Source: Thysanoteuthis rhombus | Taxonomy: Eukaryota; Mollusca; Cephalopoda; Oegopsida; Thysanoteuthidae | Assembly (NCBI GenBank): GCA_963457665.1 | Contig: OY735215.1 | Location: 30,827,318 to 30,891,317, forward strand | Length of the DNA: 64,000 bases | Reading direction: 5' to 3' | Part shown: positions 1 to 64,000 of the stretch, piece by piece | Numbering within the stretch: position 1 is the stretch's first letter | How the letters are laid out: every line of letters starts with the position of its first letter | Position numbers and translations under genes: made by a program | Notes under the pieces: generated by a model | Told to the model about the DNA's origin: nothing | What the model saw: the letters and a program-made list of their open reading frames with translations, nothing else | Databases searched by the model: none

Positions 1-770
1 GCACGCCACACGCTTTCCTTGCTTAAGTAGAGCAGCGCCAAGTCCATCAGGACTGAATTACGAGGGCCTCTTTCGGGCTGTGGTAGGTAAGTACTGGTGC
101 CTCTGTGGCAAATTGCTTCATTTCAGCAAACGCTGTGTCATGTACATGAGACCGTATGCACGGAACAACCTTGCGTGTCAGCTGTCGAATTGGTTCCATG
201 ACAGTAGACAACCGCGACATGAATCTTGCGAGATAATTGACAGTTCTGCCAAGTCGCTGTACATCTTCGATTGAAGTAGGTTGGTGATTGTGTCAATTTG
301 AGCGGGATCTAGTAGTAGGCCATAATGGGTTAAAAGGAGCTTATCACTGTTCTGATAACTCTGCCTTTTCCTTGTTCAGCTCGATCCCCTTGTCATGGCA
401 TTAGTACTTTGCATTAGTACATCCCCTATCGTAGGTGGTTAATATCGCTCACATTCCAATGATTTGTACGGGGGTCATTCATCGATGCAGGAAAGGATGT
501 CACCTGACCTCTGAGGAGTTATAACTACTCAACGGTTCCAGTCTGTTGGCTTGGAGGCGGGGACGATTACTCCGAGTTTCTCCAAACGCTTCAATTCTCC
601 CTTGACACAACGAATGAATTGGCGTACATCCAGGTGTAACAGCACCTACAGAATGCGAGTCCAGACATGGACAGTGGATCAATATATGCACTTGATAATC
701 TGCAAGCATCACGGAATACTAACAGACAATAACTGGTATAAAGACCAACCAGTCCCAGTAACTGAAGGGA
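1..770 (-). pseudogene. Ty3/Gypsy retrotransposon pol fragment (reverse transcriptase to RNase H), cut by window edge
   Basis: Read on the minus strand, this stretch carries a decayed Ty3/Gypsy pol region. Near 605-550 it encodes LKRLEKLGVIVPASKPTDW, the start of the Gypsy reverse transcriptase domain. Near 400-370 it encodes ELNKEKAELSEQ, near 250-215 TVNYLARFM (the RT thumb and connection region), and near 110-45 VLTYHSPKEALVIQSDG followed by GAALLKQGK, the start of the RNase H domain with its first acidic residue. The order matches Gypsy pol. The frame shifts several times and contains stops, so the copy is dead. The rest of RNase H and the integrase would lie to the left of the window. 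No LTR is visible here. The family call rests on motif order seen in the translation; the clade within Gypsy is unknown. Confidence 0.8.
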
Positions 771-1369
771 CAGAATGCCACAATTATATGAGATTTTACG
801 ATAAATACCGACAGAGCAAATAGACCTGGCATAGTAGTCATGAACTTGCCTGAAGTAGACATGAGTGTGCCTTCTGACCACAGTTAAGGAATCTATGCAA
901 GTACAAGGATCTTGAAATTGGCACTTGGAAACACAAACTGTCCCTGTCATCATCGGGACTCAAAGGATCATCCAGAAAGGCACATCTGCCGATCCTTCTC
1001 TCTGTGAAATCTGGAATATAGTGCTTACAAGCACTGCCTGTATATTGAGAAGAGCACTATCATCTGTTGTATACGAATGTAAAGTGTAACGCAAAAGACT
1101 GAAACACACGCACAAAATTGCAACACACACAAAGAGAAGAGATAATAATAATAATAATGATAATAATAATAATAATAATAATAATGATAATAATAATAAT
1201 AATCTTTACGACACAAGAAGGAAGTCTGAATAACGGGAGCAAAAGCTCTGCCTAGGAGAGGAGGTTAGAAAAACAGATCTCTCAGATAGATCCAACAACT
1301 GAAAGTTTGAGGTCCCAGTTGATGACAAAAGGGATGACGACCTTCATCGAAAATGACACTGAAAAGGGG
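771..1369. other. No gene seen; contains a TAA microsatellite
   Basis: Apart from the TAA-type tract at 1141-1203 I see no supported coding, RNA or mobile-element signal between the Gypsy fragment and the R4-like LINE. Confidence 0.5.
1141..1203. repeat. (TAA)n microsatellite
   Basis: About twenty ATA/TAA trinucleotides with occasional TGA interruptions. It creates spurious poly-isoleucine and poly-tyrosine ORFs on the minus strand. Confidence 0.95.
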
Positions 1370-3005
1370 AAAAAAATCAAGCATACAACTATAGACCAAT
1401 CACTTGACTACCAATTATGAAGGAAATTCTGGCTGGACAAATAGTAGAGAGAGTGTATATTTCCATGAGAAGAAGAGGACTCTTACCAGAAGAACAGAAA
1501 GGATACAGGGAAGGAACTAAAGGGGCGAATGGCTCACTCTATATTGACTAGATGAAAGTAGAGAAAAAGCTGTTGCAATCAGATAGGTAGATTACAAAAA
1601 GACAAACGACATGATTACCTGAGGCATTCGAGTATCCAGCTATACCACATAGCTGGATGCTCGAATGCCTCTGGATATTCAAAATCAGTGAATCAGTGGT
1701 GAGATTCATAACCAACTCTTTGAAAAACTGGAAAGCAGACTACAGGAGAAAACTATGTAGAGGTAAGTAAAAAAGGAAAATTTTCAGGTAAACTCTCTGT
1801 CTCCACCACTATTTGTGCTAATCATGATACCACTAGGTAGAATATTGAAAACAACAAATTCTCCAAAATAAAAGGAATAGTCAAGTACCTCATTTATGAG
1901 GACGTCATGAAGCTCTTTTCAAAGAACTTGGAAGATCTCGAATGTTTTTCAACAAAGCTAAAGAATATAGTGGTGATATTTGGATGAAGTTCAGAATAGA
2001 GCAATACACGCTTAAAGCGCTGGGGGCTAACAACGACAGAAGGGATCGAATTAACAGACAAAAAAAGGACATTAATCACATGGAACCGATATAACTACTT
2101 AAGGGTTTTCGGATGTGACTCTATAAAATAGGGAGAAATGAAAGAGAAAATGAAATGGAATACCTTTGGGGAATTAGAAAAATATTAGATACCAATCGAA
2201 ATAGCAGAAAATTGATAAAAGAAATAAACACATGGATAATATCGTTAGTAAGATACACAGGTCCATTTCTTGGATGGGGAAAGGATGAACTCCAATCAAA
2301 GGACCAGGAAACGAGGGAACTTATGATGATGCACAAGGCTTTGCATCCCAGAGATGATAGTGATAAACCGTATGTGGAGAGGAGAGAAAGCGATAAAAAA
2401 ACTCAACAGCATAGGAGACTGCGTCCAAATGACCAAAGCGGAATCAGAAAAGTATGTGCAAGCGAGAAATACAGAAACTATGCAAAGCGTTCGAAGCAGT
2501 GCAGCAAATAACGAAAATGTAGCAAACGTGGGAGCAACAACGGAGACAACAAGGGAAGAAAGATGGAAGCAGAAAAAACTACACGAAGAATTCAAAAGAC
2601 AGAAAATATCATAGACGAACGATCATGGGCATGGCTATGCTAATGGAACCTGGAAAAAGGAATTAAAACAAGAGGAATAAAATCGCTCATCATGGTAGCC
2701 AAAAACCCATGCATCGGGGCAAACTATACCAAAGCAAAGATCAACAGAACCCAAACAAACAGCAAATGTCGCTTATGTGGAGAAAAGGTTAAGACTAAAC
2801 TGCATGAAAGTGAACTTGGTAAAGTAATCTCGAAGGAGTACAATAACAGGCACGACAAGGTAGCAACTGTTATATACTGGGGACTATGCAAATATCTGGG
2901 ATAGAACCATTTGGACATATGATACCAGCACAAACCGGAGACAGTCCTGGAAAGTAAAAGCCATATGTATATTTTACTCATTCAAAATTGCAAATCCGGA
3001 TTAAT
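1370..3005 (+). pseudogene. R4/Dong-like non-LTR retrotransposon, RT through CCHC and start of restriction-like endonuclease
   Basis: The plus strand reads, through many frame changes, as the C-terminal two thirds of a site-specific-type LINE. The order is NYRPIT near 1390, LLPEEQKGYREGTKGANG near 1480-1535, HSWMLECLWIFKI near 1648-1687, YLIYEDVMKLFSKN near 1890-1930 (the F/YxDD catalytic box, here YEDV and so broken), ALHPRDDSDKPYV near 2340-2375, then a CRLCGEKV zinc knuckle near 2768-2790, and HKPETVLES near 2928-2955, which in this family leads into the C-terminal restriction-like endonuclease. The endonuclease core is lost after about 3005. The 5' end is truncated. The assignment to R4/Dong rather than R2 or NeSL comes from the remembered order RT, CCHC, endonuclease and is less certain than the LINE call. 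Confidence 0.75.
1621..1671. repeat. 22-bp near-perfect palindrome inside the R4-like RT
   Basis: Arms 1621-1642 and 1650-1671 are reverse complements with one mismatch, separated by 7 bp. The right arm encodes the expected RT residues HSWMLECL; the left arm is an inverted copy of it, placed where the conserved AYDMVP segment should be. This looks like a local templated inversion. Confidence 0.9.
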
Positions 3006-4699
3006 TTTTTTGTAAATATCACGTGCCAATAATCCTTTGAATACAATAAAAATGCTTATAGATTACATTCTCTGTTTGACATAGGACCTGAAAAAAATTG
3101 CGATTTAGTTCTTAATGAAGTTTTGCACGTACATAGAGGAAAGCATCCTATCTGAATTCAAAGTTCTTTTTTACATTTGAACAAATTTCAGTCAGTAAAT
3201 TCAGATTCAAACTTGTTTTAAATCAGACCCAACATGGATGAAAATGGAATGTAATTGATAATAAAAAATGGAAAAATCAAAATTCAAAAAAGACTATCAA
3301 AAATCAAATATTTTTATGGTGCTTACAGATAATCAAACCCTGATATCATTCTTGGCTGGTTCCTGATCATAGAAGATACTCATAAAAGACAAATGTAGCG
3401 TGCATGGGCGTCGACATACGCAGTGAAGAATAATTTAATGCTTGTGATATTTCAATCAGGTCGACCGGTGTCCATAGACGATCGGGTTAGCGATGTCAAG
3501 GTTGTATTCCTGATTTTAGCGCTTGATGACTCGGGAAGTGACTCCACAGTAATTGGAGGAGCGACAGCTATCAAGAGCCTACGGTACAGAATAGCATTTT
3601 TAGGGTAGTTTTTCCCCCCATCATTCAATTTAACTGACGAACAACGATTAAAGTAAACAAAAGAAAAAGAAAGCCGACAATAGATAAAAGAGCAAAGGAG
3701 AAGAAGAAATGAATAAAACAAGTGAAAGTAATACAGGATTTTTTTTAGTATGACTGTTGATAAAATTCATGTTAAGCTACTTTATCCAGCAGTTTTATGA
3801 TAGAAGTAAACCGGAAAACCATTCTTGCAGACATGGAAAGGGACGCATCATTTGTTTTGATTTACCAATAATTGTTCTCATTATCGCTAGATGTTCCTTA
3901 CTCTTGTCATTTATTTATAAAAATGTATACATATAAACGGATAAAATTTAAAACTTGTATAAACAATAAAAGATAAAAAGAAATGGTGGATTAAAACACA
4001 GAATAAAATAAAGTGTAAACAAAGTGGGTAATCGTCAAAATCGTGTAAAGAGAACCAGAACCGGAAGTTCCCACCTCCTCCCTTGTTTTAGATCTGAACT
4101 GGTCCAGAACATCCTCCCCCTAAGAATTTGGTGAACTGCCGTCAAATATTTAGCTAGAAAAGGATACTCGGAACAGAATGCTCTAAAATAGAAAAATAAA
4201 TAATAATATGGCAACCTCCAGAATTTGGAAAAAGGAAGGGTTGCATAATGAGGTATTTGGGATAAATGTCGTGGTTACTTACTTAATTAGATTCTCACGA
4301 AAAAAATATTTCTTTAAGGCTAGCTGTGATGATTTTAGTAGTTCGTTCAGGAAAATGGAGAAAGGGCTAACTTAATTGGTGAAGGAGAGAAGGAAGATTA
4401 GACCTTTTCTTTTCCCTGATAGGTGTAAGCACAAAATGGGAGAGCAGCTGACCAGTTGATCATATCAAATCAAAATAGTGAATGCAAGTCATAATGCATC
4501 GAAAATAGTGCAGATAAAATGTGTATGCAATGAATTAAGATAAAGAACAAGATTTGAAATAGCAAAGAATGTATTTATTGAAATGTGTATGCAATATCAT
4601 AATTCGATTGAAATTCTCATGAAAAGAAGTGAGAAGAGAATGTGTTTTTTTTAAAGTTGTTCTACTACTTTTCAGAATGATTTAATAAATAAAAGAATG
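3006..4699. other. No gene seen; AT-rich intergenic sequence
   Basis: No coding motif, splice-bounded ORF, tRNA-like structure or clear transposon end was found. The short ORFs near 3423-3721 on both strands overlap each other and resemble nothing I know. Confidence 0.5.
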
Positions 4700-5240
4700 A
4701 TTTAAGATTTAATATTGACATGGGTGAACACTCAATAGAAGTGACACAAACAACGAGTCACGTCTGTTACTGTTACTGATTCCTCATCGTTAAATACGAA
4801 AGTAAGCTTCCCGTTTCAAAAAATTTAAATGTTGCGTAGTATAAAGTAACGTCCATATACAATACATTATGATAGTACCCTGTATAAAATAACAAGCTTC
4901 ATATAGTGTTACAAAGGCTATATTTTAAAATCATAACTAACAGGAGGGTGGTGTTTGATCAACACTGTTGGGGTGTCATATTAATACAACTGTTTCGTTT
5001 TAGAATTCGCAAATACTCCAAAATTTACGCAGTAAACAACTGATGATTCCAACAAGAGAGAATTTACACATAGTACCATAATAACAAAGTACATGTATAA
5101 CATAGAGAAATAAACACTGAAGAAAATCACATAAATTAGCAGGTATTGGGAAATAAGTATAAGGACACAGAAAAAATTTTTTTGAATGTGTTTAGTGTTC
5201 GAAGCTGTAAAACTTTCTAGGCTATATATATATATATCCA
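4700..5240 (-). repeat. Left arm of a ~550-bp inverted duplication (partner 8560-9110)
   Basis: The minus strand of this segment matches the plus strand of 8560-9110. Shared landmarks include TGAGTGTTCACCCATGT near the outer end, ATATGGACGTTA, and the inner translation SLLLESSVVYCVNFG here against SLLLGSSVLYYVIDLG there. The inner edge abuts a (TA)n tract. The arms are diverged, so the duplication is old. It could be two oppositely oriented copies of one dispersed repeat. Confidence 0.85.
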
Positions 5241-5249
5241 CTTTGCTCT

Positions 5250-5252
<3 letters not shown>

Positions 5253-5305
<53 letters not shown>
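5253..5305. repeat. (AT)n microsatellite
   Basis: About 26 AT units; a shorter TA run at 5221-5238 precedes it. Confidence 0.97.
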
Positions 5306-5307
<2 letters not shown>

Positions 5308-5454
5308 AGTACCCCACGTTGTCCAGGAACAAAGTAATCAATACAGGAAGAACGCGTACTCAGTTCTAAGGCGGAGCTCCTCAGAGTATCGAAACGATAC
5401 TGTGGTCAAGTTACCCTTATACATAAATTTGGAGCACATCATTGACCGTTTTTG

Positions 5455-6003
5455 AAAATGCATAGATTCATCATGATCAGTCTTTAAACGTCCATCATTG
5501 GACATAGATTCCCAGGATTCGCCACACTTCTCTATCATGGGCGTCGTAGAGCCAGTACTTTCTGAATTTGTCTAGTTCATCTCTCCACCTTGTATTCTGT
5601 CGGCCTCAGTTTCGCATGTGATCTCTGGGAAACCATGTTGTGAGTCGTGATGTCCATCGGTTTTCTGCCATTCTTGCAACATAGCCTGCCCATTGCCGTT
5701 CAAGTTTTTTTAATAGATTCCATGATGTCTCAGACTCTCGTTTTCTTTCTGATATACAGTGCTGTCTTGTGATCTCTCCATGTAAGGTTGAGCATGATTC
5801 TCTCATGCACACGTTGCATGCATCTCAGCCTGCAGGTCTGTCTCTTGGTTTGGTTCCGTGTTTCAGCTCCATAAGTGACTATCGGGAGGATGCATTGGTT
5901 GTATACTCTTCTTTATAGGATGAATGGGATTGTCTGAGATTCGTTGTCCTGGGTAGATGTAGTGGTCTACTTTTTCCAGTTTTGTATCTTCGATTTCGAC
6001 GCT
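5455..6003 (-). pseudogene. RTE-clade LINE, 5'-truncated C-terminal fragment, copy 1
   Basis: The minus strand encodes the conserved C-terminal part of an RTE-type reverse transcriptase ORF. It includes QWAGYVARMAENRWTSRL around 5690-5640 followed by PRDH, then text corresponding to RWRDELDKFRKYW and the QRRM-like end. The 3' end on the minus strand is near 5455 with a short degraded GAT-type tail. At least four other fragments in this window end at the same point (7868-8262, 10684-11462, 18368-18712, 19662-19915), so this is the common 3' end of one family. Stops and frameshifts make it inactive. RTE elements move by target-primed reverse transcription and are commonly 5'-truncated. Confidence 0.85.
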
Positions 6004-6009
6004 GACCTA

Positions 6010-6410
6010 AAATTGACGTTTACAGCCCACCAGAAGTCAGCACCGCTTATTCTTAGATCAGCCTCGGTCAAATTATCTTTGTAAGCAAACTTACAGCCGG
6101 TAGGGTGCAGAACCTCCGTTAGATTTGAAATTTCTAAGATTTATCTGACCACCAATTGACCTTTAGAAGTCAGAACCACATATCCCATGTTATTTCGGTG
6201 CCAAGTTACCCATGCACACAAATTTGCAGCCTTTAGAGTGCAGCCGTTTCCGTTGTATTAGAGAATCCCCAAATTGACCTGACCCCATATTGACCTTCAG
6301 AGGTTATTGCCACCAATCCTATGTTCATCCAGGAATCAAGTTTCCCTTTCATACAAATTGTTCTGCTTGTAAGGTTTAACTGTTGAGAAGTCTATGAAGC
6401 ATAAAGTTAC
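6010..6410. repeat. Degenerate ~130-bp tandem-like repeats, about three units
   Basis: Three loosely repeated blocks begin near 6020, 6160 and 6285. They share phrases such as TTGACCTTTAGAAGTCA, ACATATCCCATGTT and GCAGCCTTTAGAGTGCAG. No coding capacity is evident. It may be the decayed non-coding part of a transposon. Confidence 0.5.
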
Positions 6411-7867
6411 AAACAATCAAATATTTGTCGTCTTTACAGTATTACACCTGAGCGTTTGTGTATTGTTAGTCCACTCTAAAATAAACTATTACTCAAGTGA
6501 TAATAAGTTTCATGTTTCACACACCCTAGTCTGGTAAACATCCTAAGAAATTGACATGGAATTTGTAACCCAAAGCAATAATGAAATACTTATTTTTTAC
6601 TTGCGAGCATCAATTCTGTTTGCTTGTCTAGCAAGTGGGTTACTTTTCAAATCGGCGATTCATATACATGCCTTGAACCAGAGTTGGCGTGATCTATCAA
6701 ATATATAAAAGTTCAGCCACACTGACAATGGCAGAAGAAATATTTTTATCAATTATTATGTCGTTGACCTTCCTTTCAGCCTTAAGAAGATAAATTTTGC
6801 TCAAGGTCGCATTCATGCAGGGTTCATTAAGATAAAGTGTTATATTTATATATTTATACATGTTTGTGATAGAGTGATATGTTTTTATAGTGTTGCTCTA
6901 TTGACCCTGACCCAAACCTTATAACCTTATATTCAAGAAAATATCAATGGATTACATATTAGAGTATGTCTTGACAGGGTAAGAGAATTTTAACGAATAT
7001 ACCAAGGAAATGAACAACGCAGTAGATGTTACTTGGTTAACGATAAACAATGCTTGATACGAAAGTACATAATTGAATATACTCATACGCTACCTTTGTG
7101 TCGAATGGATTAGTATGTACGTGTATTTTACAAGAGTCGATATGACAGTCAATCTAGTGATAAACTCATTTTTGTCCAACACAAACTGAATAAAAAGCAA
7201 CGAAATAGATTAACCGGCAAGTTTTATGCAAACAGTCCGCAGATGAGCTAACGACCAGGTTAATGGGCCCTTGCTATTTAAAGAGCTTAGGAGGATCCAT
7301 AGGATATTCTTACTTTCATTGATACAAATAAATAGTTTGAGTTAGATTAGGGTTTTTTTTTCACGAAAAAAAATGTGAAACCAAGCGTATTAATGTGAGA
7401 TATAGTGTCTCTCACATGTCAAATGATCAGTACAGACGGTTCAAGTATGCCCCACCAAAACCTCTACAGACCCCATACAAAGGGTTACAAAAACACATGG
7501 CGTCCCAATAAAATTTATAAGAACTGCATCAAGAATAGACTAAAGCACAACAGCGCCATTTTGAATGAGCTAGAGTCTCATGCTAAGGATTGGGTCAAAT
7601 GATGCAGCATAAAAACTGGACATTCTCTGAAAAAAGTCAAAGAAAGCGGATAACCAGTACCAGAGAACGGCAGAAGGGTTCATCATCCGATCAGTGAGTT
7701 CGATTCTCACTGATTGCCCACAAATACAACCCTTTGTCAGAATAAGCTAACTTTAATAGATATCTATACCGTGCTTTTGACCAGGACTTGATCAATAGCT
7801 GCTTTCTGTCAGTGCCTCCATGGAGTTTTGCTCTAATATGATATTGGTTACCATTTATTGTAGCGTT
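6411..7867. other. No supported gene; one unassigned 65-residue ORF (7405-7602, +)
   Basis: The ORF at 7405-7602 on the plus strand is basic and ends in KHNSAILNELESHAKDWVK. I do not recognise it, and it may be a transposon remnant. The rest is AT-rich DNA with no clear feature except the T-arm-like hairpin at 7692-7712. Confidence 0.4.
7692..7712 (+). other. tRNA T-arm-like hairpin (B-box-like)
   Basis: CAGTGAG, loop TTCGATT, CTCACTG forms a perfect 7-bp stem with the standard 7-base T loop. No acceptor, D or anticodon arm could be placed upstream, so this is at most the end of a tRNA-derived SINE. Confidence 0.4.
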
Positions 7868-8262
7868 ATCATCAGTCTTTCAACGTCCGTCGTTGGACAT
7901 AGACTTTCCCCGGGATTCGCCACACTTCTCTATCATGGGCGTCGCACAGCCAGTACTTTCTGAATTTGTCTAGTTCGTCTCTCCACCTTGTATTCTGTCG
8001 GCCTCAGTTTCCCATGTGATCTCTGGGAAACCATGTTGTGAGTCGTGATGTCCATAAGTTGTCTGCCATTCGTGCAACTTGGCCAGCCTACTGCCATTTG
8101 AGCTTTTTAATGGATTTTATGATTTCCCTGACTCCTGTCTTCTCCCGTATGTACTGTGCTGTCTTGTGGTCTCTCCATGTGAGGCCTAGTATAATTTTCT
8201 CATATGCACGTTGCATAGTTCTCAATTTGCGGATCTGTCTCTTGGTTAGGTTCAGTGTTGAT
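7868..8262 (-). pseudogene. RTE-clade LINE, 5'-truncated 3' fragment, copy 2
   Basis: The minus strand carries the same C-terminal RTE segment as copy 1, including the VARM...TTW/IPRDH block near 8095-8020 and the RW..ELDKF..YW block near 7985-7945. Its 3' end is near 7868, followed by a short ATGATAA-type tail. It is truncated earlier at its 5' side than copy 1. Both minus-strand copies lie between the arms of the 4.7/8.6-kb inverted duplication. Frameshifts are present. Confidence 0.83.
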
Positions 8263-8559
8263 AATCATGGGAAGAAAAAGCATTTGGCCGTGGAATTTTT
8301 GGTTTCATCATATTTAGATTTTGAGACATTTTGACTTTTGTGCAACAGTATTTTTTCACTGAATTCTTGTGTGTATGTGTTTGTGTGTGATGAGACTATT
8401 GTGAAAACAATTGACACTAGATCACTCTTCCCTTATTTTAAGACACTCACTAACTCAATGAATCTTTCTTTCTTTCAGCAACTCAACTATTTTTTCTTTT
8501 CAAATAGTGTTTCTGTGATACAATTGTCTATTGTTATGGCAACAGACTATCTAATTTTC

Positions 8560-9110
8560 AACTCTCTTATTGATATATATGTATAGTCTAGAGAATTTGA
8601 CTGCATTTAACACTAAACACATTAAAAAGAAAAAACTTTTCAAATTCTTTTTGGGTCACTTCAAACACTTATTTCCCAATATCTGTAAATGTAATTTTTG
8701 TGATTTTCTTCAGTTTTTTTTTCAATGTTTCACATATACATCGTCATTATGGTACATATGTGCAAATTCTCTCTTGTTGGGATCATCAGTTCTTTACTAC
8801 GTAATAGATTTGGGGATTTGAAAAATAAATATTATATTAGCACAGCACCCCAGCAGTGTTGATTTAACACCATCTCCCCTTCAGCTATGATTTTGATATA
8901 TAGCTTGCATGTAGTTTGTTATTTCATATAGAGTATTATCATTAATGAATTGTATATGGACGTTATTTCATACTAAAAATCATTTAATTTTTTTTTATCA
9001 CGCGGCATCGGCATACTTACGTAGCTTACTCCCAATGAGGGATCAGTAACAGTAGCAAACTCAGTGTTGAGTGTTCACCCATGTGAATATTAAATCCGTC
9101 GAGTCGGTTT
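8560..9110 (+). repeat. Right arm of the ~550-bp inverted duplication
   Basis: Reverse-complement partner of 4700-5240 (landmarks given there). It lies about 3.3 kb inward-to-inward from the left arm. Homology fades at about 9105 just after AATATTAAATC. Confidence 0.85.
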
Positions 9111-9659
9111 TAATCTCAGACTGCATGCCAAGCACCTTATGATATCATCTTAAAGAATACTAATGACGCAAAAAATCTCTTCGAGTTGATTTCCCACCAA
9201 CACATTCAACCGAAGAATTTAACAGTTTTTTCCACTAATCTCAAGGTTAATTAATGGCGATGATGGATCAGTAACAATACGTCGTTCAATGACTTTGTTC
9301 TTTCCTTTGAATTATCAAATAAATCACCCTTATATACATGGTCGAAGCGAAACTAAACCACTTTCTAGCCGGTAGTGACACCTCAATGGGCTATTCCATC
9401 AATATACTTGGACAGTTTGTTACTTGGCATTCCATGTTCGATCTCCGATCCCGCCCAACTACCTATCAGTCAGGAAAATGGACTAGGGCTAAATGTCTCC
9501 CCTTCCCCTGGTTCTAATCAATATAATGATCTTTCACTCTGACAAAGACCGGATCCATCTCTTTTGGTTACCTAATTCCCCCAACATTAATACAAATTTA
9601 TTTGATTTAGTATTAATTATTCATTTATTTTATTTTTACACTTTCGTTAACCTATTCTT
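9111..9659. other. No gene seen
   Basis: AT-rich sequence without recognisable coding or repeat landmarks. The plus-strand ORF at 9493-9873 is mainly the antisense of the RT pseudogene that follows. Confidence 0.5.
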
Positions 9660-10330
9660 CAATTTTTGTTATTATTTCATTATGGTCAAGCTGATAAGTT
9701 TTAAAGGGATCGGGATGTCTAGTTGTGGCTTCATTGAATTGTCTGAAGATATTTCCAATGTCACTGCCTTGATTGACCATTTCACAACTAAAGAAACATT
9801 TTTCGATATAAAATCAATAAATCTACGTGTAACCTGTGCTATTATTAAATATTCTGATAATATAGTTCCGTAGAATATAATATGGAATACTACTCGACCA
9901 AAATGGCGTACGTACGATAAAGAACGGAGAGCTTCTTTTATCAAACAATTTATAGACAAACATTCCATCCTCGATTTTAATATCCAAATCTAGGAGCGTT
10001 GCTTGCATTCCGTTATGTTCACACTTTAGTTCAAGATTCTTATGTTATATAGAACTATACGATTTTCCGGATTCTCCTCCATCATTAAGGGAATATAAGT
10101 TGTCAATGAAACGGGTACAACCTAAAAAATGAACGAGCCTGCTTTATTTAAGTTCTAATTGAAGGCGACATGAATATATATTCATGTCTATGTAAATACA
10201 ATTTTTGTGTAAAGGTTGAGATGGATTTAGACCCTACAAATGATATCCCATTTTTCTTTAACGGGCATAGGATCATTCACTACCCAAAAGAAATTTAAGT
10301 TGCTATAGAATTTTTGATTGTATAGTAAAT
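9660..10330 (-). pseudogene. Reverse transcriptase fragment of a Penelope-like or similar retroelement
   Basis: On the minus strand, in broken frames, the order is: a segment resembling PFWANLYLYKHE near 10255-10170, then TRFIDNLYSLNDGGE near 10100-10055, which is the YIDD-type catalytic box with the second Asp changed to Asn, then LLDLDIKIEDGMFVYKLFDKR near 10000-9935, FFIVR and SSIPY, then FYGTILSEYLIIAQVTRRF near 9895-9840. This spacing is typical of an invertebrate RT family that differs from both RTE and R4. I believe it is Penelope-related but cannot prove the clade. The catalytic change and frameshifts show that it is dead. Confidence 0.65.
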
Positions 10331-10683
10331 TAAAAACTTGAAAAACAGCTCTGCTAAGAGTTATAAGTGCTACAAACTCTACAGGGTACAATAAAGCGAG
10401 CACCTATTGGATTGTTACGCATTTTTAGGTATCCAATACAGAATTGCTAACTTTTCACATAATACGATGTTATTGAATATAAAATGATCAGATTTAAAAA
10501 CTAGATACTTTATACGTGGATGATGGTGTTCTTATCGAATCTCTTTCAGAAAATATCCTTTAAATACATATATGTTTTTTTTACATATAAATACCATTTT
10601 ATTTGCTGCTTTATCAATCAGGACTATAAAAAAAAAACATTTTGAAGCTCTTAGATATCTGTTAATACTTGAGGATTTTTAAG
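10331..10683. other. No gene seen
   Basis: AT-rich sequence between two reverse transcriptase pseudogenes. The 5' part of the minus-strand RT may extend here, but it is too decayed to follow. Confidence 0.4.
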
Positions 10684-11462
10684 CGCTGGAACCTCCGATT
10701 TGCAGACGACATCGTCCGTTTTGCAGAGAGCCTCCAGGACCTCCAACTAACGCTAGATGAACTGGACAGAGAAAGCAAGAAAGTTGGCTTTCATATGAAT
10801 TTCATAAAAACAAAGGTCATTTACAACGATCATGTCGGAAATAGATGCAAAACTATCTAAATCGAAACTGCAAAGCTGTAGAAAGTAGACCACTACATCT
10901 ACCTACGACGACGAATCTACATGGAATCCTCAAGAGAAAAAGAAATCAAGTGAAGGAATCATGCTAGGGTGGCAAGCCTTCGGTAAAGCAAGTTCACCCT
11001 TCAAGAACAAGAAAATCCCATTAGTCCTAAAAAGAAGAGTATACAACCAATGCATCCTCCCTATTGAGCTGAAATATGGAACCTAACCAAGAGACTGACC
11101 CGTAAACTGAGAACTATGCAACGTACGCATGAGAGAATCATGTTCAACATCACAAGGAGAGGCCACAAGACAGCACAGTATATAAGGAAAAAACAGGAGT
11201 CCATGACATCGTAGAAACCATTAGGAAACTCAAATGGCAATAGGCTGGCCAAGTTGCAAGAATGGCAGACAACCGATGGACATCACGACTCAAAACTTGG
11301 ATCCCCATAAATTAAATGCAGAACTGAGGCCGGAAGAATATGAGATGGCGAGACGAACTGGACAGGTTCAGAAAATATTGGATCTGAGCGAGAGGGATGT
11401 GGTGAATCTTGGGGAAGGTGTATGTCCAACGACGGATGATAAAAGACTGATGATGATGAAAG
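10684..11462 (+). pseudogene. RTE-clade LINE, 3' fragment with intact FADD box, copy 3 (longest)
   Basis: This begins in the RT palm with RFADDIVRFAESLQDLQ near 10696-10745, so the FADD catalytic motif is intact here. It is followed by ELDRESKKVGFHMNF and then, after frameshifts, the GWQAFGKAS, LVLKRRVYNQCILP, QWAGHVARM-like, TTWIPRDH-like and RWRDELDRF blocks. It ends near 11440 with a GATGATGATG tail. The 5' truncation point is about 10675-10690. It is the best reference copy in the window for the family whose other fragments lie at 5455, 7868, 18368 and 19662. Confidence 0.88.
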
Positions 11463-12159
11463 CATTTCACCCGTTGGATTTTTTCATTTGCTAATTCGAG
11501 TACTGTCTCTTTCACTCAGTCGAACGCTGATTCTATTATTCAATGTTTATTTGACATAGGTTCAATAAAAAAAAACTATCTAATGCCTTTTCAATCGTAT
11601 TTAAACATCTGCTATGATATAAACGTTTTGTTTCTCCATAATTTGGACCTTTTGTGAGGAGTTTTCATAACTTTTTTAACGAGATTTTTCTCAATCTCTA
11701 GTTTGCCTGTTCATATGTGGCCAATATTTTTATCACATAATTAGAAGGCCTGGTACTCACATTTCGGAATACTAATTTCGCCATCTTTATTTATAGTAAG
11801 AGATCCTACTGTTAGTTCATAATTAGAAAAATTATTTCGTATTGTTGGTCTTAATCTGCATATTACAAACGAATTATTCTCTTCTTTCACTTGGAGTTTG
11901 TAGGATTTCTTTGTGATCAAAGATTTCAAGTAAATTCTTATTACCAAGTCCTTTATTTCAATTGAAAAAAAAAGACGCAGACGTTACCAAGTCTACTTTT
12001 CTCTAATTCAATTGATGGTTTATATAATTTCATAAAGATGCAATAAAAAAATATCTAATGCTTTTTTAATCTCATTTAAACATTTGAACATGGATTATCA
12101 TCTTGTCTGGACCATTTTGTGTGGGATGACTTTCATTTTGATGTTTCCCCAGTATGGTG
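11463..12159. other. No gene assigned; holds ~100-bp direct repeats
   Basis: Segments 11560-11660 and 12040-12130 are diverged direct repeats (both contain TATCTAATGC, then TTTAAACAT, then a TTTGGACC/TCTGGACC-like phrase). A minus-strand ORF at 11741-11947 (68 residues, ends EISIPKCEYQAF) lies between them. I do not recognise it. Confidence 0.45.
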
Positions 12160-12480
12160 AGGGTTGCTGACACCGGACACTTCGAGTGCAACAGAATATC
12201 GGCAGCGTATTTTTTGTTTCATCACCTTAGAGTGGACGTCTGCGAAGAGGACGCGCTCAGATTTCTCACTGGCGTCGGATGTCTTATTCACACGCCATAT
12301 ACTCGATATTGGTAATACAAGAAGTTAAGCAACAGTATACTTCACGTTGGCTCCTGGGCGCTTACTGCAGAGCGAGAATTTACTCTCAAACAAAACGACG
12401 CATCATACTGGATAAAGGTACGCGCCTTCGTGCTCGGAGTATCTGCGCGCTCTCCCTCGAATCAAAGTGTTACTTCCCGA
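12160..12480. other. GC-richer unassigned block with a weak 5S-rRNA-like core
   Basis: This stretch is clearly richer in G+C and CpG than its surroundings. It contains GAAGTTAAGCAAC at 12321-12333, identical to the box C core of many invertebrate 5S rRNAs, and further on TTGGCTCCTGGGC. Other 5S landmarks are not convincing. It could be a decayed 5S-derived SINE or unrelated. Confidence 0.3.
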
Positions 12481-12540
12481 CCTTGTTAATCGAGAAATGT
12501 CACGTTTTATATATACATAAATAAAGAGAGATAGTGGTAG

Positions 12541-12579
12541 AAAGAGAGCGCGCGCAAGAGAGAGAGAGAGAGACAGAGG
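12541..12579. repeat. GA/GC low-complexity tract
   Basis: Purine-rich run: GAGAGAGCGCGCGC followed by (AG)n. Confidence 0.85.
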
Positions 12580-12582
12580 GGA

Positions 12583-13931
<1,349 letters not shown>

Positions 13932-13966
13932 ACACGCACACACACACACACACACACATACACACT

Positions 13967-14047
<81 letters not shown>
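13932..14047. repeat. Compound (CA)n(TA)n microsatellite
   Basis: CA units with ACACAT and ACACTC interruptions to about 13989, then about 29 TA units. Confidence 0.97.
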
Positions 14048-14050
<3 letters not shown>

Positions 14051-14269
14051 ACTGACTGTGAAAATAGCTCATTTGTTGGGCAGTGATTTCAAGGTTTTGA
14101 ATTTGATTTACTACACACATTGATGATAGCGAAAATATTATGACCATTGACATGCAGTAAAAATAACAGTTAATGTCTAGTGTTAATTGCGCGTGTCAGG
14201 GTCAAGGGTATATAAGCAGGTAAACCGGCCTCGGGTACTTTTCATTTTTATGTGTCGAATGGCACAGTA

Positions 14270-15090
14270 ATGGGCGAGAAGAGAGATTTGAGTGATTTTG
14301 ATAAAGGTCGAATTGCTATGGCCAGGAGGCTAATTCAGAGCATTCAAGAAGCGACACGGCTTGTGGGATGTTTGGCTGTATTGTTTACTTATCAGCCACG
14401 GCCTGAGAATGGAAGAGTCACCAACTGCCGGCAAGACATTGGGTGACCAAGACCTACTGATGAGGGAAGTGAACAGAGTCTTTCCCGCCAAGTACGAACG
14501 AATAGAAGACCTACTGTGGCATGAAGTACAGATAGCCTTAAAATGAAAGAATGCATCACGTTACATCATACCTTTTTTGCGTATGATGCTGTGTAGCCGC
14601 TGACCAGTCAGGATTACCAATTTCATCTGATCCGATTAGTCTCCCTACTCCTGAATACGATAGACAACAAGGTACGTGTGCATGCTCATCCTGGAGAAGT
14701 GATAACACCAGAATGCGACCATCCAGTGGAGGCAGTGGGATGTTTTGAGCAACGTTCTGCAAAGAAACAAGGGATCTATATTTCATGTGGAAGGTACTCT
14801 GTCGTGCATCACCTACCTCAATATCATTGATGACCAGATACACTGCTTCATGGTCACAGTCTCCTACGATGGTAGTATCATCTTTCAGTGGGACAATGTG
14901 CCCTGCTACGTATGGGAATGGTTTCTGGAACATGAAGAAGACTTCAATGTATTGTCCTTGCCACCAAACAGTCCAGATCTCAACCCCGACGAGCACTGTG
15001 ATATGTTGGACCTGCAATTTCGCTGTGCAGAACCTCCACTATGCAACGCACTGCAGTTGAAGGGTCTGCTGTTAACATTCTAGCACCAGG
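14270..15090 (+). pseudogene. Tc1-like (DDE) transposase, decayed
   Basis: The ATG at 14270 opens MGEKRDLSDFDKGRIAMARR, the N-terminal helix-turn-helix start common in Tc1 transposases. After frameshifts come SQDYQFHLIRLVSLLTPEY near 14605-14660 and GTLSCITYLNIIDDQIHCF near 14795-14850. Then FQWDNVPC near 14885 holds the second catalytic Asp, and PPNSPDLNPDEHCDML near 14963-15010 holds the Glu. I count 32 residues between that Asp and Glu, where Tc1 elements have 34, so two codons appear lost. The first catalytic Asp is not identifiable. Inverted terminal repeats were not found. The 153-residue minus-strand ORF over this region is only its antisense shadow. Confidence 0.85.
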
Positions 15091-15414
15091 TCCCGGGAAA
15101 AAAAACTTTAGAGGTCTTGTTGGGTTCATGTCTGATCGGGCAAGAGCTATTTTGCAGGCGCATTGAGGACCAATACTTGATTGAAGGCCGTAATATTTTG
15201 GCTCATCAGTGCATATATTTGAAAGAGAAAAACCCCAGTTGCAAAACACTGATAAGAGAGTTGGTCCCATTAGCATTCGGTGTTGATTTTGGATCCCCAT
15301 ATGGTCTTGCATAAATATGATTTTGTGCCTAAGCTAAGCTTTGTAAATTATCAGTGTTCATATCAATCTACCTCTATTTCTAAAATTGCCTATCTTCTCC
15401 AAATCTATATATAT
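15091..15414. other. Probable 3' part of the Tc1-like element, no separate gene
   Basis: Sequence following the transposase Glu region. The short ORF at 15117-15314 has no recognised motif. Confidence 0.4.
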
Positions 15415-15431
15415 ATAAAATAATAATTGAG

Positions 15432-15483
15432 CCATCCACAGACAGCTGTTTCGTTGTATTACAACTCTTCAGTGTGGCAATGG
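15432..15483 (-). ncRNA. Type I hammerhead ribozyme, copy A (all core bases present)
   Basis: Read 5'-3' on the minus strand from 15483: helix I strand CCACA (15477-15473) precedes CTGAAGA (15472-15466), which is C3 to A9 of the core. Helix II is GTTGT, loop AAT, ACAAC (15465-15453), a perfect 5-bp stem. GAA (15452-15450) is G12 to A14. Helix III is ACAG paired with CTGT (15449-15442) without any loop, then C17 at 15441, so the cleavage site is GUC. TGTGG (15440-15436) closes helix I with CCACA. Beyond an internal loop (TTG opposite A) a further CCA pairs with TGG. The loopless helix III suggests the ribozyme acts as a dimer, as known for other retrozyme and newt-type hammerheads. Cleavage is predicted between 15441 and 15440. 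Confidence 0.85.
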
Positions 15484-15516
15484 ACTTTCTATTATCACAT
15501 CCAGTAACACGAGGTA

Positions 15517-15527
15517 GGATCGAAACC
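15517..15527 (-). promoter_or_regulatory. Pol III B-box-like element in the retrozyme unit
   Basis: On the minus strand GGTTTCGATCC fits the B-box consensus GGTTCRANYCC with one inserted T. An A-box-like stretch, TAGTCTGGTAAAATGCC, lies upstream at 15565-15549. The intervening sequence resembles the anticodon region of a tRNA. Confidence 0.5.
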
Positions 15528-15754
15528 TTCGCTTCAGACCCAGAGACTGGCATTTTACCAGACTACACAGAACTGGACGGTCAGTAAGGCTGAATTTAAG
15601 CGATATATTCACTTACGCACGATTTCACTAGAATGCTTTATTCCAGAGTTAAAAGAGAATTGCTCATAGCTTATAATGAACGAGTTATCTCACTTAAAGA
15701 GTGCTCAACCCTGAATAAGGAAGCGTTAATTATAATAATAATTAAATAATTGAG

Positions 15755-15810
15755 TTATCCACAGACAGCTGTTTCCTTGTATCACTGCTCTTCAGTGTGG
15801 CAATAGACTA
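15755..15810 (-). ncRNA. Hammerhead ribozyme copy B (helix II degraded)
   Basis: The minus strand shows the same order: CCACA (15800-15796), CTGAAGA (15795-15789), a helix II region GCAGT-GAT-ACAAG in which only the distal two pairs form, GAA (15775... side, 15775-15773), ACAGCTGT (15772-15765 approximately), C17 at 15764, and TGTGG (15763-15759) for helix I. All catalytic core bases are still present, but helix II has lost its three proximal pairs relative to copy A, so activity is probably lost. Confidence 0.75.
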
Positions 15811-15835
15811 TCCATCATCCTATCCAAATCGGTAT

Positions 15836-16845
<1,010 letters not shown>

Positions 16846-16880
<35 letters not shown>
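16846..16880. repeat. (TA)n microsatellite at the left edge of a SINE pair
   Basis: About 17 TA units directly joined to the tRNA-like sequence. Confidence 0.95.
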
Positions 16881-16882
<2 letters not shown>

Positions 16883-17104
16883 CCACTTCGGCGTAGCAAT
16901 GCGCTTTCCATTGTGCTAAACAGCTAGCTGACAAGGCGAAATGCAATTTATAATTCATTCTGACCGCTCAAAATGTCTCTTTCTTGAATACATACTGACG
17001 CGTTGAAAGAGACAAAAAAGACCGAGGATAAACGAGATGAGATTTGGATTGAAAGCAGTTATTCGGCCTTTGCCTTATCAGCGGGCTGTTTAGCATGAAG
17101 TTAA

Positions 17105-17107
<3 letters not shown>
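16881..17107. mobile_element. tRNA-derived SINE, inverted pair of heads around one body
   Basis: The minus strand at 16921-16895 reads TTTAGCACAATGG...GCGCATTGC, an A-box-containing tRNA head. The plus strand at 17081-17107 reads GCGGGCTGTTTAGCATGAAG, a second head. The body between them on the plus strand (GTTGAAAGAGAC...GATTTGGATTGAAAGCAGTTATT) matches the minus strand of the tandem SINE at 51.8-52.4 kb. Both heads end abruptly in (TA)n tracts, so the B boxes are missing. Confidence 0.7.

Positions 17108-17166
<59 letters not shown>
17108..17166. repeat. (TA)n microsatellite at the right edge of the SINE pair
   Basis: About 29 AT units directly following the truncated tRNA head. Confidence 0.97.
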
Positions 17167-17168
<2 letters not shown>

Positions 17169-18367
17169 CATTTTATTTATAAGGTTTTAAATAATTCATT
17201 TTACAAAGCTTTCCGGGGAAACATAAAGGACTTACTTGACGAATTTTTTAGTTCCCTTTTTTATACCTCTTGATAATATGCTATTTAGTCGTAGGAAAGT
17301 CACCGTAAATAGATATAAGTACACTAAGCCAAAAGCTCACGATATTAGAGTGTTAGCTACTAAGTATTCATCTGGGTAAAGCGAAGGCTTAAATCGCAAA
17401 TTCTGTGACAGGCGCGATGCCCGCAACCCCCTGAAAGATAAGTCCTTCACAATCCATCGAAATCTCGTGCATCGAGATGTTAGAGCTCCTCCCAATCAAC
17501 TGGGCACCTACAGCTTCGGCTCCACCTTGTTGTGGTAATATCGTAGCTCACGTAATCAGTAAGAAAGCTATTCAATGAAAATCTGGCTTCATTCGCCCAC
17601 TACACTATATAGTAATAGTTCGATTTATATCACATAGGCGAAGTCAACAGATTTCCATAAACTTAATTTCTAGCATCTATAATAATTTCGAAGGAAATAT
17701 TTCTTAATTGTTTCCATATATTCAATGATTTTAGCAAACTTAGAGCTTGTTTAGACTGTTGTAGAGTCGTCGCACTTGAAATGGTGGAGGATCAGTTTTT
17801 CACGAAAGAAAGACTGAAGCTGTAGCCAGAGCAAGGACGCTTTTCATAGTTCGATGAATACAAAAGTTGTGCCTTGGTCCAGAAGTCTCCAGTACCAAAT
17901 TTCAGCTCAATACGACAATCTATAAGGCAAATTTTTTGGAAGAAACTGCGAATAATGCAGACACCCCTCCCTTGACAAATCGGTTCTGTGAATAGATATT
18001 CACTTAGCTCAGATAATTTAATAACTTAAAGGTTCACTTCGCTCTTTTAAAATATTGCCGTTCAGTCCTGATACGAGTCACTTAGAACTTCGGTTTTCTT
18101 TATCTTGGACTCTGGGATGAAAGTTGAAAAAGAATCAAATCATGGGGGCACCAAGGATCCGCCTTCCAGACAGCATCTCAGTGCTGCACCTGAAGAGGGG
18201 GTCAGGAACTGTTTCCAATTAATACCGACGTGATACATAGACATTTTATTTTATCTATACACTTTTTCATTTTATTTTATTAGAAATCGTCAATCTCAAC
18301 TGTCACCAAAATTGTCGACATGAGTTTCTTGAGGTTTTCAAATCAGTTTATGTTACGTGCACATGAA
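17167..18367. other. No gene assigned
   Basis: The 17.75-18.0 kb part is somewhat richer in G+C and may be an old transposon, but I could not match it to a family. Confidence 0.4.
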
Positions 18368-18712
18368 AAAATTAGGCTGGGCCTCACATGGAGAGACTAC
18401 AAGACAGCACCGTACATCCGAGAAGAGAAAAGAGTCAGGGACATCATAGAATCCATTAATAAAACTCAAATGGCAGTGGGCTGGCCACGTTGCAAGAATG
18501 GCAGACAACTAATGGACATCACGACTCACGACATGGATCCCCCGAGATCACATGCGGAACCGAGGCCGGCAGAATATTAGATGGAGAGACGAGCTAGACA
18601 AGTTCAGGAAGTACTGGCTCCGTGACACCCATGATAGAGAAGTGTGGCAAATCTTGGGGAAGTTCTATGTCCAACGACGGACGTAAAAGGACTGATGATG
18701 ATGATGCTAAAT
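18368..18712 (+). pseudogene. RTE-clade LINE, 3' fragment, copy 4
   Basis: The plus strand carries the terminal RTE block: GLTWRDYKTAPYIREEKRV near 18378-18440, then QMAVGWPRCKNGRQ (a frameshifted VARMADN block), and frameshifted text equal to RWRDELDKFRKYW near 18575-18620. It ends with a GATGATGATGATG tail at about 18693-18708. It is more strongly 5'-truncated than copies 1 and 3. Confidence 0.87.
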
Positions 18713-19247
18713 TGGTCTCTTGGTTTTGTGAGCAACAGCATTTTCGTTTTTTGAAAATTCGGACTTTTTCTGTGATCACCGCCCAACAGAAGGCGAGAGG
18801 AGTGATTTATTCACTGATCATTGATCTTTTTCCTAATTCGTAATTGATCTCCCCAAACACGACATTCATGGCAGTTTTATGTTAAGCGCTCACGTCAAAA
18901 AGACCTGTTGTCTAATGGCATATCATGTTGGGATATGAATAAATTTTAGCAAATTAGCACGTGTGCAAAATTCTTAGACTGGACCTGTAATTGGATTATA
19001 AATCAGATGTATGGTCATGTGACTAGTTTTTCATTTTTTGACACTAGATGATGTTATGGCAGATTCTAATAGGATACTTTTTAATCATATATAAGGCTTG
19101 ATCCGTGTTTCATTGTTTTTTGTTTGTTTTTTTTTTGTTTTTTTTATTAGTTTGGCTTTTCATTTATGAGCGACGGTATGTACTCGTCACCATATACCTA
19201 TATACGTATAGACATACGCAGGAACATATAGGTGTGCGTTATATACA
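18713..19247. other. No gene seen
   Basis: The phrase AACAGAAGGCGAGAGGAGTGA near 18785-18805 recurs, inverted, near 28603-28625 (ACTCCTCTCGCCTTTCGTT), with shared neighbouring text about hearing-sized stretches of 60-80 bp. It is probably a dispersed repeat. Confidence 0.4.
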
Positions 19248-20165
19248 AGGGCTGGACAAAATAATGAAAACATTCGCTGATTTTATTTGTTGTATTTCTA
19301 GACCATATTTATACCACATAAAACTTCGAATGACTTCTTTGAATGTGTTGCAGATCATTACATATCATGTTAATCCACAATCCTCGTGTTGGTTTATTGA
19401 GCTTCATAGGGTTGGATACTACGGAAATGCTGCAACTGCCAACCCCTTTGCTTTCACAAATTAACATGGAACGTCGTAAAAAGTGTTGTGATGACCACAA
19501 GAATTGGACAATGGGCTAGTGAGAAAATGTGATATACTCGGAAGAATCTTCTTTTACATTATTTCCATGTTCTTATAGAGTTTACGTCTGGAGGTAATCT
19601 AAAGAAGCTTATAAGTCTCACTTCAACAGTGAAGCATGGATTTGTAATGATTTGGGCGTGTTGAAGGAGTGGTGGACAATCGATGGACATCACGACTCAC
19701 AACATGGATCCCCCAGAGATCGCATATGCAACCGAGATTGGTTGAATACAAGATGGAGAGACGACCTAGACAAGTTCAGAAAGTATTGGCCCCGCGACGC
19801 TTATGATAGAGACGTCTGGCGAATCCTGGAGGAGATCTTTGTAAAACGACGGACTTTTAAAATACTGATGATCATCATCATCATGATCATCATGATCATC
19901 ATGATCATCACAGAATTCTCTTAGTCCAACAGTAGCACTGCATGGTAAGGTGAACTCCCGGGATCATCTGTCAATTTTGACTGACTATTTGAATCTCATG
20001 GTGCAAACATTCTTTCCCAGTGACGGCGCTGTCTTTCAAAGCAATAATGCACCCATTCACACCGCTACAGTTGTATGAAAACTGGTTTTGAAATACATTT
20101 AAGTGAACTTTAACACTTGGATTGGTCCCCGCAACTATCGAATCTTAATATAATCGAGCATGTAT
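19248..20165 (+). pseudogene. Tc1-like transposase, second family, interrupted by an RTE insertion
   Basis: The left end reads GGGCTGGACAAAATAATGAAAAC at 19248-19270, typical of Tc1/mariner ends. The coding remnant resumes with DESSFTLFP- and VYVW-like text near 19530-19590, then a SVMIWA-type block ending near 19660, where an RTE fragment interrupts it (19662-19915). After the insertion it continues VALHGKVNSRDHLSILTDYLNLMVQ near 19935-20005 and FQSNNAPIHTATVV near 20035-20075. In the latter the second catalytic Asp has become Asn. NLNIIEH with the Glu follows near 20143-20162. The order proves nesting: the Tc1 copy is older than the RTE insertion. Confidence 0.8.
19662..19915 (+). pseudogene. 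RTE-clade LINE, 3' fragment, copy 5, nested in Tc1
   Basis: Encodes the last ~65 residues of the RTE ORF (DGHHDSQHGSPRD frame-shadow of the TTHNMDPPRD block, then RWRDDLDKFRKYWPRDAYDR and VWRILEEIFVKRR, given here in separate pieces near 19750-19850). It ends in a TGATCATCATCATCATGATCATCATG tail at 19867-19911. Both flanks are Tc1 transposase sequence. Confidence 0.85.
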
Positions 20166-20554
20166 GTGTGTGTGTGTATGTGTGGCTACTTGCTGTGCAA
20201 GCTGCTTTTAAGGATGGTATTCGAGTTCAGATAAACTTCATATTTCGAATTCAGAATTTGATTGCAAGCAATCTTTAGTTACTAGCATTTCACGGCCATC
20301 TTGAAATTACCTTGAATTATATATAGCTAAACCAAATGTCTACATGTGTAAATCGATCATTATGTCATGATATGCACGCATGCTCGTATTTAGCCCAATG
20401 CATGCAAACATAAGAAAGAAATATAAATCCTACGCACAACGAATTAGCCGAGAATAAAGCTACTATTCTTGAAAAACAGCTCATACAAGACATTCCCACG
20501 TGTACGTCAATCTGAGTTTATTTGCTTGCATGGGGGAAGATTATTAGGCAGTTC

Positions 20555-20575
20555 CATAGATAGATAGATAGATAG
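20555..20575. repeat. (ATAG)n microsatellite
   Basis: Five GATA/ATAG units. Confidence 0.9.
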
Positions 20576-20689
20576 GATTGTACGCATTTGGTTCAAGTTT
20601 CAGTGAAAATAACTTCGAAAAATATGCTAATAAGAGATCAATTTCTTATTATTAATCGGTAAACATGGGCGTCCGATTAGGAGGGTGGG

Positions 20690-20900
20690 GACTAACAGGG
20701 CTTGCCCCCTCTAAAAACACACACTTGATCCAGGCCTTCTCACCTAGGGCGAGAGGATTTGAAAGTGGAACCTTATAGTCAATAGAGGATAATGATGCAG
20801 TATAATTGTTTTGTATAGGCCTAAGTATATAAAAAGTGTACTGTTATTCATTGGTAACAGAGTTGCCAGTAAGTTCCGAGTATACCCAGTTCTCCCCTGG
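20690..20900 (+). repeat. Dispersed repeat, copy 1 (partner 49780-50110)
   Basis: Shares AGGCCTTCTC, GTTGGAACCTTATAGTCAAT-like text, GATGATGCAGTA and the CAGAGTTGCCA...GTA..CCC phrase with 49780-50110 in the same order. A looser match near 40680-40750 has the CAATTCTTGA..ATAATCGTTTTATGTAA part. It is non-coding, possibly a hAT-derived MITE. Confidence 0.65.
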
Positions 20901-21569
20901 GGAATGTATCCTTTTAGCCTCACCTCCTTGCAAGAGGGACAGCTGATACTGATATTGGTTAGTGTGGTATACTTAGTTAAATTCTTCTAATATTCCAGCT
21001 ATTACTCACACCATCTTCAGGACAACTATGTTCTGATGATGATGGGATTAAACTTGAAAATGTTTGCAAAATCAACCACGGATCTTATTTGCTCATTAAA
21101 TATTTATTATTTGGAGTTATTTTCATCTTATATTTTGAAACTGTCTGATAAACAATGTTTCTATTGTACGGTACTTAATTCTAAATGATGATGATGATGA
21201 TGATATAAGGAGACATATCACTTGGAGGGAAATTTTTTAATCACTCGAAAAAACCTGGGCATTAGTAAAATTAGTAGGAAAGTTGCTTCTTTATATGAAT
21301 AAAAGCTTGAAGCTTTTATCCTCATGGAAAAAAAAGGTGATGGAAATCATCCAATGAAAGAAGGTCCCATGAGATTGACCACCCTTTTCCAAACGTAAAA
21401 CTACGTCCTTTATGTTTATAATGTAAACATAATTATTCCTAAAGTCAATAAGTTTCGTCCAAGTATGAACTTATCAAAAAGAATTATATGAAATTCTTTT
21501 TTGTTTATATCAAATGATTCGTGAAATCATCACTAGGAAACTAGCTTATCAATTCAACCTATGCCTCTG
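20901..21569. other. No gene; (GAT)6 at 21187-21204
   Basis: A short GAT microsatellite at 21187-21204 may mark another decayed LINE tail. Otherwise nothing is recognised. Confidence 0.45.
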
Positions 21570-22190
21570 AGTTAAGTCCCGGAAGATTGGAACACTGCAA
21601 TCATAATGCTGTTATATAAGAAAGGAAACCGAATGATCTAAAGTATAAGCGAACAAGCCCACTCACATGCATCTACAATTTTCTTTACTAAAGTGATCAA
21701 CGATCGAATCACTACAACGCTAGATGAACACCAACCACGGAAACAGGCTGACTTTAGAAGTAGCTACTTGACCATAGATCCTCTCCATTCGATAAATCAT
21801 CAAAGAAAAGAAGCATCGGAATGTAAATTGCTACTCGCTGTGGCATTTTTTTACTTTAAAAAGAAGGCCTTTGACTCAGTGGAAACCCTCAGTCGTGGAT
21901 ATCATACAAGGCGTAGATCCCGTATATGTCAGTGTCTTGCATTATATTAAGCAACAGCAGTTTCAGTATCAAACTACATGATAACTCTGAGGGTAAGACA
22001 AATTGATATCAGCTCGCTCAAATTCTTCAGTCTGCCTCGAGACGATCTTCTGAAACCTAGTCTGAGCAAAAGAAGGAATCAGAATAGACGGCGAATACCT
22101 GAGTAACCTCGAATTTGCTTTGTCCATTTATTGGATGCTAGTATTTATTGAGATACTTCAAATGCCCTAAATTAGGTTATCTTTGTGTGA
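21570..22190 (+). pseudogene. RTE-clade LINE, N-terminal RT domain fragment, copy 6
   Basis: This is the only RTE fragment here covering RT fingers and palm. PEDWNTAIIMLLYKKGNRNDLK lies near 21582-21645 (quoted in full only to its family landmark PEDWNTAI and LLYKKGN). Then LDEHQPRKQADFRS near 21722-21765, KKAFDSVE near 21860-21885 (the first catalytic Asp), GVDPVY near 21910, and GIRIDGEYLSNLEFA near 22078-22122. In the last, the expected FADD box is replaced by FALS. Stops and shifts are frequent. It joins in content, though not in position, to copy 3, which starts at the FADD box. Confidence 0.82.
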
Positions 22191-24142
22191 GATAACAGCA
22201 TTCCATGGGAATAAAACATATGCAGCACTGATAAAATGTATACCAATCAAGGTATTAAAGCAAAGTTTGATAGGACAGAAAAGATCTTCTTGTGTACTGG
22301 TAGGTATTTACTAAGCTAGGTTTAGTATGGCACTAGTGTGATATATATATACTGAGGATTGTACTCCCTACACAGTAGAAATAGCCTAGACTCACTCCTA
22401 AACTACTACTTCACAGAAAAACTAACAAAACGAAGATGTTCCAATCTTCCAGGACTTTATACTCTGAGGCATAGGTTGAATAGATTAGCTCGTTTCCATT
22501 GATGACTTTTCATGTTTGAGTCATTAAATATAAACTTTAAAAAAAGTTTTCATGTAATTCTTCTAGATGAGTTCAAGCCTGGACAAAACTACTGAAACAG
22601 CGATGAACATCAACAAAGCATTTGGCTAAGGATCAGTTTCTGATCATATGATTCAAAGATGAGAGTCTTGAAGTGTTACATGCATTGAAATTCAGCATTC
22701 GAGATCCTGACTTTTGCTTAAACACCAATCTTCATATCTACAGATGAATGGAATAGATTTTAACATTTAAAACTGAAAATTCTGAATAGTTTCATCAATA
22801 TCTGGAATAAATTCATTACAGTTCATGATTACAAGGTTAGTAATCTTGTGAACAGTCTAATAGTGAAAGGTTGAGCAGTGATCATGAGTTCAATATTTTT
22901 AAATTTCACTCTATTGGCTTCTGCTGTTAAAAACAGTATCATGTCCACACAGTATGGGACAGGGAACAAAGCCGTCTGATTACAAACGTCTAGTGAAGTC
23001 TTGCTAATTCCAGTCTGCATTGTTTGTGTATCATTTTCAGTGCTGGATGTTCCAATCTTTTTCTATGCCTGAATCCTGATTCTTTTTTTACATATGGATT
23101 TATTATCCAATACATTTTTTGAAAACAAAAAATGCATACCTCAAAATTTACTTTCCTGTCGAATTTCCTCCAGCAAATATACACACACACACAGAGCATG
23201 ACTTAACTTTCCAGCAGCAGCCAATTTTGTGAGTGTACTCACTCCCTCTTTGTTTGCTTTAGCTAACAGACACTCAAGAAAGTGACAATGGCTCTTATAA
23301 TATTTTTAGTCACAATTTCATGTAGAAGCTGATTATGGTGCAAACGCGGTACTTCCTGAAAATGCAGTATTAGGAAAGAAAGTGTGATTAGATTAATAAA
23401 TGTAATTGGCTAAGTTGGTATAAGAAACTTAGGAGTTAACATCTCCCCTGCAATTATTGATTTTTCAACCAGTGTCCTTCATCTTAGTTTCAGCTCTTTA
23501 TCACTGCTCTCAAACCATCACTCTATGACTCAGTAAAGTACACAGATCAGAAATTAAGAATGAGCCTCTAAGATAATATTGCTACTGAGACTACCAGTGT
23601 CTGTGAACATAAAAGATGGCAGTGGAATTCGAGGAAACGAAGAATGAAAACTCAATGGTTGGATTTTAGCTTCTGAAGCTGGTTGCCTATCTGGTCTACC
23701 CATTAAGGTGCTGTCGCAGAGGAAAAAAGAAGTATGAGCCTGTCGCCAAAGGGATATTTATTTCCCATGTGGAATATATCAGGAGTTTTTATACATTTGT
23801 GGACGCTTTGTCATTCACAGCTATTTTCCCGTTCTAGAGACTCAATGATGCTTTATGTTCAAAAATTCTGATGTAAATATATATATATGCATTATTTTTT
23901 TTCTATTTCAACATTTTTCTTTTTTTCAACAATTTTTTTTTTTTCATTTGTTTCAAACCATTTCACGACCCTCAGTTGATTAACAACTGTGGATTCGGGT
24001 ACATCTGTTCTATACATACTCCAAATAAATTCAAGAGAAAAGCAAGGGTTACACCTGCTTTTCTCTTCACCTTCCAATTGTCACTTTCATCACCATTCTG
24101 TCTGATCACCTCACATCCACAAAATAAACACATTATATTATA
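22191..24142. other. No gene seen
   Basis: About 2 kb with no recognised coding or mobile-element motif beyond a Tc1/mariner-end-like phrase GCCTGGACAAAACTACTGAAAC at 22572-22593. T-rich and TA-rich runs lie near 23870-23945. Confidence 0.5.
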
Positions 24143-25112
24143 CTAGCAGGGATATCTGGGGTTGCCCAGCTGAAAAATAACTTGGAATATAACCAAACAG
24201 GAAAAATATTTTTTTTTACATTTCTTCTGACACAACACAGCAAATGAAAAATGATCATTTACACTATATACACATAAAAAGTAACTGTAATGGAAGATAC
24301 ATTCTGACTCACAAAAAAGAAATTATGTTGTCACATACTTTGACAGGGCTTGTGCTAGGATCCCACCTCTAGAAAAACAAGTATGAGGCTGTTATTGGGA
24401 AAAAGTTGAGCCTTGTTATAATTTCTAGAAATAATCTGTTGACCTCTAATGACAACCAGCATCAATGTTACATTGCTAAAAACTTTTGTCATGAGAAGAT
24501 GAACCCCAAAGCCAAGTTCTATGTCTTAGGTGCAATATTGCGGCCAATAACAGAAAATTTGATAGAAATGACCTCAATGTCACAATCACATTTCTAAATA
24601 TTTTGTCAGTGAGAATCTACCTCTATACCATGTTTAGTGCAAAATTAAGACTGACAATTTGGAAAATTGGCAAGAACTGACCAAAAATGGCCTCATATAA
24701 TCACTTCCGAGATCAACATTCCATGGCCTCTAACCTTTGCCAAGGTAAGATTTACCACTATGTCAGATTTCAGTTATATAAGTGTGAAATTGATGCCAGA
24801 AATGTCCACAATTAGCCTCTAGTCTCTGATCAACCTTGCTTAACTTATTATATTCAATATGAGATGTACCCATTCGCTATATTTCAGCCTCCTTGACGCA
24901 AAATTGTGGCCCATAACTCTAAAAATTGGCTAAAATGAGAAAGAAAGGACCTCAGGTGACTTCAGATGACCTTGAGGTCAACCTCACATAGCTTATCTTT
25001 CAAGTTGACCTCTCGTCAGTCTACATGCAGAATATTAGGTTGATAGGCCTTATGGAGTTTGCAGAAGTGGTACAAATGAATCAACAAAAGTCTCCAATAT
25101 TAGTATAGATAT
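24143..25112. repeat. Non-coding dispersed repeat candidate
   Basis: It opens TACTAGCAGGGATATCTGG-GGTTGCCC and closes ATATTAGTATAGATATA. The interior repeats phrases built on TGACCTC, AAATTGGC and CCTTGAGGTCAACCT. Boundaries of this kind are common for old non-coding repeats in invertebrates. The family is not identified. Confidence 0.45.
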
Positions 25113-25997
25113 ACACATATCAATTGTGATAAATATACATAGAAGACTATGCATCTAAACAGAATTCTTAAAATTCGTAAAATGGGCAAACTCGTTCTAA
25201 ATGATATATACGCACAGGCATAAGTGTGTGTGTGTGTGCAGGCATTTATGTCTTATAAATTTCATCTGATATTTTGTTGGGAAGTTGCTGAGCTCATTCA
25301 GGTGGAAGAGTTAATTGTTTTAAATGGTAAGTAAAAGGTCAAGTCTCCCATTTCTTACGAGGCAACTTCTAATGGAGTATGGAGGCCAGCAGTGATATTC
25401 TGGTTTCTGTTGCCTCAGCAGCTTAGTGATGCTTGCAAGTCACAAGTCTAGTCAAAACCAGGACTTTATTCTTTCAAGTAGGATGCAAGTCGACTGAAAG
25501 GATACCTTCACCCAAATCACAGTTTAGAGTGTACTCAATTAGCTACTGAACACACAGCAAAATTTGTTCTAATGAAGAGTTTTCCACTTGCTTTGCTCAT
25601 ACCAGGAATCAATCTCAACGTTTGCTGCATATGACTATTTTCAAATGGTGGGTACAAAATATTTTATTTCAGCAAAAAAGTTATCTTCAAGTGGAAGAGT
25701 TCGTTGTTATGCACAGAAAAACTAACACAAAAAGACACACTGTTCATTATATACATAGATGTGTATTTATTATAATAATGAATAAATGACAAGTTTTAAT
25801 TTTTTTTTTCAGTATTCCGTTTGGTAATCCATCAAGATTTTCATTATGTCATCACTATTTCAGCCCTGAGAAAAAATTCATGGATATATTTGAATTTCTA
25901 TGAGATAATTTTTCTTCCATTTTTTTGAAAAGAAACTACAGTACTTGTTTCACTGGAATAGTTCATTGTTTCAAATGGTTGATAGGTAGGAGTTATT
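25113..25997. other. No gene seen; downstream flank of nanos
   Basis: Includes a TG microsatellite near 25226-25237. No supported coding sequence. Confidence 0.5.
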
Positions 25998-26003
25998 TTT
26001 ATT
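25998..26003 (-). promoter_or_regulatory. Possible polyadenylation signal of nanos
   Basis: AATAAA on the minus strand, about 240 nt after the nanos stop codon. Another lies near 25769-25774. Confidence 0.45.
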
Positions 26004-26242
26004 AGCAAAATTGGAACTTATAAATGAAGCAGACCATCCTTATGGAAAGAGAAATAGAAAAGAAAAAAAATCACCCTACTCAATATACACAGTGTCCATA
26101 AGTCATCTTCACAATTTCTAAAATCTATTGAAAATACAAATACCAACGAAATTGAGCCGAGTTCGTTGCAGAATAAAGACAAAGTAATGAAGTTCATTTT
26201 TACAAACATTAGTACCCTCCTAGATGGACGCTGTTAGTTGCA

Positions 26243-26496
26243 TCAATGGTGGGTATGTCTTTTCTTCCCTGAACTCATTCTGGGAGTTGAATGAGTCAGT
26301 GATGTTGAATGGTACTGATTATTTTTTTGCGGGCAATAGAGCAACGTATGCGCTTTGGGTCCTGTGGCTTTACACTTGGGGCACACATATTTTTGAAGAA
26401 CAGGACACATCACTAGCCCCTCACTGTTTTTTAAGCTGTGGGACATGTAAAACAGTTTCCGTTCTCCATTTTTCCGACAAAATGAACATGGGAATC
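26243..26496 (-). CDS. nanos: Nanos RNA-binding zinc-finger exon (terminal exon)
   Basis: The minus strand encodes two complete CCHC zinc fingers of the Nanos type. Finger 1 is C-x2-C-x12-H-x10-C (CSFCRKNG...SH...VMC). Then comes a 7-residue linker, and finger 2 is C-x2-C-x7-H-x4-C (CPKCKATGPKAHTLLYC). Spacing and all eight metal ligands are intact. Nanos acts with Pumilio and the CCR4-NOT deadenylase to repress mRNAs and maintain germ cells; that is family knowledge. The exon starts at 26496 just after a TCTCTTTCAG acceptor and begins with one base completing a split codon, so at least one upstream exon holds the N-terminus. I could not locate it. After the fingers, a 27-residue polar tail ends SSGKKRHTHH and the TGA at 26245-26243. 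The start codon in the same frame at 26512 lies inside the intron and should not be used. Confidence 0.88.
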
Positions 26497-26810
26497 TGAA
26501 AGAGACCAACATTTAAAAACAACATATTACTGGAAGCAGATAACTTGAAAAGAAACGGGTATTTCTAGCAAGGACTGTATGTTATAAAACAGTGTGATCT
26601 GAAGTGACTTTAATGAAAACTGAGTAAGCTCTTTTAATCAAATAATTTATTCAAGTTATATCTAATGCCCATGAGAACAGAATCCAGACAACTCAAAAAT
26701 TAAGCCATATACATCTGAATTTTTAAAATGGCATTCATAAAGTTACATTTCATAAAACAATTAATTGACTAGGATAACACACTAACTTTGAATTCCAAGA
26801 TGTTCTTTAG

Positions 26811-26967
26811 ATCATCTTGCTGGTCCCTAGCCTGGATAAACGAGAACGGTTGGGCAAAGAAGAAGATGACGAAGCAACTGAAGAGGAGAATTTCAATGAC
26901 TGTGATGAAGATGATCTTCACTTTGTCGATGAGGATATCATGGTGAATGCAATAAATGTTATCTGGT
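26811..26967 (+). other. Possible exon, strand uncertain
   Basis: A G+C-richer block is open on both strands. On plus, after an acceptor-like TCCCTAG at 26832, it reads an acidic stretch (LDKRERLGKEEDDEATEEE then CDEDDLHFVDEDIMV) to a stop at 26967. On minus it reads a hydrophobic stretch containing VKIIFITVIEILLFSCFVIFF and a GTTAGT donor near 26792. One is the mirror of the other. It may be a real exon of an unknown gene; I cannot choose the strand. Confidence 0.3.
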
Positions 26968-27347
26968 GATAATGATAAATTCTTCTCTTTAAATTCTCTT
27001 TCTTGATCAAATCTTAATTTTCCCCTCCTTTTTCTCTTAGCTTGATCACATAGTCACTGCTGCTAACACAACAATAATTATTATGAAAAGGCTGTGACAG
27101 TAGTTTGCAGTGTAATTCTCTACTAAACCCACTTCTTTAAGAACTATGACAGCAACAAAGATTGCATAATTTCAGGCTGACTTGGGACCAGTGTGTTATT
27201 TTGTTGACTGCTTGCATACTCTCATTTTAGCAAGAGAAAAAAATAATGAAAGGTAATTTCAGCTAAATCTACGTTTTCATAATTTCATTCCTTCAAATAT
27301 CAGAAAAAAATGTGATAAATAAGTTCTGAAAGAAATAGTCAAATTTG

Positions 27348-27434
27348 TCAGACAACTAACAATGGTTTTTGATTTCTTTCTTTTTTTTCTTCATTGTCAA
27401 ATTCCATACTTAGTGAAGAAACATCATCTCCAAC
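27348..27434 (-). CDS. Unrecognised gene, terminal exon
   Basis: Acceptor TTTTATTTGCAG precedes 27434. The frame GTT GGA GAT GAT ... reads VGDDVSSLSMEFDNEEKK and continues to a TGA at 27350-27348. It starts in phase 0, matching the previous exon. Confidence 0.7.
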   Translation of the reverse strand, partial: VGDDVSSLSMEFDNEEKKERNQKPLLVV

Positions 27435-30400
27435 CTGCAAATAAAATGAATAGTTATCAATTGCAACAACATGACATTTGAGAATGATTTAAACATTCGT
27501 GAGGCATTTTGAAACATCATACATTAGTTTCTAATTACAGAATTGCCATCATTCTAACAATGAGAAAGACCTGAAGCTTCAAGAAAATACAAATTTTCAT
27601 TCAATCCCTCAAGGAATGAGAATTTACACTTCAAATCAACAAAATAATTGATACAAGAGAAATATATTAAAATTCGATGGAGGAAATATCATATCTGTAT
27701 AGAAAGTAAAAACAAATCGACACCTTCAATGAGTTTTTCAAATGATTGAAATCCTCGTTTTTGATGTTGTTTATGTAATCTAAAGCAAGATAGAAAAATC
27801 CAGGATGGCTGACCACATCTGGAGAGAAAGGCTAATAATGCTATCCTCTCAGCATCTATCTGCCATTAAAGGTGGTAAGTAGTAATCAATTAAATGATTT
27901 ATATAAATTGAACTGCTTGTTTGTAGCCCAAACTGGCTGACATTTAATCATTTTTCAACTAAGTAGAGCACACAGAATTTTTTTTGATTCTCAGAAATGC
28001 ATAGTTCAGTTGCATCACTGAATTGCAAAATTAGCAGAAAATAATAGTTTATCAGTTATTATGATACCTTACATTTATCTTCATTTAAAATTAAAAGCCA
28101 TTAATTAATCAAGGTCATTCCTCCTGTACTCATACTTGGTCAACCGGCGGCTAGATTAGACAGTAAAATTGTTGTCTGAAAAAAATTTTACATTTTATTG
28201 ACAGGTAGATAATTGATAATAAAAATAGTACTGGTCCAAGCACTAACCCCACCCCTCATAGCACACCACTATTACACACCTCCAGTCAGATTTGGAACTA
28301 TTCTCCATTTCCTATAATATAAGAGTCTTCCAGACAACAAGTTAGTACACCAGCTATGATGCCACATATTTGCAGTTTCCTGAAAAAGGTAGGAAAAAAC
28401 CTTCGGCAAGACTGTTTAAATTTGTTCGTTTTTCTGAACTTATCCATAAAATCTACAAGCATACTTTGAGATATTTATTTCTTTGCACATGAAAAATGAT
28501 GAATAAATAACAGATCTGGTTACTCACTCTACAGAAACTATCATATTGCCAACATCTTTTAGTAGCACGCTGTGTTGGAGAGTGATCAATTAAAAAAAAA
28601 GTTACTCCTCTCGCCTTTCGTTGTGTAGAGATCACAAAAGAATTCTGATTTTTCAAAAAACAAGTGTGACACAAACTAAGGGATCAATTTAGGATGAACT
28701 TACATTACAAACTGAACCCCCACTAAAAACTTGGGGGAAGGGGTAATGTAACAAAATGACATTTTTTTTTTTAGACACAAAGAATAAATGTTGAAAATTT
28801 CATACGCATGATACATACATAGCCAGCTGGACCAACTTGAAAACTGCAGAAACCTATTTTGGCATTTTTGTTACAGTTTTGGTTGACTGTTTCTAATAAG
28901 TTATGATTTTTACTGTGCATATCATTTACACTCAAGTATAGGTCAGGTTTCGAAAAAAATTTAGAGGCAAAAATTGAGGGGAAGACCTATATATGAGTAA
29001 TAATTTTGTTAGATATTCAATGGTAACTACGAGCGAATAATGAACATCAATTATTAATAAAAGGCATGCAACGCCCTCAATAAATAAGCTCATGAACTGT
29101 AATTGCTTAGCTTTTCATATAGTATGGTTTCGGCAGTCTATACAGAAATTATTAACCCAAGTTAGCTATTATTACTATAATTTGTTCTTCCATTATCATG
29201 TTAATATGTAACAAAGAATCCTCAATGTTGAGTTAAGCTCGGTTAGGTGGAAAATATAGGTCAGGTGCTGACCTACATACAGTAATTATCTCTCAAAAAC
29301 TGAGGTCAACCTATATACCAAGCATACAATAAATTAATGATTTCGTGACCATAAATCAAGGACTAACTTATGCATTAATATATATGGTGTATAAGAGACT
29401 TAGGAAAAAATGATGTACTTACAGATGATTCAGTACCAACAACATTTCGTTGCTTAAGGGAGTCATAAGATTCAATTTCTCTGACAGATCTGAAAAGGCC
29501 AAGAGTATTCTTTGTAGTGGATGACATAAACATCATTTTGATACCAAATTAGGGGCAAACTTTCTATATTATTTTCCAGAAGGTCTATTATTTTCGAGCT
29601 GGAATAAGTATGATAGCACCATATGTGTGATAGCTTTTCACCTTTTTGACCGATATATTAAAGATGACCACCACAAAATCTTACGTTTGCAATATCTCAA
29701 AAGCTATTTTTCGTGATGATTTTAGAGTCTATACCCACATTTATTTATCCAGTGAATCAGTCAAAAGAAATTTTGAGCAAGTTAGACAATTACTTTCTGT
29801 GAATGAATACAACTTGTACGAAAAATCAAATATGGCTGACAAGATAAGACATTTGAAATTTTGTGAAAGGTTAAGTCACATCATCAGAAAAGAGTGATTA
29901 GATTTTTGGAATGGATCCAGGAATTTGTTTTTTATTGAGATATTTTTGCATTTTTTTGTACATTTCTTCTTTCACTCCTCTCAGTCCTCGCAATATCTCT
30001 GAAGTTTCTCCATAAATTTCAATGAAATCTAGTGGAAGAGAGGACAATAGGGTAAGGAAGAAGAGTTGGTTGAATTTTGGAATGGATCCATAAATTCTTT
30101 CTTGATAGAGAGATATTTTAGCGTTTCTTTTCTTCCTGCATTTCTGAATTCATTACCTTTTTTCCCCACAATATCTCCATAGGTTCTCAATGAATTTCAA
30201 GGTAGGACAATAGTACACAGAAAAACTAATTAAATTTCAGGACAGATCTATGCATCATCACCTCCCCTACATTGTTGTTGAATTTTTCCCCTAATTCTCA
30301 CAAAAATGTTATTTCTTTCATGAGAGCTGTGAGATCCAATTTCCAGAAATTTGGTGTCTGGCTCATGCATTACACTGAGATATTCTTGGATCGAAAGACT

Positions 30401-33400
30401 GACATCAATCATTTTTTTTATGATATGAAAATGAATATTCAATGAAAGTGAGGGCAGAAAATCTGAAATGAAACACGCCTCTTCCAAAATTTATGGTAGG
30501 TGTTATAAAACTGAAAAAACAAATAAATGTTGGAAGAATGTGAATTTTGAACTGCACTGCAGGAAATGACCATGACAAAACTGGATCAAGTCATAGAATA
30601 TCAAAGGCTTGTCTGATCACAATGACCAGGAAAAAAAATCAAGGGAAATTCTTTTTCAAAAATATAAGCAATATTTCAATTTATATAATTTATAGTAATA
30701 GAATAAGCAACATTATAACAAAGCAAATACAAGCTTATCCGAAAACCCCAAAACCGAAATCTTCCAAAAATCAAAAAATTTAATAAATCAACGTGGAAAA
30801 TTCCACACCTGTCTTCATTGTAGTAGTATGATTAAAAAGCGAGACAAGGTCAATTTCCGAGGCATTTTGGAAAGCTTGATTATCTTTATTTGACTCTTTA
30901 AAAATATAAAACTGTATTTACATCACAAACAGTAAAAACGAAACGAGTCCCAATCAGGACAAATAATTCTCATCAAGAGACCTTCATATATATATTCAGA
31001 CATTTTTTTTTATTCATCTACTTATTTTATTTTTTATCTACCAATTTCATCTCTCTCATCTTCTTTATTTTCTAATTCAATTCTATTGTTGTGTTTGAAC
31101 ATCAGAAATTCCAGGAAACAATATTTAAAAAACTTTCATACACTATAGAAAGAACCGATCATTTTCGTATACGATCTAAATTGCAAGGGAGATAACCTTT
31201 GTGGAGGCTCAAGATTGTCCCCCTTGCATTATGGACTCCATCCCAAGAATTGTGAGTTGGTGAATATTTTCAAATCTGAGATACTTCTCTGGTCCGTGGC
31301 AGTTCAGGTATGGGGTACTCAACCTGTATTTATTATTTCAACATTATAAATTAGATATGATTTTTGTTATCAACATTTAATTCACAATATCCCTTATTTT
31401 ATCGAAAATATTACTTAATTAACATTACTATGAAATTCAATATTTATACATTTCATTTTAAAATTTGAAAGTTATGACTTTTTTCCTAGCATACATTATC
31501 AGATAATATCATTTTTTGAGGGAGGGAGGGTACAGCTCCAGAATAAAAATAAGCTGATTCAACTGAATATGTTACCTCAGCCAAAGAAGTCAGAGAGGTA
31601 CAAGTATTGGGTCGAGTCCATCTTTCTGTCTGTCTATCCACACAAGATCTCCAATAGTATTTGATGAATTTCAATGAAATTTTATGGAAGTGTGAACAAC
31701 AGAGTAAGGAAGGGTTGGTTAAATTGGGGGGGGGGGGGCAGATCCAGGAATTTACTTTTGATATTTTGTTTTTTTGTTTTTTTCATACATTTATACTAAG
31801 TTCTCAATGAATTTCAATGAGATTTTGCAGAATTCTATGGCAGATTCATGCACAATTAACAATTAAAAAGTTAATGTCTTTTCAAAAAAGTTCTCAATGA
31901 ATTTCAATGAGATTTTGTGGAAATGGGCTATGAAAGAAGAGATTAAATTTTTGGGATCAATGCATGACCACTTCCCCTGACAATGGTATTTGCAGAGATA
32001 TGCACTCTCCAAGTACTTTCTAGTTGACAATTCCATTCAGGTATGACATGGACATAAATCTCTTCTCAGTGGAAAACATTACAGTTACATAAATTCAAAA
32101 AAATAGATGGTCAATGTAAAAACCCAGCAGAACTAAAAAAAAGTACATAAAGAAGGCACTAAAAAAAGAGCCAAGAGAGAAAAACACCCAAAAAATGCAA
32201 GATATAAGCCCAGATCAGCGATCAACTCTCCACAACAGCAGTCCTCAAACTGTCAGTTGCAGCACAATAGTTTACCACAAGTATCTCTCAAGTGTGTGTC
32301 GTACATTTTTTTAAATGTGTATTTTGAGCCTTGAATTTGTTCATTTCAGGTTGTATGTCTGATCTGCTCCTACTATAGAGTTGCTAATCTAGAGGTATGA
32401 TCACTAGATTTTGTGAGATCTCAAGTTTTTTAGTGATAGATGAGAGGAAAAAAGGTTGATGAGTACATATATCATTATGCTGATACAAAAGTTTTGTTTA
32501 TTGACCACTGAAATGTCTTTGCCCAATTCATTTCATTTATACAGTACATCAACTTACATACACACCTTCACTACTACTTCATACTTAACTGCTTATGCGG
32601 AAGCAGGATTATGATCATATAATAAAATATTTATCTCACAACATGCATATTTATATTTCAATAGGTTACAGAGTAGATGTGCCACCCAAGTTAAATATAT
32701 TTCTTAGTGTTCTGTCATACACTAAACTTCAAGAACCACTACGGCAACTGGAACCAAAGCAACAGATTGACAAATATCAAACTATTCAAGATGCAAGGGA
32801 GATAACAAAATTCTCTAAAATGAAAGATAGTTGGACAAGCTATGCAAGCTTTATATTTTTGCTCTAATACTCAGATTTGTTGGACTACTTACGTCACGTT
32901 TACTCCTTTCTCATCTTTGTTAGATTCCAAATTCAACTCCAACAGTTCCTTCTTCAAATTCAAAAAGTACATACTGTCTTCAGTCTGCAAAAACAAGTGA
33001 TTGTAATTAACTTCCACAATAGAAACGTAAAAAATGGTTGTAAAATGTTTAGTTTACCGGTGCAATAAGACAGACTGAACTCAACCATTTGCTGATATGC
33101 ATCTCTCAACAGTTGAAACTTTGACTTGAATCTTAGCAGTTCCAAGTCCCTGTCATGTCTCATCTTGGTGGGAAGGCAATTAAATACCCTCAATGTTGGA
33201 AAATAGTCCAAACAGACACTGGATTCATGGACACATTTGAATCTATAGGAGATGACATTTTATGAAAAGAAACTACTGAATTCATTTCTGTTAAAGAGTT
33301 CATTTTTTCAATTGATGGATAGGAAACATTTTAGTGGCAAAATCGTTACCTTTCCACAGAAAAGTCTATCGTTACAGACAGTGGTGGTGGTGGTGGTGGT

Positions 33401-35575
33401 GGTGGTGGTGGGCACAGCTAATGAAAATGCAGAATCGATAAACTACAAAACAATTGATAACTTTTTTTTTCATGAATTTAGCATCAGTTTGCTTCCTTTT
33501 GCTCCCAAACCCTGAAGAACAGATCTAGAAAGGTGAAATGTCAATATGTTATAGCTTAGACATAGAACTTTAAATAGACTGTTTCTTGACTGTAAAAAAA
33601 TGTTTAATTTCATTTGATCATATAATTACTCATGTACACCTTGATCATCATCTGATATTCGCATTCTATAACTTTTTGGAAAGCTTCATGTCTAAGCTAT
33701 AACATATCAAAATTTCAGCTCTTTATATCTTTATGAGTTTCAGAGCAAAAAAAAAAAAAAAAAATAGAACCAACCAAAGTTAAATTCACTCTAAGAGAAG
33801 TTAGCGGTTAGCCGATATCTTCTCTTCCGCTAAATTTTCAGCCGTTTATCAGTTCAGCATTTTCGTTAGCAGTGCCCAACACAAGTTGGATAGAAAAACC
33901 AAAATAATTACACAGTTCATTATATAAGTAGATAGCTTCAACTCAAAATTTACAAATGTTTTTATTTAGAAACATCCACCCAAACATTTTTACTGCATAT
34001 TATGACTAGAAAAATTGTTATTTTTTGTTTTTTCAATTTTCCCTCAACAAGTTTATAGTGGTCAGGTTCAATTAACGATGAAAATTTATGCTGAGTTGGT
34101 CCCTTAATTTGTATCCAACAGTGACTGTGTTCATGTTTGTTTTCTGTTTTTTTATAAATTTCAACTTTTTTAGTGATCCTTGCCTGACAAAGGGAGAGAA
34201 CTTACTTATTCATTGATCCCTTTTTCCAATTACAGAATGCAGTTAAAAGATGTTGATCATGTGACTGCTCCTATTGAGTGAATAACCAGATATTTATTTT
34301 CCTAGTAGTTATGGTTGGATATCTCAAAGGACAATGTAGAAATTATGGTTCAGGATAGTTCTAGTAGTTCTCATTGAAGAATGGGCACCCATTGAGTTAG
34401 CTGGCCCAAATGTATGTCAGTGGAAATGTTGAAGAAGGAAGGGAGATGTATGAAGAGAATGCACAACAAGTATGAATGTAGACATAGAGATGAAACAAAG
34501 TGAAAAAGACACATACAAGTATTTTGATTGACAAATCAAAGGAACATCTAATACAGGAACATTAATGACAAATAACAAATGAAAATGAAATACATATAAT
34601 GACAGTATTAATACGATCAATCGTGTAAAGAGGAGTAAAGAGATAGCTAAAGGTGGGAGCTTTGTTGTAATTGATAGTACAGGCGTTGGAGTTAAAGTGG
34701 TGGTGTCTGAACTGCTTTTGAATCCATAAGGCTTGGAGCATATGGAAGAATGGTCATGGGAGATTTAGTGTGTGTTTCAAACTGTCGAGTTGCATGTGCA
34801 ACTTGAGGGCTATTCTCCGATACTGGTAGATACATAATGGACAGAACATGAACTACAGAAAACGTGGAGTTTAATCCATGCATGCTTCCCAAAGTAAAGA
34901 GAATTAAGAGACAGATTATTGTGACCATTGTGTTGTGAAGTGCATTATTATTTCATTCATGAGAGTTGGAGGTGTATACACATTTGAAGCACATGGTGAG
35001 GACATAGCTGTGTAGCTGTGCTTATTTGAGATACCACAACATTGGTGAACTCAAAAGAGTAAAGTTAGTATAGGGATTGATCACGGTGGGAAGATGATCA
35101 AGATCGGATCTTAGGGAGAAGGAAAAAGAAAGTGAAAGTAACCAGCAACAAGTGCCTGGGCCAAAAGGGCATAACCAGCTAGAGGTGCCAGTGCCAATTA
35201 GCATCTAGAGCTTTTTATAAGGGGTTGTCAAAGTCAGTGACGTTTTTGATAACTAACTAAAAGAAGGGTTTCGTATTTAATTCTTGACTAAAACTATAGG
35301 GGGTGCTACAACTGAGTAAAAATATCAGAAAAAGAAAAAAATGCCACATCAACCAAGTAAGTATGAGTTACTTACAATAATTGAAAGTATCTGATTTAAT
35401 TGTAATACAATTGAATCATTTTGCTGCTGTTCTATTTCTGGAAATGATCTGAAAAGGTAAAAAAATTACAAGTTACAAACGACCATCTTGGAAGAAAAGA
35501 CACTTCAGAATTCACACTTACAAGCTTGAGTGCAAAAACCTCATTATTTCCAAAATTGATGATTGCAAATTGATT
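27348..35575 (-). CDS. Six-exon 3' part of an unrecognised helical protein gene
   Basis: Six short minus-strand segments, each bounded by a polypyrimidine-AG acceptor and a GT donor, join into one uninterrupted frame of 149 residues plus stop. The exons are 35575-35522, 35448-35376, 33163-33086, 32984-32893, 29489-29423 and 27434-27348, with intron phases 2, 0, 0, 2, 0 in order. The predicted chain is rich in Leu, Glu, Lys and Gln (EIEQQQND, RDLELLRFKSKFQLL, LNLKKELLELNLES), suggesting amphipathic or coiled-coil helices. It ends with a polar tail EFDNEEKKERNQKPLLVV. Introns are 73, 2212, 101, 3403 and 1988 bp, and the long ones hold mobile elements. The 5' end lies further right and is not found. 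I do not recognise the family. The phase agreement over five junctions is the main evidence that the gene is real. Confidence 0.72.
28190..28395 (-). pseudogene. CR1/jockey-type LINE RT fragment in an intron
   Basis: The minus strand reads KLQICGIIAGVLTC near 28385-28340, then SGVL-GVGLVLGPVLFLLSIIYL near 28265-28195, the counterpart of the SGVPQGSVLGPLLF..YIND block of CR1/L2/jockey reverse transcriptases. It is short and stop-riddled. The exact clade cannot be set. Confidence 0.6.
29423..29489 (-). CDS. Unrecognised gene, exon before the last
   Basis: Acceptor TGGCCTTTTCAG and donor GTAAGT (29422-29417) are both strong. One base completes a codon, then SVREIESYDSLKQRNVVGTES continues to a final Ser and phase 0 (21 residues quoted in two parts: SVREIESYDSLK and QRNVVGTES). 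Confidence 0.75.
29890..30290 (+). repeat. Dispersed repeat family C, cluster 1 (intronic)
   Basis: Three diverged units built on ATGAATTTCAATGAAAT, GTGGAAG...GGACAATAG, AAGAAG and TTGAATTTTGGAATGGATCCA, at about 29893-29960, 30010-30120 and 30190-30285. Same family as 31560-32030, 41935-42710 and 57020-57440. Confidence 0.75.
30291..31559. other. Intronic sequence; a hammerhead-like stem-loop only
   Basis: No gene seen. At 30947-30960 GTCC-CAATCA-GGAC forms a perfect 4-bp stem closely resembling helix II of Penelope-type hammerheads, but the flanking core bases (GAAACGA before, AAAT after) do not fit CUGANGA and GAAA. Confidence 0.35.
31560..32030 (+). repeat. Dispersed repeat family C, cluster 2 (intronic)
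   Basis: Opens with TACCTCAGCCAAAGAAGTCAG and a TCTGTCTGTC stretch. It carries two or three units with GATGAATTTCAATGAAATTTT, GTGTGAAC..CAGAGTAAGGAAG and GCAGATCCAGGAATTT, and ends TATGCACTCTCCAAGTACTTTCTAG. This is the fullest-looking copy, about 470 bp. It contains a G-run at 31724-31738. Confidence 0.7.
32031..32892. other. Intronic sequence, no separate gene
   Basis: Plus-strand ORF 32595-32867 (90 residues) has no recognised motif and no splice context. It contains GCAAGGGAGATAAC at 32796-32809, a phrase common in molluscan repeats. Confidence 0.4.
32893..32984 (-). CDS. Unrecognised gene, internal exon
   Basis: Acceptor ACTTGTTTTTGCAG, donor GTAAGT (32892-32887). It reads TEDSMYFLNLKKELLELN, then LESNKDEKGVNV, and two bases that pair with the first base of exon 29489-29423 to give Thr. 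Likely helical. Confidence 0.75.
33086..33163 (-). CDS. Unrecognised gene, internal exon
   Basis: Exactly 26 codons, phase 0 at both ends. Acceptor TGCCTTCCCACCAAG, donor GTTGAG, which is weaker than the others. Reads MRHDRDLELLRFKSKFQ then LLRDAYQQM. Basic-acidic heptad-like pattern. The frame stays open past the donor, so the exact 3' edge is the least certain in the model. Confidence 0.65.
33380..33411. repeat. (GGT)n microsatellite
   Basis: About ten GGT units directly left of a MITE. Confidence 0.95.
33408..33886. mobile_element. MITE / foldback element with long inverted arms
   Basis: Left arm GGGCACAGCTAATGAAAATGC at 33410-33431 matches the reverse complement of GCATTTTCGTTAGCAGTGCCC at 33859-33879. 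Further in, TATGTTATAGCTTAGACAT (33546-33564) matches the inverse at 33690-33708. The arms are about 170 bp with indels and there is no coding capacity. The element lies in the 2.2-kb intron of the unrecognised gene. A poly-A run at 33750-33766 sits within the right arm. Confidence 0.78.
33887..35375. other. Intronic sequence; one signal-peptide-like small ORF
   Basis: Minus-strand ORF 34928-34692 (78 residues) starts MVTIICLLILFTLGSMHG, which resembles a signal peptide, and lies in a G+C-richer block (34.4-35.2 kb). There is no known family, no Cys pattern and no promoter, and it lies in an intron of the same strand, so I do not call a gene. Confidence 0.3.
35376..35448 (-). CDS. Unrecognised gene, internal exon
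   Basis: Acceptor TTTACCTTTTCAG and donor GTAAGT (35375-35370). One base completes a split codon (Leu with the preceding exon), then SFPEIEQQQNDSIVLQ and LNQILSII. Ends phase 0. Confidence 0.75.
35522..35575 (-). CDS. Unrecognised gene, most upstream exon found
   Basis: Donor GTAAGTG is strong; acceptor AACATTGATCAG is moderate. The frame that fits the next exon reads INLQSSILEIMRFLHSS. The intron after it is only 73 bp. The true start of the gene is not found; the internal Met could be an alternative start. Confidence 0.6.
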
Positions 35576-35790
35576 CTGATCAATGTTTGGGCAGAAGTAG
35601 ATACTATTAAGAATGTCAGGTCCAAAATGGAACGTGAGCAGATTAATTCTTTTTGCATTTCACTCTGTCAGCATTTTATTGATTACCCTAAACACAACAA
35701 TGCCACAAATGCTGCCATTTTGCATTATGGAAGCACATACAATTTTGAATGTACAGTGTACACGAAAAATAGAATGAACTGTAATTATAC

Positions 35791-35901
35791 CTTTAGTAAG
35801 GTAGTCATTCGTCTGTTGATCAGTCTTTTTGCTCGATAAAGCAAACATCAGAATTCCATTAGGACGAATTTTCATAAAAATAGAAAATGCCAAAGAATCT
35901 C
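35791..35901 (-). CDS. Candidate laminin-G-domain exon
   Basis: Acceptor TTAAATACAG at 35902 and donor GTATAA at 35790 bound 111 bp with only one open frame. It reads DSLAFSIFMKIRPNGILMFA then LSSKKTDQQTNDYLTK. The F-S-x-F..R-P-N-G-I-L-M-F-A pattern is the signature of Laminin G domain strands (R/TxPNGxLLYA). The exon would be phase 1-1, usual for extracellular modules. Its phase does not fit the exon at 35575-35522, so either another exon lies between, or it belongs to a different gene or is a remnant. Confidence 0.45.
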
Positions 35902-36804
35902 CTGTATTTAATATAATGAAATAACTCATCATCTTCAAATCAAAAACACATTTTTTAACTTGATAATTTCAAAGAAATTATGTGCATGTATTCAAAGTGT
36001 AAACATTGATGATATATATCGATCATGTTTTGTAACACATATGAAATCAGTTTACTTTTATTGATTCATGAAACTAGTCACCTTATTGCTCAAAAAAAGT
36101 ATTTTGTTAGATATTTTTTCTCGTATCAAACTGGGTAATGGTTATTATTTGTTTTTTGTATCAGTTCTCCAAGAAAAATTTTTTTTGTTCAAGTTTTCAG
36201 GGCTTTTGATCCATTAGACTTTAGAACCATTCAGAAATTTGTTAGTTCTTAGAAAAAACTTTTTTCAAGGTCTTACAAGGTTTTCTATTCAAAATTTACA
36301 ATATAACTCTACTGATAAAATGTGCACTTATTTTCTGCCATTTTTAATAAGATAATTTTTGGAAATTACCCCCCCCCCCCCCAAAAAAAAATCAACCATG
36401 GGGGGGTCGATTTGCAGTATAAATTCATGCTAAAATGGACACATTTTAGTGCCCGCTAAGTTCTGATTTTTTTAAAAATTGCCCAATTGCAGGGCAAGTG
36501 GAGACTCCATTTTGTCTATATAGAGGTGATATCGGCTGTTGATTAGAGATGCTCTATCTCGGTATCAGTGGGTTCATAAAGAGGGGCTAAGAGTATGAGG
36601 AAGAATGATTCTGTCAGATCACTTCACATCCACAATAGAAACAGAGCTGTGAGAACGTACATTTTTCCGAAATCGTAAAAAAAAAAAAGAGACACAAATT
36701 TCAATTTTTAAAAACAATTAAACACTCGTTTTGAACGTATATAAACCTATGGGAGTGTTTAACCATTGAAACAACATAGAGACGCTCCAAAAATCCTTAC
36801 ATGG
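35902..36804. other. No gene seen; C/A homopolymer at 36369-36390
   Basis: Run of about 14 C followed by 9 A at 36369-36391. Otherwise AT-rich spacer. Confidence 0.5.
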
Positions 36805-37067
36805 GCTCTAAAAAGTATAATTTGTTTATCAAAAAGTATTATCAAACAACGTATTCATCAGATATTACTGCAAAAATGAAATTAAACGCATGATTGCACA
36901 CCACAAACTTGTCTAAATACGATGGGACAGTGCATCTGACGTACCAAATCGACAAATTCATGATGCGCTATCTGATGAAGACATGCGTTCAATTTCATTA
37001 ATGTTGATTTCTGATGAATATTTTGTTTAATATTACTTTTAAATAAACAAATTATACTTTTTAGAGC
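36805..37067. mobile_element. MITE with ~80-bp terminal inverted repeats (family M)
   Basis: Begins GCTCTAAAAAGTATAATTTG and ends with its reverse complement CAAATTATACTTTTTAGAGC. Inner similarity continues through ATTCATCAGA..T and GAAATTAAACGC. About 263 bp, non-coding. Related termini occur at 55018-55176 and 58871-59063. Confidence 0.82.
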
Positions 37068-37724
37068 TGATGTATGACTTCTGGTGCCTGCCCATGCTGT
37101 TTAAACATCGTTTCAAGTTGACGTACGTCTAAACTAAGATAACCTCAACACCATTTTTTTTATCAATTCTTTCATTTTAACAATTCTCCCCAACCGTTAG
37201 GGCGGATAGAAAAACTTTCCCAAAATATCCACTAACAATTAAATGGGGCTCTTTTTTTTAAATCAATACATCTTTTTATCAATTTCTGATGCTATTTTAT
37301 TTAAAATTGATTTTTAGCAGCACATATCAGAGTGCAGAAGTTAAAAAAGTTGGAATAAATATCCAAAATCGACACCGTCTTCGTAAAATTTCATTTTAAC
37401 CTTATAAATTTATCATAGAATGAATATCTCCCACCAGTCACCACCCAATATCGGTACATCATTTATCTCTTACTAGTTCAGCTCCCCGCGGCAATTTGTC
37501 TGACCACGTTTCAAGTTGAAAATACTGAAACAGACGCTCATATCACGTTTCCGTTTCTTTTGATCACACAACTTTTTGAAAAGACGAATAAAGGCAGAAA
37601 AAATGGATTTACCGAATAATTTTGTAATTCACAAATTTCAATATTCTCACTAGTTTTTTTTTTTTTGTTGTTGTTGTTGTTTTGTATAGAATTTTCGCAC
37701 CATTACTGACTGGCGAGTTTTACT
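37068..37724. other. No gene seen
   Basis: Spacer with T-rich and TTG microsatellite-like runs at 37652-37681. Confidence 0.5.
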
Positions 37725-38631
37725 GAAGATCAAGTGACAACAAGTATCCTAAATATTCCAGGATACTCCTCAGTATTCAAACCGATTCCAATAGTGCCAT
37801 CGGCTGCATGGTCCCAGTTCCTCCTCATATTCTTAGCTCCTCCCCATATTCTCAGCTCTTCGAACCTCTTTTTGAAGGTTCTTCAAGACTGTTCCCTGGG
37901 GCTACCAGTGACCACCACTAATTTCAGGAGAGACGCGATCCCGCAAGAAACAAATTCTTCAATTATTGGGGGATTCTCTTGACAAGTGTTCGCATAATAT
38001 ACGGATGAAAATATTTTTTTCTTCGCATAGTTGCAGTACCCATTTCAAACCAATAATTTGTTTTGAATATGTAAGGGAGCGAGGAGGCAAGGCCTAAATA
38101 ATACGGGGTAGAAAGGTTAAGAACCACTGGTCGAGATATTTTTCCAACCTTTCACTTTCTTTCAGCTTCACCCAGTGATCTACTTTTCACAGCATGGGGG
38201 AACCTCCCAGGGTCGTATACTGACTAGATCGGGTATGTCCAGCTAAGTTATAGATAAATTTGAATCCGTCTGAAGCTGGACGTTGACATTTTTAAAATTA
38301 CTATGTTCATTTTTTCGAATCCCGAGTTCGAACTTAGCCCGGTCGTGCGGACAGATTTTATCAACACCAGATTTTGGTCTTCTGCCCCGGATTTGTGAAT
38401 CGTTGGAAGTTCAAGTATGGTTTTATGTGTATCATTCTCTAGGACAGGTCTGAGCAAGTACCATTGGTTTGTACGTTCGAAGTGTAGTTGCTTGCACAGT
38501 TCCCAGTGGATCACCCTCCCCAAACATATTAATAATGCTGTTGTCTGTTCACATGTTACCGCTCTTTTCTTACCCTTTATCTCTGCGTTTATCTGTATGC
38601 CATCATGAACATGAAATGGTTCCATAAGCAC
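37725..38631 (-). pseudogene. R4/Dong-like LINE C-terminus (restriction-like endonuclease), interrupted
   Basis: On the minus strand, GRVIHWELCKQLHFER near 38520-38470 follows the CCHC region of R4-like elements, then EPVLENDTHK-like text (here RPVLENDTHK) and NLVLIKSVRTTG near 38370-38335, the counterpart of the PD..LVLI endonuclease core. VKLKESERLEKYLD-like text follows near 38175-38135. At 38130 a hAT-like end interrupts. The C-terminus resumes with FKKRFEEL near 37875 and ALLES-ILRSILEYLGYLL near 37800-37740. Same family as 1370-3005, in which this C-terminal part is missing. Confidence 0.7.
37990..38130 (-). mobile_element. hAT-like end inserted in the R4-like LINE
   Basis: The minus strand at 38129-38115 reads CAGTGGTTCTTAACC, the classic hAT terminal sequence. 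It follows directly after LINE coding text. The other end is not clear. Confidence 0.5.
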
Positions 38632-39229
38632 AAATCATTCTATCCCCCCCGTAAGCTATCTATTTTTTCTCCTCTTTCTTCCCACCCTCTTATTTATCTA
38701 CCTTCCCTTTACTTTGAGCTATTACTAAAAATGTAACATTCAAAAGCGGGTAGAAACCAGCAGAATAATACTATAGATAGTGCGACGATAACTGAAAAAG
38801 GTAAGGACTCTGATATACCAACTCTGTTCGATTGTGCTGGCAATTGAGATTTTGTTTGTTTTACGATTAGACAAAAAGGAGAGAACCGTTGACAAGTGAA
38901 TGAAGTTTCTATTCTCCTTTTTTGGTTTTCGAGAACATGGAGAACGTGCTTCCGATTAAAATTCTGACTGAAATTTTCACACACCCTGCACATTCGTCCT
39001 TAAAATGGTGCATAGATAAAAAAAAAAGGTAAGAAAACCCGTGAGAGGAAAACAGAACTTAATTGATAAATTATATTGTTATTGATTTGAAATCAAACTG
39101 TTAAATTGTTCAGCTTCGCTCCGTAAATTTTCAACACATCACGTCTCCGCCATTACATCAGATGAATTCCAATTAGGATCCTCTTTTGGTTCATATGCAG
39201 ATAGTTTGGATTATCATAAATACTTAATT
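38632..39229. other. No gene seen
   Basis: C/T-rich near 38645-38710. The overlapping ORFs are unrecognised. Confidence 0.45.
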
Positions 39230-39600
39230 CAATTTTGTCAACGATTTTGCGTAAAAATATTGGGTGTTTGCAGATTTTTTTTCCTTCCTCGGTAAAAAGG
39301 GTATTATTATTTACAAATTCTTATACATTATTTTATTACGACAAATAACACTGGAAATCGCAGAATTATAATTCAGAATTTTTGAAAAATACTAAGTGAT
39401 ATTTCTTTCTATTTTGATACTTTCATAATTCCAAAGCACTTATCATATAAATAATATTTTTTGTGGCAGAAATATATCTTTGAATATGTCATTTTAATAT
39501 TTACAAATGGGTAGCATTTCACGCTGTTAATTGTCTGCATAACTCCGATTCTATAGATTTTTCTCAATTTAAAAAGGATAATATATGAACACAGCATTTT
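39230..39600 (+). repeat. Dispersed repeat family X, copy 1
   Basis: Shares CAACAATTTTGCGTAAAAAT, ACTGGAAATCGCAGAAT, CCAAAGCACTTATCAT, TTTACAAATGGGTAGC and CTCCGATTCTAT with 57490-57830 (plus) and, inverted, with 50505-50770. AT-rich, non-coding. Confidence 0.75.
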
Positions 39601-40294
39601 TCTCGGGTCTTGCCTGACTCACACGAAGAAACAGTGGCTGTTACTCAAAAAATGTAAAAATGAAGTGTTCATTTTTATACATATAAAAAAATTAAATGAA
39701 CCAATTCCGATAAAATTTAGGTTATTTATTTATAAATGAAAGCTTATTTTGTAAGTTGAACTAAACTGAAATCTTTTTTCAAGTCAACCCCACCCCAAAT
39801 GTTTTGTAATATCACATCCGAAGAAAAAAAAATGTTCACTTTTCAAAAAGATCGGTCCCTAACGAAATCAAAGTTATAATAGGTACTAAATCAGAATCTT
39901 TCAACAATTGTGCGTAAAAAATATTTAACTGTTAAAACTGATTAAGTTAAAATGTGAATGTTATCCCCCGCCTCTCCCCTCAAAAAAAAAAAAAACTAAA
40001 CATTCAAGTTTCGATTTGAGACTTTTCACTTTACAGGTGTTTTAGCGTACTATCAGAGCAGTTAGATCCCAATCAAAAATATTTCTTTTTATTTCTTTTC
40101 ACCTGTGCGCCGTTTCTATCATCAAGTGAGGTGATGCGGGGAGCCAAAGAGGCCTACCGTGCACCCCTTGGTAACCTTTATTTGGTTCTTCTGAGAGGTA
40201 TATGTCGGCATTTATTTGTTGGAGAAGATAACTCAGAGGATTTTTGAGTTATTGAAAATACTGATTATGTGTCCATGTTTCTTTTGACACAAAA
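39601..40294. other. No gene; fragment of repeat X at 39870-39950
   Basis: TACTAAATCAGAATCTTTCAACAATTGTGCGTAAAAA at 39886-39922 (in parts) is the X-family start phrase again. Nothing else. Confidence 0.45.
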
Positions 40295-40760
40295 TTGTAC
40301 CACTGTCGGGAGGAGATGCAGAGATTTGGGGGGAGCGGGGGCATGGCTCCTTGTAAGTTCCTCCCAACAGAATTTAGTGCTGGATTTCCCAACCTGGAGA
40401 CCGGAGATCCTTCAGACAGACTTTTCAAAAGCCTGGGGTTCATGAACTCTTTCATAGGTTTTCTAATAGGTACATGTCTGTAGTTTATATAAGGGGGTAC
40501 TGTTGTCTCAAAAATTGAGGAATTAAAAATACTGGTGATTGGTAAATGTTTCTTTCGAAACAAAATTGTATAAATCTGGGTCAGAGCTGACGATTTATGG
40601 GCCCGGGTGCTTGGGTCATTGCAAGCCCCCTAAACCTCCTACGCCTCCTCACCAAGATTCAGTGCAGTTGTTCCCAACCGGGGGGGGGGTCAATTCTTGA
40701 TTTAGATTAGTAGTGCAACATAATCGTTTTATGTAACACTACACCAGAGATTCCCTAAGT
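40295..40760. repeat. hAT-like repeat pieces with TTCCCAACC ends
   Basis: TAGTGCTGGATTTCCCAACCTGGAG at 40374-40398 and CAGTGCAGTTGTTCCCAACCGGGG at 40661-40684 (quoted as landmarks) resemble CAGTGGTTCCCAACC hAT ends. A G-run lies at 40680-40690. The pieces are too decayed to pair. Confidence 0.45.
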
Positions 40761-41548
40761 GTGAGCTGCTATTAGCTTTCGGGACATATTCGTAAATTTA
40801 ATACTACTAATTCATTCATAAAAATTAAAAAGTTAATTCAAATTACAGAAATCAGCTTAAGACGATGGTACCAACGTTAGATTTGGACAGCAGGCAAGTT
40901 CTCTCACTGTATGAAAAGCTGTTTGGACTAATGATGATATATAAATTCATAACGGAAGATCTGTTTTTCAATCAAATTTGGAAGTGATCTTGCACAGGGG
41001 TTTCAGGGGTGTAGCAAGGGGGGGGCGATTTTAACCAATGGAGGGGCCACCAAAAAGATTAATCAGTAGTTCACTGTATTTTTGCTAACGTTAATAACAA
41101 ATCAAACAGATTGTTGGAGGAGGCGGCACCCAAGGAGTCAAGACCCCCCCACACACACACAACACAAACCATACCACTGGGCCCGAAATCTTCAGCTATG
41201 CCCCGCCCCTGTGTTCTCTATTTCCCATCAAAATGATTGATACTTTTATAAAATCAACAACGTATGCTAGTTAGCAAATAGGTATAAGGTGTTTTCCATA
41301 TGTGTATAGAAGACCGAGTGGGTTTTTTTTTTCAAAACAATACATATCATTATCTTGAATCATATGATTAATAAAAACAAAGGACTGATGAAAATTGTGT
41401 TAAATAAATGTAAAAATGTTAGTTTGACACTTCCTGATAGCAATAACCATATCTCAGCGTGGGTTCAAGACCCCATGTTGACAGAGGACCGAGAGGGTGA
41501 AATGACAGTGACATACACATATATGAAGATATACATACATATATAGGC
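40761..41548. other. No gene seen; C- and G-rich repeat debris
   Basis: Contains TGTAGCAAGGGGGGGCGA near 41010 and GACCCCCCCACACACACAC near 41143, likely from the same hAT-like repeat class. Confidence 0.4.
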
Positions 41549-41660
41549 GTGCGTGCACACACACACACACACACACACATGCATACATACATACATACAT
41601 ACATACATACATACATACATACAGATATATATATACACACATACACTGAAATACACAAAC
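41549..41660. repeat. Compound (CA)n(CATA)n microsatellite
   Basis: (CA)n at 41556-41580, (CATA)n at 41581-41623, then TA/CA mixture. It gives false HTHT and YVCM ORFs on both strands. Confidence 0.97.
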
Positions 41661-41934
41661 ACACGTATATACAAAACAGGTTCACTGCAGCATTACAAAT
41701 ATACAGTCAAGTTTTATCTGAAAGAGGAAGTTATCAAGGGGTGGTAGAATTTTAGCAACAAGGTCGAGTCATATCCCAAAAAAAAAACAACATCCATTTT
41801 AAGAAAGGAAAAATTGCTGTCAGTTTTTTTATGAACTTTCAGGGTGGCCATATACAAATTCAAGATGAATGACTGGGAATGTGTATTTCTTCCAATTATG
41901 ACTGAGTTATTGCACATTGATCCGCTCCAAACTT

Positions 41935-42710
41935 AAACCTCTTTCTCCCTGAGAATTTTATTCAAGAACTTTTGAAGATATCGTGTGGACAGACCTGAGC
42001 TAATACATGTACTAAGAAGAAAAAAAAATTCAGTCAAATTCCTGGATCCACCTCAAAATGTTATCACTTCTTCCTTACAATGTGGCTTACAATTCCATAT
42101 AATTCATTGGCATACATTGAGAACTTTTGGTGATATCGCGCGGACAGACAGAAGCATATACAGAAATTCACAAAAAAAAAATCGCGGAAGGGTGATCCAC
42201 ATCATAAGGAAGAAGTGATTAAATTTGGGGGCTAATCCACGAATTCGTTATTGATTGGGAGGTATTTTTGTGTTTCTTTTTCACCTCCAAAAGTGAAGAA
42301 TGAATTTCCTTGAAATAACACATTTGGTAAAGGATTAGTATCTGAATTTTTGAGAAGATCCAGGAATTTGCTTTTGACAGCATGATACTTTCATGGGTTT
42401 TTTTTTTCAAATTCTTTTTTAGATTTCCATGTTTGCTAATCTGTCTCCACAATATCTTCAAATAATCTGATAAATTTCAATGAAATTTCGTGGAAGGGTT
42501 ATGGTACATAGTAGGGAAGGAGTGATTAAATTTTGGCTGGGGCTGATCCAGGACTTCGTTATCGATTAGGAAATATATATCCTGCAGATTACTTTAATTG
42601 CCCCAGGCGTCCTCAAGGTATCTCCATAAGTTCTTAATGGTTCCAATGAAATTTTGTGGAAGGGACAGCAATAGGTCATGGAAGAAATTGTCAAGATTTG
42701 GGACAGTGAC
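41935..42710 (+). repeat. Dispersed repeat family C, cluster 3
   Basis: Four diverged units with TTTTGAAGATATCGTGTGGACAGAC, AGAAGTGATTAAATTTGGGG, GATCCAGGAATTTG and TTCAATGAAATTTCGTGGAAGG landmarks, at about 41945-42060, 42110-42250, 42340-42400 and 42460-42710. Confidence 0.75.
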
Positions 42711-43729
42711 TTCCAATGACTAGAAGAAATGTACATTCAGCAGTCCATTTAGAATTTCAAAATGGCCGCCCTTCAAGTTCATAGAAAAACTGGCAACATT
42801 TTTTTCTCAATCTAGATGGTTTTCAGGTAGTATTTATTTCGGTTGCCAAGATTTTATACCTCAAAATGATAACATCCACTTCCTGATAGACGGATCCTCA
42901 TCCTTCTTTTCAGAATCTAAGTGGCTATAGCCATTTCAATTGCTGCTGTTTTAAAGTTAGGTAAAAATCCTACTTTGTTACTCATGATTTGCAGGCGTTT
43001 ACAGACAGTGATATGAGACACAACAACTACTGCCAATAGATTAAAATGACTGATTTAGTTATTTGCTCAGTACTTGTGTATAAATATAATCAAAGGGATT
43101 TTAGAGAATAAAACTTTTTAGCAACATGTTGATTTTTAAGAGTGATCTAATACCATTATTTTGAGCCACTCAAGCCATTCTTTTCCAAACTGTCAGCTTT
43201 ATCTAGGGTAGAATTTATTTCAGGTAAAACTAACTCACTGAACCGTGTTATTAAAGCTGCTTCAACCATAAGTGACTGCTCATGAAAGTACCTTTCATCC
43301 TATATGATCAACCCGAGTTGGGTAGATAGCATGTTTCTAGTAGTTCATGTAGTACTTACTGACCCATTCACTAAGGGGCCAATACTTTATCAGAGGCTGC
43401 TTGAATCTAATGCAAGGTGTCACTAAGTTCAATAGCTTTGCCTGATTTTGAATACATAAAGTAGAATAGATGCATCTTTCATGTGTAGACTTGGAGAAAC
43501 AGATTGCATGAATCCAGACCATTTAAGCCAATCTGGACTGAATCTATCAAACATACCAAAGCCAAGTCCCTTTTCTGACAGCTATCATAAGTGTTCAGCA
43601 ACTGACTCAACCGATACCTGCTACTTATACTATAAGTGTGATAGATAAGGTAGGAAACAAAAGGAGCTTGTGGATGCTCATTACACTATAAAGTGTGACA
43701 GATATGGAGTTCATTACATACAGTGATTA
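42711..43729. other. No gene seen
   Basis: Includes AAAATGGCCGCCC at 42757-42769, but no ORF or repeat family is recognised. Confidence 0.5.
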
Positions 43730-45090
43730 GGAAATATTTAGGTACTTCAGAAAACAAAAATGGTATAGTATACCTACGTTGCGTAATCTCTTATTTCGTG
43801 ACTCTCGGATCCATCCATTCTGATTTCAGATTCACAGAACGAAGATTGATAACTGTGGCAAAAACGTGGATCATAAGGAATTTTCTTCTCATTTACCGAA
43901 CCAAGTTCGATAAATGCGAGAACCAATCGCAAGCGTGCCGAGACTGATGAGGTACGTTGGTATAAAGTAATTCTGGCACTCGCGTGCATGGTTTCAGCGT
44001 ACTTTCCTCGAACAGTCATTCTCGTCAACTCATTTTTTTTTCATTCTGTACATTACTGCCGTGACTTCCACGTTTAGTACACATACATCTACTGCTTCAG
44101 GGAAACACGAGAGCAATATATTGTCTCTGAAGACAAGGCTGGGAATTATTCAGGAGCATGTACATGACAAGAGTCGGGCTGAGCTCATGGATAAGTACGG
44201 TCTCGATAAAACGATGATCCACAACATCCCCAAGTCAAACGATAAGATGGGGGAGAACACGAAGAAGCAGGAACCTGGAATTTTCGTATTGAGAATTATT
44301 TCGGGAGTGGGCGTTGACATTTACAGATGCTAAATGGCCACGTCCACACCTGAAATAATTCTTAATAATACCAACATCCAGCAACGTAAGGAACGCAAAA
44401 ATGACAATTTCCCAAATCCCAGCTCTTGGATTCGAAAAAAATGAACAGAGATGCTAAAAAATGTCAAACTTCGGACGAGTTCAATTCTACTAGTACTAAA
44501 ATGGACACACCTCAATTGGTCAGTATACGGTCCTGGTAGGCCCCCATGCTGTGAAAGAGAAGGTTCGGATTTTGCTCGGACGTTCGGACAGAATTTATCA
44601 TCACCAAATCTTTCGGTGGTACTAGCTAACAGCGCAAGCTAGATGAGTGCCAATCCAAGGCTTCAATATTCAGCAGAGAGGCTGACTGCTTGTTTAGGCC
44701 ATGAAAATTTCAAGTGCAGTGATGGCTGTTTGGCGGATGCAAAATGTCAACGAAGCCATAATCAGAGATGCGAATTCTAATGATGGAGCTCTGAATCATT
44801 TCATAGATGGACTGAAACAGCTCGTTGAAGATGAAAAGAGCTCCACTTTTCTCAAATCTACGATGTTGCTTTTGAATTTACCAAACGATAAGGAAAGGTG
44901 GAAAATAGAACGAAGGGTAACCTAATTGTCTTTAGATTTACCGAACGACATGCGTTGCATGCAGCGAACTACTGAACGTCTAATATACCGAATGTGGGGC
45001 AACTCTCTAGTATAACGAACATTCGGCTTTGCGAACATCACCCCCCCCCCCAAATAAGGTCGTAACAGAGAGGTTTTGTTTTAGTTCCTT
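43730..45090 (+). pseudogene. Tigger/pogo-like DNA transposon remnant
   Basis: Near 44095-44215 the plus strand encodes SGKHESNILSLKTRLGIIQ, then KSRAELMDKYGLDKTMIHNI, the CENP-B/pogo-type helix-turn-helix N-terminus (DNA-binding domain) of Tigger transposases. Upstream, TTACCGAACCAAGTTCGATAAAT near 43895-43917 and downstream TAACGAACATTCGGCTTTGCGA near 45015-45036, with AACAGAGAGGTT at 45065-45076, match the usual Tigger non-coding and TIR phrases (AACCTCTCT...). The DDE catalytic domain is missing or unreadable. A rearranged piece of R4-like LINE lies at 44410-44630. Confidence 0.72.
44291..44364. repeat. Short inverted repeat in the Tigger remnant
   Basis: GAGAATTATTTCGGGAGTGG (44291-44310) is inverted at 44344-44364 (CCACACCTGAAATAATTCTTA) with few mismatches. 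Confidence 0.7.
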
Positions 45091-46308
45091 TGTAACTATG
45101 AAAAACAGCTCCAAATCTGAATGCTATATTTAGTGAATATGGTCAATTTTCACATACTCATAACTTTTTCACAATATAGGATTTGGGTAGATTTTGGATC
45201 TGTCACAGTAAGCTACTAACCCTATAAATGGTGCAAAATTCTGCTGGGCCTTAATCTTTTCAGGGTCAAAACCTATTTCTACTGGGGTACCTGAATTCTG
45301 CAAACACGGATATTTTAATGAGTCCAAGACTTGTTCCATTGGTGAATCAAGACGCAATGTTTACGCTTTCAATATTTCAAATTAGTATAACTTTTTTTTT
45401 AAATTATGAAAAGCGAAATATAAAGATAGGCGTAAGGTAGTTGTCGCTAAAGGAAAAAAAGGTTGCGTGTGTACCAGAGGAAGTGGCTGATACTGGAAAA
45501 AATACGAATAAATTCTTCAACAAGTCAAAAATGTAGAACAGAAGAAGAGAACAGTGTTATGCATAAAAATGTTTCATGATGTTAAAGGAACGAAGTTGTA
45601 GACATGAAGAATTGTAAAAACAAAACTTGAGAGAAATCGTAACATTTGATGGAAGCATTGACATTTTGACAAGATACCAACGCAACTATATTTTGGAATT
45701 ATCAGGAAAGAACAAAAAACAAGTGGCAACAGGGAAAATAATAAACAAAGAGTATCGTTTGGTATGGGCCCACCATAGAGGATCGATTCAACTCATTCAG
45801 TTGCTACATAATAGACATGATTTTATCGTTATTACCAATGAAAACAACCAAAATTTATTTATTTATTCGCTTATCGTAGGATAATAGGATAGGTTAACAG
45901 GCTGGTTTTCGTAGCGTCCAAATGGATTGAATGCACGTAAAATTGAAAGAAAAAAAACTACCTCTAGGAAAACCAAGGTTGTATACAACAAGAAATGTAA
46001 TACAAAATCAAATTTTAAAAAAAAGGGTCTTCATACCGGATGTTATTCATATTCCAATCTTTCAAGAGTACTTCACTTGATTTAATATAATCTTGCCACG
46101 GGTTGAAATTCATTTTACACTTGTATTCTCAAATTACGAATGAACTAAACTTCTAATCTTACAAATAGTTAGGGAAGGGAAAGTGCGCAAATTCACAAGG
46201 ACACACAACCCCGCCCCCTTAAATTTGATGGACGTTTCATGATAGTGTCACTGTCGTCATCTTTCAACCCCTCCAGGGTTAAAGGATGAAATGGAAATGT
46301 ATATTTCC
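45091..46308. other. No gene assigned
   Basis: Minus-strand ORF 45357-45169 (62 residues, contains GTPVEIGFDPEKIKAQQNF) has coding-like composition but no family I know. The remainder is AT-rich. Confidence 0.4.
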
Positions 46309-46500
46309 CAGTGTTGCCAATTTAGCGCGTTTCGCGTTCTATTAGAGTAAAAATCGCTTTTTCAGGGTGGTCATTTTGGCCATTTAACCACTTTAGCATC
46401 CTTTGGGTAATTTTTGGCTATTTTGGTGTTTTAGCTATTTTTTCATCCAGCGTTTTTTTGGTAGTCAACAAGTCAAAGATATTTTGAGTTGGCAAAACTG
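46309..46500. mobile_element. hAT MITE, complete, with 8-bp target-site duplication
   Basis: Starts CAGTGTTGCCAA and ends TTGGCAAAACTG, inverted termini with one mismatch in 12. It is flanked on both sides by ATATTTCC (46301-46308 and 46501-46508), an exact 8-bp duplication as made by hAT transposases. 192 bp, non-coding. The perfect duplication indicates relatively recent insertion. Confidence 0.92.
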
Positions 46501-46739
46501 ATATTTCCACATGATTATTTCCGAAGATATTTCTCGAATCGTTGCTTATCATTTGGTGACAGACGCAAAATTATGGAGACCTTTCATGGCTAGCTTTCCT
46601 AGACGGTATAAGGCATTTATTATGTTAAAAAATAATTTGGTAAGTAATAAATAAGCTTAGCTTGGTGAAAATACGTACTCCTGAGACAGACAGCGAAGTG
46701 AGATTTGGGATAGTATGGTACCGTCTTCTCGTCATTCTT

Positions 46740-46940
46740 GGTATCTTAGTCAGGCAGAAGACCACGAGTGTAGTGCTCTCAGTGGGGATCGAACTGACTA
46801 CTATGATCTCCGGGACTAAGCACCCTGAAGGCTTAAGCTTAGCTTACTGCAGAACAAGACCACGAATGAGGGGCACCCAGAGAGGAACGAACTTACAACG
46901 GAAGTAAATGTCTGCTAGACTAGCTTGTCAATCACTACTC
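46740..46940 (-). repeat. Tandem pair of tRNA-like (SINE-like) units
   Basis: GCAGAAGACCACGAGTGTAG...GGGGATCGAAC (46754-46794) recurs 97 bp on as GCAGAACAAGACCACGAATG...GAGGAACGAAC (46850-46892). On the minus strand the ends read GTTCGATCCCC and GTTCGTTCC, that is, B-box-like. Confidence 0.5.
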
Positions 46941-47234
46941 CACGGCGAGGTACATCATCATTACGGATAAATTTAAGTTTTCGGTATTTTCTAATTAACT
47001 TAACCAAAGTCAATATGACCGGTGGAAAAAGTGAGGAAATTCGCTTTGAAATTATTCACCTACCTATTTCTTCTGATCGTATCTATTATATGTGCAATAA
47101 ATACTCCATAGAGAATGCTAAATGGGAAAGACTTACTGATGCAAATATATTTTTTTTTGCTAATTCAATCTAAATGAAGATATAATTCGTTCTTATGGAA
47201 GGTTGCTAAGCCTTTAACAGCAATAGTGGCGACC

Positions 47235-47775
47235 AGAGACGTTAGATTAATTTTCCAACACGATTTCAAATTAGAACATTATGCTGCTAGCATTAACAAA
47301 GCATTAGGAGTGAACACCAAGACAGTGCGAACTGTTCAGTGCTAGTTTTATAATCTAGGTCTGCAAATATGGATACCAATAACAAACTTTGCGGGGGGCC
47401 CAAACATGTTCTTAATGCCGAATAATTACCAACAGTTGTATCCAACGACCAATGAACAACGGTTTTAGACCTTAATGGCCATATCGCATCATCTCGAAAC
47501 AATAGGAAAGGTTAGAAAGTTGAAGGAATGGGCCCCGCATGAACTGATTGAAATGCTCCATGATAGTGCTGACCCCACACACTTCTCGACTAACTGTGTC
47601 TAAGCTTGGAGAATTGGGATGTGAAGACTTGTAGCATCCCACATATTCACCTGACATTTCTCCCATGGATTAGCTTTTCGAGGATTTTGAACTTCATATC
47701 TGTAATGAAAGGTTCAGTAATAAGGAACCCATAATTCGTACTTTTACTGAAATCGTGACCACTAAACGTAAACAA
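47235..47775 (+). pseudogene. mariner-type (DDD) transposase, internally deleted
   Basis: RLIFQHDFKLEHYAASINKA-type text near 47242-47310 and GVNTKTVRTVQ near 47308-47340 are the mariner N-terminal helix-turn-helix. ETIGKVRKLKEWAPHELIEML near 47498-47555 (in parts) is the conserved linker. Directly after it comes HDSA (second catalytic Asp), SRLTVSKLGELG near 47580-47620, then HPTYSPDISPMD near 47635-47672 (third Asp) and LELHICNERFSNKE near 47690-47730. The block with the first catalytic Asp is deleted between HELIEML and HDSA. Confidence 0.85.
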
Positions 47776-49490
47776 TTATACATATATATACATATATATA
47801 TTATCATTAGCGGATCGTTACAAAAAGGTTATTGCTTCAAATGAGTCATATTCTCGTTATATATTCACCTTCTGTGTTATTGTTATGTCGTTGTTTATGT
47901 AATCCTTCATTTTTCTGTTCATGTGCACATTTATATCTTATCCTCCAAATAAATTCAAACTCTGTTGAAGCCAATTGAACGAATTTAGAACGCTAAATGA
48001 TCAAACCTGGATCGTTTGGCAACTGGGTAATTGGAAAGGGTGCATTTTGTGAGATTTCCCTGCATTCACATTACCCGGAAGTTCGGCTCGGGTTTTTTCA
48101 ATGCTCAGTCTCCCCCTCGTGATAAAATCGCATTGAATGCAGTACAGTATAGGCTTCCCCCAAAAGAAGAGCGTTCCTAAACCTTTCATAAGCTGAATAT
48201 CATAAAACGAAGAATCAATTACCATTAGTTTATATGGGAAGTTTTTCAGCGTTCTCAGAAACATAGTGAAGATGGCATGTTAGACTGACTCGTCCGGGGT
48301 TAAAGTGGATGGAGATATATAAGACTAGGGTTTAGGAAAGCAGAAGAGAGGGATACCTGAAATTGGATATTTTTGTGCGTCATAGAGGCTATCAAGAGCG
48401 GTAATTAAATTTTAGAGTATAACAACTAGATTAGAAATTAGTAAATAAATAAATAAAAGCTTCAATTTCATTTTTTAGCTGAGTTTTATTGCCCTGTAAA
48501 TTTTTCTTCGCCAATGTTGGAACCTTATGTGAACTGACTGCAATATCTTGTATTGTGGCAATGTTGGTCGCCATTCTAGCTTTGAAAATTAACAAAAAAG
48601 ACAGAAAGGGAAGAAAAAGTCAAAATACGTAGATATTTATTGACAAAGTGTATCCCAGTCTGGCACAAAATCATAATCTTGGAACTGGCCATAAAAATTC
48701 TATTCTCTAAATTGCAGACCATCGGTCTACGATTACAGAATGTGTTTGAGCAACTAATGTCGTTTCGGTGGCCGCACAATAGTCATAATATTAGCTTGGA
48801 AAAATCATAGCCAGGAAAAAAGTCAACGTATAAAAATTGGCGATGTACAGATGTCTTTGTAATATAGAATTTCATTCATGTTCTAATGATATAATAAAAA
48901 TGCTGATTTGCAAAACCATGAAAAAAAAGTATAAAAAGTAATTAATTTTTTTAAAGTCCGTTGGTGGTCAACTCTATTCTCCGATCTCACTGCAATGGAA
49001 ATCTCTATAATCTACGTATGTGAAATAAATGTGCATACCCATATTCATATTTCATATATGCTGTAATTGCTGGCGGCACTGGAAAATTGGTCTTCTCATT
49101 ATAATTTACTAAAAGTCTGCCCGTCTGTATGTAACAGCCTACTGCAAAAACTACTTAACATAACCCCATGAAATTTTGTGTGTACTTGGTCTTTGTCTGA
49201 AAAACGTTGGTATAGTTGTTTACATTTCTGCTGTAATGACCAAGTATGTGTCTATTTGTGGATAAGTAAGTGAGGGACCAGTTTAGAGTCTTTTTTTAAA
49301 CTAACAGAATTTTTTTTTTTTTTTTAAATCGATTAGAAATGTATCCGAATTGCTTTTTACGATAAGATTTTTTTACATTACACGATTTCAGTGCACTGTC
49401 TATGTATATGGTCAGTGTGTGGATTAATTTAGTTGACAATAAGAAAGGAAAAAATAATAACTGTACGTAGATTGAAATTAATTCTGCAAA
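47776..49490. other. No gene seen
   Basis: 49.07-49.30 kb contains CTGCCCGTCTGTATGTAACAG and CCCCATGAAATTTTGTGTG, resembling other non-coding invertebrate repeats. Otherwise AT-rich. Confidence 0.45.
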
Positions 49491-49517
49491 CATGTTTCGC
49501 CTTTCGGTTTCATCAAA
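49491..49517 (-). other. Degenerate hammerhead-like motif
   Basis: The minus strand reads TTGATGA-AACC-GAAA-GGC-GAAAC-ATG, like CUGAUGA-stem II-GAAAC, but with C3 changed to T, a poor helix II and no helix I pairing. Possibly the remnant of a Penelope-like element terminus. Confidence 0.3.
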
Positions 49518-49779
49518 ATGGTAAGTTTGAATGAAACAATATTCGAAATATCTGGTAGTTTCAAGTAATAATGTTTTACGTTATCACAACACGTGAGTGG
49601 CTAAAGCTAAGTAATTTTGAAACTATGAAGAAATCGAGATGTTTAATTGGATTTATATATTCGAAAAATTAAAATTAGGGGGCATGAACAAAGGCTGGGG
49701 TATTTTTTAACATTTGATGACGAATATTGGAAATTTTTGGAGCTATGTTTTTGTGTAATTAAGTAGTCAGTTATTGTGA

Positions 49780-50110
49780 GGGGACATCTGCGAAGGTGGG
49801 GACCCCCCCCCCCTTCAATCAGGCCTTCTCGCCGAGGAGGGGTGTGAAAGTTGGAACCTTATAGTCAATTAACGATGATGCTGCAGTACGATTCTTTTAT
49901 GTAATCCCAAATTAGTGTTCCCGTATAAAAAGATTGTATTTTTATTTGCTGGAGCTCACTCCATCGAGTCACGTTCAAGTGCACTATCTGACATCTAGGC
50001 GGTACAATGGGTCGTTCTTGCCTGCTCTACAAATGGCGAGTGGAAACCTTTCGTGAATCAGGGTTGCCACTAAGATGTATTCAAAGTGTACCCTTTTTCC
50101 CCCTCTTGAT
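49780..50110 (+). repeat. Dispersed repeat, copy 2 (partner 20690-20900)
   Basis: Contains a 13-C run at 49801-49813, then AGGCCTTCTCGCCGAGG, GGAACCTTATAGTCAATTAA and CAGGGTTGCCA near 50058. Same order as copy 1. Confidence 0.65.
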
Positions 50111-50504
50111 TATATGCTTTTTGTACCCCCTCCATGTAAATATGGCAGCGAACAGCGTGTGTGAGTGTATGTGTGGTTATTTTTCAATTAAGGAATTAGG
50201 TGTTTACCTCGCTTCCAATTCATTACTATTATCACGTTTATTGATCAGTATTTTATGTTGTTATAGTATTAATTTGGATGAGAGGAGTTGTGGTGAAAAA
50301 TTCTGGTCATTGTTCAATTATCCTGCAGTCTAAGAATAATACAGATACAATGCATTCATTTTTGTTTTATTAATCTATGTCGATTTGTTTTATTTATAAG
50401 TTCATAAGTATGGCCAAGTATTTTACCGAGAAGAGATCGACACCCGAGAAAAAAAAAAGCCCCAAACAAGCATAAAAGATCATTTCATCGTCAAAATATT
50501 TGTA
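50111..50504. other. No gene seen
   Basis: The ORF ending at 50333 has no recognised motif. Confidence 0.45.
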
Positions 50505-50770
50505 TTATTGTTAAGAAGAAAGATCGGAAAGAATCTGATGAAATCTTTCTCAAAGAAAAATCCATAGAATCGGAGATTTACAAAAAATGATAAGTTGTTT
50601 ATTTGTAAACATTAAAATGACGTAAATTTGGCATTCGAAGATTTTCTAAAATTTCTGTTATGAAAAATGTTATTTTTATGTAATAAGAGCGCTTTGAAAA
50701 TATAAGAACGAAAAAATAATTTCTCTTGGTATTCAAAAAAAGATTATATTGATTCTGCGATTTCTAATGG
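50505..50770 (-). repeat. Dispersed repeat family X, copy 2
   Basis: Inverse of the X-family landmarks: CATAGAATCGGAGATTTACAAA at 50563-50584 corresponds to TTTGTAAATCTCCGATTCTATG. Confidence 0.72.
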
Positions 50771-50781
50771 TTCGATTCTTA

Positions 50782-50784
<3 letters not shown>

Positions 50785-50823
<39 letters not shown>

Positions 50824-50844
50824 AATGTCATCATCATCATCATC
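50785..50844. repeat. (GAT)n followed by (ATC)n, self-complementary
   Basis: About 12 GAT units, a short ATAATG spacer, then 5 TCA/ATC units, able to fold into a hairpin. Confidence 0.93.
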
Positions 50845-51835
50845 CCGTTTTGTTTTTTGTTTTTTAATACATTAAGGCAGCAATTTCCAATATTTTACCC
50901 CAAATCGTTGATAAAATTAGACTGAATACTTATAATAATGTTGGCAATCTGGGTTTAGACCAAGTGAACGGTCACCGTTAACCTTCTCGGCTGATGCCTT
51001 TTAACTGATCAACATTGTAATTTGCACTAGTCTGCACTACACTGCTTGCATTATGCTCGATGCTCTGTGGACTGATGCTTTTTGATCGGTTTCTGATCCT
51101 AAACCTAAACCAACGCTAAATAGCGCTATATTAGGGTTCACTCCTTGTTGAAGTTATCAGCAGATTGAGCAGCATTATATCCTAATTTTAAATCGTACTT
51201 GAAAATTAGCCAAACTTCTTGTGTAGACATTATTACTGTCTAGGGCTCAAAAACCTCCCCAAAATAACAAATTATATTTCTCTACTTAAATAGAATCAAC
51301 AGAATAAGCAATTGCATTCGAGAATCTTTAGTCTTTATGATGTAGAAAAAATAAATGAATAAGATGGATTACATTTCATGTGTAACTATCTAATACAAGT
51401 TGAAAGATACGGCGTTACTCGGCGTGGGTAGTCCGGTCTGGCGGCTCTTACTCTTTTCTTTGATCTTCATTTCATTGTGAAAATTTGTATATATTACTTT
51501 TAAAAGTTTTCTTAGAAGTGGCAATGTTGATACTTGGGGCGAATTTCGCTAAATGAGAGGCAGAGACGGGAAAAAAAAATGAAAAAGACAAATAAGCCGA
51601 CGGCAGTTTCTCTGAAGTGGTGAACAGTCGGCGGCTTCACATCCTCTGGGCGGCGATTCGAAAAAAAACGTCTGTTTTTCTAGGATGAGTATTGTTATCG
51701 TGCTATCTTCTGTTGAACATCGCTCTTCTTTCCGAGTGAGGCTGTGAAACGATGATTGCAACGAAAAAAATACAGGATTCGTATACATGATGAATAATTG
51801 GGTTCAGAATTTGTTTTTTGTATGCATTTGCATAG
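50845..51835. other. No gene; arm fragment of the long inverted-arm repeat at 50970-51090
   Basis: GGCTGATGCCTTTTAACTGATC..GCACTAC near 50990-51050 matches the right arm of the 54.6-56.1 kb element. The rest is unassigned. Confidence 0.5.
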
Positions 51836-52440
51836 TGATTTTATGAATTATAAATTGTATCATAATATATAGAAACTTGTCTGAAATGATTTCCTGTCAT
51901 TCCATGGTTGATATGGTATCCAATTAAGATAACCGAAATAGAATAAACAATTAAAGAAAATGGGGCTGCTACAGGAATCGAACCTGTCACCGATAAGTAT
52001 ACATTTCAACAGAGCAATGCACTTACGCTAAACAGATCACTGGCATTGGAATGGTCAAATAACTACTTTCAATCCAAATTCTCGTCTCGTTTATTCTCGA
52101 TCTTTTTCGTCTCTTTCAACCCGACAGTCTGCATTTAAGAAATGGACATTATTTGGTCCGACAGAATTAATTATGAATTGCGTTATATTATATAGAAACT
52201 TATCGGAAAGGATTCAATATATCATTCAATTTAGACAACGGTATTAGAATAAACAATTAAAGAAAATCTGCAGTAGGAATCGAACCTGCCACCGATAGGT
52301 AGCCGCTTCAACGTAACGACGCACTTACCATTGTGCTAAACAGCCCGCCGGTAGTGTAATCGTTACCTTTCCCGTTTTAAAATAGTTCCAGCTGCAGAAT
52401 AGCTGACGCTGATTATGAATTTCAAATCAAGTAGGATCAG
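51836..52440 (-). mobile_element. Tandem dimer of a tRNA-derived SINE (302-bp unit)
   Basis: Two units run head-to-tail on the minus strand. B boxes GGTTCGATTCC lie at 51984-51974 and 52286-52276, 302 bp apart. The second unit has an A box TTTAGCACAATGG at 52340-52328 within a tRNA-like stretch GCGGGCTGTTTAGC...GGTGGCAGG. Unit 1 keeps a perfect 5-bp T arm (ACAGG-TTCGATT-CCTGT). Bodies share TTAATTGTTTATTCTA, AGTTTCTATATA and GTTGAAAGAGACGAAAAAGAT. No hammerhead core was found in it. Related copy at 16881-17107. Confidence 0.82.
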
Positions 52441-53299
52441 TGTTAAGATTAGTTTCTTAGGTTTGGGATTAGGGTTAGTATTTTTAGGATTAGGTTTTAA
52501 GGATTAGCAATAGATTAACAGGACTGCGCAATAGATTACCGATTTAGAGCTCTCAACGGTTACCGTTCACTTCGTCTAAACTTAGATCGTCGAAAATATT
52601 ATTGCTAAAAAAAGTCACAATCCAGGCAAAGAAAAATATTCATAGGAAAAAAGATTACAATTTTGGCTTCAGGCTACCAAAAAATCACAAGAATTTTTTT
52701 TTTTTTTATAGTTATAATGTAAGAAATATTTTAATAAAAGTAAATTTTTGCGATAAAAGCCGTATTTATTTCATGATAATAAAACTAACTGCTGCTTTAA
52801 TGTTTCACACTTATTAAATCTTTTGCAAGAAAGATCCAGATATTTCCCCAGCACTTCATTTACTTTCAATTTCACTCAGTAATTTGCTGGGACAACAACA
52901 TTCACTTCTGATAAATTTTCAATTCTTTGTTCATGATAACTAGATTCGATATTAGTATCTAGCACTCGAATGACTGACAGATTATTTTGAGTAATCCCAG
53001 ATTGTATGGACATAGGATCAAAATGTTATTGGAAAAATTCACCTGACAAAATTACCCCAGTCAAAATTTCACCCAATAAAGTGCCGAGTGGGACAAAAAA
53101 ATCTTTGGTTGGATTTAAACAAGACAAAACTTTTAGGAGTCGATAATTGTATAAATCATTTTTCGTAGGTTTCATAATCTAAGTGTATAGTATTAAAGTT
53201 TTTTTTTTGTTTTTGTTTTGTTTTTTTTGCATTCATTTAAAAAAAAAATTTAATTCGAGGCCCGATGGAAATAAAATTCGATACCGAAAAGGAAAGGAG
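52441..53299. other. No gene; short telomere-like GGATTAGGGTTAG at 52466-52478
   Basis: TTAGG/TTAGGG-like words recur loosely at 52455-52500 but never form an array. The rest is AT-rich. Confidence 0.45.
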
Positions 53300-53640
53300 G
53301 CATTTTAGAAGATTGTGAAAGGTAGGCAAGATTATGTTGCAGCCATCAATTATCTTGGTGCAATAATCCGCCCCCACGAAAGTTTACTTCCTAGCCTAGA
53401 GAAATTTGTCTTCTCTTCATGGAGTAAATTCGCTAGAATCAATTGATGATGCAAGGAAAGCAATATTTTGGAGAAATTTTGCAATCGACGAGAAAACTAC
53501 CGATCAGTCATTGTTACCTACGTGTCGGAACCGCCTTTATTTGATACTGGATCTCTGCCGCGAGGATATTTCTGATTTTGCGATCGAAAATGTAGTTCAA
53601 GAAAATGACGGAGAAGACCTATGAACAAAATTAGCGATTG
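53300..53640 (+). pseudogene. Remnant of an unnamed repetitive protein gene
   Basis: With one frame change the plus strand reads AAINYLGAIIRPHESLLPSLEKF near 53340-53408 (in parts AAINYLGAI and LLPSLEKF), then SLESIDDARKAIFWRNFA near 53430-53480 and SLLPTCRNRLYL near 53508-53545. The pattern DARxxIF...LPPCxxxLxxH, here LPTC, recalls a high-copy invertebrate ORF often linked to DNA transposons. I cannot name it. Confidence 0.45.
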
Positions 53641-54639
53641 TAAAAGAAGTGGAGATTTGTAGCCTTAAAAATTACGTTAGCCTACAAATTTTTGCCCTCC
53701 CCTCCTAACTAAAGAATCATAAATCATATTTGATTTTCTGCCATAGCAATATTTTGTCTAAGGTTGCCAGTAATGAACTATATTAAACATAACTATCTGA
53801 TACTTTCCCCCAAAAATCGATTGATATTGCATATTATGATTTTTTCGCCTTAGACCCCTTATACGCCTGATCAACATCTATTAAAATTCTACCCCACAAG
53901 TACTGTCCTGTGAATTGCCTTCTCGGGTGGCAATGCTCCCCTTCCAGTCACTGGCCTTATGTGACACAAAAATTGGACTATCCAGCCACATTTGAGTCCA
54001 TCGATGACAGCACAACAGCATCCATCATCGGAATATGGTTCGGTCAACCAACAGTGTGAGCGCACACGGACACTCACATACAGTCATAGAATCGGGTACA
54101 CTCACGTACAAATAAACACAAAATAAGTACATAAGTGCAGGTACCAACTTGCACTAGTGCGCAGTATACACATTCACGTCACTTTTCGATACACACCGAC
54201 GTAAAAGATATAACTGCAATACCCTGAATTAGGGTTTCCATTTATTCTAGTTTAAATGCACAGATAATATAACTGGATTAGAATAAATGGTCACGTATAC
54301 AGATATATATGAACACAAAATAAGGGGTGTATCAATAGTACTCGGGTCCCATAGTAATATGCTAATACTGTATATCCTCCTTTAGTTTACGGTCAGTGTT
54401 AAAGTAGGATGAACAATGTATAAATATAGGGTCTAAGTACTGATGATGATAACATCGCTCATTTTAGAACCTGTGCACGTATTGTTCAGTAAATGAGACC
54501 ATTTACTGTAATCCAGATATACCAGTACGTTTCATCTTGGGTAAATAAAAACATACTGAGGGTGTTGTAATTTTGTATTCCGTCAGTACCCGGATTTTCC
54601 CCACAAAATCGATTTATATTGTGCAGTAGATTCACAAAG
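53641..54639. other. No gene seen
   Basis: 53.88-54.10 kb is richer in G+C (TCCATCGATGACAGCACAACAG). No motif recognised. Confidence 0.45.
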
Positions 54640-56130
54640 GTAACTGCTGAAAAGGCACCAAGACAAAAAACATCAGTCAAAAGGATAGCAGTACAGTGCG
54701 GACTACTGCAATTTACAGTCAAAAGGCATCAGTCAAAAGGAGAACACACGCTAATTATGAATATTTCAATTGAATTCGTACTATTTAAATAATTAAATTA
54801 ATTTCTTAAATTCAGGTGATTAAATGTTTTATTGGGATTCTTTTTTTTATATTTTGTGCAATATGTCCCAGGGAAAATTAGTGATTATTAATTTGAATAA
54901 TAAAATGAGTAATACTTTTATTTGAAATAAGTAATATTTTAAGGTATTTTTCTAGAACTATTGAAGCAATAACTGTTAATCTTTGCTTTGAAATGGTTAT
55001 ATGGGTCATACGAATTCTCTAAAAGGTATAGTTTTTGATTAAAAGGTATAATCATGTCTTTATCAGATTTTGCCGCCGTAGAGTCGTAAAATTAGTAAAA
55101 AGGTTTTAATTTCATATTTGCGGTAAAATATTTTGTTTGGTTATACCTTATTAAAAAAACATATTTTTTCAGATCCTACATGAAATCAAAACTTTTGATA
55201 CTTTCAATTTTTTTTTAATATGGAAAAGATGTTTGGTTTCACTATCACAAAAAGTGAAACTGAATCATAATGAAATGGTACGTTAACAGATATAACGAAA
55301 GATAAATCAATTTCAGCTTTTAAGATTAAGAGTAAAAACTTTATTCGAAGATTAGAAAGTAACAAAAAGACGTTGAAACGATTTATTCAGCTATCTTCTG
55401 AATATTCAAGATTCTTAACTTGAACAACGAGAATTTGTTGACACCCATTATACCATGTTGTTATCATATTTTGTTGATAAAAGGCCGATGTTATAAAAAT
55501 GACGGAAGATCAACTGATTTTGAGTGACTTTTTCATGGATGGAAAAAGTGTCCATTGGATCAAATAAAAAAGAATTATCTAAAGCTTAAACAGGTGATAA
55601 AAAGCTATTGTCTTCCTTTTAAGCAAAAAAAGAATCAACTTATTTAACATGTAAAGGTTTATCGCAGACTCAACTCATTTTCTCTATTTTGCCAAAGTCA
55701 TTACAGGCATCATTATTTTCAATTAAAAGATATATTCAAACATATTCATTTGATATAAATACAAAATGAAATGGGAACATTTTAATTCTTTCAATTTTTT
55801 TTAACTCTGCGATTTCATATGGCAGTGAAATCTGATAAAGACATATGTATATCTTTCAACTGAGAACTATAGTTTTTAAAGACTCCGTTTGACTTTGGGG
55901 GTTTATTAAAAGCTAAGAATTGCATATTACTTATTTTAGTTGTAAAAAAAATGGCCCAGAATATTAATCTATTTCAAAAGTACTACTTATTTCATTACTT
56001 AAATTAGATATTAGTACAGATTCAGTAATAATATTCGTACCACAGCGTTGACATTCTGAACTGATGCCTTTTAACTTGCAGTATTCCGTACTACACTGTT
56101 CAGACTGATGACTTCGTGTTGATGCCTTTA
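54640..56130. mobile_element. Long inverted-arm (foldback-like) element, copy I
   Basis: The left arm contains ACTGCAATTTACAGTCAAAAGGCATCAGT (54712-54738, in parts CAAAAGGCATCAGT). The right arm, inverted, contains ACTGATGCCTTTTAACTTGCAGTA at 56060-56083. Inner pairs include TCTTTATCAGATTTTGCCGC (55056-55075) against GGCAGTGAAATCTGATAAAGA (55822-55842). Arms are roughly 350-450 bp and decayed. The interior at 55330-55570 matches 59630-59880. Total about 1.5 kb. No transposase was recognised. Confidence 0.68.
55018..55176. repeat. Family M terminal segments inside the long element
   Basis: TCTCTAAAAGGTATAG at the left and an inverted AT-rich end near 55150-55176 correspond to the MITE at 36805-37067. 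Confidence 0.55.
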
Positions 56131-57019
56131 GACTTGGATTCATCTGAGAAATACACCTCACACGCCCGACAAAAATCCAAATTCGAATTCTTAGCCCAAT
56201 CCAGTCAATTTAGCATTGAAACCAGACATAAGTGTTGACAGGTTATTTGCGGGTATATTTCGGTCTTTGATGACAGGACTTCAAAAGTCACAGATCGACA
56301 CATTCGGTAACAGTGGGGGCGCTTGGTGTGCTGTCAACACTTTTCATAGGCCCTGGGTATACGCATGTGTAAACTCATGTATACATTCGCATCGTCACGT
56401 CTTTTGAAAACGTATATCTTCTTAAAAGTACATTACACCTGCGGTCGAAAATAGTAAAAAAAATAAAATCGTTCAAGTAAACACTTTTTGGTCTCTCCTC
56501 CAATTTCAATCCTTTCTTGTCATTTAAACTGAATCTCTCTTTATCTCTCTTCCTCTCATTCGTTCTTAAATTTTCCCTAGTATTTTTTTTTCAATTTATT
56601 TGTTTATTTTCTCTCTTACATTTATTTTGTTTCTCCTCTCGTTCCAGACACTTTTCAAATATTAGAAACCTTCTCTCCCCGAAAAGTGCACAATTATCAC
56701 CGAAATCATGAACCTCCTGACCTTAGATTTTGCGTGCGTTATCCAATTTTCTTTTTCATCTTCGTTGTTCCATTTCCTCAAAGAAAAAAGCTCTGCGATT
56801 TTCCCCTGTCGGATCACGTGTTATGACCCCTTTAAAATCGCTACCGCTAAAAAATACTTGTGACTACTCCCTCGCTAGCTAGTCATCATTATTGTTGTTT
56901 TAATTATAGTCATTGAGAAAATTTAGTAGAGTTATTCATGCTACTACTGCCATATCGACGATTAACACCGCCATTTTTAAACAGAGAACGAAAACAATAT
57001 TTTCAAGTGTTAATCGCCG
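56131..57019. other. No gene seen
   Basis: Pyrimidine-rich around 56490-56660. No supported feature. Confidence 0.5.
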
Positions 57020-57440
57020 TTTTCATTTTGACGTAAATAAAATGCGAGGGTGAGCAACAGGTTATAAAAATAGTCATAAAATTTTGGAGCAGATCCATGC
57101 ACAATTATCTCCCTTACGTGCTAGCTAACTGTCTACAACCACACAGTATCCCCAAAAGTTCTCTCTTCGTTCACAAGATGTCTCTAAACGTTCTCAACGA
57201 ATTATGATGATGATTTGTGGAAGGCTGGTCAATAGGTTATGAAATAAAGTCATTAGATTTTAGAGCGGTCCCATGCACAATTATCTCTGCTACGTCCTAG
57301 CTGATTGTCTACACGATAGCTCCAAAAGCTATGTCTATCCATGCGATACCTCCAAAAGTTCTCAATGAATTTCAAAGTAGTTTTGTGGGAGGGTGGGTAA
57401 TAGGCGATGGAAGATTTGAAATTTTCTAATGGATGGTCAA
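57020..57440 (+). repeat. Dispersed repeat family C, cluster 4
   Basis: Three units with GGTGAGCAACAGGTTATAA, AAATTTTGGAGCAGATCC, ATGCACAATTATCTCCCTTACG and TTCTCAATGAATTTCAAAG. It carries the GGGAGATAAT word (inverted) common in molluscan repeats. Confidence 0.78.
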
Positions 57441-57489
57441 TGTGCAGTTTGTCTAAACTCAGATTGTCTCAAATAAAGAATGTCTAAAC
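57441..57489. other. Boundary sequence between repeats C and X
   Basis: GTCTAAACTCAGATTGTCTC and AATGTCTAAACTATTAG repeat the word GTCTAAACT, also found near 52585. Confidence 0.35.
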
Positions 57490-58230
57490 TATTAGTACTA
57501 AATCTAATTTTGTCAGCTATTTTGTGGGAAAAATTGTAAACTGCAGAATCGAAATATTTTTTATTTGATACCAAGGAAATTTTCTAATTCTTATATAGTA
57601 TTTTATATCGTTAAGACACTGGAGATCGCAGAATCAATAAGAATATATTTTTTAAATACCAAATAAAATTATCTTTTTAATTCTATTTTTATGTTTTCGA
57701 AGCACTTATGATGTAAAATTAATATTTTTCATATCAAAAATTTGGATATTTACAAATGGATAGCTTTCCATGTTGATTTTCTGTAAACCTCCGATTCTAT
57801 ATATTATTCTCAGAGAAAAATTTTCCAATCTTTCTTAATAATAACACAAGAGATGTTAACGATGAAATCTTTCAACATGTTTCAATTTTATGAAATCACA
57901 CCTGGAAAAAAACAAATGTTTGCGTTTTAAAGAGATCCGTCCTTGATTAAATTTAATCGATTTAATTCAAACCAATAAAATATATTTTTTTTAATCCCAG
58001 GATATTATAAATTTTTAATTCTTATATTTTAAATTGTTAAAACTCTGGAAATCTCAAAATCAATAAAGTAAGAATTCGTAAAACCAAAATTTTACAGCAG
58101 ATATTTTTTTTCTTTTGTAAAAACAAAAAGTGTATACAAACATTATTATTATAAGTACTAAATCAGAAATTGCCAACAATTTCGAGTAAAAATATCGGGA
58201 GTTGCAATATAAACTGTTAAAACTAATTAT
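57490..58230 (+). repeat. Dispersed repeat family X, copy 3 plus a partial tandem copy
   Basis: 57490-57830 follows copy 1 closely (GGAGATCGCAGAATCAATAA, CGAAGCACTTATGATGTA, ATTTACAAATGGATAGCTTTCC, CCTCCGATTCTATA). 58010-58230 repeats the first part (CTGGAAATCTCAAAATCAATAA, GTACTAAATCAGAAATTGCC). Confidence 0.75.
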
Positions 58231-58539
58231 TGAGTTAAATAGATATCTTTAGATTTTTAAAGCTTAAATTCATTTTTAGTTATACAAAGATTAGAAAAAT
58301 TAATCGAAACAGTTTTAAATTATATATCATTGTTTGTTTCAGTCATTTTTTTTTTATCAGGTCTCATAGACTTGCTTAACATCTCTATTTTCTCCGTGGA
58401 AAAATACGTTTTACCCCAACCTAAAAAAAAAACGAATCAAAATACTTAATTTTTTAAAGTTGTCAAAATATTAGAATATCTTAAATTTTGAAACAGGATG
58501 TCAGAAATCGAAATGGAAAGAAAATGAGCTGACAGTAAT

Positions 58540-60110
58540 CAGAATGCAAACAGTGTGGTACGGACAACTGTAAGGTACAATGTTGATCGGTCAAAAGGCA
58601 TCAGTCGAGAATGTCAACACTGTACAGTAGTACGAATGTTTCAATTTAATTTGCACTAATTGAGTAATTTGGATTTTTTAAAATGAATATAAGGTTTTAT
58701 CGAGATTTTATTTTCTATTTCGTATCATGTGTCGTAGAAAGAATAAGCAATAATTAATTTATTTTTTCTCAATTTAAGTAATAAATTTAAATGAAATAAT
58801 TGATGTTAGTACAATTTTTTAGTTTTAAAACAAGTAATACCCGTTAATTTTTGCTTTTACGTGGCACAGAAAGTCTCTAAAAATATGTTTTTTTATTAAA
58901 GGGTATGATTGTGTCTTTATCTGATTTTACCGCTATGAAATTGTAGAATTTTCGAATGGTGATTTTGAATGAATAAAGGTTTTCAGTTCATGATTGAATC
59001 AATATCTGATGAAAATGTTGTCTGTTTATAATTTTTAATTAAAAATTATACTTTTTAGAGAGTATGTATGAATGACTTGATCAAGAAATGAATTCAGTTG
59101 ACTTTTAAATGTTTTAAAGACCATCAACTCAAATCATTTACTAAAATTAGACCGAAAAAATCGGCAATGGTTCCTAAATATCAAAGGGAAGTAATTGATT
59201 ACGCTGACGTCCACTGGTTATTACTGATATTGAATTTAGTTATATAGGATATGGTTAGGATGAGGGTTGCAAGTTACAAGCACTATCCATAGGCATTAAA
59301 CTATAGAAAATATGAATCTAGCCAAGCAAGAATATACACTGGGAAGCAACAAATAATAAAACTTCATTCATTTTTTTGTTGTTGTTGTTACCTCTGACTC
59401 TCCAGATATACAAATTTAGTTTGATAATTATTTTTTAAAAAAGTTTGTTGTCTAACCTCAAAACAATACTAATCCTCAAGTATATACTTCATAATTACTT
59501 CCTTTCAATATTTAGTTTCCGAATCAAGAGCAAATCCTTTTAAATGATTCGTAAAAAGACCTGTGGGGCATGATGGTTCTTGCGCAGATCTTTTTCGAAA
59601 AAGCTTTACGAAAGATGAACCAATTTTAGATTCTAAAATTAAATTATTCACACCTGATCCGAAGACGTAAAAACTTACAAAAAGATATTGAAACGATTTT
59701 GTTATCCATCCTTTGAATATTCAAGATTCTTAACTTGTGTTGGCCCATTGCTGTCAGATTTTAATTTCGTTGATGAAATGGAGATGTTATAAGGATGAAG
59801 TGAAGATGAACAGCTTTTGAGCACTTTTTTGAGGCGTGGAAGAGTTATCATCAAAGCAATAAATGGAAGGGAAAAAGTATAATTGAAAACCTATAAAGAG
59901 GAAATTAATAAAAAGTTAAAGCCTTTGAGAAGTGAGAAAGACGTAACTTTCATGAAACACTTTCAAGTTGATACTCGAAGTCAATTCAAATCATTTATTT
60001 TATCAAGGTTACGCAGTTCAAGCATGGTATCTATATCTAAAAAAAGAAGATATCACAGAATTACACAAAAATATACAACAAAGAAGAGCAACGAAAATGG
60101 TCCCTGAACT
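58540..60110 (+). mobile_element. Long inverted-arm element, copy II (partial)
   Basis: Collinear with copy I: CAAAAGGCATCAGT (58597-58610), AATATGTT..GGTATGATTGTGTCTTTATCTGATTTTACCGC near 58880-58935 (in parts), family-M ends at 58871 and 59063, then CGAAAGATGAACCAATTTTAG near 59605 and GAATATTCAAGATTCTTAACTTG at 59714-59736. The right arm is not visible. ORF 59883-60107 (basic, 74 residues) lies beyond the shared part and is unassigned. Confidence 0.65.
58871..59063. repeat. Family M MITE segment in copy II
   Basis: TCTCTAAAAATATG at the left and CATACTTTTTAGAGA-type right end (ATTATACTTTTTAGAGA, 59047-59063) are inverted; interior words TTTATCTGATTTTACCGC and CTGATGAAAATGTTGTCTG match the family. 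Confidence 0.65.
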
Positions 60111-62185
60111 TAAAAATCACCTTTATGAAATTGATAGCCTTTAAATTGAAACTAATTGCACTAGAAGTAAGAAGAACTAGGGGAGATGCAATAGAAACAT
60201 TAAAAAGGTACAGGAAACATACCAGCTAAAAAGTTCTTCACGATGAACAGAAGAACAAAATAAACACTTTTAGAAAAAAACTTATTCTTTCAAAGAATTA
60301 TAAACAGCCAGATCTCACTACTAGAAATATACTAATAAAAAAAATCAGTAAATAGACAAGATACAAGCACAAATATGTACATCAATTTTCCTCGCAAAAT
60401 TGTCACGTGAGACCTCATTTTAATCATACGAAAGTGTAATGTAAGGGGGATAACTCCAACAACTTAAATGTTTTATTTATAACTCGCACACGAAGCTGGG
60501 AGGTAACATTTCAAAAGAAATAATCAGGTTTTATAACATGAATTGTATTTAGTAATTAGTTATTTTAACTAAAAAGTAGGATTCATCAAACAATTCACTT
60601 TTATGTCGATTTTTACTGGTTATTGTTCTGGTAAGCAGCAAAATTATTTGGCCGAGCCAAGAATAAAATAATTTCACTATCGATGAACTTTAGTCCAATG
60701 TCTACATCTAGTCAGTTACTTGCTTACTACAGTCGGGATGTACAAGTAACATAATGAGGTGCTGAGTTGCGTAGCGGTTTCCAGTACAGAAAGTGCTCTA
60801 ATTCCTTTGGGAAAGTCATGAATCCATTCCCCCTTCTAAATAGCCAGGTAGTTGGGACCTTTTGTCCTGTAAGGTGGCCTATCCAAAATAATGTTTTACT
60901 GAAAAAAAACGAAAAAAAAAAACAACCACAGTTCGGCACAGGTTTTCAGTCTATTGATTTGAGTGTCGAAAGTTTGAGCTGATATAAAAAAAAAATAGTC
61001 TAATAAAAATAAATCAAACCATACATGTTAAAAAGGTCACAAAAAAAAGAATCCGTCAATATGGATGCGGATACTGTGGATGGAACCTTGATTGAATTAT
61101 TCTCATGATGGGAAACTGATATCAGAGAGGGGTGGGAAGACACCATCATCAACTGTAACAAACTACCTTACACCAAGCTATGTATATATATATATATATA
61201 TAGAAGAAATGATAAATATAAATAAAAACAATCTATATTTCAAAATTTCCTAATTCCAGAGCCTTCTATGTCGCAGAGCTAATAAATTAAATTTACTTTT
61301 CAAGTTTAATGCCTCATTTACAGCATGAATTTGATCTGTTTCAGTCAGTACATTTTTCAAAATGTTTGTTTAATTGACGATAGTATTTACTTTCATAGTC
61401 GTTATAAGTTCGCTAGTCTTCCTTTGAATTGAAATAAGTAATAGATATATTTGTTTAGTGAGGAGATAAAGACAATATTATGTATGCTAGATTGACAGAT
61501 GAATTTAGTGGAGATGCTAGTTTAATTATTTCTAAATATACTGAGTGAAACAGTCAAAATTTACACTGTAAATGAGACATTAAACTCATTATAAATTTGA
61601 AAGACCATAGACCTTTTATAACACAAAAGCCGGGGCCTATAATTTTCTATAATGTAATAAGTGTGTCCACATTGTAACAAATCTAATGTAAGCAGGATAG
61701 GATGGGATCCAGACCCCCACCCCACCCCCAAGTTTTTTAATTACCTTCATGATTCATGTGGAAATTAAGAGAAAACCATCTGGTTGGGAGTAGAGTAAGG
61801 CTAGTTCAGCAGGAAGACAGATATAAATATTGAATTTTTTTAAAAATGTGATACCATGCCAGAAGGTTACTTTTTGACAAAACTTAGTTGAATATATAGC
61901 AAGTGTCAAGGGAGAGCATAAATGAAAGGGAAAAAAGCAATGAGTTTCATTTATTAACGATTGAAATGTTTCTGTCAAATCCATTTCCTATACACAGTTG
62001 GTCTTGATTCAGAGAGGAGCAAATTCAACATTGATGAGTTCAGTGAATAACATTCCTCTGGGGATCTTCCTCTTTTTGTATTTAACTCTTATTTTGAGAG
62101 CCAGATTTAACATCTTGAAAATTGGGGTCCATACTCAAACCCCATTATAAGTGATCCGCCATTATACCAAACCCGATATAGCATG
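60111..62185. other. No gene seen; (TA)n at 61182-61202
   Basis: About 2 kb of AT-rich sequence. AAGGGGGATAACTCC at 60446-60460 is a GGGAGATAACT-like word. No ORF above background. Confidence 0.5.
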
Positions 62186-62186
62186 T

Positions 62187-62228
<42 letters not shown>

Positions 62229-62244
62229 CGTGTGTGTGTATGTG

Positions 62245-62287
<43 letters not shown>

Positions 62288-62347
62288 ACATATAAATATA
62301 TGCGTGTGTATATATATATGCATACATGTATATACACATATGTATAC

Positions 62348-62392
<45 letters not shown>

Positions 62393-62407
62393 TATATATA
62401 TATATTA
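62186..62407. repeat. Compound TA/TG microsatellite block
   Basis: Alternating (TA)n, (TG)n and mixed units over about 220 bp. Several false YIYI ORFs arise here. Confidence 0.96.
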
Positions 62408-63420
62408 GTGAACTATTGGGAATGAGATAAACTATAGAGCATAAGTATATGGAAACTTCATTGGTCAATTCATTAATTGACTAATTGATTAATTGGTATG
62501 CTGTACATGTTTCAGGAAGGGTTCCCATCTTTAATTGCATGTGGATACCTTTTAGTGGTTAGTAGGTTAAGTTTTCATAGTAGACAAATTTTGTATTGAA
62601 TGTTTTGCATCAAAAGGAAACATGGAAATCAAAAATGAAAATCCATGAGTCATAGTGGTGAGTCTGCACTGGAGGAATATATGGTGGTTTGGTTTTGGGG
62701 AAGTAGTAGCTGCATTTTTTGGATATTTTATTTTTTGTTGTGGTCAAAGGTGATAGGTATTCTTAATAACTTATTGTCATGGTTATTGGGAATCTAGGTC
62801 ATGGTCCAGTTTTAAGCTACTTGGGTACATCATAAGATGATATAGAGTCCATGCATATTTGTTAATATGTTAAATTGGCTATAGGTGTAAACATGCATCC
62901 ATATTCTTACAAGATGGATATCAATGATGATATAGAAGTATCAATATATCAATAGTATGTCTGTGTATATGGTGGAGTTTTAATAATTATAGGGGTGAAG
63001 CATTGGAAATTATTTATGAATATTCCGGTGATGGGCTATGGGGGATGAGGCTATCCTTAGTAATAATCAAGGTGGTGGGGTATAAAGAAGAGTGGGGCCT
63101 TGTTAAGTATGATTGAGTATCAGTTGGAAAATACATGTTGTGTAATCTTTATGGTGATTGTAGATATTTTGAAAAGTCAATATATCACATATATCTAGGT
63201 ATACATATAAAGGGGAATGAAAAAGATATTGCTACCAGTGTTTTTGTTTATACCTCTTTATTAAAAAAAATGGGCTTAAATATGTCTCTCAGATGAGTGA
63301 GTGGCTGCAGGTAAGTTCTGTCATTAATGCACTTGTCTTTATCATATAAGTGTATTCATAAAAATGATGCTCTATGTACCATGGAAAAAAAAAATATTTT
63401 TGAGGTCATCTAATCTTTAA
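62408..63420. other. No gene; plus strand strongly G- and T-biased
   Basis: By eye, G is much commoner than C on the plus strand from about 62500 to 63300 (many GGTGG, TAGGTT and GGGGATG words). No ORF or repeat family is recognised. Confidence 0.4.
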
Positions 63421-63423
63421 CAA

Positions 63424-63570
63424 ATCTTGTGTAGAAGTCTTCGCAATTAATTGAAACTTTACAACAGGTTTATGGGGATGCTAACCCAAATAGAACAACA
63501 GTTTTTGATGAGTTGTTGTAAGAAAAGTCGAGAAGACTTCAAAGATTACCCAAGAGAATGGAGACAGCCT
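63424..63570 (+). pseudogene. mariner-like transposase N-terminal fragment
   Basis: The plus strand reads SSQLIETLQQVYGDANPN near 63437-63490 then RTTVFDELL and, after a shift, KSREDFKDYPREWRQP near 63523-63570. This matches the helix-turn-helix and EGREDxxDDxRxGRP linker of mariner-type transposases. It is cut off by a TC/TA microsatellite. Confidence 0.65.
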
Positions 63571-63590
63571 CTTTCTCTCTCTCTCTCTCT

Positions 63591-63624
<34 letters not shown>
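63571..63624. repeat. Compound (TC)n(TA)n microsatellite
   Basis: About 10 TC units then about 15 AT units. Confidence 0.96.
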
Positions 63625-63627
<3 letters not shown>

Positions 63628-64000
63628 CTCCTGTTAGTAAAGTGTTGTTTTTATAGAAAAAGTGTTTGATATTTTTTTTTCTAGTAGAGCTAGTATAATC
63701 TTTATACTGATGGACACATCATGTGTTTTTTTTCATGATCCTTCAATTATCTAGTGAGCTTTGTATTTCAAAATTTCCCATTATATTTTACTTTCATTAT
63801 ATAGTTTCAGTTTATCTTCATTATGTTTTTGCTTCATTATTCGATGTATTTAGTTTAGATTCAGATTATTTCCCTTGTGTTGGGTATGATAAAATTATAG
63901 AACCATACAAAATGCATTATAAAATTATAGGACTGTAAAAAAAACGTCTTAAAACAAAGTAAATCAAATTTTAAAATAGAATACCAACCTAAAATAATAC
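63625..64000. other. No gene seen
   Basis: AT-rich end of the window; ORF 63723-63938 is hydrophobic and unrecognised. Confidence 0.4.

What the first reader, a model, noticed from the sequence alone, without database searches (positions are those of the whole stretch)
15415..15835. Tandem hammerhead-ribozyme repeat (retrozyme or hammerhead SINE)
Two type I hammerheads on the minus strand lie exactly 323 bp apart around a unit with a tRNA-like B box. Seen: both copies have CTGAAGA, GAAA and GUC with matching helix I strands CCACA/TGTGG. Established: such dimeric type I hammerheads define metazoan retrozymes (circular RNA mobilisation), and hammerhead plus Pol III promoter defines schistosome Sm-alpha-type SINEs. 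Inference: transcription would release a 323-nt RNA ending in a 2',3'-cyclic phosphate at 15441. If this combination of B box and dimer is general, it could bridge the two classes.
Basis: partly seen in the sequence, partly recalled or inferred. Interest (0 to 1): 0.9.

Follow-up and report, generated by a model that had tools for sequence, protein, structure and literature searches.

The report
Fossil ribozyme-carrying jumping element in cephalopod
This is one old, partly broken copy of a short jumping RNA element with a self-cutting ribozyme, present thousands of times in what looks like a squid or cuttlefish genome; the kind is known, but the way the copies end hints at how such elements are copied back into DNA.

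Summary
Two type I hammerhead sequences lie exactly 323 bp apart on the minus strand. Only the 3' one (A, core 15441-15472) is complete; the 5' one (B, core 15764-15795) keeps its core letters but three of five helix II pairs are broken. They belong to a large dispersed family: 3,132 exact places for a 32-place ribozyme pattern and 4,188 for a 20-mer outside it, 0 for reversed controls. A recalled reflectin probe points to a coleoid cephalopod. The element (15406-15822) is a 1.3-unit copy with a (TA)n tail and a possible 8-bp target duplication.

The family is retrozyme-like and carries a degraded tRNA-type A/B-box region. The window copy lost its A box, and a start there could not transcribe both hammerheads. 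The retrozyme/SINE "bridge" is not new: schistosome Sm-alpha-type repeats already combine tRNA and hammerhead.

Less expected: 68 of 70 sampled copies end just past the cleavage site, mostly in simple AT repeats. This suggests internal initiation of reverse transcription, as shown for a Penelope-like element. The sample was chosen by an intact hammerhead core and comes from one contig. Circular RNA and activity were not testable.

The parts
15406..15822 (-). Retrozyme-like element, 417 bp, about 1.3 units, 37% GC; boundaries set by the putative target-site duplication
15441..15763 (-). Complete 323-nt unit, from the nucleotide after the B cleavage site to C17 of hammerhead A
   Evidence: positions 1-332 of the family profile, 345.8 bits; the window copy is one of the 40 rows of that profile; 37.8% GC
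15430..15486 (-). Hammerhead A (3' copy), complete: extended helix I (AGUC/GGCU + CCACA/UGUGG), helix II 5 bp, helix III 2 bp with AGCU loop; core 15441-15472, cleavage after 15441
15753..15809 (-). Hammerhead B (5' copy), core letters intact but 3 of 5 helix II pairs and 1 of 4 extension pairs broken; core 15764-15795
   Evidence: (not listed)
15517..15527 (-). B-box-like GGTTTCGATCC (one extra T against GGTTCRANNCC)
15549..15565 (-). Relic of the A box and the stretch after it (TAGTCT...GGTAAAATGCC), with a 3-nt deletion against most other copies
15406..15432 (-). 3' end: AU-rich tract downstream of the cleavage site running into a (TA)n tail; the place where most sampled copies stop
15398..15405 (.). 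Putative target-site duplication, left copy (TCCAAATC on +), flush with the tail
   Evidence: such duplications are not above chance across the family
15823..15830 (.). Putative target-site duplication, right copy (TCCAAATC on +)

Best explanation
The locus is an old, probably inactive genomic copy of a retrozyme-type non-LTR, non-autonomous retroelement. Shown by sequence: the unit carries a type I hammerhead with an extended, internally looped helix I and a short helix III with a palindromic AGCU loop, downstream of a tRNA-type A/B-box region (family level). Shown: copies are dispersed; among those sampled by an intact core nearly all stop within about 35 nt after the cleavage site, mostly in (AT)n, and are usually one truncated unit, sometimes longer (up to 541 nt, about 1.8 units) joined head to tail. 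Inferred: transcripts that span the unit self-cleave, perhaps helped where two hammerheads pair through the palindrome, and are ligated into a roughly 300-330-nt circle. A reverse transcriptase supplied by another element, most likely Penelope-like, starts internally at the AU-rich tract beside the ligated junction on nicked AT-rich DNA. It reads around the template and stops early or after more than one turn, giving the fixed 3' end, the variable 5' end and the occasional dimers. In the window copy hammerhead A could still cleave, B probably cannot, and the A box is gone. The confidence given is for the class (retrozyme-type retroelement); I hold the circular template at about 0.5 and a Penelope-like partner at about 0.35.
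For: Family and ribozyme: 3,132 exact core places against 0 reversed; 83 places for a dimer pattern (3' half of one hammerhead, unit-length gap, 5' half of the next) against 0, of which 79 run on into unit sequence without an (AT)n break by my eye on the 80 letters shown. Fixed 3' end: of 70 loci (the first 70 places, all on contig C1), 68 stop after the last cleavage site (exceptions L070, L116), and a simple repeat begins within 30 nt of it in 61 of 70 (one search gives 63, of which two are L070 and L116). 5' ends spread over the unit; 13 of 70 have two hammerheads, 0 three. Target: (AT)4 or longer within 24 nt of the 5' end in 47 of 110 copies against 1.6% of 24-mers of the window. Promoter relic: A box TRGYNNARNGG exact in 4 and within one mismatch in 12 of the 42 (of 70) pattern-sampled copies that have a B-like word, against 0.12 and 1.96 in shuffles. 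Helix I extension: all four pairs formed in 61 of 162 instances, against a mean of 46 and maximum of 57 in 500 re-dealings. Precedent: internal initiation at AT-rich DNA by a Penelope-like element (PMC11167929, parts 1-2 of 4); circular RNAs from metazoan retrozymes (PMC7229834, parts 1-4 of 6).
Against: No RNA data: transcription, cleavage and circularity are untested. The 3'-end sample is conditioned on an intact core, so elements that end upstream of the hammerhead could not appear in it. [quoted passage not shown] The two units of one element are no more alike than units of different elements (0.867 against 0.864, p 0.12, 29 pairs; 0.870 against 0.862, p 0.13, 8 pairs); shared non-majority letters are 22 of 202 against 6.9% expected (shuffle maximum 10.9%) in set 1 and 29 of 70 against 32% (maximum 48%) in set 2. 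Within the near-window copies the hammerhead is not clearly better conserved than the rest (18 of 258 sliding windows are as conserved), and the core is intact in both copies of only 4 of 30 dimers. Helix I proper shows no pairing excess over re-dealing (93 against 92.8), and the extension is hardly better paired (0.77) than when slid by -3 (0.74). Target-site duplications do not exceed shuffles (8 nt or longer: 3 of 62, the window included, against 1.28). ARAGORN (0 of 50 loci) and Rfam recognise no tRNA. A 5'-end hot spot (13 of 70 within 8 positions, 1.9 expected) is unexplained, and 1 of 70 (L057) begins at the first nucleotide after the cleavage site. No partner element was found; that search did not complete.
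Confidence: 0.72

Rival explanations
1. An ordinary tRNA-derived SINE that happens to carry a hammerhead near its 3' end. Uncleaved linear RNA with an (AU)n tail is the template and circles play no part; longer copies come from read-through of tandem copies.
For: A/B-box relic; fixed 3' end with simple-repeat tail and truncated 5' ends are normal for SINEs (recalled); a 5'-end hot spot (13 of 70) could be an RNA 5' end; hammerhead cleavage was not needed for insertion by a Penelope-like element.
Against: The 5'-end hot spot lies about 100 nt upstream of the A box, not at a type 2 start. 79 of 83 dimer places continue through the cleavage site into unit sequence without an (AT)n break (by eye), which insertion of one tailed copy next to another would not give. 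The B-like word carries an extra T in the aligned set 1 copies and in most of the set 2 copies printed.
Confidence: 0.2
2. Fragment of a Penelope-like element: the repeats would be pseudo-LTR pieces of an autonomous element with minimal hammerheads.
For: Tandem partial units, type I hammerhead, AT-rich target and internal initiation match Penelope-like elements.
Against: In the dimers the unit of about 300-330 nt closes on itself and leaves no room for a reverse transcriptase gene. The hammerhead has an extended helix I with an internal loop, not the minimal form described for such elements (text).
Confidence: 0.04
3. Chance resemblance or an inert satellite repeat with no ribozyme function.
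For: Rfam cut-off not met; hammerhead region not clearly more conserved than its surroundings within the near-window copies.
Against: 3,132 exact core places against 0; all three helices and an outer extension can form; a sister locus passes Rfam at 35.6 bits; the listed places are dispersed, not arrayed.
Confidence: 0.04

Closest known systems
Metazoan non-LTR retrozymes (Cervera and de la Pena 2020, PMC7229834, parts 1-4 of 6)
   Same: Type I hammerhead in a 170-400-nt non-coding unit, low G+C, head-to-tail units, no LTR, thousands of copies.
   Different: Here mostly single truncated units, at most two hammerheads in 70 sampled copies; tRNA-type A/B-box relic; circular RNA not shown.
Schistosome Sm-alpha / Sj-alpha SINE-like elements (PMC2770079, PMC8490949, PMC4918200, passages; Ferbeyre 1998 not held)
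   Same: Hammerhead plus tRNA-derived region in a short unit, very high copy number.
   Different: Elements similar to Sm-alpha keep a tRNA-Gln that tRNAscan-SE recognises; here no tRNA is recognised. No sequence comparison was made.
Axolotl retrozyme hammerheads HHR_Amex1/2 (PMC7229834)
   Same: Helix III of one or two pairs capped by a tetraloop (palindromic in HHR_Amex1); dimers cleave better there.
   Different: Not compared by sequence. The same paper finds efficient monomer cleavage in most invertebrate retrozymes, so a need for dimers here is not established.
Penelope-like element PAc (Poseidon, Anolis; PMC11167929, parts 1-2 of 4)
   Same: Reverse transcription starts internally, downstream of a type I hammerhead, on AT-rich nicked DNA, leaving a short tail.
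   Different: Autonomous and protein-coding; [quoted passage not shown]

Membership tests
Metazoan non-LTR retrozyme | Type I hammerhead with core and three helices | tested here: met
   Copy A and most of 162 family instances pair in helices I and II, with an outer helix I extension; in set 2 the core and part of helix II are fixed by the search pattern. Copy B of the window fails helix II.
Metazoan non-LTR retrozyme | Tertiary contact between loops 1 and 2 | not testable with these tools
   An internal loop in helix I is present; no tertiary modelling was done.
Metazoan non-LTR retrozyme | Unit of 170-400 nt, low G+C | tested here: met
   323 nt, 37.8% GC; family profile 332 positions.
Metazoan non-LTR retrozyme | Occurs as dimers to multimers head to tail | tested here: met
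   83 dimer places genome-wide; 13 of 70 pattern-sampled copies have two hammerheads, none three.
Metazoan non-LTR retrozyme | Target-site duplications longer than 4 bp where present | tested here: inconclusive
   Flush 8-bp repeat in the window, but no family-wide excess; 47 of 110 copies have (AT)n at the 5' junction, which would hide duplications.
[quoted passage not shown]
   No RNA data.
tRNA-derived SINE | Internal Pol III A and B boxes at tRNA spacing | tested here: inconclusive
tRNA-derived SINE | Recognisable tRNA ancestor | tested here: not met
   ARAGORN 0 of 50 loci; no tRNA match by cmscan in 20 loci at E up to 1 and 14 loci at E up to 10.
Penelope-like element | Reverse transcriptase and GIY-YIG open reading frame | tested here: not met
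   The unit of about 300-330 nt closes on itself in dimers without room for one; a genome search for GIY-YIG did not complete.

The most novel reading that the evidence does not exclude
The family shows where an animal retrozyme is reverse-transcribed from: a fixed internal start in an AU-rich tract a few nucleotides past the hammerhead ligation junction, on nicked (AT)n DNA, as in Penelope-like elements. Together with the tRNA-type promoter relic this gives retrozymes both a promoter class and a partner enzyme, two things that a 2020 review (PMC7761336, passages and section 9) said no motif had revealed.
Probability: 0.33. Interest if true: 0.68.

Novelty: new member of a known kind. Interest (0 to 1): 0.47.

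Why it matters
Three full-text searches of the open library gave no paper on hammerhead elements in cephalopods: hammerhead ribozyme with octopus (one paper, both terms only in its reference list), with cephalopod (none) and with squid (two, unrelated by title); subscription journals are mostly not held. The family is large and dispersed, which makes an open question testable from DNA alone. Review PMC7761336 (section 9) states that metazoan retrozymes show no conserved motif pointing to their partner retrotransposon and seem to lack promoters. Here the sampled copies share a stop just past the ribozyme cleavage site, and many share an A/B-box relic.

Tried and rejected
Rfam gathering search: nothing; kept only as a statement about thresholds. 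tRNA detection by ARAGORN and Rfam: no tRNA; the many weak microRNA-family matches there lie, where shown, in (AT)n or similar repeats and were set aside. Self-similarity of the two units of one element as proof of a circular template: too weak. Extra conservation of the hammerhead within the near-window set: not clear. General target-site duplications: not above shuffles. A first hammerhead pairing count used a pattern one base too long, caught 11 spurious instances and was discarded; one search replaces it. A first A-box count with a 12-place pattern (0 exact, 10 of 42 within one mismatch, 3.2 expected) was replaced by the 11-place tRNA A box (recalled) in a narrower stretch; I had read some copies before choosing it, so its excess is partly post hoc. 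The stem-loop at the 5'-end hot spot folds well in some copies and not in others, so no stop mechanism is claimed. Set 1 (L009-L047, 39 loci, plus the window) was picked by similarity to the window and leans to dimers close to it. Set 2 (L050-L119, 70 loci) is conditioned on an exact hammerhead core and lies on one contig. Copy number: 4,188 exact 20-mers at about 8% divergence per site outside CpG would mean of the order of 20,000 units; this is an inference, not a count.

Full report
What was checked. The finding claims two type I hammerheads on the minus strand, 323 bp apart, around a unit with a B box. The repeat is real: 15408-15503 and 15731-15826, spacing 323, 81% identical. Read on the minus strand, both carry CCACA-CTGAAGA-...-GAAAC-AGCT-GTC-TGTGG. 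With relaxed thresholds Rfam gives type I hammerhead for the 3' copy only, 22.7 bits against a cut-off of 34; the gathering search gave nothing. The cut-off is not informative here: L013, L016 and L030 hold the same hammerhead letters and score 25.1 bits. In that call of 20 loci, seven have a type I match at E up to 1, one of them (L049) above the cut-off.

The two window hammerheads differ. Imposing the hammerhead fold, copy A (core 15441-15472) forms helix I (5 pairs), an outer extension AGUC/GGCU beyond an internal loop, helix II (5 pairs) and helix III (2 pairs and an AGCU tetraloop), -7.7 kcal/mol. Copy B (core 15764-15795) breaks 3 of 5 helix II pairs and one extension pair, +0.4 kcal/mol. 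The unconstrained optimum is a different fold in both (-16.4 and -13.1 kcal/mol), so even A must compete with an alternative. The unit RNA folds somewhat better than shuffles (z -2.06).

The family. The window lies in a 2.73-Gb assembly of 514 contigs. A recalled reflectin fragment gives 33 matches, the best 74% over 160 residues, 30 of them on contig C45 and 3 on C10; reflectins are, to my knowledge, confined to cephalopods. A DNA search with the element scored 40 of 8,232 candidates and gave 53 matches at 40 places, the window included. The pattern CTGANGAGTNGTNATACNACGAAACAGCTGTC has 1,556 + 1,576 exact places, its reversed control 0 + 0. A 20-mer outside the hammerhead has 2,027 + 2,161 against 0 + 0. 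A dimer pattern (3' half of one hammerhead, a unit-length gap, 5' half of the next) has 43 + 40 against 0 + 0; it does not require two whole cores. In 79 of the 83 the 80 letters shown pass into unit sequence without an (AT)n break (counted by eye), and no two of the 83 lie one unit apart.

Anatomy from two samples. Set 1: 39 loci (L009-L047) plus the window, chosen by similarity to the window. Set 2: the first 70 places (L050-L119), all on contig C1, conditioned on an exact core but not on length; elements that end upstream of a hammerhead cannot be in it. In set 2, 68 of 70 elements stop after the last cleavage site, typically TGTGGATGACACAATWAT running into (AT)n; L070 and L116 run further. 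A simple repeat begins within 30 nt of the cleavage site in 61 of 70 (one search counts 63, two of which are L070 and L116). The 5' ends vary: 10 of 70 fall in the first ten profile positions, 7 of which start in AT-rich sequence and cannot be placed exactly; one (L057) starts at the first nucleotide after the cleavage site. A sharp cluster of 13 of 70 within eight positions (1.9 expected) has no known cause. Thirteen of 70 carry two hammerheads by the profile (L088 may be a fourteenth), none three; the longest spans 541 nt (L055). (AT)4 or longer lies within 24 nt of the 5' end in 47 of 110 copies of both sets, against 1.6% of 24-mers of the window.

Target-site duplication. The window element is bounded by TCCAAATC at 15398-15405 and 15823-15830, flush with the (TA)n tail and the 5' end. 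Across 62 copies with a tail and without (AT)n at the 5' flank, flush repeats of 8 or more occur in 3, the window included, against 1.28 in shuffles (29 of 200 shuffles reach 3). The duplication is therefore plausible here but unproven as a family trait.

Promoter relic. The unit has GGTTTCGATCC (15517-15527), one T more than the canonical B box; it is the majority form in set 1. In set 2, 42 of 70 copies have the B-like word within two mismatches (21 exact). In set 1, 38 of 40 copies were examined, 34 have the B-like word, and the A box is exact in 1 and within one mismatch in 11 (0.16 and 2.65 expected). The pattern was settled after I had read copies. The window copy lost the A box by a 3-nt deletion. 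No program recognises a tRNA. The A-box relic begins 199 nt downstream of hammerhead B, so a start at this promoter could not include B.

Hammerhead architecture. Over 162 instances (74 in set 1, 88 in set 2), helix I is paired in about 88% and helix II in 94-95% of cells; in set 2 part of helix II is fixed by the search pattern. The outer extension is paired in 81% of cells in set 1 and 73% in set 2 (77% together). The best slid controls reach 51% (helix I), 75% (helix II) and 74% (extension, -3), so the extension rests on little by this measure. Its outermost pair is A-U (AGUC/GACU, 34) in some copies and U-A (UGUC/GACA, 16) in others, but AGUC/GACA, with a mismatch there, is the commonest combination (40 of 162). 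All four pairs form in 61 of 162, above the 57 maximum of 500 re-dealings; helix I shows no such excess (93 against 92.8). Relatedness can inflate the excess.

Age and activity. The two units of one element are 13% apart on average in 29 set 1 elements and 17% in the window. CpG sites diverge 21%, other sites outside the hammerhead 7.6%. Core letters are intact in 14 of 30 (5') and 11 of 30 (3') hammerheads of set 1 dimers, both in 4 of 30. The window copy is thus an old copy among many decayed ones.

Mechanism. A stop at the same place just past the cleavage site, on AT-rich DNA, is what internal initiation of reverse transcription would leave. Frangieh et al. 2024 (PMC11167929, parts 1-2 of 4 read) showed this for a Penelope-like element: initiation downstream of its hammerhead and cleavage preference for AT-rich DNA. 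[quoted passage not shown] the first two points speak for a linear template. If the template is a ligated circle, the start lies beside the ligation point, and more than one turn gives seamless dimers. My test for one template per element was weak: within-element identity 0.867 against 0.864 between elements (p 0.12) in set 1 and 0.870 against 0.862 (p 0.13) in set 2; shared rare letters 22 of 202 against 6.9% (equal to the shuffle maximum) and 29 of 70 against 32% (within the shuffles). An uncleaved linear SINE-like template remains possible. The search for a partner enzyme did not complete.

Relation to the literature. Metazoan retrozymes (PMC7229834, parts 1-4 of 6) share unit size, type I hammerhead and tandem units. 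Review PMC7761336 (passages and section 9) says they show neither promoters nor a motif that reveals the partner, and that they could be regarded as SINEs. The combination with tRNA is known in schistosomes: PMC4918200 (passages), PMC2770079 (passages); PMC8490949 (passages) calls SMalpha SINE-like with a hammerhead. Whether this family is independent of the schistosome one was not tested by sequence. That type 2 promoters have boxes 30-40 bp apart is from the abstract start of PMC7279448 in a search listing.

Verdict. Real, widespread and of a known kind; the window copy itself is a fossil with one complete hammerhead. The shared stop of the sampled copies and the promoter relic are the part worth following.

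Noticed in passing
L049:1440-1544: A diverged sister copy (single hammerhead, B-like GAAAGTTTCAATCC upstream, (AT)n tail) is the only locus that passed E 0.001 and Rfam's type I cut-off (35.6 bits) in the genome search, which scored 73 of 299,496 candidates.
   Followed up: partly
L050-L119 (set 2), profile positions 65-72: 13 of 70 elements begin within eight positions, at about AATGCTCTTCC, some next to non-AT flanks and one in a two-hammerhead copy (L055): a fixed RNA 5' end or reverse-transcription stop about 100 nt upstream of the A box; unexplained.
   Followed up: partly
set 1, 40 full units: CpG positions diverge 21% against 7.6% at other positions outside the hammerhead, which would fit germ-line methylation of these repeats.
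   Followed up: no
window 14706-15083: Fragment of a DDE_3 (Tc1/mariner-like) transposase, E 9.8e-05, below Pfam's cut-off, next to the element.
   Followed up: no
window 43971-44333: Weak CENP-B N-terminal match (E 0.0092, below cut-off), possibly another transposon fragment.
   Followed up: no
window 15651-15654 (minus strand TTTT): The only run of four T in the window unit, a possible Pol III stop inside the unit of this copy.
   Followed up: no
L094, upstream of the element: The 5' flank holds an inverted piece of the same family (reverse complement of the B-box region), i.e. two copies head to head.
   Followed up: no
one search list, C9:3610566 and C15:17677134: Two 'dimer' places have (AT)n between the hammerheads, perhaps independent insertions into one microsatellite.
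   Followed up: no
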